36,484 nt of DNA from the IMG/VR virus record IMGVR_UViG_3300035181_000891, positions 1 through 36,484 of that record. One strand, written 5' to 3'. A program made the position numbers and the translations under genes. The notes under the pieces are model-generated. The model ran no database searches, was not told where the DNA came from, and saw only the letters and a list, made by a program, of their open reading frames with translations. Positions 1 through 36,484 of this stretch are shown here, in pieces; the stretch's first letter is position 1; each line of letters begins with the position of its first letter. Source of the stretch: a virus.

Positions 1-2
1 GC

Positions 3-347
3 GCGTTCACGGAGGCGGGGCAAGCAGCCTCGCTGACGCACGGCTACCGACTCACGTGCAGCGCTGGATCGTTCGCGCTCAACGGGCAAGCGGCGACGCT
101 TCGAACATCGCTCACGTGTGCCGCTGGCGCGTTCGCGCTCACCGGGCAACCTGCGACGCTCTCTAGAAAGCGCGTGCTCGTGGCGAGCTACGGAGCGTTC
201 TCTGTATCTGGATCGCCAGCTCACTTTTTCAGATCGGCCTTCTCTCCCACCGTGCAGCCCGCCAGATCGGTCCGTGTGACCGTCTCCGGAGACACGGACA
301 CAGCCGTGATCGTTCCGCCAGCCCGCCCCGTTCGTTTCAGCCTATAA
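3..347 (+). CDS. Repeat-containing phage protein, 5'-truncated by window edge
   Basis: This reading frame is open from the first bases and stops at TAA 345-347, so only the C-terminal 114 residues are present. The visible part holds degenerate repeats of about 20 residues built around G-x-F-x-L-x-G-Q-x-A-x-L followed by LTC; two copies are clear at DNA level with a 60-bp period (51-110 and 111-170). Short beta-rich repeats of this kind are common in small phage structural proteins of unknown role. Its place upstream of the terminase and portal fits a neck or virion accessory protein, but that is inference. No catalytic motif is visible. Confidence 0.6.
   Translation, partial: AFTEAGQAASLTHGYRLTCSAGSFALNGQAATLRTSLTCAAGAFALTGQPATLSRKRVLVASYGAFSVSGSPAHFFRSAFSPTVQPARSVRVTVSGDTDTAVIVPPARPVRFSL
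51..170 (+). repeat. 60-bp tandem repeat, two copies
   Basis: Two adjacent 60-bp units begin CTCACGTG and share long blocks such as TTCGCGCTCA and GCGACGCT. A degenerate earlier copy (from about 3) and a later one (from about 171) are visible mainly at protein level. The repeats encode 20-residue units of the truncated first gene. Confidence 0.6.
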
Positions 348-357
348 TGAATGCACC

Positions 358-690
358 ATGCACCCCACGAAGATCCATCAAGGCGTTGGCTCCGCGTACG
401 ATCTGCGGATCACAGTACCATCAAGCGACACCTTCGATCCGAGCACGCCAGACGGGGTGACGTTCGTTGCGCATCGCGAGAACGGAAGCACCGTAACGCT
501 ACTCGCCAGCATGATCAACCAAAGCGCTAGCGCAGTCACGGTGGTGCACTCGTGGGATCCAGGAGAGCCCGCCGCGCTTGGGGATTGGGATGTGTGGGTG
601 GTTTTTACCTATCCGTCAGGGCCTCCATCGCGCAGCGATGTTTATCAATTCACGGTCGTTCCACCATATCAGCAGATCGTGTCATCTTGA
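358..690 (+). CDS. Small phage protein, likely neck/virion-associated, unknown function
   Basis: A 110-residue protein that reads as a beta-sandwich (alternating hydrophobic strands, a DWDVW motif near residues 76-80 and a V-x-Q-F-T-V strand near the end). No signal peptide or membrane segment. A small hypothetical protein upstream of the terminase is common in phage packaging regions. The ATG has no clear Shine-Dalgarno, but a perfect TATAAT lies at 343-348, ten bases before it; no matching -35 is seen, so a leaderless transcript is only a possibility. Function not recognised. Confidence 0.6.
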   Translation: MHPTKIHQGVGSAYDLRITVPSSDTFDPSTPDGVTFVAHRENGSTVTLLASMINQSASAVTVVHSWDPGEPAALGDWDVWVVFTYPSGPPSRSDVYQFTVVPPYQQIVSS

Positions 691-697
691 CTGGCGA

Positions 698-720
698 CCA
701 CGAGCATGCTTGGCTCGTGG
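698..720 (+). promoter_or_regulatory. Perfect 8-bp hairpin just before a start codon
   Basis: CCACGAGC (698-705) pairs perfectly with GCTCGTGG (713-720) across a 7-nt loop, ending one base before the ATG at 722. There is no T-run, so it is not a standard terminator. It occupies the place where a ribosome binding site would sit and could control translation of the 722-997 gene. Confidence 0.5.
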
Positions 721-721
721 C

Positions 722-997
722 ATGAGCACGATTGTTGGAAGAATCGCTTACCACGCGGGCGCCGCTGGAACCGTTGCCCTAGCGAAAGGCGAGAGGGTGC
801 TCCACATCCGGGCACTCGGAGCCGCTGGCGCCACGCTCACGATTGATGGCGGAGACGTGATCCCGCTCCCGGCTACGTACATGTTCGACGATGCGAACAA
901 CGCGCGCACGGAGGAATGGGTAGGGTCCTCGCTCGTGTTCACCTCGACGCTCAGCTACTTCGTGAAAACGCTCAAGCCCTTCGTTCCTATCCCGTGA
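722..997 (+). CDS. Small phage protein of unknown function
   Basis: A 91-residue protein starting MSTIVGRIAYHAG. It contains a GATLTIDGGDVIPLP stretch and ends in a hydrophobic/aromatic tail (FVKTLKPFVPIP). The composition suggests a small beta-rich virion component. The ATG at 722 is chosen because upstream in-frame codons overlap the previous gene and read as non-protein-like. No Shine-Dalgarno is visible because a hairpin fills 698-720. It sits directly upstream of the large terminase gene. No family recognised. Confidence 0.55.
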   Translation: MSTIVGRIAYHAGAAGTVALAKGERVLHIRALGAAGATLTIDGGDVIPLPATYMFDDANNARTEEWVGSSLVFTSTLSYFVKTLKPFVPIP

Positions 998-1052
998 GGC
1001 CACAGCGCTCAACGTGCTTCTATACGTTCCCGCTCATGGTGGCGGGGCAAGG

Positions 1053-2435
1053 ATGGACGCAGTGGCTCGGAAGCCTGTAGAGCATGACGCGCGGCAAGAT
1101 CTGATCGGTCTACCGTTCAGGGAATTCGTCGAGGCGTTCGGATACGGGCACACCTACCCGCGACACTTTCAACGCTTCATTGATCGTCTCGTGAAAGCGG
1201 ATGGTGGCGCGCTTCGATGCGCGATGAGCGCACCAATCCAGCATGGCAAGTCCACGCTCGTGAAGTTGCTCGTGGTGTGGCTTCTCGTGAACAACCCGAA
1301 GCTGAGGATCGCGATCTTCACCTACGGGCAAGAATTCACGGAAGCCAACTATCACGATCTTCGCGAGATGGTGAAGGTGGCAGGAGTTAAGATCGCGGAT
1401 GGCGCGGACACGAAAAAGGAGATGCGATTTGAAACGGGCGGATCGCTCGTGTTCTCTTCCGCTGGAGGACGCGGAACGGGTCTTCCGATTGATGTCGCGA
1501 TCATCGATGATCCTTTCAAGGGCCCAAGCGACGCCTACTCGAAGATCGAGCGAGACAAGATCTACGATTGGTATCGGTACGTCATCCATGGACGCGTTCC
1601 CCCGAACGGATCGATAATCTGCATCGCGTCACGATGGGACTCAGACGATCTCAACGGTCGCCTGATCAATGAGCAAGGGTATGAGGAGCTCTTGCTACCC
1701 GCTATCAACGCGGACGGTGAAGCGCTCTGTCCATGGGGCCCCGATCCGAAGAACCCGCGGACGCTCGAATGGCTCAAGGAGCAACGAGACGGCAAGAATG
1801 GAAGGGGCGGGCTAGGGCATCACGCATGGATGGCGCTCTTCCAAGGAACGCCAGTACCGCGCGATACGGCGATCTTCGTTGGCTCTGCTCCGCTCTATCG
1901 CGCTGACGCGATTCCGGGAGTGCTACGGAAAGCGTTCGGCTATGACGGAGGCTTCACGGAGCAGAGTGACCACAGCGCAGCGGTGCTCCTTGGCTTCGAT
2001 GATGCGGGAGGGCGTTACTACGTTCTTGGTGCGTGGCGGTGGCAACGTCGATTTCGTGTCGTGGGCCCAGCCCTCAAGGCGCTAACGGATCTGCACCCTG
2101 GCGTGGAAGTGTTCACGTACTGGAGCGGAGCTGAGATCAAAGCGATCCAAGATCTGATTGATGACTACGGGATCGATATCGTCGCCATGCCCGCGCGCTA
2201 TCACAAGGCGTTCCGTGCGGAGCGATGCGCGTCGAGGTGGAGTGAAGGAAAGATCTCAATGCCCGAGCGCGCAGAATGGGACTCGCTATGGTTCTCCTCC
2301 GAGGTACGAAATTTCACGGGCGCGGAGGGGGATGAGGATGATGGTGTGGACGCGCTCGTGGCCGCATTCGATGGCCTCGATGATGCGGGCTCGGGCATCG
2401 AAGCGGGTGGAGCTGGAGCGAAACGCTGCATGTGA
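1053..2435 (+). CDS. terL: Terminase large subunit (packaging ATPase-nuclease)
   Basis: The motor that translocates DNA into the prohead and cuts the concatemer. From the ATG used here the protein has 460 residues, a normal TerL length. The ATPase part shows a Walker A (PIQHGKST, about residues 61-68) and a Walker B (VAIIDDP, about 148-154), followed by a C-motif-like SRWD. The nuclease part begins near FGYDGG and has the expected acidic residues, including YDGG...SDH and the late GDEDDGVDAL. An in-frame GTG at 1014 would add 13 residues, but only the ATG has a purine-rich stretch (GGGGCAAGG) just upstream. No small terminase subunit was recognised in the window; it may lie before base 1 or be one of the small unknown genes. 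Confidence 0.93.
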   Translation: MDAVARKPVEHDARQDLIGLPFREFVEAFGYGHTYPRHFQRFIDRLVKADGGALRCAMSAPIQHGKSTLVKLLVVWLLVNNPKLRIAIFTYGQEFTEANYHDLREMVKVAGVKIADGADTKKEMRFETGGSLVFSSAGGRGTGLPIDVAIIDDPFKGPSDAYSKIERDKIYDWYRYVIHGRVPPNGSIICIASRWDSDDLNGRLINEQGYEELLLPAINADGEALCPWGPDPKNPRTLEWLKEQRDGKNGRGGLGHHAWMALFQGTPVPRDTAIFVGSAPLYRADAIPGVLRKAFGYDGGFTEQSDHSAAVLLGFDDAGGRYYVLGAWRWQRRFRVVGPALKALTDLHPGVEVFTYWSGAEIKAIQDLIDDYGIDIVAMPARYHKAFRAERCASRWSEGKISMPERAEWDSLWFSSEVRNFTGAEGDEDDGVDALVAAFDGLDDAGSGIEAGGAGAKRCM

Positions 2436-2437
2436 CA

Positions 2438-2473
2438 CAAGCTGGCGCAGTGTGGCGCGAGCGTGCTAGCTTG
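2438..2473. repeat. Imperfect inverted repeat in terL-downstream gap
   Basis: CAAGCTGGC (2438-2446) pairs with GCTAGCTTG (2465-2473) with one mismatch and an 18-nt loop. It occupies the short gap between the terminase stop and the next start codon. No T-run follows, so termination is not supported. Confidence 0.35.
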
Positions 2474-2478
2474 AGCGC

Positions 2479-2664
2479 ATGACTATCCCGCTCAGCGTCA
2501 ACAAGCCCGGACTCGTCAACCACGCCAAAGCGGCACAGCGCGAGATCGCACGGCTGCAAACGCTTCTGACTGCAACGGCTGGATCGCACGCCACCGCCAC
2601 GAGCAACGCGGCCACAGCAAAAACGGCGCTCGATACGCTCGTGGCCACGATCAACGCCCTCTGA
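2479..2664 (+). CDS. Small alanine/threonine-rich helical protein
   Basis: A 61-residue protein, MTIPLSVNKPGLVNHAKAAQ onward, rich in Ala, Thr and Leu with heptad-like spacing, most likely a single long helix or short coiled coil. It lies between terminase and portal and is separated from the portal start by only 10 nt, so it is probably co-transcribed with them. No Shine-Dalgarno stands out. Function not recognised. Confidence 0.5.
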   Translation: MTIPLSVNKPGLVNHAKAAQREIARLQTLLTATAGSHATATSNAATAKTALDTLVATINAL

Positions 2665-2674
2665 GCCGCATACC

Positions 2675-4297
2675 ATGGCACAGGGAGACGATACGCGCGG
2701 CACATGGGGCACGCCCCTCGCCCAACTCACTCCGGCTTCGCCAGCGGGCCCGCAGCTCGTGGACGCGTACGGTCGCCCCGTGTCGAGCGCTGACGCTAGC
2801 GCGTTCGGTCCTCCCACGGATCCGATCAAGGATTCGTCCACGGCGGGAGTGATCAAGCGAGACATCCCGATCTCTCTTCTAACGCGATGGGATCCGAGCA
2901 CGATCCAGAACGCGCTCGATCAGCACATGATCGGTAACTTCTCTCAGAGCGCATACCTGTGCGACGCGATGACGGGTGATGATCGGATCGCGGCCACGCT
3001 AGGGCAGCGCATGGGGGCGCTCTTCTCTCGCCCGATGCAAACCACGCCATGCGTCAACGGAAAGAAATCCGATGATGCGGAGGCCGTGAAGGTGGCCGAT
3101 GCATGGGACGCGGCATGGGATCGTTTTGCTCCGCTCGCGGTTTTGGAGGAGATCCACACGTGGGGGATCACGGAGGGCGTGGTTCCCATTGAGGTGCAGT
3201 GGGATCGATCCGTCACCCCATGGCAACCGATCCTGAAACCCTGGCACCCAACTTTTCTCCAGTGGCGCTGGGATCTGCGCAAGTACACGATCACTACCAT
3301 GGACGGGATCGAAGTCATCGAGCCAGGAGATGGGCGATGGATCTTGTACGCGCCGCATGGCCCATGGCGAGGCTGGCGACGCGCGGCCGCTCGCCCGCTC
3401 GCAATCCCGTGGTACGCGCGCCAGCTCACCTGGCGCGATCACGCTCGGTACAATGAAGTCCATGGGCTTCCGATCATGAAAGCGAAAGCGCCCGCTAGGA
3501 GCGATCCGAAGCTCCGTGATCGATGGGTGCAGGGGTTGAGCGCGCTTGGGCAAGAGTCCGTGATCATGTGCCCACAGAACGTGGACGGAACGGGCTTCGA
3601 CATCGAGATGGTAGAGGCGCGAGATCGATCCTATGAATCGTTCGGAGCTCTGGCGACGCGCGCAGACATGGCGATTGTACTTACGATGCTCTGGCAGAAT
3701 CTCACCACGGAGGTGAACGGCGGAAGCTTCGCCGCTGCTACCGTGCATGAGGGCGTGCAGCAAACGAGCGCGCGCTACGATGATGGCACGCTTGCGCCGT
3801 GTCTATATGAGCAGGGCGCGCGCGTGTTCGCTGCGTGGAACTTCGGGCGCCCTGAGCTTGCGCCGAAGCGGAGCTGGTTGATCGACCATCCATCGGATCA
3901 TCTGGCGAGCGCGCAAGCATTCCAAGCGTTCTCTACCGCGATCTCTCAGCTCTCCGTCGCTGGAGTGCAGCTCACGCCCGCAGGCGCGTGCGAGCTCGCC
4001 TATCAATTCAACGTGACCTTGAAGCCTGAGCAGATCATGCAGATCGCAGCGAGCGCTAAAACCTTCCGGATCGCATTCTCGCCCGCTGATCTTGTCTCCT
4101 TCGTTACGGTGAACGAGGCGCGCGCGTCGCAAGATCTCTCGCCTCTCGAGGGCGATGAGGGCAACCTCACAATCGCGGAGTACGAGGCGAAGCACAAGAA
4201 AGAGATCGCCGCTGCGGCGGAGGCAACGAAGGGGTTGACGGAAACGCCTCCGGACACCTCCGAGCCAGCCCCAGAAGGTGAGCCAGGAGGAGCATGA
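2675..4297 (+). CDS. Portal protein, Mu gp29 / DUF935 type
   Basis: A 540-residue protein expected to form the dodecameric ring at the capsid vertex through which DNA enters and leaves. The N-terminal 45 residues are disordered. The core resembles Mu gp29-like portals: a helix with DAMTGDDRIAATLGQR (each prior step evaluated across a bilayer-free crown), the WRWDLRKY/ WILYAPHG region, and the conserved RDHARYNEVHGLP segment followed by the stem/tunnel region. The C-terminus is acidic and Pro-rich (EPAPEGEPGGA). It follows terL, as in Mu-like phages, and its stop overlaps the next start as ATGA. The family assignment rests on motif resemblance and gene order. Confidence 0.85.
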   Translation: MAQGDDTRGTWGTPLAQLTPASPAGPQLVDAYGRPVSSADASAFGPPTDPIKDSSTAGVIKRDIPISLLTRWDPSTIQNALDQHMIGNFSQSAYLCDAMTGDDRIAATLGQRMGALFSRPMQTTPCVNGKKSDDAEAVKVADAWDAAWDRFAPLAVLEEIHTWGITEGVVPIEVQWDRSVTPWQPILKPWHPTFLQWRWDLRKYTITTMDGIEVIEPGDGRWILYAPHGPWRGWRRAAARPLAIPWYARQLTWRDHARYNEVHGLPIMKAKAPARSDPKLRDRWVQGLSALGQESVIMCPQNVDGTGFDIEMVEARDRSYESFGALATRADMAIVLTMLWQNLTTEVNGGSFAAATVHEGVQQTSARYDDGTLAPCLYEQGARVFAAWNFGRPELAPKRSWLIDHPSDHLASAQAFQAFSTAISQLSVAGVQLTPAGACELAYQFNVTLKPEQIMQIAASAKTFRIAFSPADLVSFVTVNEARASQDLSPLEGDEGNLTIAEYEAKHKKEIAAAAEATKGLTETPPDTSEPAPEGEPGGA

Positions 4298-4425
4298 ATC
4301 GCATTTCAATGGGTGCGGGTTTGGCCGTTGCATTCTACGTGGATGACGAGCATGCGATGACGCGCACTGAGGTGCGCAGCGTGATCTCCGTTCTGATCCA
4401 GCTCATGGAGGAGCTGCCGTCGTGA
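4294..4425 (+). CDS. 43-residue coupled small protein
   Basis: A short reading frame, MNRISMGAGLAVAFYVDDEH then a helical TEVRSVISVLIQLMEELPS. It is locked in place at both ends: its ATG overlaps the portal stop (ATGA at 4294-4297) and its TGA overlaps the protease GTG (GTGA at 4422-4425). A Shine-Dalgarno (CAGGAGG) lies 4 nt before the ATG. These features make it a credible coupled gene. Function unknown; a small portal- or protease-associated factor is only a guess. Confidence 0.6.
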   Translation: MNRISMGAGLAVAFYVDDEHAMTRTEVRSVISVLIQLMEELPS

Positions 4426-6056
4426 AACATAAATTCAACGGACGTGGAGACCTTGCGATCAATCCGGAGGCTGTGGGCCTCACGTGGGCCAGAGCTCCGC
4501 GCGAGGATTCGATCCGTGGTGGCGTGGCCGTGATCAGCATTCACGGCCCATTGGAGCACCGTGGCGGATGGTGGTTCGATTCGTACGAATCGATCCTGGG
4601 TCGCATCAAGGGCGCGATGGAGAGCGATGATGTTCACGCTGTGCTGCTGGACATCGATTCGCCAGGAGGAGAGGTGAGCGGGCTACAGGAGACCGTGAGA
4701 TCGATCCGCAAGATGAGGGCGGAGCACGACAAGCCAATCATTGCGTTCGCGGATGATGACGCATACTCCGCCGCGTATGCGCTCGCTTGCTCCGCCGATG
4801 AGATCTACTTGCCGGAGGGCGGTGGCGTTGGAAGCGTAGGCGTGATCGCAGAAGTCCAAAACTTGATCGGGATGGCGGAGAAGCAGGGCGTGAAGGTTGC
4901 CGTCGTGAGGAGCGGCACACGAAAGGCTGACGGGCATCCGTTTCTCCCGCTCGATGAGGGAACGATCTCGCGTGTGCAAAAACGCGTTGATGCGCTCGCG
5001 CAGCAATTCTTCTCGCTCGTGCGAGACGTGCGACCGATCAGCAAGGCGGATCTCGTGGCGCTACAGGGCGCGTGCGTGTTCGGCAAGGCCGCGGTGAGGG
5101 CTGGACTTGCCGATGGGGTGCTTTCTTTCGATGAGGTTCTAGCAGGGATCTCGGATGGCACAGATGGGCGCAACGATTCGCCGGACTTCGGCGCAAAAGG
5201 GCGCAACGAGGCACCGCTTGACACATCTTACGGATCAGGCATAACGTCCGATCATGCTCACCACTCAGGAGACGCGATGAATTTCAAGGCGCTCGAAAAG
5301 AAAGTGGCTGTGTGCCTCGCGGCACTGAATGGCGCAACCACGCCCAGCGCCCGCAAGAAGGCATCCGCCGCATACGGCGCAGCCGTGCAGGCGCTCACCG
5401 AAGCCAAGGTCAAAAAGACCTACGAGAAGAAAACCACGGAGACGGAGACGGAGGAGGATGATGGCGAGAAGGATCCGCCCTCCGGCGACGATGACGAGCC
5501 CGATGGCGATGAGGATGAGGAGGAGGAGACCGCTTCGGATGAAGATGAGGCGAAGTCCAAGAAGGGCAAGAAGGCCACCACCGCGATGGCGCCCGGCCTC
5601 TCCCTCGAAGCGTTCGCGCTTGCCCTCACGGGCCAGTCTGATCCCAAGGCTGCGGCGGAGGTGCTCGCCTCGATGCACGAGACCGCGCAGCTTGCGGCAT
5701 CGAGCGCGCAGAAGATCGCCAAGCTCGAGGCCACCGCGAAAGCGGCGAAGCTCTCCGCGATGATCAAGGAGGGCATGAGCGCGGGCAAGATCAAGCCCGC
5801 ACAACTCGCATGGGCTCGCACTCAGAGCACCGCATCGCTCAAGGCATACCTGGACGCAACGCCCGCCTCGTTCGCGCCTCGCTCGCTCGATCCGAGCGGC
5901 GGACATTCGGAGGACGCCTCCGAGGAGGCGCCCTCCGCCGCTGACGGCCTCACGGATTTCGAACGGAAGCTGTGCGCTGAGCAGGGCATCACGATTGAGG
6001 TATACAAGAAGCAACGCGCAAGCAACGGCGCTCCCACTATTCCCAAGGTGAACTGA
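4422..6056 (+). CDS. S49-family head maturation protease with C-terminal scaffold
   Basis: A 544-residue fusion. Residues about 30-235 form an SppA/ClpP-fold S49 peptidase: oxyanion motif DIDSPGG (77-83), nucleophile Ser116 in AYSAAYALA, and the likely general base Lys168 in SGTRKADGHPF. This enzyme processes scaffold and head proteins during capsid maturation. After a linker, residues 286-544 read as a scaffold: a very acidic block (about 340-375), helical regions rich in Ala/Lys/Glu, and a segment (KIKPAQLAWARTQ) that resembles the C-terminal part of Mu gpI-type proteins. The GTG start is coupled to the preceding gene by a GTGA overlap. An internal in-frame start at 5277 probably makes the scaffold alone. 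Confidence 0.88.
   Translation: MKHKFNGRGDLAINPEAVGLTWARAPREDSIRGGVAVISIHGPLEHRGGWWFDSYESILGRIKGAMESDDVHAVLLDIDSPGGEVSGLQETVRSIRKMRAEHDKPIIAFADDDAYSAAYALACSADEIYLPEGGGVGSVGVIAEVQNLIGMAEKQGVKVAVVRSGTRKADGHPFLPLDEGTISRVQKRVDALAQQFFSLVRDVRPISKADLVALQGACVFGKAAVRAGLADGVLSFDEVLAGISDGTDGRNDSPDFGAKGRNEAPLDTSYGSGITSDHAHHSGDAMNFKALEKKVAVCLAALNGATTPSARKKASAAYGAAVQALTEAKVKKTYEKKTTETETEEDDGEKDPPSGDDDEPDGDEDEEEETASDEDEAKSKKGKKATTAMAPGLSLEAFALALTGQSDPKAAAEVLASMHETAQLAASSAQKIAKLEATAKAAKLSAMIKEGMSAGKIKPAQLAWARTQSTASLKAYLDATPASFAPRSLDPSGGHSEDASEEAPSAADGLTDFERKLCAEQGITIEVYKKQRASNGAPTIPKVN
5218..5245 (+). promoter_or_regulatory. Promoter-like sequence before the nested scaffold start
   Basis: A perfect TTGACA (5218-5223) is followed after 16 nt by CATAAC (5240-5245), four of six matches to TATAAT. 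It lies about 32 nt upstream of the internal ATG at 5277, inside the protease linker. It could give extra scaffold transcript, but a chance match inside coding sequence cannot be excluded. Confidence 0.4.
5277..6056 (+). CDS. Predicted nested capsid scaffold protein (internal start)
   Basis: An ATG in frame with the protease gene, at codon 286, is preceded by CAGGAG and a 5-6 nt spacer, a far stronger Shine-Dalgarno than most starts here. It would yield a 259-residue protein consisting of only the acidic/helical scaffold. This is the arrangement known for lambda C/Nu3, where the scaffold is the in-frame C-terminal part of the protease gene and is made in excess. The sequence shows the start and site; production of the shorter protein is inference. 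Confidence 0.7.
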   Translation: MNFKALEKKVAVCLAALNGATTPSARKKASAAYGAAVQALTEAKVKKTYEKKTTETETEEDDGEKDPPSGDDDEPDGDEDEEEETASDEDEAKSKKGKKATTAMAPGLSLEAFALALTGQSDPKAAAEVLASMHETAQLAASSAQKIAKLEATAKAAKLSAMIKEGMSAGKIKPAQLAWARTQSTASLKAYLDATPASFAPRSLDPSGGHSEDASEEAPSAADGLTDFERKLCAEQGITIEVYKKQRASNGAPTIPKVN

Positions 6057-6058
6057 CC

Positions 6059-6910
6059 ATGACCGCAATCGCAGCCACGGGGCGCCGCGTTGTTTCGAAG
6101 CGCGCAGAGACGCTCGGACCCAGCAAGATCAACATGGCGGTTACCGCCACCAAGAAGCTCAAGGCAGGCGGACTCGCAATGCTCGTGTCCGCTGGCACGT
6201 GCGAGCCTGGCGCCCTTGGCTCAGGCAACGTGTGCCTGGGCGTGTCGCAGGGCGAGTACGACAACACCAGCTCGCTCTCTCCCGCTCCTGTCGCCCTGAT
6301 CGAAACGGGAAACTTCCCGATGTTCCAGACGGGCACGACCATTACCAAGTCGCACATCGGCCAGGTGGTCTACATGGCCGATGATCAGACGGTCACGCTC
6401 TCCCCCGTGGGCGCGAGTCCGTGCGGTGTGGTCGTAGACATCGATGATGACGGAACCTCTCCCATCGTCGCCATCTCTCCGCTTCTTGCGATCACTGGCC
6501 TTGAGATCCAGTCTCGCACGCTCATCCTCAACCCGGCTTCGTTCGTTGCTGGCCAGGGCACAGGAGCGGACACCAACGGCACCGCGCGAACCTACAACCT
6601 GGACGTTCCGCTTCCGGCTGGCGCGCTCCTCCGTGGCTACATGGCGCGCGTGATCACAGCCGCCACGGGCAACACCACGCTGACTGCGACGCTCGGATCT
6701 ACGGGCGCAGTTTCCGAGATCGCAACGGCGCTCGATCTCATGAGCGCCCCTGGCTACAAGATCGGCACCGCTGGCGCATCGAAGGACTCGAAGCCAACCG
6801 CAGCGCAGCTCCTCATCACGGTCACCCCAGACGCGGGATCCAAGGTGTCGCAGTGCACGGTGGGCGAGCTGCACGTGGTCGTGTGGTTCATCGACGGAAC
6901 GGGAATCTGA
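6059..6910 (+). CDS. Head decoration-type protein with C-terminal extension
   Basis: A 283-residue protein. Roughly the first 130 residues are Gly/Val/Thr-rich and resemble capsid cement or decoration proteins: KLKAGGLAMLVSAG, then SQGEYDNTSSLSP, GQVVYMADDQTVTLSP and CGVVVDIDDDGTSP. The remaining ~150 residues form a second beta-rich domain unlike the usual short decoration proteins. Its position between scaffold and major capsid protein matches lambda gpD and equivalent genes. AAGGTGA upstream serves as Shine-Dalgarno. The role is inferred from position and composition. Confidence 0.65.
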   Translation: MTAIAATGRRVVSKRAETLGPSKINMAVTATKKLKAGGLAMLVSAGTCEPGALGSGNVCLGVSQGEYDNTSSLSPAPVALIETGNFPMFQTGTTITKSHIGQVVYMADDQTVTLSPVGASPCGVVVDIDDDGTSPIVAISPLLAITGLEIQSRTLILNPASFVAGQGTGADTNGTARTYNLDVPLPAGALLRGYMARVITAATGNTTLTATLGSTGAVSEIATALDLMSAPGYKIGTAGASKDSKPTAAQLLITVTPDAGSKVSQCTVGELHVVVWFIDGTGI

Positions 6911-6922
6911 GAAGGAACCACG

Positions 6923-7873
6923 ATGATCATCAACAACGCTACTCAGCTATCCGCGCTCTTTACTTCGTTCGTTGCGAAGTTTCAGGATATCTACCAGAGC
7001 ACGCCGACCTACCTGGACAAGCTCGCCACCACGAGCACGACCACCACGGAAATCGTGCGCTTCCCGTGGATGGGCCAGCTCCCCGTGGTGCGCGAGTGGA
7101 TCGGAGACCGCAAGGAAAACTCCGCCGCGCTCAAGTTCTACGATGTGGTTCCGAAGCTTTTCGAAACCACGTTCGGCTTGGACAAGTCGAAGATCGATGA
7201 TGATCAGTATGGCTACTTCTCCTCGTACATCCTCCCGCAGATGGCGATGAACGCGAAGAAGTGGCCAGACTTCGCGCTCGTGGACTACATTCGTGCGAAC
7301 CCCACCTGGGCGGATGCGAAGGCGTTCTTTGCCGTCGATCACCCGATCCACGTGGATGACGCAAGCGTGAAGGGTTTCGACGGAAACAACTACTACGCGA
7401 ACGACTATACCAACATGCCCCTAACGCTGGACAACTACGCCCTCGTTCGTCAGGCGATGATGAACCGCGTTGGAGAGAACGGGAAAAGCCTGAACATCAA
7501 TCCGAACCTTCTGGTGTACGAGGCGAGCAACGAACAGACTGCGCTCCACATCCTCAAGGCATCGAGCGTTGCTCCGGCTTCGTTCGGCAACCAGACGAGC
7601 CAGGTTGGTGCCATCACGAACACGTACGCGGGCTCCGCTGAGGGCCTCCTCATTCCGGAGATGGGCGCGGATCCGGGTAGGTGGTATCTCTGCGACACCA
7701 CGAAGCCGATAAAGCCATTCGGCTGGCTCCTCCGTGAGGCGTTCTCGTTCGCACAGCGCACCGATCCGCGCGATCCGGTGGTGTTCGACAAGAACAAGTA
7801 CCTTTTCGGCGGGCGTGGTCGTGGCGCCGCTCACGGCGGTTTCCCGTTCCTCGCCTCGCGTTGCTCCGCTTGA
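6923..7873 (+). CDS. Major capsid protein, Mu gpT type
   Basis: A 316-residue protein matching the Mu gpT family of HK97-fold capsid proteins: the N-terminal LFTSFVAKFQDIYQ helix, VRFPWMGQLPVVREWIGDR, a central region with FFAVDHPI and LTLDNYALVRQAMM, then PNLLVYEASNE and the late WYLCDTTKPIKPFGWLLREA. Length agrees with the family (about 300). No N-terminal prodomain is obvious. AAGGA lies 8 nt before the ATG. It is flanked by the decoration-type protein and the gp36-type adaptor. Confidence 0.9.
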   Translation: MIINNATQLSALFTSFVAKFQDIYQSTPTYLDKLATTSTTTTEIVRFPWMGQLPVVREWIGDRKENSAALKFYDVVPKLFETTFGLDKSKIDDDQYGYFSSYILPQMAMNAKKWPDFALVDYIRANPTWADAKAFFAVDHPIHVDDASVKGFDGNNYYANDYTNMPLTLDNYALVRQAMMNRVGENGKSLNINPNLLVYEASNEQTALHILKASSVAPASFGNQTSQVGAITNTYAGSAEGLLIPEMGADPGRWYLCDTTKPIKPFGWLLREAFSFAQRTDPRDPVVFDKNKYLFGGRGRGAAHGGFPFLASRCSA

Positions 7874-7876
7874 TCC

Positions 7877-8302
7877 ATGGCGCAGCAATCGCTTGCCACG
7901 TTGCCCGATCTCATGTCGCTCCCGGGGCTACCCTCGGGAGCGCTCTCGGGCGTTACTGACGCGAGCAAGCAAGCTGCGCTCGATGCGGCATCGGCCTACT
8001 CGCTCGGGAAGATCAACGGTCGGTATAAGGGTCCGCTCGTTTCGTGGGACAGCGATCTTACTCACGCAGTGTGTAAGATCGCGGTCTACGATCTACTTCT
8101 CGCGCGCGGCTACAACCCCTCGAGCGGGGCTGACGTGAATATTCGCCTGCGTCGCAACGATGCGGATGAATGGCTCACCTCCGTGGCTCGCGGAGAGATC
8201 TCACCGAACATCGTGGGACAGGCGGATCAGTCGCCAGGATACGACAACCCTCGGATCATCTCGCAGCCTCTCCAGGGATGGCAGGGGCGGAGGATTGGGT
8301 AG
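7877..8302 (+). CDS. Head-tail adaptor, Mu gp36 / DUF1320 type
   Basis: A 141-residue protein with the pattern of the DUF1320 family: an N-terminal helical part, AALDAASAYSLGKINGRY, then WDSDLTHAVCKIAVYDLLLARGY and a C-terminal RRNDADEWLTSVARGEI helix. The family joins the portal to the tail at the connector. It directly follows the capsid gene, as in Mu-like phages. Its TAG stop shares a base with the next GTG start (TAGTG at 8300-8304). Confidence 0.82.
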   Translation: MAQQSLATLPDLMSLPGLPSGALSGVTDASKQAALDAASAYSLGKINGRYKGPLVSWDSDLTHAVCKIAVYDLLLARGYNPSSGADVNIRLRRNDADEWLTSVARGEISPNIVGQADQSPGYDNPRIISQPLQGWQGRRIG

Positions 8303-8736
8303 TGGGCGCGTTCACCGGAGACCCTTCGAAGCTTGGACAGCTCGTGCGCAACCTCGGGAAGCTCGCGAGCGTTCCAGCGCGCATCGCGGAGCCAGTCTCT
8401 AAGGCGCTCGATGCGCAGATCCGATCAGAGTATGAAGGGTCCGCCGATCCGTACGGGAATGCGTGGGCGGAGCTGATGGAGTCCACCGTGCGCCGAAAGG
8501 GCGGAGACGACCGGATCAAGAATCGAACGGGCGCGGAGCTCTCCGGGATCGAGGTGCGACCCATGAGCGGAGCTGGAGTCTCCATCACGCTGGCAGACTA
8601 TGAAGGGTTTCACTCTGTCGGAACGAAGCACATGCAAGCCCGCCCCTCACTCCCAACGGGAACGATGCCCGCCACCTGGCGAAAGCTGATCGATGACGTG
8701 AGAGACAAGATGATCGCGGAAGCGAAGGGCGCGTGA
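8302..8736 (+). CDS. Virion morphogenesis / tail completion protein, Mu gpG type
   Basis: A 144-residue protein from GTG 8302, chosen because GGAGG stands 8 nt upstream and the start overlaps the previous stop; upstream in-frame codons read as non-protein-like. The conserved pattern of phage virion morphogenesis proteins is present: an N-terminal helix, SADPYGNAWAEL, TVRRKGG, NRTGAELSG, an EGFHSVGTKHMQARPSLP segment and a final TWRKLIDDVRDKM helix. Such proteins finish the head-tail junction. The next start overlaps its stop (GTGA). Confidence 0.82.
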   Translation: MGAFTGDPSKLGQLVRNLGKLASVPARIAEPVSKALDAQIRSEYEGSADPYGNAWAELMESTVRRKGGDDRIKNRTGAELSGIEVRPMSGAGVSITLADYEGFHSVGTKHMQARPSLPTGTMPATWRKLIDDVRDKMIAEAKGA

Positions 8737-9251
8737 GTATCTTTGATCTACTCGCGACCGCAAAGGCCGCGCTCGATCCGATCACGTCTCCCGTGCTCAT
8801 TGGGCCGGAGTACCTTGCAGAGAACGGAGCTCCGCCACGGATCGTGTGCATTCCGATTGGCGGAACGATTGCATCTGGTACGCAGGATGTGTCCGACTTT
8901 TCCGGATCGAGCGACACTAACAGGCCTATCGCGGCGGATGTTCAGACGTGCGAGATCCACGTGTGGGGTGCCGACTACGCAGCCGCGCTCGTGCTCCGAG
9001 ATGCGTTCGTCGCAACGATCTCGGATCTGGCCCATGGCGCGTACATGCTCTCTCCATGGAACTGGACGCAGGGCACGAAGATCGCAGTAGATGGGCGTGA
9101 ACTGACGTTCGTTCTTGGGTGCCGCATTCCCGTGGTGGTCGTTGATGCCGTTAAGGCGCCAATCGACACCACAGCGGAAGTTACGGCCACGAGTGCAGGC
9201 ATTCAGCAGCCTACGCCCGGAGATTCGGTGGTAGTGGAAGTGACACCTTGA
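8733..9251 (+). CDS. Tail completion/terminator protein, Mu gp37-like
   Basis: A 172-residue protein lying between the gpG-type protein and the sheath, where Mu-like phages encode gp37/gp38. It has alternating helices and strands: IFDLLATAKAAL, PRIVCIPIGG, CEIHVWGADYAAALVLRDAFVATI, and GRELTFVLGCRIPVVVVD. This is compatible with a tail terminator fold that caps the sheath-tube end. The GTG start overlaps the preceding stop. The assignment is mainly positional. Confidence 0.65.
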   Translation: MSIFDLLATAKAALDPITSPVLIGPEYLAENGAPPRIVCIPIGGTIASGTQDVSDFSGSSDTNRPIAADVQTCEIHVWGADYAAALVLRDAFVATISDLAHGAYMLSPWNWTQGTKIAVDGRELTFVLGCRIPVVVVDAVKAPIDTTAEVTATSAGIQQPTPGDSVVVEVTP

Positions 9252-9264
9252 AGGAGTATCGGAC

Positions 9265-10743
9265 ATGACCACGAACGACGTACAGATGAACGTTACGGAT
9301 GGGGCGCTCTCCAACGTGACGGCTCCGCCAGCCAGCGTGCAGCCGATCATTGGTTGTTCCGTAGCAGGCACCGCGTACAAGCTTTTCCAGTCCGCAAGCA
9401 AGTCGGACGTGATTGCTGAATTCACCGATGGGCCAATCGTACAGGCCGCATGCCTCGTGATCGATGCCGGAGGCACCGCAATCGTGGTAAAGACTCCCAC
9501 GACTACGGCTGGCACGTGCTCCGCCGTGGTTCACACGGGCACGGGCACAAGCGTTGTGACTGTGACGGGCGCTCCTATCGATGATCTGGACGTGATCGTC
9601 AAAGTCACCACGGCTGGCACTATCGGCACGAGCGCGGGGATCAAGATCTCACTCGACAACGGGCGCACGTATGGCCCGGAGATCGCGCTGGGTACCGCCC
9701 TCAGCTACGTGATCGGAACCACAGGCATCACGTTGCACTTCGCGGCGGGAACGCTCGTGCTTGGAGACGTGTACGCGTTCCTTGCCCACGCTCCGCTGTG
9801 GGCGGTGGCAGATGTGGCCACCGCGCTCACTACGCTCCAGAATTCTTCTCTCTCGTGGGGCGCCCCGATCCACGTCGTTGGCAAGTGTGCCGCGAGCGAC
9901 GCGGCCACGTTGCAGGCGAGCGCGGACACGATGTTCACGCAGAACCGTTTCGTTCGGATCATCGTGGAGGCGCGTGACGTGGACTCCTCAACTGCGGAGA
10001 GCGAGTCTACATGGATCGCGTCGATCCAGACTGACTACGCATCATCCGCACTCAAGCGGATCTGCGTGGGAGCTGGCGCTGGCAACATCCAAAGCGCGAT
10101 CAAAACGCTTGTGGCTGGCGCTCCGGTCTACCGTCGCCCGCTTTCATGGGCCGCGGCCGCGCGCGCGGTGGCGGTGCCGTTCTGGGAGCACCTTGGGCGC
10201 GTGCGCACGGGCACGATCAAAAACTTTTCCTTCCCCTCCCCCGCCGCCGTGAACGATGGGCGCGTCTACCACGATGAGCGCTCCACTCCGGGCCTCGACG
10301 CTGCGCGCTTCATGACCGTTCACACGTTCACGGACTTTCAGGGCATCTACATCAAGAACGCCAACCTTATGGCTCCTGCTGGCTCCGACTTCTCGCAGCT
10401 CCAGTACGGAACCGTGATGGATCAGACGTGCTCGATCACGCGCCAGGTGTTGATCAACTACATCAATGACACGGTGCGACTCTACAAGATCGGCAATCCG
10501 AAGCAGGGCCGGCTCTTGGAGCAGGATGCCGTGTCCATCGAAACGGCCGTGGATGTTGCGTACAACGCGAGCCTGATCGGCGTGGGCGCAGTTTCGGATG
10601 TGACCGTGAGGGTCAACCGCACGGATGATATTAGCGTCGCGCGAAAGATCCGTGCGACCGTCGCGATACTGTCGCTTGGCTACGTCGAGGAAATTGACGT
10701 GGACCTTGGTTTCGCAAACCCCGTGCTCGTGGCCGCCGCATGA
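9265..10743 (+). CDS. Contractile tail sheath protein (DUF2586-like)
   Basis: A 492-residue protein with the sheath layout: an N-terminal arm, inserted beta-rich domains (about residues 50-170 with repeated TTAGT motifs), then the conserved C-terminal core with RVRTGTIKNF, DGRVYHDERSTPGLDAARFMTVHTF, GIYIKNANLMAP and the ending GYVEEIDVDLGF. The C-terminal strand exchange region is typical of contractile sheaths. AAGGAG sits 9 nt upstream of the ATG. Its presence makes the phage a myovirus. The tube gene follows immediately. Confidence 0.88.
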   Translation: MTTNDVQMNVTDGALSNVTAPPASVQPIIGCSVAGTAYKLFQSASKSDVIAEFTDGPIVQAACLVIDAGGTAIVVKTPTTTAGTCSAVVHTGTGTSVVTVTGAPIDDLDVIVKVTTAGTIGTSAGIKISLDNGRTYGPEIALGTALSYVIGTTGITLHFAAGTLVLGDVYAFLAHAPLWAVADVATALTTLQNSSLSWGAPIHVVGKCAASDAATLQASADTMFTQNRFVRIIVEARDVDSSTAESESTWIASIQTDYASSALKRICVGAGAGNIQSAIKTLVAGAPVYRRPLSWAAAARAVAVPFWEHLGRVRTGTIKNFSFPSPAAVNDGRVYHDERSTPGLDAARFMTVHTFTDFQGIYIKNANLMAPAGSDFSQLQYGTVMDQTCSITRQVLINYINDTVRLYKIGNPKQGRLLEQDAVSIETAVDVAYNASLIGVGAVSDVTVRVNRTDDISVARKIRATVAILSLGYVEEIDVDLGFANPVLVAAA

Positions 10744-10754
10744 AGGAGATCTAG

Positions 10755-11231
10755 ATGGTCGCTCCGCTTCAATACCCGCTCATCGGTGGCATCCGCCACG
10801 ACTTCTCCAGCATCGAGCTCAAGTTCACTGCGCCCACGGGAGCGCTTCCCCGATTTAAGGGCTTCAAGAGCCTTGGATACACGTGGAAGCTCACGCCCAC
10901 GAAGCTATGGGGGGCACATCCCGATCCGCTCGGGCAAACGCTCGGAGTCGCGGACTACACCGCGGATATCGAGGTGTATCTAGCGGAGTACGTGGCATGG
11001 CTCGCGTCCATCGGCCCTGGCTTCGCCACCATCCCGATCACCATGGAGGTCTCGTACTCATCCAACGGCTTCGATACGACCGTGGACAAGATCCTCGGTT
11101 GTCGCCTGGCGAGCGGAGAGGCTGCGATGAGCCAGGGTGGAGACGGGCTCACGCGAAAGCTAGATCTCTCTCCGCTCAAGGTACTCCCGAATGGTGTAGA
11201 TCTCTTGGCTCAAGTCCTGAACGGAGCATGA
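10755..11231 (+). CDS. Tail tube protein
   Basis: A 158-residue protein encoded directly after the sheath, the normal position for the inner tube subunit. It is beta-rich, starting MVAPLQYPLIGGIRHDFSSI, with GYTWKLTPTKLWGAHPDPLG in the middle and a DGLTRKLDLSPLKVL ending. AAGGAG stands 7 nt before the ATG. The size matches contractile tube proteins. Motif evidence is modest; the order sheath-tube-chaperone-tape measure is strong. Confidence 0.8.
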   Translation: MVAPLQYPLIGGIRHDFSSIELKFTAPTGALPRFKGFKSLGYTWKLTPTKLWGAHPDPLGQTLGVADYTADIEVYLAEYVAWLASIGPGFATIPITMEVSYSSNGFDTTVDKILGCRLASGEAAMSQGGDGLTRKLDLSPLKVLPNGVDLLAQVLNGA

Positions 11232-11235
11232 TCCC

Positions 11236-11625
11236 ATGAGCGCAAAGACCACAGCACCGAAGCCCCCCTCCGCGAAAAAGATGAGCACGGAGGAGTACGA
11301 AAAGATCGCCGCGGGCTATCCGGAGAAATTCGGCAAGCCCGGAAGCGCACGACACGACACGGACGATCTTGGAACCTTCGTTTTCAAGCGCCCGGATCGG
11401 CGCCAGCTAGGGATCTACACGAAGCACATGGCGGAGAAGGATCCTCTTGCCGCGTGCGAATTCATCGCGCTCGCGTGCGTGATCTCGTGTCCCACTGGCG
11501 ACGGCGCGAGCGCGCGCGAAAAACTGGAGGATGTGCTCGAAGTGATGCCAGGGTTACCGCTCCGCTTCACGGCTACCTTCAATGCCCTCGCTGGCACCTC
11601 GGTTGCAGTCGAGGGGGAAGCCTAA
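11236..11625 (+). CDS. Tail assembly chaperone, short form (lambda gpG analogue)
   Basis: A 129-residue protein, hydrophilic at the N-terminus and helical from about residue 60, encoded between the tube and tape measure genes. This is where tailed phages encode the chaperone that coats the tape measure during tail assembly. Near its end the DNA reads G-GGG-GAA (11613-11619), seven nucleotides' distance from the TAA stop, and the -1 frame is open beyond it. A minor fraction of ribosomes may slip there to make a longer form. Confidence 0.78.
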   Translation: MSAKTTAPKPPSAKKMSTEEYEKIAAGYPEKFGKPGSARHDTDDLGTFVFKRPDRRQLGIYTKHMAEKDPLAACEFIALACVISCPTGDGASAREKLEDVLEVMPGLPLRFTATFNALAGTSVAVEGEA

Positions 11626-11792
11626 GAGCGCTACGCGAAGGCTTCCGCGCGGACGCCATCAGAGGAGGCGACGCGCTGCGAGCGCTCTTTCATGGGGACG
11701 ACACGGAGGAAGCGGACGCGGCTGCGATAGAGCTCTGGTATATCTTTGACGGATTGCGGCGAACGCTGGAGGCGCTCGGCAAGAAGCGATGA
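11613..11792 (+). CDS. -1 frameshift extension of tail assembly chaperone (lambda gpGT analogue)
   Basis: In the -1 frame, the sequence after the G-run continues for about 59 codons (GGSLRALREGFRADAIRG ... ELWYIFDGLRRTLEALGKKR) and stops at 11790-11792. There is no ATG, GTG or TTG start in this frame close to the slip site, while its peptide is clearly protein-like and helical, so expression by frameshift is more likely than independent initiation. The stop overlaps the tape measure start (ATGA). The arrangement is the well-known G/GT scheme. Confidence 0.68.
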   Translation, partial: GGSLRALREGFRADAIRGGDALRALFHGDDTEEADAAAIELWYIFDGLRRTLEALGKKR

Positions 11793-13462
11793 GCGACGAT
11801 TACACCCTAAGATTCGTCGATCAATTCTCTGGGCCAGCCAACAAGGCTGCGAGCGCGGCGGATTCGCTACAGGGCTCAATGAAGGGCGCTACAGGCCCTG
11901 CCGATGGGCTCATGGGATCGATCTCAGAGATGATCGATCCAGTTGAGGCCCTTGGAGCCGTGGCGCTTGCTACGGCTGCGGCGGTGAGCGCGCTCATCAT
12001 CGGAGGCGCTAAGATGGCTCTCGACGCGAGCGAATTCAAAGCCTCCGCTGAAATGACTTTCAAGGCGCTTCTTGGCTCGCAAGAGGCCGCAGCCGCGACC
12101 TATGGACAGATCGATCAGATCGCGATGTCCATTGGCAAGACGCAGCAAGAGATCGCGGGCAAAGCGAATATCCTTCTCAACTCCGGAGTGAAAGCCGGGA
12201 AGCAACTGGAGGAGACGCTCAAGGCTTCTTACAACCTTGCCGCTGTGGATCCCGCTGGCGCAGCGAAGCTGGAGGGCATCATCAAGAAGTCTTCCGCCGC
12301 TGGCTCGTTCCAGATCACGGCAAAGAGCTTGGCTGGCACGGGCGTATCTTTCGATGATCTCGCAAAAAAGATGGGCGTGAGCACGGCGAAGCTCAAGGCG
12401 CAGATCAAGGCGGGAACGCTCGACACAGCTAAGGGACTCGACGCGTTGAACGACACGATCAACGCCAAGCTTGGCGGGCTCGCTCATGACAAGGCGATGG
12501 GCACCCTTGATGGCCAGTTCGGAATCCTCAAGGCCACCGCTACGTCCATCTTCTCCGAGGTGGACACGAAGCCATTTGTCGAAGGTCTCGGGAAGATCAC
12601 GGGCCTACTCGATCAATCGACGGGAAGCGGCAAGGCGATCAAGGCCGCTCTTGTGGGAACGTTCAACGCGCTTTTTTCGACCGTGTCGAAGGTGCTCCCG
12701 TACATCAAGCAATTCTTTGAACGCATCATTATTGATGCGCTCAAGCTCTACATCCACATGAAGCCGGTAGTCGCTCACTTCCAAAAACTCTTCGCCTCGA
12801 GCAAGGATGGGAAGGCGCTAGAGACCACCGTCAACCTCATCGCGGATGCGATCATGTGGTCCGTGGAGCAGGTTGTTTATCTTGCGGCTGCGATTGGATA
12901 CCTCGTGGAGCTTGGCGTGGGAACGTGGCAAGCGCTGGGCGATGGCGTGGACTACGTCGAGGGCAAGTTTCAAGGATTCACCGATTTCGTGGATGGGATC
13001 TTCGTAGGATCCGAGTCTCTTGGCGCCGACTTCGTGCAGGGCATCATTGACGGGATCACGAATGGCGCCGACGCTGTGATGAATGCAGCCAAGGGCATTG
13101 CAAACAAGGCGATGGACGCGGTCAAGGATACGCTGGGGATCGCGTCGCCGTCGAAAGAGATGGCGAAGCTTGGCGGCCACACCGCAGCGGGCATGGCTCA
13201 AGGTTTGGACGCTGGCGCTCCGATGGTGGCGCAGAGCATGGGGGAGATGGTAGCTCCTCCGATGGCCATTGGAGTGGCGCCAGGGGCGCCAGGAGCGAGC
13301 GGCGGACCCAGCGGCAGTGGAGGTGGCGGAGGCGTGGTGATCGAAAGCCTGAGCGTCACGGTGACAGGCGGGAAGGGTACGCCCGATGAGATCAAGGATG
13401 CAGTCGTTACGGGCATCACACTGGCGCTAGAAGAGCTGGCGCTTTCGGGAGGTGGCGGATGA
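11789..13462 (+). CDS. Tail tape measure protein
   Basis: A 557-residue protein that sets tail length and is ejected with the DNA. It has an Ala-rich hydrophobic stretch (about residues 50-75, ALGAVALATAAAVSALIIGG), long helical regions, and a second hydrophobic segment near 360-375. The conserved C-terminal tape-measure signature is present: DTLGIASPSKEMAKLGGHTA. A Gly-rich linker and a short terminal domain follow. Using the general 0.15 nm per residue rule, the tail would be about 80 nm, on the short side for a myovirus. It starts with an ATGA overlap. Confidence 0.88.
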   Translation: MSDDYTLRFVDQFSGPANKAASAADSLQGSMKGATGPADGLMGSISEMIDPVEALGAVALATAAAVSALIIGGAKMALDASEFKASAEMTFKALLGSQEAAAATYGQIDQIAMSIGKTQQEIAGKANILLNSGVKAGKQLEETLKASYNLAAVDPAGAAKLEGIIKKSSAAGSFQITAKSLAGTGVSFDDLAKKMGVSTAKLKAQIKAGTLDTAKGLDALNDTINAKLGGLAHDKAMGTLDGQFGILKATATSIFSEVDTKPFVEGLGKITGLLDQSTGSGKAIKAALVGTFNALFSTVSKVLPYIKQFFERIIIDALKLYIHMKPVVAHFQKLFASSKDGKALETTVNLIADAIMWSVEQVVYLAAAIGYLVELGVGTWQALGDGVDYVEGKFQGFTDFVDGIFVGSESLGADFVQGIIDGITNGADAVMNAAKGIANKAMDAVKDTLGIASPSKEMAKLGGHTAAGMAQGLDAGAPMVAQSMGEMVAPPMAIGVAPGAPGASGGPSGSGGGGGVVIESLSVTVTGGKGTPDEIKDAVVTGITLALEELALSGGGG

Positions 13463-14073
13463 GCGTGATCGTTCCCCTCAATCCGCTCGATGACGCTGAT
13501 GCGTGGGATGTGCTTTTCGTGGGCGCCACGTTCACGCCCGGAGTAATCAAGTCCATCTCCGGATGCGGAATCGCTTACAAGTGGGACAAGAAACGCGGCA
13601 AGGGTGCGCAGGGCGCAACCCTCACCTACACGGGCGAAGATCCGCCCACGCTCACGGTGGTGATCTCGATTGGCTACTACCGCCACGACCCAGCGGAGAT
13701 CCGCCAGCAATGGGCGGATCTGTCCGCCTTCATCGAAGAGCTTCGATACGATGGGACAAAACAGAACGTACAAGCGGTGGACGCGTCTCACCCCGCGCTA
13801 GCGATGGTAGGGATCACGTCCGTGGTGTGCGAAAGCATCGGAGCTCCCGAGCGCGTGCGCGATGGTGACTCTGAATACACCGTGAAATTCCAGTTCACGC
13901 CGTACAAGCCTCCGCCGAAAACGAGCGCAACAAGCTCCCCCACCACGAGCGAGCCACAGACCGCGAAAGGTGCGGAGCAGGCCGCAGCCAACGCTGGCGA
14001 CGCTCCCAAGAGCGCGGCGGATGCGCAGCAAGATGAGATCTCAAGGCTCCTTGCACAAGCGGAAGCACCATGA
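13459..14073 (+). CDS. Tail/baseplate protein downstream of tape measure
   Basis: A 204-residue protein. The first ~155 residues are beta-rich (TPGVIKSISGCGIAYKWDKK, then TLTYTGEDPPTLTVVISIGY and YTVKFQFTPYKPPPK); the last ~45 are a disordered Thr/Ala/Gln tail. In contractile phages this slot holds a LysM-type or hub-associated protein connecting tape measure and hub. No LysM motif is seen. Both its start and its stop overlap neighbouring genes as ATGA. Confidence 0.6.
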   Translation: MSVIVPLNPLDDADAWDVLFVGATFTPGVIKSISGCGIAYKWDKKRGKGAQGATLTYTGEDPPTLTVVISIGYYRHDPAEIRQQWADLSAFIEELRYDGTKQNVQAVDASHPALAMVGITSVVCESIGAPERVRDGDSEYTVKFQFTPYKPPPKTSATSSPTTSEPQTAKGAEQAAANAGDAPKSAADAQQDEISRLLAQAEAP

Positions 14074-15326
14074 GCGAGTTTGCCACGCTCAACGGAACGC
14101 GCGTGGTATCGGGCCACCTCCTGATCCCTGCATCCGGGCTGTGGACGGCCGATCTCATGCTCTCCCAAGAGGCGCTCATTCTCACCGGAGACGCGGCCAC
14201 GGTCACGCTGGGCAACCTCACAGCGAAAGGGAACGTGTACCGCGCAGGTACGTTCTCGGGCATGCGCTCCGCGCGCGTGGTAGGCGGCACGGGTGGGATC
14301 CGAAAAGTCATCGGAGGGCGCGGCTACTCTCAGTCTTCTGGTGTGAAAGCGTCCACCGTGATCCAAGATCTAGCGACCGATTGCGGAGAAACCATCCGCA
14401 TGGATCGAGCGGATTGGATCGTGGGCGCATCCTGGACGCGTGCGGAGGATGTGGCCTCCGTCTCTCTCTCTGCCATCGTGGGTCCGCTCGGTTGGTACAT
14501 CGGCCTTGACGGTGTGATCGTGGTGGGAGAGCGAGCCTCGAGCGCCATCCCCTCGATCTTCACTGTGACTGGGTATGCGGGAGCGAACGGAAAGATCACG
14601 GTTGCGACGGAAGACCCCGCCGCATGGCTTCCCGCTCGAACGTTCACGGCGCCAACGATTCCGGATGCGAAAAAGATCTCCAGCGTGCAGCACACGCTCC
14701 ACGACAACGGAACGACACGCACTGAGGTGTGGATCTCTCCTGGAGATCGAATTCGCGACGCATTCGCGCACGCGGTGCGCGCGTCGAGCCCGCGCATTCG
14801 ATTTTACGGGATCTATGAGTACCGGATCGAGGCAAGCGAAGGCGGCGCGATCAGCGCGCACCCCACCGATGATGCGATTGGACTCCCGGAGCTCACGAAC
14901 GTTTCGCAGTCTCCAGGCACGTGCGGATCGAGCGCCACCTACCTCCCAGGTACGACGTGCACGATCATGTTCGTAAACGGAGATCCCGCGCGCCCGATGG
15001 TGCATGGCGGAGATCCGACACAGGAGCCCATCGCGCTCAAGATCAAGGCACGAACGAACATCGAGCTGGGTGACATCGTGCAACCAATCGCCCTGGCGCC
15101 AGCCACGGTCACGGCGGTGGATGCCATCGCCGTTGCTTTCGGCGCCGTGTCTACCATCACGCTCGCAACCAAGGCGATAATTGCAGCATGCACGGGCCCC
15201 AGCGCTGGCCAGCGAACCACCTACAACACGGCGGTTGATGCGCTCACGGCTGCAATGACTACGGCCGAGGACGCTATGACCGCAGCCGGTCTCGCGATCC
15301 CTTCGCTCGTGGTAAAGGGAGAGTGA
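14070..15326 (+). CDS. Baseplate hub/spike protein
   Basis: A 418-residue protein. Residues about 90-240 resemble the hub fold (TVIQDLATDCGETIRMD, GASWTRAEDVASVSLSAIVGP). Residues about 270-325 look like the OB-fold of spike proteins: PGTTCTIMFVNGDPARPMVHGG carries the NGDP-RP-V motif. The C-terminal ~90 residues are Ala/Thr-rich and helical. The combination suggests a fused Mu gp44/gp45-like hub and spike. The spike would pierce the outer membrane on contraction. Confidence 0.72.
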   Translation: MSEFATLNGTRVVSGHLLIPASGLWTADLMLSQEALILTGDAATVTLGNLTAKGNVYRAGTFSGMRSARVVGGTGGIRKVIGGRGYSQSSGVKASTVIQDLATDCGETIRMDRADWIVGASWTRAEDVASVSLSAIVGPLGWYIGLDGVIVVGERASSAIPSIFTVTGYAGANGKITVATEDPAAWLPARTFTAPTIPDAKKISSVQHTLHDNGTTRTEVWISPGDRIRDAFAHAVRASSPRIRFYGIYEYRIEASEGGAISAHPTDDAIGLPELTNVSQSPGTCGSSATYLPGTTCTIMFVNGDPARPMVHGGDPTQEPIALKIKARTNIELGDIVQPIALAPATVTAVDAIAVAFGAVSTITLATKAIIAACTGPSAGQRTTYNTAVDALTAAMTTAEDAMTAAGLAIPSLVVKGE

Positions 15327-15712
15327 TGGCAAGCGTTGACTACGGAACGGACTTCGACGGGATTACGGACATCGCTCCGGAGGGAACGACCGCGAGCGGG
15401 CGCCTTGTGCTCGTGCAATCGGTGGCGCGTCGCCTCGTTACGCCCAGGGGAGCTCTCCGCTACGACCCTAACTACGGATACGATCTGCGTCAGTTCCTCA
15501 AGGATGGACTGAAGCCCACCGATCTCCGCCGCATCGCCCCGCAAGTCAACGCGGAGTGCCTCAAGGATGAGCGCGTGCTAGCAGCATCTACCACGGTCGC
15601 ATTTCTCTTCGGGAAGCTCCGCGTTGCAATCGTGCTCCGCGATGCGGCTGGACCCTTCCGCCTCGTGCTATCCATCTCGGATGTGAGCGTAGACATTCTG
15701 GAGGCCGCATAA
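15326..15712 (+). CDS. Baseplate wedge protein W (gp25/gp46-like)
   Basis: A 128-residue protein of the small wedge family: it starts MASVDYGTDFDGITDI, has the conserved LVQSVARRLVTPRGALRYDPNYGYDLRQFL segment that defines gpW/gp25-like proteins, and ends with LVLSISDVSVDILEAA. A GTG one codon earlier (15323) is an alternative start; ATG 15326 overlaps the previous stop as TGATG and has a purine-rich sequence (AAAGGGAGAG) before it. It precedes the J-type baseplate gene as expected. Confidence 0.82.
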   Translation: MASVDYGTDFDGITDIAPEGTTASGRLVLVQSVARRLVTPRGALRYDPNYGYDLRQFLKDGLKPTDLRRIAPQVNAECLKDERVLAASTTVAFLFGKLRVAIVLRDAAGPFRLVLSISDVSVDILEAA

Positions 15713-15713
15713 C

Positions 15714-17147
15714 ATGCCCAATCTTACGATCTCCGATCTCCTCAAGGCGCAAACGTCGGATGACATCTTCTCCGCGCTCCTTGGGATCGCTAGCTCGCTA
15801 GGACTCCCGACCACCGCCTGGGGATCCGGCGCATGGGTGCGACTGATCATCGATGCGGCCTCAGTGAAGCTGTCGGATGCCTCTAAGGTGATCCCGGCAA
15901 TCACGAGCGGTGGCTTTCTGGACCTTGCGGCAAAAGTCACCCCGGAGGGCGGCCCAGGTTGGCTCGATCTTCTGTGCGCAGGCTACGGAGTGCCGCGCAT
16001 CGGATCGAAGTATGCGCAGACAGATCTCGTGCTCACGTGCTCGGGCGCGAGCGGGGCAACGTTTCAGCCTGGCGGGCTTCACTTTGCGAACGGAAAGAAC
16101 ACGTACACGAACACGGCGCCAGTCACTATCGTGGCGAATGGGATCGTTCTGTGTCCTGTCATCGCTGACGTTGCGGGCGCCTCGAGCACGGCGGGATCTG
16201 GCGCGATCAACGCGCTTGTTACTTCACTCGTGGGCGTAACGTGTTCCAACCCTGTGGCCGCTCTTGGCGCCGATGCCGAAAGAAACGTCGATCTCGTGAG
16301 GCGTACGAGGGCGAAGTTTCAGAGCTTGAGTGATAAGGGGCCCGGTGGCGCTTACGACTACAGCGCACGGACGATCAACGATATTGATCAGGTGCAGGTA
16401 TCGAGCGGTCCAATCACGCAGCCAGCATTGCCGGTCACACGGACGAATCAGGTTACCATCGCTGGCAAGGTCACCACGTACGTAGCAAGCGACGCGGGCG
16501 CGTACCTCACGCCCCCCAACTACACGAATCAAACGTCTCTCGCTATCGTTTCGAGTACCAACGCGAGCCCAATCGAGGTGACGATCACGGGGCACCCGTA
16601 CGCTACGGGGGACACGATCCAGATCAAGGATCACACGGTGAACACGAATGCCAATGGCTCGTGGCCCATCGTGGTGACTGGCGCCAACACGTTCACGCTC
16701 GATGGGTCTACGGGGAACGGCGTGGGCGGAGCTACTGGCTCCGCGTACCGATACAGCGATCTCGATCTGATCGACAAGAGTGTCCAGGCCAACGCACGGC
16801 CAGGTGCCGTGATCGCGGAGACGCTCTCCGCTACTCCAGCGATCCTTGCTATCGTGGGAACGATCAGGGTAACGGGCGCCATGTCCAGCCTTTCGGACAC
16901 TCAGATCACGAGCGTAGCGGATGATGCCGTGTTCGCCCTGGCGAAGAGCGTTCCGATTGGAGGTGTTGGTAGCACCACTCTCGTGGAGCTGGAAACGATC
17001 CGCGGAACCGTCTTCGCGTCTCTTGGCGGATTCGATGCGGGCTGCGTGAGCGTAGCCCTCTCCTCTCCCCTTGTGGACCTCGTAGTGCCGGCGAACGGCG
17101 TCCCAACAGTGTCGCCAGCTCCCACGTGGACGGTGGTGCGAGTATGA
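15714..17147 (+). CDS. Baseplate J-like protein with inserted domain
   Basis: A 477-residue baseplate wedge protein of the P2 gpJ / Mu gp47 type. Family features include DLAAKVTPEGGPGWLDLLCAGYGVPR near residue 65-90, a Gly/Ala-rich beta region, ERNVDLVRRTRAKFQSLSDKGPGGAYDYSAR (about 186-220) and a C-terminal domain with GGVGSTTLVELETIRG. Between residues about 278 and 345 it carries an inserted module (IVSSTNASPI to GNGVGGATGSAY) that recurs in the glycine-rich fibre gene 1.5 kb downstream. GGAGG is 9 nt before the ATG. Confidence 0.84.
   Translation: MPNLTISDLLKAQTSDDIFSALLGIASSLGLPTTAWGSGAWVRLIIDAASVKLSDASKVIPAITSGGFLDLAAKVTPEGGPGWLDLLCAGYGVPRIGSKYAQTDLVLTCSGASGATFQPGGLHFANGKNTYTNTAPVTIVANGIVLCPVIADVAGASSTAGSGAINALVTSLVGVTCSNPVAALGADAERNVDLVRRTRAKFQSLSDKGPGGAYDYSARTINDIDQVQVSSGPITQPALPVTRTNQVTIAGKVTTYVASDAGAYLTPPNYTNQTSLAIVSSTNASPIEVTITGHPYATGDTIQIKDHTVNTNANGSWPIVVTGANTFTLDGSTGNGVGGATGSAYRYSDLDLIDKSVQANARPGAVIAETLSATPAILAIVGTIRVTGAMSSLSDTQITSVADDAVFALAKSVPIGGVGSTTLVELETIRGTVFASLGGFDAGCVSVALSSPLVDLVVPANGVPTVSPAPTWTVVRV
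16545..16747 (+). repeat. Tail module copy 1 (inside baseplate J gene)
   Basis: About 203 bp encoding a beta-rich module of ~68 residues, with blocks IVSSTNASPI, ATGD, HxVNTNANG, LDGSxGNGVGGATG. Long DNA blocks are shared with 18019-18222. The pattern resembles small E1-FCCH-like modules common in phage tail proteins. Confidence 0.75.
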
Positions 17148-17986
17148 GCACGCCGTTTGCTGATTCGATCCTTGCAATCGTGCCGTGGTACGCGCGTACT
17201 GGCGTGGTTGGAAAGGTGCTCTACACGATTGGGCTCGGGATCGATCAGGTGGTGGACGCGGTGCAACAAGGTGTTGAGGCGCGCATTCCTGGGCGCGGAG
17301 ATCCATCCTCCCTCGGATACATCGCGGCTGATCGCCTCATGGACCGTGGTCGCGCGGAGTCCGATCTCGCTTTCGTGTCCGCGCTAGTGGGGGCGTTCTC
17401 CACGCTCAAGGGATGGGGCTCTTCGCGCACGATTGCGTTGCAGATCCTCAACTACCTTTCGCCGCAGAATCCGATCATTCGCGTAGTGGGAGACTCGTCC
17501 ATCTGGGACACGGTGGACGCGAGCGGGGCGTGGTCCGTGTTCTACGGAACTTCGAATTGGAATTGGGATGGATCCGTGTCTCCATCTGCGCTCTCACCCT
17601 CCCCAAAGTGGTGGCGCTTGTTCGTCATCATCAATCAAGCCAGCTTCGCTCAGAACGCTTTCACGTGGGACACGCATCCCTTTGCTACGTGGAACGCATG
17701 GGCGGCTAATTCTACGTGGGACACCAACGCAACACCGTCGGAGGTGGCCTCCGTGCTGGCACTCGTGCGGAAGTGGAAGGCCGCTCACAATGAGGGCGTG
17801 AACGATGCGCGCGAGGTCGAGCGGCCAATGGTGATCGTGTCTTTCGATCCAACGCTATTTGATCCCGCGCATCCCGCTGATGGAGTGCACAACCCTGACG
17901 GTCTCTTTGGACGACAATATAAGAGCGTTGCGGGGGTGGTGACCACCTCCCGATTTGCTGCTATCTCTTGCTGGGAAGGCCTCTGA
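17144..17986 (+). CDS. Tail protein I-like baseplate protein
   Basis: A 280-residue protein immediately after the J-like gene, with an ATGA overlap at 17144. In P2- and Mu-like phages this position encodes gpI/gp48, which links wedge to tail fibres. Its sequence has an N-terminal helical part (SILAIVPWYARTGVVGKVLYTIG) and a Trp-rich C-terminal half (NWNWDGS, WWRLFVII, TWDTHPFATWNAW, STWDTN). The Trp-rich tandem blocks look like a fibre-attachment or carbohydrate-facing surface. It is longer than classic gpI (about 180), so extra domains may be present. Assignment by position and length pattern. Confidence 0.62.
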   Translation: MSTPFADSILAIVPWYARTGVVGKVLYTIGLGIDQVVDAVQQGVEARIPGRGDPSSLGYIAADRLMDRGRAESDLAFVSALVGAFSTLKGWGSSRTIALQILNYLSPQNPIIRVVGDSSIWDTVDASGAWSVFYGTSNWNWDGSVSPSALSPSPKWWRLFVIINQASFAQNAFTWDTHPFATWNAWAANSTWDTNATPSEVASVLALVRKWKAAHNEGVNDAREVERPMVIVSFDPTLFDPAHPADGVHNPDGLFGRQYKSVAGVVTTSRFAAISCWEGL

Positions 17987-17988
17987 AA

Positions 17989-19233
17989 ATGCCCACGACG
18001 TACAGTGAAGGGTTGCCAATCGTTTCGAGCACCAACGCGAGCCCAATCGTTCTTGAGATCACGTCTCACGGATGGGCAACGGGAGACAGCCTCGACGTGG
18101 AGGGACATCTCGTCAACACGAACGCCAACGGGGCCACCACGATCACGGTGGTGGACGCGAATCACGTCTCGCTTGATGGTTCCGTGGGGAACGGCGTGGG
18201 CGGAGCTACCGGGCGCGCGTATCCATTCCCCTCAGCCGGTACGCAGCTCCCAGTGGGTAGCGATACTCCCACCATTGCCGGTCTCACTGCGCCGATGCAG
18301 TCGATGCTAGACAAGCTGCGCTTTCTATTCGGATCGCGCGGCGTGATTGCTGTCGACGTGTTCACCTCGAGCGACCCGAACCACGTGGTTCCCCCTGGCG
18401 CAGGTATCGCGATCTGCACCGGCTGGGGCGGGGGTGGTGGCGGCGGCGGCGGCGCTGTTGGCATCAACAGCGCAACAGCGAGCGCGTACGGCGGCGGCGG
18501 TGGCGGCGGCTCGATTGAGACGACGCAACAGATCCATGTCACGCCCGGAACGTCGCAGCCAATCGTCATTGGCGCAGGCGGAACGGGCGGCGCAGGGTCG
18601 AATTCCACGACCGCGAGCGACGGCGGCGACGGCGGCGACACGACATATGGATCGCTCGCCGTGTGGGCGGGCGCTGGTCGTGGTTGGGGCTCTCGGAACC
18701 AGACCGAAAACACATCGTTCGGTTTCATCTATGGCGGCGCATCGGTCAAGAACCAAGCAATCCCGAACCCGCTCACGGGCGTCGCGCGCGGACGAACAAA
18801 CCAAGCGACGCAGCCCGATCATCCGCAGCTATGGTCGCCAGGATGCGGCGGGCTTGGACTCTCGTCGTTCGGTCTCTCTACGGCGTTCACGGGTTGGGGC
18901 GGCTCGAGCTCATCGAACGGCGCGAACAACGGCGGCGTGAGCGACGTCGCCGGGATCAAGACGAACAGCCAGATCGGCGGCGGCCCTGGTGGCGGCGGCG
19001 GCGGCGGCCCTGGTGGCGTCGGCGGAAATGGCGCCTATGGCGGCCTCGGCGGCGGGCTTGGTGGTACCGCGGGCGCGAGCGGAAATCTGGGACACGCGCC
19101 GGTCACGGCGAACAGTGGCGCAGGCGGAGGCGGAGGCGGAGGCGGCGGAAACGGGACTGCGGCACCCGGCCCCGGACAACCTGGCGGCGCGGGCTCGGAT
19201 GGCTTGCTTATCGTGGTATATCTTCGATCATGA
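17989..19233 (+). CDS. Glycine-rich tail fibre/adhesin protein
   Basis: A 414-residue protein. Residues about 10-75 are the module shared with the baseplate J gene. A short helical stretch (PMQSMLDKLRFLFGSRG) follows, then about 300 residues of glycine-rich sequence with runs such as GGGGGGGGG separated by variable loops, ending GLLIVVYLRS. Poly-glycine rich tips closing with a hydrophobic strand are typical of phage fibre adhesins, where stacked poly-Gly II helices present variable receptor-binding loops. A receptor-binding role is therefore likely. The GGC-triplet runs could mutate by slippage. Confidence 0.75.
   Translation: MPTTYSEGLPIVSSTNASPIVLEITSHGWATGDSLDVEGHLVNTNANGATTITVVDANHVSLDGSVGNGVGGATGRAYPFPSAGTQLPVGSDTPTIAGLTAPMQSMLDKLRFLFGSRGVIAVDVFTSSDPNHVVPPGAGIAICTGWGGGGGGGGGAVGINSATASAYGGGGGGGSIETTQQIHVTPGTSQPIVIGAGGTGGAGSNSTTASDGGDGGDTTYGSLAVWAGAGRGWGSRNQTENTSFGFIYGGASVKNQAIPNPLTGVARGRTNQATQPDHPQLWSPGCGGLGLSSFGLSTAFTGWGGSSSSNGANNGGVSDVAGIKTNSQIGGGPGGGGGGGPGGVGGNGAYGGLGGGLGGTAGASGNLGHAPVTANSGAGGGGGGGGGNGTAAPGPGQPGGAGSDGLLIVVYLRS
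18019..18222 (+). repeat. Tail module copy 2 (N-terminus of glycine-rich fibre)
   Basis: About 204 bp matching 16545-16747, including near-identical blocks at the start (ATCGTTTCGAG, ACCAACGCGAGCCCAATCG) and near the end (GGGGAACGGCGTGGGCGG). The middle has diverged more than the edges. Confidence 0.75.
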
Positions 19234-19307
19234 GCTGGCTAGACGACTACCTGATCAAGATCGGCGCGAGCGGCTCTGGCTGTATCTGGGCACTCTATCT
19301 GAGGTGA
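19230..19307 (+). CDS. Possible 25-residue coupled peptide
   Basis: A short frame MSWLDDYLIKIGASGSGC followed by IWALYLR, whose ATG overlaps the fibre stop (ATGA) and whose end lies three bases before the next ATG. The end of this frame contains GAGGTGATCT, the Shine-Dalgarno of the next gene, so reading through it may simply couple the two larger genes. It is amphipathic/hydrophobic. Low certainty that the peptide itself matters. Confidence 0.3.
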   Translation: MSWLDDYLIKIGASGSGCIWALYLR

Positions 19308-19310
19308 TCT

Positions 19311-20210
19311 ATGGCATGGTTTGGAGACGTTTTTACTCGAGTCTTTGCGAATGCTGGCGTGCCTCTCCCGCCCCGCAAAACATACAACATCGTGAGCGGC
19401 GCCGTTGCGACGGATAACCCTGCGACGGAGTCCACGGATCTCGCGTTCACGGGCGCCGTTGCGACCGCTGGCGCTGACGGAGTGATGCAGCTCAAGGCGG
19501 GCGCCACGCTCGCGGCGGGTCATATCTCCGACAACGGAATATGCCTAACGGGCTCGCTTCCCTACTGCGTGGGATCCGGCAAATGGCTTGGACTCAACGC
19601 TGGCGACGCAAGCTCTATCGCGTCACAAGGCGATCTACGCTTCCCCGATACCGCCTCCGCATTCATGGACGTAGCTGGTGACATCTGTCTTTTCCAGTCG
19701 GACGGAACAACGCTCAACCTCGGAGCCACGTTGCTTGGAGGCGCGGCGCATACGGAAGTGAACGTAGAAGGCGGGACAACCTCCGCCCTTTGTGCGTCGG
19801 GCGCTCAGTTCATTCGCGCCAACAGTGGGATCTCTCCTATCGCCCTGGAGGTGGCCTTCCCCATGATCGGGATGGCTTCCTCAACGTCACCATACGGCGC
19901 CGTGAATGGCGAAGCTGTGATCCCGCTTGCGGGGGCGACGCACGATCTTACCGCGTCGGAATACGCGATGGCCTGTGTGCGCGTGACCGGAACGGGAACG
20001 AACATCATCCGATACCCGCTGGGCGGTGCTGGCGCTGGCGCCTACTTCAAGCACGTGCACAACGCGGGCGCAGGAACGCTTTCGGTGCGCGACACGGTGG
20101 GCACCACGCCAGGCGCCACGCTCGCGGCGGGAACGTCCGCATGGTTCAAGTTCTACAATGACGGATCGCAGCGTGTGAAACAGATCACGGCGTCGTTTGC
20201 TCCCATCTGA
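19311..20210 (+). CDS. Tail fibre-like or virion-associated protein
   Basis: A 299-residue Gly/Ala/Thr-rich, beta-type protein following the glycine-rich fibre. It begins MAWFGDVFTRVFANAGVPLP and then alternates short strands (TLAAGHISDNGICLTGSLPY, SQGDLRFPDTASAFMDVAGD, GTTLNLGATLLGG) in a way seen in fibre shafts and trimeric beta-structures. The C-terminal part has a GAYFKHVHNAGAGTLSVRDT segment. A strong GAGGTG lies 5 nt before the ATG. Position at the end of the tail module supports a fibre or host-recognition role; no specific family is recognised. Confidence 0.55.
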   Translation: MAWFGDVFTRVFANAGVPLPPRKTYNIVSGAVATDNPATESTDLAFTGAVATAGADGVMQLKAGATLAAGHISDNGICLTGSLPYCVGSGKWLGLNAGDASSIASQGDLRFPDTASAFMDVAGDICLFQSDGTTLNLGATLLGGAAHTEVNVEGGTTSALCASGAQFIRANSGISPIALEVAFPMIGMASSTSPYGAVNGEAVIPLAGATHDLTASEYAMACVRVTGTGTNIIRYPLGGAGAGAYFKHVHNAGAGTLSVRDTVGTTPGATLAAGTSAWFKFYNDGSQRVKQITASFAPI

Positions 20211-20222
20211 AAGGACACGTGC

Positions 20223-20543
20223 ATGACCATCGAGCCCGTGCAGATTTTCCAGCTCCTTTTTGGAACGGGCGCCGTGCTCGCTCTTGCCAAGCTGCTCATG
20301 AACATCGGAGCAAAGATGAAGGAACAAGATCATCGTGAGGAGCGCCTCGTGAAGATCGAAAAGGCGCATGAGGAGCGATCCGAAACCGATCAGATGTGCA
20401 AGGCGAACGACAAGCGGATCGCTCAGCTTGAGGAGCTTCGCGTGACGGACATCAAGAGGCTCCACAAGATCGAGCTTCACTTTTCGAACCAATTCCCGCG
20501 CGTGCGTAGTAAGTCCAGGCCAGATCCCGAGGAAGAAAAATGA
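20223..20543 (+). CDS. Membrane-anchored coiled-coil protein, lysis-associated
   Basis: A 106-residue protein with one N-terminal membrane segment (about residues 8-28, IFQLLFGTGAVLALAKLLMNI) followed by a charged helical region with heptad character (KMKEQDHREERLVKIEKAHEE ... KRIAQLEEL) and a basic/acidic tail. This topology fits a holin-associated or spanin-like lysis factor. AAGGA precedes the ATG and the stop overlaps the next start (ATGA). Function by topology and position only. Confidence 0.55.
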   Translation: MTIEPVQIFQLLFGTGAVLALAKLLMNIGAKMKEQDHREERLVKIEKAHEERSETDQMCKANDKRIAQLEELRVTDIKRLHKIELHFSNQFPRVRSKSRPDPEEEK

Positions 20544-20797
20544 GCACCGTTGCACTACTCATGCAGAGCCGGAAGTTTTGGATCGGCACCATCGCGGCGC
20601 TGTGTGCGATCATCGGCGCCGCGGGCTTGCTGGCTGGCAAGATCACGCCCGCAGGATATGCCGTGTTCGTCTCTGGCACCGCTGGCCCAGCCATCGCGCT
20701 AATCATGGGCGTAGCATGGGAAGACAGCGCATCCAAGGGCGCGCCTCCACCCGCGAGTCCCACCACGACCACCATCAACAAGGGAGATCAGTCTTGA
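20540..20797 (+). CDS. Putative holin, two membrane segments
   Basis: An 85-residue protein with two predicted transmembrane helices (about 11-32, FWIGTIAALCAIIGAAGLLAG, and 39-58, YAVFVSGTAGPAIALIMGVA) and a short hydrophilic Pro/Thr-rich tail. Size and topology match class II holins, which form inner-membrane holes that time lysis. It is coupled to both neighbours (ATGA upstream, TTGA downstream) in the lysis cluster. Confidence 0.65.
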   Translation: MSTVALLMQSRKFWIGTIAALCAIIGAAGLLAGKITPAGYAVFVSGTAGPAIALIMGVAWEDSASKGAPPPASPTTTTINKGDQS

Positions 20798-21162
20798 AAA
20801 ATCGCAGCTTGTTTCTGTCCGCGATCACGATGTGCGCCGCGCTCATGGGCGTTACCGTCATGTCCACATCCATCACGCACTGCAAGGGCGCGAGCCTGCC
20901 CACCACTGGCCAGATCGAGGCGGGCGCGCCCCTCGCGGCCTCCGGATGCGTGGTGCTCGAGGCGTTCGATTCGAGCGGTGTGCTCCAAGCGGTGTGCGCC
21001 GATCTCCCGCTGATCGAAGCGGTGGCAGTGGCGGTGCTCCCGCTCTTCTCCGTCAAGAAGGGCGAAGCCTGCACGGTGCTTCCCGCCAACGGCGCATGCT
21101 ACACGAACACGCAGCGCCTCGCGATGATCGAGCGCATCCGCGCGCGGGATGGTGGCAAGTGA
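20794..21162 (+). CDS. Small exported protein in lysis cluster
   Basis: From the TTG at 20794 (AAGGGAG upstream, TTGA overlap) the product has 122 residues. It begins with a classical export signal: basic KNR, then a hydrophobic core (SLFLSAITMCAALMGVTVMS), followed by SITHCKGAS. The Cys could be lipidated, although ITHC is a poor lipobox. The mature part has further Cys residues (GCVV, VCADL, ACTVL, ACYTN) that may form disulphides. An outer-membrane spanin-type role is possible but not shown; the family is not recognised. Confidence 0.55.
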   Translation: MKNRSLFLSAITMCAALMGVTVMSTSITHCKGASLPTTGQIEAGAPLAASGCVVLEAFDSSGVLQAVCADLPLIEAVAVAVLPLFSVKKGEACTVLPANGACYTNTQRLAMIERIRARDGGK

Positions 21163-22175
21163 GCGAGCACCACCTCCACCACTGTGATCATCTCGGGCGT
21201 GCGGTTACGGTTGGCGCGCGCAAGCATTCGGATCCGAGCACGCGTCACACGCGATTCGCCAAGCTCGTGGCTTCGGACTTCGCTCCGCCAGAGACGCTCG
21301 ATCTCTCTCCCGCCGCGCGCGCGCTCCTGGCGCTCGTGCTCGGAAACGCCAACTATGGAGATTGTGTCTTCGCGGCTGGCTACCACATTATCGGATGCGA
21401 GACCGCGAACGCGGGCGATCCGGTGAAGGGCGATCCGCAGCTCTCCGAGTGGGCGCTGGCCGACTACTCCGCCGTGACCGGATTCGATCCAAGCAAGCCC
21501 GAGACGGATCGCGGCACCGATCCAGCCACCGCACTCGACTATTGGAAGGCAGTGGGCTTCCGAGATGGCACGAAGCTCGCGGGGCACGTCGAGCTGAATG
21601 CAGCCAACCCGCTCCAGCTCCGTCAGGCGGTGGCCATCACCGGAAACGCGTTCATCGCGATGGATCTACCGGATGAATGGGTGGCCGCAATTCAGGGCAT
21701 GGCGCCCGGCTTCACGTGGGACAAGGCCGGAGCTCCCAACCCCAACAACGGTCACATGGTCATGGCCGTGGGCTACACCGCCGATGGCTTGATCATCGAT
21801 ACATGGGGCATGCTCGGGCTTCTCACGTGGGCCGCGCTGGCGGCCTACGGAACGAGGAAGGGCGGAGGGGAAGTCTACTCCCTCCTCACCCCGGATCAGG
21901 TGTCCCGCGCCCGCGAGATCGCCCCCAACGGCCTAGACTGGCATGCCATCGTCACAGCGTTCGATGGCATCGGCGGAAACGTGCCCGTTCCGCCAGAGCC
22001 CGCGCCACCTCCGCCAGCCCCAACGCCCGCGCCAGGATGCACTGTGACGCTGGAGCAGGCCATCGAATGGGCATCCGCCCCATTCGTCCACCACGTGAGC
22101 CCGCCGCACATCACGCCCGCCAACGCGATGCATGCGATCCGGAAATCGCTCAAGGATCACTGGCCCAAGAAGTGA
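21159..22175 (+). CDS. Papain-like cysteine-peptidase-fold protein, candidate endolysin
   Basis: A 338-residue protein from GTG 21159 (GTGA overlap). It shows the layout of papain-like hydrolases: a catalytic-type Cys in NYGDCVFAAGYH (about residue 68), a His in NNGHMVMAVGY (about 198) and a following DTWG. A Pro-rich linker (PVPPEPAPPPPAPTPAPG, about 275-292) leads to a ~45-residue C-terminal domain. Linker plus small domain is common in cell-wall lysins, and it lies after the holins, so an endolysin role is plausible. No signal peptide, as expected for holin-dependent release. It could also be a peptidase of another role. Confidence 0.62.
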   Translation: MSEHHLHHCDHLGRAVTVGARKHSDPSTRHTRFAKLVASDFAPPETLDLSPAARALLALVLGNANYGDCVFAAGYHIIGCETANAGDPVKGDPQLSEWALADYSAVTGFDPSKPETDRGTDPATALDYWKAVGFRDGTKLAGHVELNAANPLQLRQAVAITGNAFIAMDLPDEWVAAIQGMAPGFTWDKAGAPNPNNGHMVMAVGYTADGLIIDTWGMLGLLTWAALAAYGTRKGGGEVYSLLTPDQVSRAREIAPNGLDWHAIVTAFDGIGGNVPVPPEPAPPPPAPTPAPGCTVTLEQAIEWASAPFVHHVSPPHITPANAMHAIRKSLKDHWPKK

Positions 22176-22201
22176 GGCGCCATCTCTGGCAATAGAAAAG
22201 A

Positions 22202-22235
22202 GGCCCACCCGATCAAGCAATCGGGTGAGCCTTTT
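22202..22235 (+). terminator. Intrinsic terminator after the lysis cluster
   Basis: GGCCCACCCGAT (22202-22213) pairs with ATCGGGTGAGCC (22220-22231), 12 bp with one mismatch, loop of 6, followed by TTTT (22232-22235). An A-run (AAAAG) just before the stem mirrors the T-run, so it may also stop minus-strand transcription. It separates the late operon from the next gene. Confidence 0.85.
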
Positions 22236-22270
22236 CCCGTTCAACGCGCGCACGAAAGAGGAGATGACAC

Positions 22271-22963
22271 ATGGCTCGCATCGTTCAAGAGATTCCTGAC
22301 GGCTCGATCATCGTTGACTGTGTGACTCGTGTCATGACCGTGGAGCGCGCGCGAGCGCTCAAGGCGGATGGCGTGGACGGGGTGATCCAGTACGTGGGCA
22401 AGATGAGCTCGCTAGATCCCGGGCTCCTCAAGTCGCACGTGGACGCGATCATGGCTGGCGGGCTGGGCTTCCTCGGAATGTGCTTCGCCGATCAATTCGA
22501 CGGAGCCTATCGAGCCAAACTCTTCGCCGATGCTGGCGCCATCCCTGGCACTCCGCTGGGTGCGGATCTGGAGAGCTATCACAAAAGCGCCGTGCAGTGC
22601 CGTCAAGCGCTCATCGCGTTCCATCGTGACGTACAGGCCGCGCTTTTCTTCCCGTACCTGTACCAGGGCAATGGGCAACCGCTCGACGGGAACGGCATCG
22701 GCTCGCTTCCGTTCACGCGCTACCACAAGAGCGCCTCTGAGGTGCCGATGCCGATGTATGACGGCACCGCGCGGGGATGGTCGTTGATCCAGAAGTTGGG
22801 AGACCCTCGCGATCCTCGCGTCGATTGGCGCCACGTCATGCGCGGCGGGATCAATGTAGACATCAACGAGGCGCAGCCCGATGCGCTCGGACGCCGCCTC
22901 TCGTGGATGATCGAGGTACCTGACGCTCCCGAGACGATTCCGGATCTGTCTTTGGTGGGCTAG
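22271..22963 (+). CDS. DUF1906-like glycoside-hydrolase-type protein
   Basis: A 230-residue TIM-barrel-like protein resembling the Rv2525c/DUF1906 glycoside-hydrolase-like family: start with a substrate-independent ALKADGVDGVIQYVGK strand, then a GLGFLGMCFADQFDGAYRAKLFADAGAIPG stretch split by conserved Gly, GTPLGADLESY (acidic residues at the barrel mouth), and AALFFPYLYQG. Such proteins are often linked to cell-wall degradation. GAGGAG lies 7 nt before the ATG. It stands alone after the terminator and its end overlaps the opposite-strand DnaA-like gene by about 100 bp. Candidate second lysin. Confidence 0.62.
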   Translation: MARIVQEIPDGSIIVDCVTRVMTVERARALKADGVDGVIQYVGKMSSLDPGLLKSHVDAIMAGGLGFLGMCFADQFDGAYRAKLFADAGAIPGTPLGADLESYHKSAVQCRQALIAFHRDVQAALFFPYLYQGNGQPLDGNGIGSLPFTRYHKSASEVPMPMYDGTARGWSLIQKLGDPRDPRVDWRHVMRGGINVDINEAQPDALGRRLSWMIEVPDAPETIPDLSLVG

Positions 22964-23231
22964 CCTCGAGGTGCACGCGGAAGGCACGGATCACGGTGGT
23001 GTGATCCGTGCCCGTGGCATGCGCGGTCTCCGGATACGAGTAGCCCAGCGCGGTTTTCACCTCCCGCAGCCACTCGTACCGCGCGCGAACCGTCTTAGGG
23101 TGCCTCCGCCCACGCGCCACGTCGATGGCGCTCACACAATGCTTATCTGCTACTCGAACGAGAATTTCCTCCACCTCCGGGCGCATGTGGCGCGCTCGCT
23201 CTTCCACATGCCCGGAGAGAAGGAGAAGCAC
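22863..23231 (-). CDS. Free-standing DnaA domain IV-like DNA-binding protein
   Basis: A 122-residue protein (GTG start; an ATG 15 codons later at 23186 is an alternative). Residues about 22-90 match the C-terminal DNA-binding domain of the replication initiator DnaA: VADKHCVSAIDVARG, then RYEWLREVKTALGYSYPETAHATG and the signature GTDHTTVIRA (74-83), which in DnaA reads close to GRDHTTV and contacts the DnaA box. There is no AAA+ ATPase domain. It is last in the recombination operon, so it may recognise an origin or act as a regulator of DnaA-box sites. The end overlaps the convergent 22271-22963 gene. Confidence 0.72.
   Translation of the reverse strand: MLLLLSGHVEERARHMRPEVEEILVRVADKHCVSAIDVARGRRHPKTVRARYEWLREVKTALGYSYPETAHATGTDHTTVIRAFRVHLEASPPKTDPESSRERQVPRSSTRGGVRAHRAAPR
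22983..23012. repeat. Perfect 12-bp inverted repeat
   Basis: GGCACGGATCAC (22983-22994) and GTGATCCGTGCC (23001-23012) are exact inverse complements with a 6-nt loop. It lies inside the DnaA-like gene, exactly across the GTDHTTVIRA codons, and 20 nt past the stop of the convergent plus-strand gene. No T-run follows on either strand. Confidence 0.6.
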
Positions 23232-23233
23232 GA

Positions 23234-23800
23234 CTAAAACGCTTTCTTGGGCGGAGCGCCAGCGGGCGAAGCGTGCGGAGCGTTGGCGCCGTGATCGAAA
23301 GACGTGTCTCCCTGCACGCCATTCTTTTCCTTCATTTTGAGCACGAGCCCACGCATGCGTTCCCCGAAGCTCTGGGCTTCGTTGGGCCTCATCGCGGCCT
23401 TGACGTTGAGGAAGCCTCCAGCCCGATTGATCCAGGCGACGCGAGCCACGGTTTTCGCCTCGCCCTGATCGTTCGTGTAATCCTCATGCTCTACGACGAT
23501 CTCGACTTCGTTGGAGTCGAGACCGTGCAACGACCCATCGGAGAATTCGGAGATGTCTTCTCCTGCCCACCCGCAGATCTGTATGCTCTGGATCGTGCGC
23601 TCGTTCGTGTTCTCCGTGAAGTAGCCCGTCCACCTGACGCGCTGGCCCGCATGCTCTCCGCCGATAATGGTGAGGTAGAATTCAAGGAAGGGCGTTCCCT
23701 TTGCCTTGCTCGCACCCAGCACGCATTCGCCTGATGCCCTCGCCTTGTAGGTGCCCGTCGTCGGAAGCTTCGGCGCTCGCGTCTCGTTCTCGTTGCTCAT
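23234..23800 (-). CDS. DUF669-like single-stranded DNA-binding protein
   Basis: A 188-residue protein starting MSNENETRAPKLPTTGTYKA at 23800, where the ATG overlaps the stop of the Sak4-like gene (ATGA). Its first ~140 residues are OB-fold-like (FLEFYLTIIGGEHAGQRVRW, ENTNERTIQSIQICGWAGED, DLSSNEVEIVVEHEDY-type strands with AKTVARVAWINRAGG), as in phage DUF669 proteins; the tail is Pro/Gly/Ala-rich and ends FDHGANAPHA to KKAF. Phage SSBs commonly sit next to Sak4-type recombinases. It would coat ssDNA during annealing and replication. Confidence 0.68.
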   Translation of the reverse strand: MSNENETRAPKLPTTGTYKARASGECVLGASKAKGTPFLEFYLTIIGGEHAGQRVRWTGYFTENTNERTIQSIQICGWAGEDISEFSDGSLHGLDSNEVEIVVEHEDYTNDQGEAKTVARVAWINRAGGFLNVKAAMRPNEAQSFGERMRGLVLKMKEKNGVQGDTSFDHGANAPHASPAGAPPKKAF

Positions 23801-24723
23801 GATGATGCTTTCTCCTGTTCTGTTTTCTCTGCCAAGTAACCGTCCACCGTATCGATGGCCTCGAGAAACGCAGCCATTGTGCGCCCTCTCTCGCTCACGA
23901 ACGCGTGACATGCATCCGTGATCTTTGGATTCTGTAGCTGCGAAAGTTTCGCGTTGAGCCTTCCGATCAACACCTCGACGCTCGGAGGCTTGCCCTCCGC
24001 CACCGCCTTAGCGAAGCTCCTCCAGTCGAGCGGGATCGGCTTTGTCGGCATCGTGAAGCGCGTTTTGCTTTCGTAGCCCGCATGCGGCGCCGTGCGAAGG
24101 ATTCGCTTTCCAGTGCTCACGCCCTTCGTCCGCTTCTCGTCCTTGTCGGTAGCCGTTGAGGTGTCGAATTCAGCGAAGCCAACCACGTGCGCCCACTCTC
24201 GGATGAGCGAGGACGCGCGATCATTTAGTTTGATCTGCCATTGCTCGTAATCCTCTCCGATTGGATTCTTCACCATCTTGCGCGCACAGTGAGCCGATAG
24301 GAGCACGTTCTTTCCCACCTCTCCCGCCTGTTGCAGATCGGAGAGCAGGCCACGCCATGCGCTCACGGCGTGGACGTACCCTTTGCCGTAGCCGTAGCCC
24401 TCGATCTCGTCCACCTTCCGCCCCTTGTCATCCTTGATCGTGGAGCAAACGTGCTCCCAGCACAGCGGCTCGATCCAGTCGAGGGTATCGATCACGATTG
24501 TTTTGCAACCATCCGACTTCGTGAGGAAGGCCACCGCCTGGCGGAGCTCAGTCCAATTCTTGGGAGGGTCCACCGCCTGCGTGTCGATGTTGTCTAGGCC
24601 ATCCTCGGAGGCGATGAAGACCGCGCCAGGAGCGGCAGCGCAAAACGTGGACTTGCCCACGCCATCCTTTGCGTAGATTACGGCTCGGATCGGAGAGTCT
24701 CTCAGCGTGCTTTTGATGATCAT
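23797..24723 (-). CDS. Sak4-like RecA-fold ATPase (AAA_24)
   Basis: A 308-residue protein with a P-loop KDGVGKST (19-26) and Walker B TIVIDTLD (75-82), then an AHCARKM motif and a long C-terminal helical region. This is the phage nucleotide-binding family related to RecA/Rad51 core proteins, including Sak4 recombinases that promote single-strand annealing with an SSB partner. The start ATG at 24723 follows the pentapeptide gene stop by two bases. The same frame stays open far upstream only because of 15-bp repeats and should not be read as part of this protein. Confidence 0.8.
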   Translation of the reverse strand: MIIKSTLRDSPIRAVIYAKDGVGKSTFCAAAPGAVFIASEDGLDNIDTQAVDPPKNWTELRQAVAFLTKSDGCKTIVIDTLDWIEPLCWEHVCSTIKDDKGRKVDEIEGYGYGKGYVHAVSAWRGLLSDLQQAGEVGKNVLLSAHCARKMVKNPIGEDYEQWQIKLNDRASSLIREWAHVVGFAEFDTSTATDKDEKRTKGVSTGKRILRTAPHAGYESKTRFTMPTKPIPLDWRSFAKAVAEGKPPSVEVLIGRLNAKLSQLQNPKITDACHAFVSERGRTMAAFLEAIDTVDGYLAEKTEQEKASS

Positions 24724-24725
24724 GA

Positions 24726-25484
24726 TTATTCTTTCTCCATGTAGCCAGTGGCCAGCGTGCGCCATCCCAGGATCGACGTAGACGTCCCCCGGTACGCGCG
24801 CGATAGGTCCGCGCCCGATAGGTCCGCGGCCGATAGGTCCGCGGCCGATAGGTCCGCGTCCGAGAGGTTCGCGCCCAAGAGGTTCGCGTCCGATAGGTCC
24901 GCGTGCGATAGGTCCGCGCCCGAGAGGTTCGCGCCCGATAGGTCCGCGTCCGAGAGGTACGCGCCCCAGAGGTTCGAGCCCGAGAAGTACGCGCGCGATA
25001 GGTCCGCGCCCGAGAGGTTTGCGAGCGAGAGGTTCGCGAGCGAGAGGTACGCTCGCGAGAGGTCCGCGCCCGAGAGGTCCGCGCGCGATAGGTCCGCGCG
25101 CGATAGGTTCGCGCCCGAGAGGTCCGCGGCCGAGAGGTCCGCGCCCGATAGGTCCGCGGACGATAGGTCCGCGGCCGAGAGGCTCGCGCCCGAGAGGTTT
25201 GCGCGCGAGAGGTCCGCGGCCGAGAGGTTCGCGCGCGATAGGTCCGCGCGCGATAGGTCCGCGCGCGGAATAATATTCCGATCTGCGGCCCACGTCGCGA
25301 ACGCTCCCGTGCCAGCCAACGCCCACGCCCAATGGAGTGGAGTCCAGCTCTTTACGCGGATCCGTTTCAGGCGACGCGCATCGGCCAGATCCTGTTGAGC
25401 AGCGATCTTGTCGAACAGTGCCAGCCCGTCAGCGCACGCACCGTGCCTCACGAGACTTTTTCGCCAGATCGAAACAGAGATCAT
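24726..25484 (-). CDS. Pentapeptide-repeat protein 1 with N-terminal domain
   Basis: A 252-residue protein. Residues 1-73 form a helical N-terminal domain ([51 protein letters not shown]). Residues 74-230 are about 31 tandem A(D/N)LSx pentapeptides that would fold into a right-handed quadrilateral beta-helix. The end is [11 protein letters not shown]. Some such proteins (Qnr, MfpA) mimic DNA and bind gyrase, but others have unrelated roles. It is placed between a RecB-like nuclease and Sak4 (ATGA start overlap), so a role in DNA-topology or protection is possible but unproven. A paralogue without the N-terminal domain lies at 35799-36386. Confidence 0.82.
24793..25265. repeat. 15-bp tandem repeat array 1
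   Basis: About 31 copies of a 15-bp unit close to GCGCCCGATAGGTCC on the plus strand, varying at a few positions (CGATAGG or CGAGAGG, TCC or TTC). It encodes the pentapeptide repeats on the minus strand. Because 15 is a multiple of three, all six frames stay open, creating false long reading frames on both strands. Confidence 0.9.
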
Positions 25485-26545
25485 AGGCCCAACTCCTCGT
25501 GCGTTTTTTCTTTCGTCATGTACCGCGATTCATCATCGATCTTCGCCTGGCTAGAGCACACGGGGTGATACTCGCAGAGGCGGTGGTAGCGCTCGCACGC
25601 GTTCGGGTGTCGAGGCCATCGGCCGTGCAGCTCAGCGAACATGATCGCGTGCGCCGTGTCGATCACGTCTCTTTCGTGCGCCTCGTTATCGTGGTCCAGG
25701 CGCACGATGGGAAGGCGGGCATAGTACCTCGACGGATTCTCTGTGATGTCCGCAAGGAGTCGCCCGCCGTACTCCTCCGGAGTCTCGTCCGTGTCGCGCT
25801 GGTTTGCGTACAGTCGCGGGATGGGCTCCGCTTTAGAGGGCTTCGTGTACTTTCGCGCAGCCTCCGGAGTGGCCTTGAGCGGCTCGCTTGCGGGCTTGCG
25901 GATCACGTCATAGAGGCACTTGTGTGGATCTAGACCCATCACTTTCGCAGCCTCAAGATACGTGGTGACTTGAGGATCGAGCGCCTCAATGTTCCGCCAG
26001 TAGTTGGCGCCATCTGAGATGTCCTCGCTTGTCGTCTTATGCTCTACGAGCAGATCACCATCGTCATCGCGTGCGATGACATCAATCGCACCTCCGAGAT
26101 CGAACGGAAGCGCGCGAACGACTCCCGGATGATCTGGATCGGGCTCCCCGAGCTGGTAACGAAACACGCGCTCCACATGGAGCGTTTCGATCTTCCCCTC
26201 ACCCCAGCGTGCGGTGTAGCCGATGAGGAGCGCGATGGCCTTCTCCAGCTCGAAGAGATCTGTTTCTTCTGTGCTGGCGCTCGCACGCACCGCCGCAACG
26301 GCAACGAAGAGCTTGGCGGAGGGCGGCTCGGATCCCGCGAGCCACCACGCATTGAGCCCGCGATGGAAGAGACTTCCAAAGCGGAGCGCGGCGCTCTTCG
26401 ACCGAGACTTGCGCATCTTGACATAACGATACTGGTACTCTCGCGGGCATCGGCGAAAGGTGGTGATCGATGAGTTAGACAAGATCGGGAGCTGGCGACG
26501 CACGCTCACGCCTTCCAAGACGTCATCTCCTTTGAAATCGTTCAT
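25481..26545 (-). CDS. RecB/Cas4-like PD-(D/E)XK nuclease with Cys cluster
   Basis: A 354-residue protein from ATG 26545, preceded by GGAGG with a 7-nt spacer. Nuclease motifs: an N-terminal [17 protein letters not shown] (Cys33), a core [22 protein letters not shown] with Asp155, Glu168 and Lys170, and a C-terminal C-x6-C-x5-C (about 317, 324, 330). One N-terminal plus three C-terminal cysteines is the pattern of iron-sulphur Cas4/AddB-type exonucleases. It is the first gene of the leftward operon and probably resects DNA ends for the Sak4/SSB pair. Its stop overlaps the pentapeptide start. Confidence 0.83.
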
Positions 26546-26564
26546 ATGAAAACCTCCGCCGTCA

Positions 26565-26593
26565 TTGCTACGCCCGTAGTTGCGTCGGGTCAA
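26565..26593 (-). promoter_or_regulatory. Leftward promoter for the recombination operon
   Basis: On the minus strand TTGACC (26593-26588), 17 nt, then TAGCAA (26570-26565). The -10 match is weak (three of six). It sits 20-50 nt upstream of the nuclease ATG and its -35 forms one arm of the inverted repeat GGTCAAG...CTTGACC (26588-26594 and 26627-26633). Confidence 0.45.
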
Positions 26594-26613
26594 GCAAAAA
26601 CTGTATTGCGTAG
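26565..26613. promoter_or_regulatory. Candidate repressor operator repeats
   Basis: Three similar 8-mers lie in direct orientation: TTGCTACG (26565-26572), TTGCGTCG (26580-26587) and TTGCGTAG (26606-26613). They occupy the divergent region between the nuclease and the Xre-type repressor and overlap the leftward promoter, as operators often do. Binding is not shown. Confidence 0.4.
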
Positions 26614-26627
26614 TAGGACGGAATCAC

Positions 26628-26656
26628 TTGACCGCGCGCAGCGGCTCTGGCATAGA
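26628..26656 (+). promoter_or_regulatory. Rightward promoter for the repressor/replication operon
   Basis: TTGACC (26628-26633), 17 nt, then CATAGA (26651-26656). Transcription would begin about at the repressor ATG (26664), giving a nearly leaderless message as for lambda cI from PRM. The -10 is weak. GAGGT (26655-26659) could alternatively act as Shine-Dalgarno if transcription starts further upstream. Confidence 0.45.
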
Positions 26657-26663
26657 GGTACCC

Positions 26664-26933
26664 ATGGCTGGAACGATTGAAACGTTTGCGGAGCGATTGA
26701 CGTGGGCACGTGAGAAGTGTGGCCTTACGCGGATGGGGCTCGATGAAAAAGCAGGCCTCACCGTTGGGCACACCGCAACAATCGAGCGCGGAGACCGCGC
26801 CAACCCTAGCGCGGAGACAGCGGCGAAGCTGGCTATCGCTCTTGGCGTGCCCGTGGCGTGGCTGATCAGCGGAGGCAAGCGCCCTCGGCTGATCAGCGGA
26901 GGCAAGCGCCCGCAGTTCGTGCGTGCGGGATGA
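26664..26933 (+). CDS. Xre-family HTH transcriptional regulator (candidate repressor)
   Basis: An 89-residue Cro/CI-type protein. The helix-turn-helix occupies about residues 9-64: FAERLTWAREKCGLTRMGLDE, then AGLTVGHTATIERGDR and SAETAAKLAIALGVPVAWLI. The C-terminal tail contains a nine-residue tandem duplication (LISGGKRPR twice) and then QFVRAG. There is no peptidase-like cleavage domain, so control by RecA cleavage is unlikely. It sits next to the divergent promoters and is coupled to the methyltransferase (ATGA). It most likely represses the leftward operon, its own, or both. Confidence 0.75.
   Translation: MAGTIETFAERLTWAREKCGLTRMGLDEKAGLTVGHTATIERGDRANPSAETAAKLAIALGVPVAWLISGGKRPRLISGGKRPQFVRAG
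26860..26913 (+). repeat. 27-bp tandem duplication in repressor gene
   Basis: Two copies of a 27-bp unit beginning GGCTGATCAGCGGAGGCAAG, the first at 26860-26886 and the second at 26887-26913, differing only in the last bases. It duplicates nine codons at the repressor C-terminus. Confidence 0.85.
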
Positions 26934-28339
26934 GCTGGCACATCCATCACGCTGACGTGCTAGAGGCGCTCCGCGCGATGCCGGACAACTCCGCCGACGC
27001 GATGCTTTCGGACGTGCCCTATGGGCTCGGCTCTCGGGAGCCCACTGCGGAGGAATTGATCGCGTACCTCAAGGGAGAAGATCTCCAGATGGGCGGAGAC
27101 TTCATGGCGAAGGATTGGAAGATCCCGAGCGTGAAGATCTGGCGCGAGATCTACCGCGTGATGAAGCCTGGCGCGCCCGTGCTCGCCTTCGGCGGAACGC
27201 GGACGTTTGATCTCATTGGGCTGGGAATGCGCGTCGCTGGCCTGCAAGGGCGAGATTGCATCTCGTGGATGTACGGCTCTGGCTTTCCGAAGTCGCTGAA
27301 CGTCTCCAAGGCGCTCGACGACGTGAAGCGCGAGCGGAAGAAAAAGCCCGAGCCCTTAGATCTCGAAACCTTCGACGATTACGAGGAGGAGCAAGAGGAG
27401 CACGCCGATCCGCCGCTCGCATCTCAGAGTCTTGTCAAGATCTGGGCGGGCTACGGAACGGCGCTCAAGCCAGCGTGGGAGCCTTGCCTTGTTTTCCGAA
27501 AGCCCATGGACGGTACCGTTGCGCATAACGTGAAAGCTCACGGCGTGGGCGGGCTGAACATTGCCGATTGCAGCATCGGGAGATCGGAGAATGACAAGGC
27601 TTCTGGATGGTCGACGACCGGAAGCGGTGCGGGCGAAAACATCGCTATGTCGGGCGCGAACTACGCGCGCGATCCGAAGCCCGATAGTCCAGGGCGATGG
27701 CCCGCAAACGTGGTGCTCGATGAGGAAGCGGCGGGAGCTTTGGACGCTGTGGTGGGCGACCGCCCGTCCACGCCATTCGCAGCCAGCGTCGCAACTGGTA
27801 TCGTGCTCCCGTTCAGCACGCGCCCCGGTGGCGGATACGCTGACAGCGGCGGACCCTCTCGCTTCTTCTACACAGCGAAGGCTTCTCGCGAGGAGCGCGA
27901 TCTGGGATGCGATGCGCTGGCCGTGCGGAGCGTCAAGGAGGCGGTAGGGCGTGAGGAGGGGAGTGCGGGAGCGCGCAACCCGCGCGCGGGCGCGGGCGCA
28001 GGCGGAGGTGCCAAGAACCACCACCCGTGCGTCAAGCCTATCGCCCTCATGCGCTGGCTCTCCCGCCTCATGCTCCCGCCCGAGCGCCAGGGCGATGCGC
28101 GGCGAATCATCATCCCGTACAGCGGGAGCGGCTCCGAGATGATCGGCGCTCTCCTGGCGGGATGGGATGACGTGATCGGAATCGAGCTGGAGGCGGAGTA
28201 CATCGAGATCGCCCGCCATCGCCTGGCGCTCGCTGCCAGCAACCCGCGCGCATTCGAATCCCTCATGGATGGCGAGCTGCAACGCGGAGAGAAGATCGAT
28301 CCGCGTCAAGTTTCTATGTGGAAAGAAGGAAGACCATGA
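26930..28339 (+). CDS. DNA methyltransferase, N6-adenine/N4-cytosine class
   Basis: A 469-residue amino-methyltransferase in the beta order: the catalytic motif comes first (SDVPYG, residues 27-32, a variant of D/S/N-P-P-Y) and the AdoMet site last (PYSGSGSEMIGALLAGW, 396-412, followed by IGIELEAEYIEIARHRL). The KNHHPCVKPIALMRWLSR segment precedes motif I as usual. Val in place of the first Pro of the PPY motif is unusual. Two inserts are present: a charged one (138-165, containing FDDYEEEQEEHADPP) and a Gly-rich one (343-362). Methylation would protect phage DNA or mark its own. Target not known. No cognate nuclease adjoins it. Confidence 0.83.
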   Translation: MSWHIHHADVLEALRAMPDNSADAMLSDVPYGLGSREPTAEELIAYLKGEDLQMGGDFMAKDWKIPSVKIWREIYRVMKPGAPVLAFGGTRTFDLIGLGMRVAGLQGRDCISWMYGSGFPKSLNVSKALDDVKRERKKKPEPLDLETFDDYEEEQEEHADPPLASQSLVKIWAGYGTALKPAWEPCLVFRKPMDGTVAHNVKAHGVGGLNIADCSIGRSENDKASGWSTTGSGAGENIAMSGANYARDPKPDSPGRWPANVVLDEEAAGALDAVVGDRPSTPFAASVATGIVLPFSTRPGGGYADSGGPSRFFYTAKASREERDLGCDALAVRSVKEAVGREEGSAGARNPRAGAGAGGGAKNHHPCVKPIALMRWLSRLMLPPERQGDARRIIIPYSGSGSEMIGALLAGWDDVIGIELEAEYIEIARHRLALAASNPRAFESLMDGELQRGEKIDPRQVSMWKEGRP

Positions 28340-28710
28340 GCGAAGAGAAGATAGAGAGCGGGTTTGCTGCGGTTATGCCCGCGGGAATGGTTGCGGGCGT
28401 CGATCTCGGTACGAGCGCGGAGCCCGTGACGAAAGCGAAACGCGTGAGACGCACGAAGGCGCAGATCGCGGAGGCGGAAGCACGCGGGGAGATCGTGCGA
28501 CGTGGCGCCAAGAAGGAAACGAGCGCAACGCTCACGTACATGGACGAGGCGCCGCAGCAGATCGCGCCCATCGCTTCCCAGCGCGGGATCGGCGCTCGTC
28601 CGCGATTCGCGATCTCCTTCACGCTGTGGGCCTTCTGCATTGGCGCGCAGTATGTCCACCACACCATCCAGATCTTTCTTCCGTTTGTTCGCATCGAGGT
28701 GCGGAGGTGA
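28336..28710 (+). CDS. Hypothetical protein with a C-terminal hydrophobic segment
   Basis: A 124-residue protein starting MSEEKIESGFAAVMPAG, with a basic middle (KAKRVRRTKAQIAEAEARGE) reminiscent of small DNA-binding tails and a hydrophobic C-terminal stretch (FAISFTLWAFCIGAQYVHHTI). The ATG overlaps the methyltransferase stop (ATGA) and has AAGGAAG before it. No family recognised. The hydrophobic end could be a membrane segment. Confidence 0.55.
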   Translation: MSEEKIESGFAAVMPAGMVAGVDLGTSAEPVTKAKRVRRTKAQIAEAEARGEIVRRGAKKETSATLTYMDEAPQQIAPIASQRGIGARPRFAISFTLWAFCIGAQYVHHTIQIFLPFVRIEVRR

Positions 28711-28946
28711 GTGGGAAAAAGATCAGCATCGTTTTCGAGGAAAACGGATCCATCGCAGAAGTGATCTCATTCAACGTCTTTCTTGACGGGATGACGGACC
28801 ATCGTCGCCAGGAGATCGACGCGATGGATCCCGAGAGACAACTCCAAGAGTTGTCCGCCGCCGAGTATTGGGCGCTCCGCTGCTTTCAGATCACAATGGA
28901 CGCGCTCGTGCAGTCTGGCGCCGTGAAAGAAGTAAAGAGGCGCTAG
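28707..28946 (+). CDS. Small hypothetical protein
   Basis: A 79-residue protein from GTG 28707, overlapping the preceding stop (GTGA) with GAGG upstream. It begins VSGKKISIVFEENGSIAEVI (first residue initiates as Met), then SFNVFLDGMTDHRR and an acidic helical region ending in a basic tail (KEVKRR). Balanced charge and alternating strands and helices suggest a folded globular protein. Not recognised. Confidence 0.5.
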   Translation: MSGKKISIVFEENGSIAEVISFNVFLDGMTDHRRQEIDAMDPERQLQELSAAEYWALRCFQITMDALVQSGAVKEVKRR

Positions 28947-29330
28947 GTGCCTCCGAAAAAACCGATCACTGCGCCATCGTCGCTCGGCTTCGACTTCGCG
29001 CCATCCGAAGCCATCACGCGTCCAAGACTTCCGGGCTCCGCAGCATCACCCGAAACGCAACCTCTCCCCACGGTTGCAGGTGTTCCGGAGGCTATCCAAC
29101 CTCCGGAGCTGAGTCCGGAAGTCTTGGACGCGTTCGATGACTACGCTGCGGAGCAAGAGGCGGATGCGGATCCGCCTCACGCCTTCCCTCACGTGAGCGT
29201 GGTTCGAGATGGTGAAGCTTTCGTGGTCTCGCGCATGGCTGCGACCATGCAGTATGCGCGTGTAATGTACACGCGTTCAGAGTTGGAAGAATTGATCAGC
29301 CGCGCGCGCGCGGCACTGGAGGAACCTTGA
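28947..29330 (+). CDS. Hypothetical protein with Pro-rich N-terminus and FDDY motif
   Basis: A 127-residue protein whose GTG directly follows the previous TAG; AAAGAGG precedes it. The first ~58 residues are Pro/Ser/Ala-rich and probably disordered, and the DNA for this part carries an 18-bp perfect inverted repeat (29017-29132). From residue 63 the sequence reads FDDYAAEQEADADPP, closely matching residues 148-162 of the methyltransferase, and the end is a helical YTRSELEELISRARAALEEP. Function unknown; the coding status of the N-terminal part is less certain than the C-terminal part. Confidence 0.5.
   Translation: MPPKKPITAPSSLGFDFAPSEAITRPRLPGSAASPETQPLPTVAGVPEAIQPPELSPEVLDAFDDYAAEQEADADPPHAFPHVSVVRDGEAFVVSRMAATMQYARVMYTRSELEELISRARAALEEP
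29017..29132. repeat. Long inverted repeat with nested hairpins
   Basis: CGCGTCCAAGACTTCCGG (29017-29034) is the exact reverse complement of 29115-29132. The stem continues inward with GCTCCG (29035-29040) against CGGAGC (29104-29109), leaving a 5-nt bulge on the right side. Inside the loop, GCAACC (29057-29062) pairs with GGTTGC (29072-29077) and CCGGAGG (29085-29091) pairs with CCTCCGG (29100-29106, partly competing). The result is a branched, cloverleaf-like fold within a coding region. Confidence 0.85.
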
Positions 29331-29662
29331 GCAAGAAGCAACCGACACAGGCACAGCCCGACGCGGCGGAGACCATCCTGCGCACGCTGGGAAACGAAGA
29401 CCTCTTGTACAATCGACTTGCGAGCTACTACTCCAACACGGGCGCCGTGGCCGAAGTCGTGGAGGAGCTGGCGCGCGCCTCCGAGAAATTTGGATCGTTC
29501 AACTCCGCTCATGAGGGCTTCGCCATCCTCAAGGAGGAAGTTGACGAGCTGTGGACGGAGGTCAAGAAGAACAACCCGAACCACATCAGTCGCATGCGCT
29601 CGGAGGCGATCCAGGTGGGAGCCATGGCGCTTCGTTTCGTTAGGGATGTGTGTGATCGATGA
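29327..29662 (+). CDS. MazG-like all-alpha NTP pyrophosphohydrolase family protein
   Basis: A 111-residue protein from TTG 29327 (TTGA overlap). Its helical core matches small MazG-like/phage nucleotide pyrophosphatase proteins: ARASEKFGSFNSAHEGFAIL, the acidic metal-site-like motif KEEVDELWTEVKK, and a C-terminal SEAIQVGAMALRFVRDV helix. Such enzymes hydrolyse non-canonical or excess (d)NTPs. The enzyme activity is inferred by family resemblance; only the EExxEL-type acidic motif is seen here. Confidence 0.65.
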   Translation: MSKKQPTQAQPDAAETILRTLGNEDLLYNRLASYYSNTGAVAEVVEELARASEKFGSFNSAHEGFAILKEEVDELWTEVKKNNPNHISRMRSEAIQVGAMALRFVRDVCDR

Positions 29663-29853
29663 AGCCGATCAAGGATGCGCGCGGAGAAATGGAGATGCAT
29701 TCGCGTGAGCATGTACCCGCCGGACCGATCCAGATCCGAAGCCAGGAGTGGAAGTCTCTCCTGATTGAATTCCGAAACGCTGAGCGTCGCCTCAAGGCGC
29801 TCGATGCAGACATTGCGGCGCTGCGCGCGCGCGTCCAGGCGCTCAAGCCGTGA
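29659..29853 (+). CDS. Small coiled-coil protein
   Basis: A 64-residue protein (ATGA overlap with the MazG-like gene) with a flexible N-terminal half and a helical C-terminal half (IEFRNAERRLKALDADIAALRA) with clear heptad Leu/Ala spacing. Likely a short coiled coil that dimerises. It precedes the ClpX-type zinc finger with a GTGA overlap. Function unknown. Confidence 0.5.
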   Translation: MKPIKDARGEMEMHSREHVPAGPIQIRSQEWKSLLIEFRNAERRLKALDADIAALRARVQALKP

Positions 29854-30104
29854 ACGCCGTTGGTGCCCCGCTGCATGCGTGTAGTTTCTGCGAGAAGACC
29901 GCGCGAGAGGTGAGGCAAATGGTGGCGGGCAAGAGCGCCACCATTTGCGACGAATGCTATCTAGCGGCGGGCGAGATCTTCACGTGCTTCGTTCGCGGCC
30001 TATTGCTCCCAGGCTGGACATGCCCTCCGCCATGCGGAGCATTCAACGGCACAGGGAAAGAGAATCTCACGGAGTGCCGCGCGTGCGAAAGGGCGAAGCC
30101 ATGA
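29850..30104 (+). CDS. Free-standing ClpX-type zinc-finger protein
   Basis: An 84-residue protein from GTG 29850 (GTGA overlap). Residues 11-37 match the N-terminal zinc-binding domain of ClpX: CSFCEKTAREVRQMVAGK then ICDECY, with Cys11, Cys14, Cys33, Cys36. No ATPase follows. A second possible zinc site uses Cys58, Cys62, Cys76 and Cys79 (CPPPC and CRAC). In ClpX this domain dimerises and recruits adaptors and substrates, so a short version could compete or bridge at the host protease. That role is inference. Confidence 0.72.
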   Translation: MNAVGAPLHACSFCEKTAREVRQMVAGKSATICDECYLAAGEIFTCFVRGLLLPGWTCPPPCGAFNGTGKENLTECRACERAKP

Positions 30105-31624
30105 GACTGCGAAGCTACCAGATCGACGCGCTCGAGGCTCTCCGAGATCGCGTGGCCGCTGGACGCGTTGCGCCTCTCTGCGTGTCGCCCACGGGATCCG
30201 GAAAAACGGTCATGCTCACGGAGCTCGTGAGGCTCCACCTGGAACTTGATCCGACAAACCGCGTGCTCGTGGTGTGCCACCGCAAAGAGATCATCGGCCA
30301 GATCGCGTCCACGATCCTACGCTCCGGGATTATGGACATCGGGGAGATCTTGCCAGGAGTCACACCGCGCCCCGCATGCCGCGTGCAGGTGGCTAGCACG
30401 CAAACGCTCCGCGCTCGCAACATGCGCCCCCATGCAACGCTGATCATCTATGACGAAGCGCATCACTACTCCTCCGACGATTGGCACGAGCTAACGAAGC
30501 TCTACCCGGGCGTTCTGCGGATCGGATTCACTGCAACGCCGATGCGCTCCGATGGGCGCGGTATGTCGCCCGCTTTCGATTCGCTCGTGGTGGTCTCGAC
30601 GATCAAGGAGCTTACTCGCCTGGGATACCTCGTTCCATGTCGAGTGATCGCACCAGCGGTGCCGATTAAGAAGCCGAGCCTGTCTCACTCTCCCGTAGAC
30701 GCGTACCTCGCTCACGCCAACGGCGCGCGTACGGTGGTGTTCGCCGATTTCATCGTGAACGCGGAGAAATTCGTAGCTGAGTTTCAGGAGAAAGGCGTTC
30801 GTGCCGTCATCGTTCACGGAGAGATGAAAGACGCGGAGCGCGCGCGCGCGTTCGCGGAGCATGAGACGGGCGCCGTTCTCGTCAATTGCATGGTGCTGAC
30901 GGAAGGCTGGGACTCGCCAGAAACGAAGGTGTGCATTCTCGCGCGAGGGTGCGGGAGCGTCGGCACCTACCTCCAGATCGTTGGACGCGTGCTCCGTCCG
31001 TGCAGCAAGTGCCCATCTTGCGCGTGGTCAAAAGCAAACCCATCGCTCGAGCGTAGAGGATGCGAACGGATGGCGCTCCTGATCGATCTCACCGGGCGAT
31101 CATTCTATTCCCATGGGGCGCCCGATGCGGATCGGGTCTACTCGCTCACGGGGAAGGGCATCCGCACGAGCGACACGGAGGCGGACACCCCGCACTGCCC
31201 CGTGTGCGGGCAACCTGTCGAGGCTCCGCCCAACTCCTGGCCGTGCGCGGTGTGCGGACATGAGGAGGAGGCTGGAAGCCAGATTGAAGATCCGCGCTAC
31301 ACGGGCGATGAACTAGCGGAGCGCTACGCGGGCAAGCGCACCGAATCGGACGACAAGAGGATCGAAACGCTCGCGCGATGGTTTGCGGAGGCGAAGTCAC
31401 GCGCGGACGTGAACGCGCGCAAGGGCGATTCGTGGAAGTGGGCTGCGGTGGCGAAGTATCGCGCGGTCTATGGCGACGCGCCTACCAACTCCATCCGCAT
31501 GCAGGCGGAGGCGCTGGCGCAAACGCTGGCGTGCGTACAGTGCAAGGAATGCAAAAAGCCCGCCGCGCGCACCTATCAAGGTGGCAAGTGTGGCGGATGC
31601 GCGTTCAAGAAACGAAAGGGATGA
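30101..31624 (+). CDS. Superfamily II DNA/RNA helicase with zinc-finger C-terminus
   Basis: A 507-residue SF2 helicase. N-terminal RSYQ-type Q-like motif (MRLRSYQIDAL), Walker A SPTGSGKT (29-36), DEAH box (118-121), motif III TATP (144-147), and motif VI QIVGRVLRP (292-300) are all intact, placing it near SSL2/RecQ-like phage helicases. After the core come three Cys pairs (CSKCPSC, CPVCG/CAVCG, CKECKK/CGGC) suggesting zinc ribbons. The start overlaps the previous stop (ATGA). It is followed by a VRR-NUC nuclease, a pair often seen in phage replication modules. Confidence 0.86.
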   Translation: MRLRSYQIDALEALRDRVAAGRVAPLCVSPTGSGKTVMLTELVRLHLELDPTNRVLVVCHRKEIIGQIASTILRSGIMDIGEILPGVTPRPACRVQVASTQTLRARNMRPHATLIIYDEAHHYSSDDWHELTKLYPGVLRIGFTATPMRSDGRGMSPAFDSLVVVSTIKELTRLGYLVPCRVIAPAVPIKKPSLSHSPVDAYLAHANGARTVVFADFIVNAEKFVAEFQEKGVRAVIVHGEMKDAERARAFAEHETGAVLVNCMVLTEGWDSPETKVCILARGCGSVGTYLQIVGRVLRPCSKCPSCAWSKANPSLERRGCERMALLIDLTGRSFYSHGAPDADRVYSLTGKGIRTSDTEADTPHCPVCGQPVEAPPNSWPCAVCGHEEEAGSQIEDPRYTGDELAERYAGKRTESDDKRIETLARWFAEAKSRADVNARKGDSWKWAAVAKYRAVYGDAPTNSIRMQAEALAQTLACVQCKECKKPAARTYQGGKCGGCAFKKRKG

Positions 31625-31665
31625 TGATGGGACGTTTGAAGATTGTGATTGGAGGCGGGCGATGA
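31621..31665 (+). CDS. Possible 14-codon coupling cistron
   Basis: MMMGRLKIVIGGGR, with its ATG overlapping the helicase stop and its TGA overlapping the VRR-NUC start (both ATGA). It contains GGAGG, the Shine-Dalgarno of the nuclease gene. It probably serves to deliver ribosomes to the next start rather than to make a useful peptide. Confidence 0.3.
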   Translation: MMMGRLKIVIGGGR

Positions 31666-32102
31666 GCGCGCCCACCGTCAAGCAGCCGTGTCGCGAGTGC
31701 GGCGCGGAAACGAAGCACCTCCAGATCTGCAAGACGTGCAGTACAACCGTGGTGTACGTGGCGCCACCGCCGAAGAAAAAGCGGGAGCTGGAGATCCCGA
31801 TCAAGCGTCGCATCCGCGATGCCGTGATCGCGGCGGGCTGCATAGCATGGGTCCATGACGCCGACTATAGGCTGGGTAAGACAGGGCTGGGCAAAGGTAC
31901 GAGTGACCTTATCTGTATTGTTCCGCCACACGGACGATTCCTCGGAATCGAAGTGAAGCGCCCGAAATACAGCCCATCCGACGTGCGAGACGATCAACGC
32001 TCATTCCTTGCCGTGGTGCGCAAGTTCGGAGGCGTGAGCGGGATCGCCACGTGCGAAGCCGAAGCGCTTGCACTCGTGGAGGAAGCGCGTAACGCTCGCT
32101 AG
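31662..32102 (+). CDS. VRR-NUC domain nuclease with zinc ribbon
   Basis: A 146-residue protein. Cys10, Cys13, Cys23 and Cys26 (CRECG, CKTC) form an N-terminal zinc ribbon. Residues 46-140 match the VRR-NUC fold (a PD-(D/E)XK nuclease): KGTSDLICIVPPHGRFLGIEVKRP contains the catalytic Asp82 and Glu97-x-Lys99, followed by Gln112. Such nucleases process branched or flap DNA. GGAGG is 6 nt before the ATG. It sits between helicase and primase. Confidence 0.83.
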   Translation: MSAPTVKQPCRECGAETKHLQICKTCSTTVVYVAPPPKKKRELEIPIKRRIRDAVIAAGCIAWVHDADYRLGKTGLGKGTSDLICIVPPHGRFLGIEVKRPKYSPSDVRDDQRSFLAVVRKFGGVSGIATCEAEALALVEEARNAR

Positions 32103-32105
32103 TCC

Positions 32106-32252
32106 ATGAGGATAGGCTCACTCTTCTCCGGGGTCGGTGGTCTGGAGCTTGGACTTGAACGCGCGAGCGTGGGTGGCGTGGTGATCAATCGTTGGTATCG
32201 CGGTGTGCTCGCCATGCATTGGCCGCACGCGATGGAGCTTGCGGGCTTATGA
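32106..32252 (+). pseudogene. Remnant of a C5-cytosine DNA methyltransferase N-terminus
   Basis: A 48-residue frame starting MRIGSLFSGVGGLELGLERA, an unmistakable motif I of C5 methyltransferases (LFSG-GG---GLE-AG). It continues GVVINRWYRGVLAMHWPHA, matching the motif II region but lacking the usual acidic E, and then stops, so the catalytic PC motif and target domain are absent. Its TGA overlaps the primase ATG (ATGA at 32249-32252). It cannot be a working enzyme. The frame has stayed open and still couples to the primase. Confidence 0.78.
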
Positions 32253-34138
32253 CTGCGGAGGTGGCAGAGGAGAGCGATCTACTACGCGCAGCGCTCGCTT
32301 ACGCGCGTCGAGGCTGGCCCGTGGCGCCCGCTCACTCCGTGAGGCCCAACGGGCAATGCTCGTGCAACACGCGCGACTGCGAGCCAAAGAACGCGGGCAA
32401 GCACCCTCGAACGGCGCACGGTCTCACCGATGCGACCACGGACGAAAAGACGATCCGTGAGTGGTGGACGAAGTGGCCCGATGCAAACGTGTTCATTCGG
32501 ACGGGCAAGGTTGGATCGCGTCATCTCGTGGTACTCGACGTGGACCCACGTCACAACGGAGACGATGCGCTAGCGTTTCTCCTTCTCGAGCACGGCGACC
32601 TTCCGCCCACGCCCGTGGTGAAAACGGGCGGAGGCGGAACGCATCTCTTTTTTTGGAGCCGCGAGCCCATCAAGAATTCGGCGGGCGTGGTTGGGCCTGG
32701 CCTAGACGTGCGCGGAGAAGGCGGATACGTGATCGCCGCTCCATCGAATCACGTGAGCGGCGGGCTTTACGAGTGGGATGAGACCGCGCACCCAACACAG
32801 GTTCCCATCGCGGAGATCCCAGCGTGGCTCACAGCCAAAGCTGGCGTGTACCGCGCCAAGAAGGTGGCGGAGCCCGGAGATCTCGGAGCCAAGATCATCG
32901 GAGAGCGAAACGTGGCGCTGACGCAGATCGCGGGCGCAATGCGTCGCCCTGGCATCGGCGAGAAGGCGATCCTTGCCGCGCTCCGCATCGTAAATGAGGA
33001 TCGCTGTCACCCCCCCCTTGACGATTGGGAGGTGGAGAAGATCGCCCGCTCCGTCGCCCGCTATCCCGCTGGAGCGCCAGTCGTAAGCACGGAGACGAGC
33101 TCTGAAGCGTTCCCGCTCCTGAACTGGACAGATCTTCGGACGGAGCTCCCACCCACGCCGTGGGTTTGCCAGGCGATAGGCCTCGCTCCTGGAGCAGTCA
33201 CTCTCGTGGGCGGGGCTGGCTTCGGTGGGAAGACCACGAGCCTCCAGGCGCTACTCCTGGCGGTGGCGAGCGGACAGAAGCTATGGGGGGCGCTCGACGT
33301 GAAGCGCGGGCGCGCGATTCACGTAGACTTGGAGCAAGGGCGCCCTCTCACGCAGAGCAAGTACCAGCGGATCGGGCGTGAGATGGGACTGTATGAAAGC
33401 GAGTTGGATCCGATGGTGGGCGTGTGCTGCTTGCCAAGAGGCAAGCTCGACGAAGACTCGTTGGTGCGCCTGTGCGACGGCGCGTCCGTGGCGTTCATCG
33501 ACGCATTTCGCGGCGCGTTCCCCGAAGCGAAAGAGAACGATTCGGCGGTGCGCGTACACCTCGACATGATGCACCACGTGAGCGAGCGCACGGGCTGCGC
33601 CATCATCGTAATCGCTCACTCTCGCAAGCTTCGGGATGACGATGACGACGTGCGCGGGGCACTTCGCGGCAGCTCTGCGATCTTCGACGCAGCCCAAACC
33701 GTGATCATGCTCGATGGCGCGAAGGGGAAGCCCACGCGCGTAACGATGGTCAAGGAGCGCATCACCGGGAAGCTAGCGGACGCGTTCGGAATCCAATTCA
33801 CCGATGTGGAGGACTCTCGCGGTAACAGCGGGCTGCGCGTCTCTTACGTCTCGCCTCCCGATCTACAGGCCGCATACATGAACACGGAGAGCGATGTAGC
33901 TGCGAGCCTCGAGCGCATCAGCTCGATGTGCGCGCGTCTCGTGGTGCTCCTGCCCGGACCGGATAGCAACGGGATCACGTGGGCGCAGTGGAGCGGCTTC
34001 GTGAGTGCGCCCACGAAGCTACTCAACGCTGCACGAGACGTGATGCTCTCAAGCGGAGAGGTGGAGCGGCTCGGGACTGGATCGAGCGCCGTCTATCGCT
34101 TGACGGGCGTTCGTCCGCGCGAGCCCGGAGAGGATTGA
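32249..34138 (+). CDS. Prim-Pol/AAA replicative primase-helicase
   Basis: A 629-residue multidomain protein. Residues about 10-200 are a bifunctional primase/polymerase (Prim-Pol) domain, with VVLDVDP (94-100) carrying the catalytic acidic residues, preceded by TKWPDANVFIRTG and followed by VKTGGGGTHLFFW; a Cys/His set is also near the start (CSCNTRDC). Residues 232-272 resemble PriCT-type linker (ILAALRIVNEDRC, PLDDWEVEKIARSV). The ATPase domain has Walker A GGAGFGGKTT (321-330) and Walker B VAFIDAFRG (414-422), followed by AHSRK. A C-terminal winged-helix-like region ends the protein. It primes and unwinds at the phage origin. Confidence 0.87.
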   Translation: MTAEVAEESDLLRAALAYARRGWPVAPAHSVRPNGQCSCNTRDCEPKNAGKHPRTAHGLTDATTDEKTIREWWTKWPDANVFIRTGKVGSRHLVVLDVDPRHNGDDALAFLLLEHGDLPPTPVVKTGGGGTHLFFWSREPIKNSAGVVGPGLDVRGEGGYVIAAPSNHVSGGLYEWDETAHPTQVPIAEIPAWLTAKAGVYRAKKVAEPGDLGAKIIGERNVALTQIAGAMRRPGIGEKAILAALRIVNEDRCHPPLDDWEVEKIARSVARYPAGAPVVSTETSSEAFPLLNWTDLRTELPPTPWVCQAIGLAPGAVTLVGGAGFGGKTTSLQALLLAVASGQKLWGALDVKRGRAIHVDLEQGRPLTQSKYQRIGREMGLYESELDPMVGVCCLPRGKLDEDSLVRLCDGASVAFIDAFRGAFPEAKENDSAVRVHLDMMHHVSERTGCAIIVIAHSRKLRDDDDDVRGALRGSSAIFDAAQTVIMLDGAKGKPTRVTMVKERITGKLADAFGIQFTDVEDSRGNSGLRVSYVSPPDLQAAYMNTESDVAASLERISSMCARLVVLLPGPDSNGITWAQWSGFVSAPTKLLNAARDVMLSSGEVERLGTGSSAVYRLTGVRPREPGED

Positions 34139-34344
34139 GTCTGATTTTCATTTGTGGGCTCCACACGAGCACTTGCCGCGGATGATCGGACCATGGACGG
34201 GGCACGTGCGAGACGTGCGATTGGCGTGCCCACGGCATCGCCGAACGTATCACGCACAGCCTTGAGCACAAGCTGAGATTGCCACCGGAACTGCGTTGCC
34301 GCGGGCTCGACGTCCGCCGCACCCGTCAGCAGTCGATGCCATGT
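34139..34344. other. Intergenic region between convergent genes, with repeat copy
   Basis: No convincing gene. The minus strand holds a start-less stretch reading WQSQLVLKAVRDTFGDAVGT, shared in its first part with 35693-35729 (37-bp repeat). No clear terminator was seen for the primase gene on the plus strand. This is where base composition begins to differ from the phage core. Confidence 0.6.
34249..34285. repeat. 37-bp direct repeat, left copy
   Basis: Starts ATCACGCACAGCCTTGAGCA and ends GATTGCCAC. It matches 35693-35729 at 36 of 37 positions (A/G difference at position 22) in the same orientation, 1444 bp apart. Flanking sequences are unrelated. Confidence 0.85.
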
Positions 34345-34905
34345 CTATTCGTCACGCTGGAAACCGCCGATTCCGCGCGCCATCAGCCACCGCCGCGCGG
34401 TCTTCGCCTTCACGCGTCCGTCGACGATATCACCGCGAAGAGCGCACACCCGGTAGAGCGACTTGCTGTCCACGCCCGCGAGGGCCGCGAGCTCCCGCGC
34501 GCTCGCGGGGCGACCACCCTCGATGGTCTCTCGCGCATGCGCCGCGAGGAGTACGACGCCAATTGCCGTGTCGGGGTCGACCTCGCTCTCGAGGTCGCCG
34601 ATCCCGAAGGTGCCCTCTCCCGCGCGGCTGTAGAGCGCCTCGCAAACCTCCTGGATGGCGTCGTGCGCGCAGCCATGGTCGGGCCAGTCGGTCATGCGCA
34701 GGCCCGACTGAGCGTAGCCGGTGAGCAGCTGGACGGTGAATCGGAGCGCGCTTGGGCCTGCCGACTCGGCCGGACCTACCGCGAGACCGAGTGCCAATGC
34801 CAGGCGGCCCACGCGGCTCCGGACCGCGGCATCGACCTCCTCGGCAACGGATTGCGGGATGAGGTTGGTGAGGCGGACGGTGTCGGGGTCGGGGGGGCGG
34901 GCCAT
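34345..34905 (-). CDS. Hypothetical protein with C-terminal HTH-like domain
   Basis: A 186-residue protein from ATG 34905 (in-frame GTGs at 34911 and 34917 are alternatives). It starts MARPPDPDTVRLTNLIPQS, is Ala/Val-rich in the middle, and near the C-terminus shows a helix-turn-helix-like stretch (ARELAALAGVDSKSLYRVCA, then VKAKTARRWLMARGI). This suggests DNA binding. Stop TGA at 34345-34347 region; convergent to the primase gene. The upstream 115-residue gene is coupled to it through a ten-codon frame (34940-34908, ATGA overlap then a two-base gap). Family not recognised. Confidence 0.55.
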   Translation of the reverse strand: MARPPDPDTVRLTNLIPQSVAEEVDAAVRSRVGRLALALGLAVGPAESAGPSALRFTVQLLTGYAQSGLRMTDWPDHGCAHDAIQEVCEALYSRAGEGTFGIGDLESEVDPDTAIGVVLLAAHARETIEGGRPASARELAALAGVDSKSLYRVCALRGDIVDGRVKAKTARRWLMARGIGGFQRDE

Positions 34906-34936
34906 GGTCACATCCACCGCGCTGCGCCGGTCGCGC

Positions 34937-35284
34937 TCATGACGCCACCTCAAGCGAGATCGGTGACAGCTCGGGATATCCAGCTGCCCCCAGAAACGCC
35001 GCCTGCTCGCGGTCCGTGAGGCGCGCGATCCTGCAACGGTCGCCGTCTGAGGCGATGGCCGTGACCCGCACGAGGCCACGGGCGTACACGCTGCGGTTGT
35101 TGGTCTCACCGCACCACCCATGCAGGCGCGGCTCGCGGCTCTGGTTCGTGCGGCAGGGGCGGTCGCTGAGGCGCCAGCGCGTATACCCGTCCATGGTGTT
35201 GAGGACCTCGACCAGGTAGTATACCTGGCCGTCCGAGTGCTCGTAGGTGTCGCAGTCAACCCAGCGCGGCGTGGTAGTATTCAT
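34937..35284 (-). CDS. Hypothetical protein with own promoter
   Basis: A 115-residue protein starting MNTTTPRWVDCDTYEHSDGQ, with a Trp/Cys/Tyr-rich middle (VYYLVEVLNTMDGYTRWRL, GWCGETNN) and a C-terminus ending LSPISLEVAS. GGGAG lies about 10 nt before the ATG. A strong promoter-like sequence stands about 115-120 bp upstream, with a hairpin in the leader. The mix of Cys and Trp hints at a compact extracellular-type or metal-binding fold but nothing is recognised. Confidence 0.6.
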   Translation of the reverse strand: MNTTTPRWVDCDTYEHSDGQVYYLVEVLNTMDGYTRWRLSDRPCRTNQSREPRLHGWCGETNNRSVYARGLVRVTAIASDGDRCRIARLTDREQAAFLGAAGYPELSPISLEVAS

Positions 35285-35314
35285 GGTGTCGTATCTCCCG
35301 TAGAGGTTCGGCCG

Positions 35315-35344
35315 TGGCCCCGGAGATTGCTGTCTCGCGGGGCC
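35315..35344 (-). promoter_or_regulatory. Leader hairpin
   Basis: GGCCCC (35315-35320) pairs with GGGGCC (35339-35344) and, further in, GAGA pairs with TCTC, giving a two-part stem around a small loop in the 5' leader of the 34937-35284 gene. It is not followed by a T-run in the direction of transcription. Confidence 0.45.
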
Positions 35345-35375
35345 GTTTCGTGGGCGTCATCGCCTCACACCAGAC

Positions 35376-35404
35376 ATCATGGATCCGATTGTTACCAATG
35401 TCAA
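35376..35404 (-). promoter_or_regulatory. Promoter with perfect -35 and possible operator
   Basis: Minus-strand TTGACA (35404-35399), 17 nt, then CATGAT (35381-35376; four of six matches). The -35 lies inside an imperfect dyad (TTATCAC ... GTAACAA). Initiation would leave a leader of about 85 nt before the ATG at 35284. This is the strongest promoter-like sequence in the right-end segment. Confidence 0.6.
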
Positions 35405-35447
35405 GTGATAATCGTTCGCGCGCGGTTTAGGCCTTGGGGAGCCCGCA

Positions 35448-35645
35448 TTAGGCAGCGCGCACGGTCACTCGTAGGCCGGCGCTTGGGGCGACAGTCACAT
35501 CCACCGCGTAGGCCAGGAACATGTGCCACGGGCGGGTGATTGCTCCGGTGGCAGAGCAGCTCGCGGAGCTCAAGCCCGCGCGCATTCCGTACGCACTGCG
35601 CACCCGCGTACGCGCCTCGAGCTCCGCCTCGAGCCTGCCTGGCAT
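35448..35645 (-). CDS. Possible small protein, unknown
   Basis: A 65-residue frame from ATG 35645: MPGRLEAELEARTRVRSAYG then WHMFLAYAVDVTVAPSAGLR and VTVRAA. The end resembles a beta-strand-rich fragment, the start a helix. No Shine-Dalgarno; the promoter of the next gene lies just past its stop. It may be a remnant or not coding. Confidence 0.3.
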   Translation of the reverse strand: MPGRLEAELEARTRVRSAYGMRAGLSSASCSATGAITRPWHMFLAYAVDVTVAPSAGLRVTVRAA

Positions 35646-35662
35646 AGTCAGCGGAGGGCGTG

Positions 35663-35689
35663 AAAAAAGGCGATAGCGCCGGGCGCTAT
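35663..35689 (-). terminator. Intrinsic terminator (minus strand)
   Basis: Minus-strand ATAGCGCC-C-GGCGCTAT (35689-35673) forms a near-perfect palindromic hairpin, followed after CGCC by TTTTTT (35668-35663). It ends transcription from the second pentapeptide gene about 110 bp after its stop. This also argues against the overlapping 71-codon frame (35863-35648) being a gene. Confidence 0.72.
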
Positions 35690-35692
35690 TTC

Positions 35693-35729
35693 ATCACGCA
35701 CAGCCTTGAGCACGAGCTGAGATTGCCAC
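35693..35729. repeat. 37-bp direct repeat, right copy
   Basis: Same sequence as 34249-34285 with one difference. It lies just upstream (in minus-strand sense) of the terminator at 35663-35689. On the minus strand it would read WQSQLVLKAVRD. Confidence 0.85.
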
Positions 35730-35798
35730 GCCTCCCAGGCGTGTTCGCCGTTCGCCAGGAATTCGACCCACTCTGGCGTGGGGCTAGCTGTTCGTTGT

Positions 35799-36386
35799 TC
35801 ATTCTCGCTCCAAGCAGCAAGTGACCAGAGTGCGCCACCCGACGACAGCCAACGAACCCCCACGGTACGCGCCCGAGATGTCCGCGGCCGAAAGGTCCGC
35901 GCCCGATAGGTCCGAGGCCGATAGGTCCGCGCGCGAGAGGTACGCGTCCGAGAGGTCCGCGCCCGATAGGTCCGCGCGAGAGAGGTCCGCGTCCGATAGG
36001 TCCGCGCGCGAGAGGTCCGCGCGCGAGAGGTCCGCGCCCGAGAGGTTCGCGCGCGAGAGGTCCGCGCCCGAGAGGTTCGCGTCCGATAGGTACGCGCCAG
36101 AGAGGTCCGCGCCCGAGAGGTCCGCGCCCGAGAGGTTTGCGAGCGAGAGGTTCGCGCCCGATAGGTCCGCGTCCGAGAGGCTCGCGCCCGATAGGTTCGC
36201 GTCCGAGAGGTCCGCGCCCGATAGGTCCGCGCGAGAGAGGTCCGCGTCCGATAGGTCCGCGTCCGATAGGTCCGCGCGCGATAGGTCCGCGCGCGATAGG
36301 TCCGCGCCCGAGATCAGATTGCGTTTGGGGTAGGGGGTTGATCTCGGTGACGATCTGGTGTCAAACGCTCCTCTGCCAGCGCTCAT
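35799..36386 (-). CDS. Pentapeptide-repeat protein 2, lacks N-terminal domain
   Basis: A 195-residue protein consisting of a short lead (MSAGRGAFDTRSSPRSTPYP) followed by about 30 A(D/N)LSx repeats and the ending RTLVTCCLERE, which matches the end of pentapeptide protein 1 ([11 protein letters not shown]). Where protein 1 has its 73-residue helical domain and RNIIP, this one has RNLIS directly after the short lead, as if the domain was lost. The ATG overlaps the stop of an upstream minus-strand gene (ATGA). The function of the repeat helix is unknown; gyrase or DNA mimicry is one possibility. Confidence 0.75.
   Translation of the reverse strand: MSAGRGAFDTRSSPRSTPYPKRNLISGADLSRADLSRADLSDADLSDADLSRADLSGADLSDANLSGASLSDADLSGANLSLANLSGADLSGADLSGAYLSDANLSGADLSRANLSGADLSRADLSRADLSDADLSRADLSGADLSDAYLSRADLSASDLSGADLSAADISGAYRGGSLAVVGWRTLVTCCLERE
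35866..36312. repeat. 15-bp tandem repeat array 2
   Basis: About 29-30 copies of the same 15-bp unit as array 1 (for example GCGCCCGATAGGTCC). Encodes the pentapeptide repeats on the minus strand. All reading frames are open across it. Confidence 0.9.
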
Positions 36387-36484
36387 GACTGCACCACCGT
36401 GCGCAGGACGGCCGACGAGCCCTCACTGTCCACGAGGTATGCGGCCACCGACACGCGGTCATTCGTCGCCGCGTACACCCGAGC
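36383..36484 (-). CDS. C-terminus of an unknown protein cut by the window edge
   Basis: The last 33 residues (ARVYAATNDRVSVAAYLVDS then EGSSAVLRTVVQS) are open to the window end and stop at TGA 36385-36383, overlapping the pentapeptide start. Too short to classify. It shows that the minus-strand operon continues beyond this window. Confidence 0.5.
   Translation of the reverse strand, partial: ARVYAATNDRVSVAAYLVDSEGSSAVLRTVVQS

Follow-up and report, generated by a model that had tools for sequence, protein, structure and literature searches.

How phages gain accessory genes is still called mysterious in published work (PMC4378225), and repeats at the junctions are among the few surviving traces of such gains. 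When the sequence of a sister phage exists, a near-intact junction pair can reveal the route of acquisition. In mycobacteriophage LRRHood (subcluster C1), genes 43 to 46, four genes on 1.35 kb, are bracketed by 29-bp direct repeats (PMC3029335). Sister phages carry this repeat as a single copy, and the authors of that work point to two routes, acquisition through recombination within the repeat and loss when the DNA separating the copies is deleted (PMC3029335). Here, we describe a two-gene cassette that lies between 37-bp direct repeats in another phage, compare it with such systems, and weigh how it may have arisen.

The window analyzed here is an entire IMG/VR virus record of 36,484 bp, which is classed as linear and is thus probably a fragment. 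Its source is a tailed phage. The structural genes are Mu-like in type, with a Mu-type portal, an S49/Mu-like protease, a DUF2586 protein, and baseplate J, and the early genes encode a PD-(D/E)XK nuclease, an AAA_24 ATPase, a DNA methylase, a DEAD-type helicase, a VRR nuclease, and a primase/ATPase. The cassette is found at the end of the record, past the primase/ATPase gene (positions 32192 to 34138, plus strand; a Prim-Pol domain precedes the ATPase half), where genes switch to the minus strand, so that the cassette genes and the primase/ATPase gene are convergent. Read along the minus strand, the order is the pentapeptide-repeat gene (36386 to 35799), which is the upstream neighbor of the cassette, then about 70 bp, repeat copy R, a terminator, a stretch of doubtful coding character, a promoter, a hairpin, gene A, gene B, 60 bp, repeat copy L, about 110 bp, and the end of the primase/ATPase gene. 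Each repeat copy thus sits just beyond the last recognized gene of a minus-strand unit.

Some features of the surroundings also deserve mention. The array of the neighboring pentapeptide-repeat gene is encoded by tandem 15-bp units (35823 to 36310), and its nearest phage matches, in Caulobacter phages and an EBPR siphovirus, have ~72% DNA identity within the repeats. A second pentapeptide-repeat gene of similar type is located at 24726 to 25484 (minus strand), between the nuclease and AAA_24 genes. Two genes of the tail region have exact repeats in common (16557 to 16730 and 18031 to 18204; SSTNASPI and GNGVGGATG), which represent a duplicated protein segment. Searches for tRNAs and RNA families returned no match.

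The two copies of the direct repeat, copy L (34249 to 34285) and copy R (35693 to 35729), are identical at 36 of 37 positions, with a longest exact run of 21 nucleotides (nt) and a start-to-start distance of 1444 bp. In 300 dinucleotide shuffles of the region from 34139 to 35829, exact direct repeats had a mean maximum length of 10.8 nt and never exceeded 15 nt, which rules out a chance origin of the repeat. The pair is unique in the record, as no third copy was found when up to 3 mismatches were allowed, and 27 bp of it had no exact match in viral contigs. Outside the repeat core, the best 40-nt window at an offset of 1444 is 45% identical, and a blastn comparison of the flanks returned the 37 bp as the sole match, the likeness ending at both repeat edges. 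A decayed tandem duplication of a 1444-bp unit was rejected because no similarity is left at that offset outside the core. The preliminary description was thus correct both in reporting a near-identical bracketing repeat, which goes far beyond chance, and in calling the sequence outside it dissimilar. At an offset of 1446, there is a 30-bp match (73%) that covers two TCATGAGCGC gene starts. Separately, a 15-bp exact direct repeat (CGCGGTGGATGTGAC, minus strand) occurs at 34907 to 34921, at the start of gene B, and at 35494 to 35508, in a possible 65-aa open reading frame (ORF); a repeat of equal length arose in 1 of 300 shuffles. The ORF itself (35448 to 35645, minus strand) is unsupported and has a weakly positive codon score.

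Between the repeats, the minus strand carries elements that could allow the cassette to be transcribed on its own. A sigma-70-like promoter, TTGACA-17-CATGAT, was identified at 35376 to 35404 as a consensus match only, with a perfect -35 element and four of six matching positions in the -10 element; it is the single such match in the 2.6 kb scanned, where 0.4 would be expected. Between the promoter and gene A lies a leader hairpin (35316 to 35344), which is part of the minimum-energy fold, and the leader overall is not unusually stable (z score of -1.1). Both elements had been proposed before and are present at this level of evidence. An intrinsic terminator stem of 7 bp, followed by CGCCTTTTTT, is located directly inside copy R (35673 to 35689). 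Judging by its position, this terminator would stop transcripts arriving from the pentapeptide-repeat gene and so shield the cassette. A simple scan detected no terminator after gene B; the only minus-strand terminator found is the one upstream of the promoter.

Gene A (34937 to 35284, minus strand; 115 aa) and gene B (34345 to 34905, minus strand; 186 aa) both appear to be genuine genes, since codon usage, judged by the record's own, favors their frames over the other five (25 bits for gene A and 54 bits for gene B). The earlier description of the genes as coupled is only partly correct: the ATGA at the gene A stop opens just 10 codons, and the ATG of gene B lies 31 bp beyond that stop. Neither protein matched Pfam, PHROGs, NCBIfam, or PDB sequences, and PADLOC-DB models gave no match to either at E values up to 1. 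A role in phage defense or host modification, which had been suggested earlier, has no positive evidence in its favor, though a defense role of the cassette is possible.

Gene A is, by its sequence, a remote relative of a rare and nameless family of plasmid proteins. Searches of viral contigs, genome contigs, and phages gave no match, and its sole detectable relatives are on plasmids. Single matches to proteins of Limimaricola and Nitrosomonas plasmids were weak (E values of 0.04 and 0.3), but these two proteins are mutually related (9e-24), along with a third in Roseivivax. When a profile was built from the three plasmid proteins with gene A left out, gene A scored 19.3 bits, against 6.3 bits for the best of 2,000 shuffles, a result to be read with the fact that the profile members had been picked as gene A matches. 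The similarity is confined to an N-terminal stretch of these hypothetical proteins (from Nitrosomonas stercoris, Limimaricola variabilis, and Roseivivax marinus), where gene A shares YYL-E followed by P-N-E and GWCGxTN; identity is ~37 to 38% over 35 to 58 residues, and gene A lacks the C-terminal half of the plasmid proteins. A Pfam and PHROG scan of two members of the plasmid family found no significant match, and the single-sequence structural model of gene A was poor (mean pLDDT of 50). The cassette thereby ties a phage gene to a small, nameless plasmid protein family.

Gene B had no match in viral contigs, phages, or plasmids, and neither did its C-terminal part when compared with plasmids and phages. 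The earlier statement that the encoded proteins have no recognized relatives is thus too strong for gene A and holds for gene B at the sequence level. In a low-confidence model of the gene B product, only the C-terminal 70 residues are well predicted (block means of 64 to 84), and Foldseek retrieved nothing significant with this model. The top three structural matches to the winged helix-turn-helix-like region at residues 125 to 178, found by VIA-align with this low-confidence model, are the Xis protein of phage Pukovnik (4j2n) and two BldC entries (6ama and 6amk), with Z scores of 4.6 to 4.8 and root mean square deviations of 1.7 to 2.9 over 45 to 50 residues. In contrast to those proteins, gene B extends ~110 residues further at the N terminus, in a part of unknown fold, and it shows no match at the sequence level. 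If the model is correct, the match is suggestive of a DNA-binding winged helix at the C terminus. The profile and structure searches that the preliminary description had recommended therefore yielded a plasmid family for gene A and a weak match to Xis/BldC-like folds for gene B, but nothing from Pfam, PHROGs, or PADLOC.

The base composition of the cassette sets it apart from most of the record. With a G+C content of 67.9%, the segment between the repeats is the highest of 702 same-size windows (mean of 62.1% and standard deviation [SD] of 2.0), and a foreign origin would fit this enrichment. However, the neighboring pentapeptide gene is also G+C rich (69%), so the cassette shares its compositional break with this neighbor, and the dinucleotide signature between the repeats is ordinary, with 100 of the 702 windows deviating at least as much.

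We looked for an empty site, that is, a relative with one copy of the repeat, as had been proposed, and found none in viral contigs or phages. For the early region, the nearest kin is a 12.8-kb contig (L024), with a helicase that is 65% identical, which matches the window from the nuclease through the end of the primase/ATPase gene. It is the only kin contig that reaches past the primase/ATPase homologue, and beyond that point it carries unrelated small genes and neither gene A nor gene B; no member of the gene A family and no trace of the repeat or its peptide was detected there. The unrelated genes at this position indicate that the region varies, yet L024 is neither an empty site nor a clean test. 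Two further differences were seen in this contig. Its homologue of the primase/ATPase gene (L024, 9593 to 10804) has the ATPase half alone, whereas the window gene has both Prim-Pol and ATPase parts, which indicates domain gain or loss between these kin. At the place of the second pentapeptide-repeat gene, L024 has an unrelated gene of ~59 codons (positions ~1900 to 2072), which makes this a gene replacement. Structural kin were represented by a 26-kb fragment with a capsid-region gene that is 60% identical; it matches neither the primase gene nor any part of the cassette region.

Taken together, these observations lead us to favor, with moderate confidence, a moron-like accessory cassette that was acquired at a site with the pentapeptide-repeat gene on one side and the convergent primase/ATPase gene on the other. 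The proposal in the preliminary description of a moron or insertion joined by short homology is supported indirectly by the layout, the top-ranking G+C content, the absence of both genes from L024, and the LRRHood precedent, whereas the failure to find a relative with a single repeat copy counts against it. The confinement of the repeat to the two junctions, the promoter with its shielding terminator, and the plasmid relatives of gene A also speak for acquisition; the lack of a detected terminator after gene B and the ordinary dinucleotide signature speak against it. The follow-up analysis newly contributes the G+C peak, the terminator inside copy R, the reading frame shared by both repeat copies (discussed below), the plasmid relatives of gene A, and the winged-helix-like end of gene B.

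The most serious competing explanation, which we consider unlikely though worth keeping in view, is that the 37 bp are a piece of coding sequence. One minus-strand frame gives WQSQLVLKAVRD in both copies, it scores best by codon usage among all six frames of the repeat (4.7 and 4.0), and the sole difference between the copies (CTT versus CTC) is synonymous in it. The ORF through copy R (35648 to 35863, minus strand), whose start overlaps the pentapeptide-repeat gene, is a weak candidate for the remnant of an interrupted small gene, and the ORF through copy L (34093 to 34269, minus strand) is in the same repeat frame, so that a continuous frame runs through both outer flanks once the intervening segment is omitted. 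A small gene that followed the pentapeptide-repeat gene and whose product contained EWVEFLANGEHAWEAWQSQLVLKAVRD could have been split or partly copied, leaving one piece beyond genes A and B; an internal rearrangement of the phage would be enough, and no mobile cassette would be needed. Against this, an open frame of such length is expected by chance ~18% of the time, the frame has no clean start, its flanks have little coding signal, and no relatives of a hypothetical small protein spanning the repeat were found in phages or viral contigs. A repeat that is merely a coding segment of a longer gene had been named earlier as an outcome that would undermine the insertion, and the evidence is divided in the same way: one coding-like frame is open in both copies and no related protein was found. 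For the favored insertion, the shared frame hints, weakly, that the 37 bp derive from a small gene downstream of the pentapeptide-repeat gene and that the cassette entered this gene.

Alternatively, the repeat might be a functional site used twice, such as an operator, an RNA-end element, or a recombination site, placed at the 3' end of each minus-strand unit. The copies do lie at similar distances past the last stop of each unit (~70 and 60 bp), and the modeled end of gene B resembles a DNA-binding protein, but there are just two copies in the record, the stretches around the two copies are no more stably folded than shuffled sequences and have no Rfam match, and no integrase-like gene was recognized among the larger ORFs scanned; we regard this as improbable. 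Less probable by far is an assembly artifact in which two molecules were joined at a shared 21-mer. A linear-class contig that is probably a fragment, with a longest exact run of just that length, might invite such an explanation, but a one-base difference distinguishes the copies, which are separated by 1.4 kb on a single contig with a consistent gene layout. We give hardly any weight to a non-autonomous cassette in which the Xis-like gene B protein would bind the 37-bp ends and steer excision or insertion, with a recombinase supplied from elsewhere and gene A as cargo.

Under the favored explanation of an acquired accessory cassette, entry would have occurred by recombination that left, or used, the 37-bp homology. 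Such entry would place one repeat copy at each junction, so that deletion by recombination between the copies could also occur; the two routes named for LRRHood may thus both be open to this cassette. With its own promoter and the upstream terminator, the cassette would be expressed independently of neighboring transcripts. The gene B product, judging from its model, may be a small DNA-binding regulator with an Xis/BldC-like winged helix, and the gene A product could be its partner, of unknown activity.

How does this cassette compare with known systems? It shares with phage morons (PMC4378225, PMC3029335) a promoter of its own (here a consensus match only), a nearby terminator, a base composition unlike that of its neighbors, and accessory genes; it differs in that the terminator lies upstream of the promoter rather than after gene B and in that there are two genes rather than one. 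With LRRHood it shares ~1.4 kb of extra genes between short direct repeats at both junctions (29 bp in LRRHood and 37 bp here). The LRRHood segment encodes a phage repressor, and gene B may likewise encode a DNA-binding regulator. The empty site is known from sister phages for LRRHood and was not found here, and the likeness is one of layout. By this analogy, the cassette is most likely of a type already seen in other phages, an LRRHood-like insertion bounded by direct repeats.
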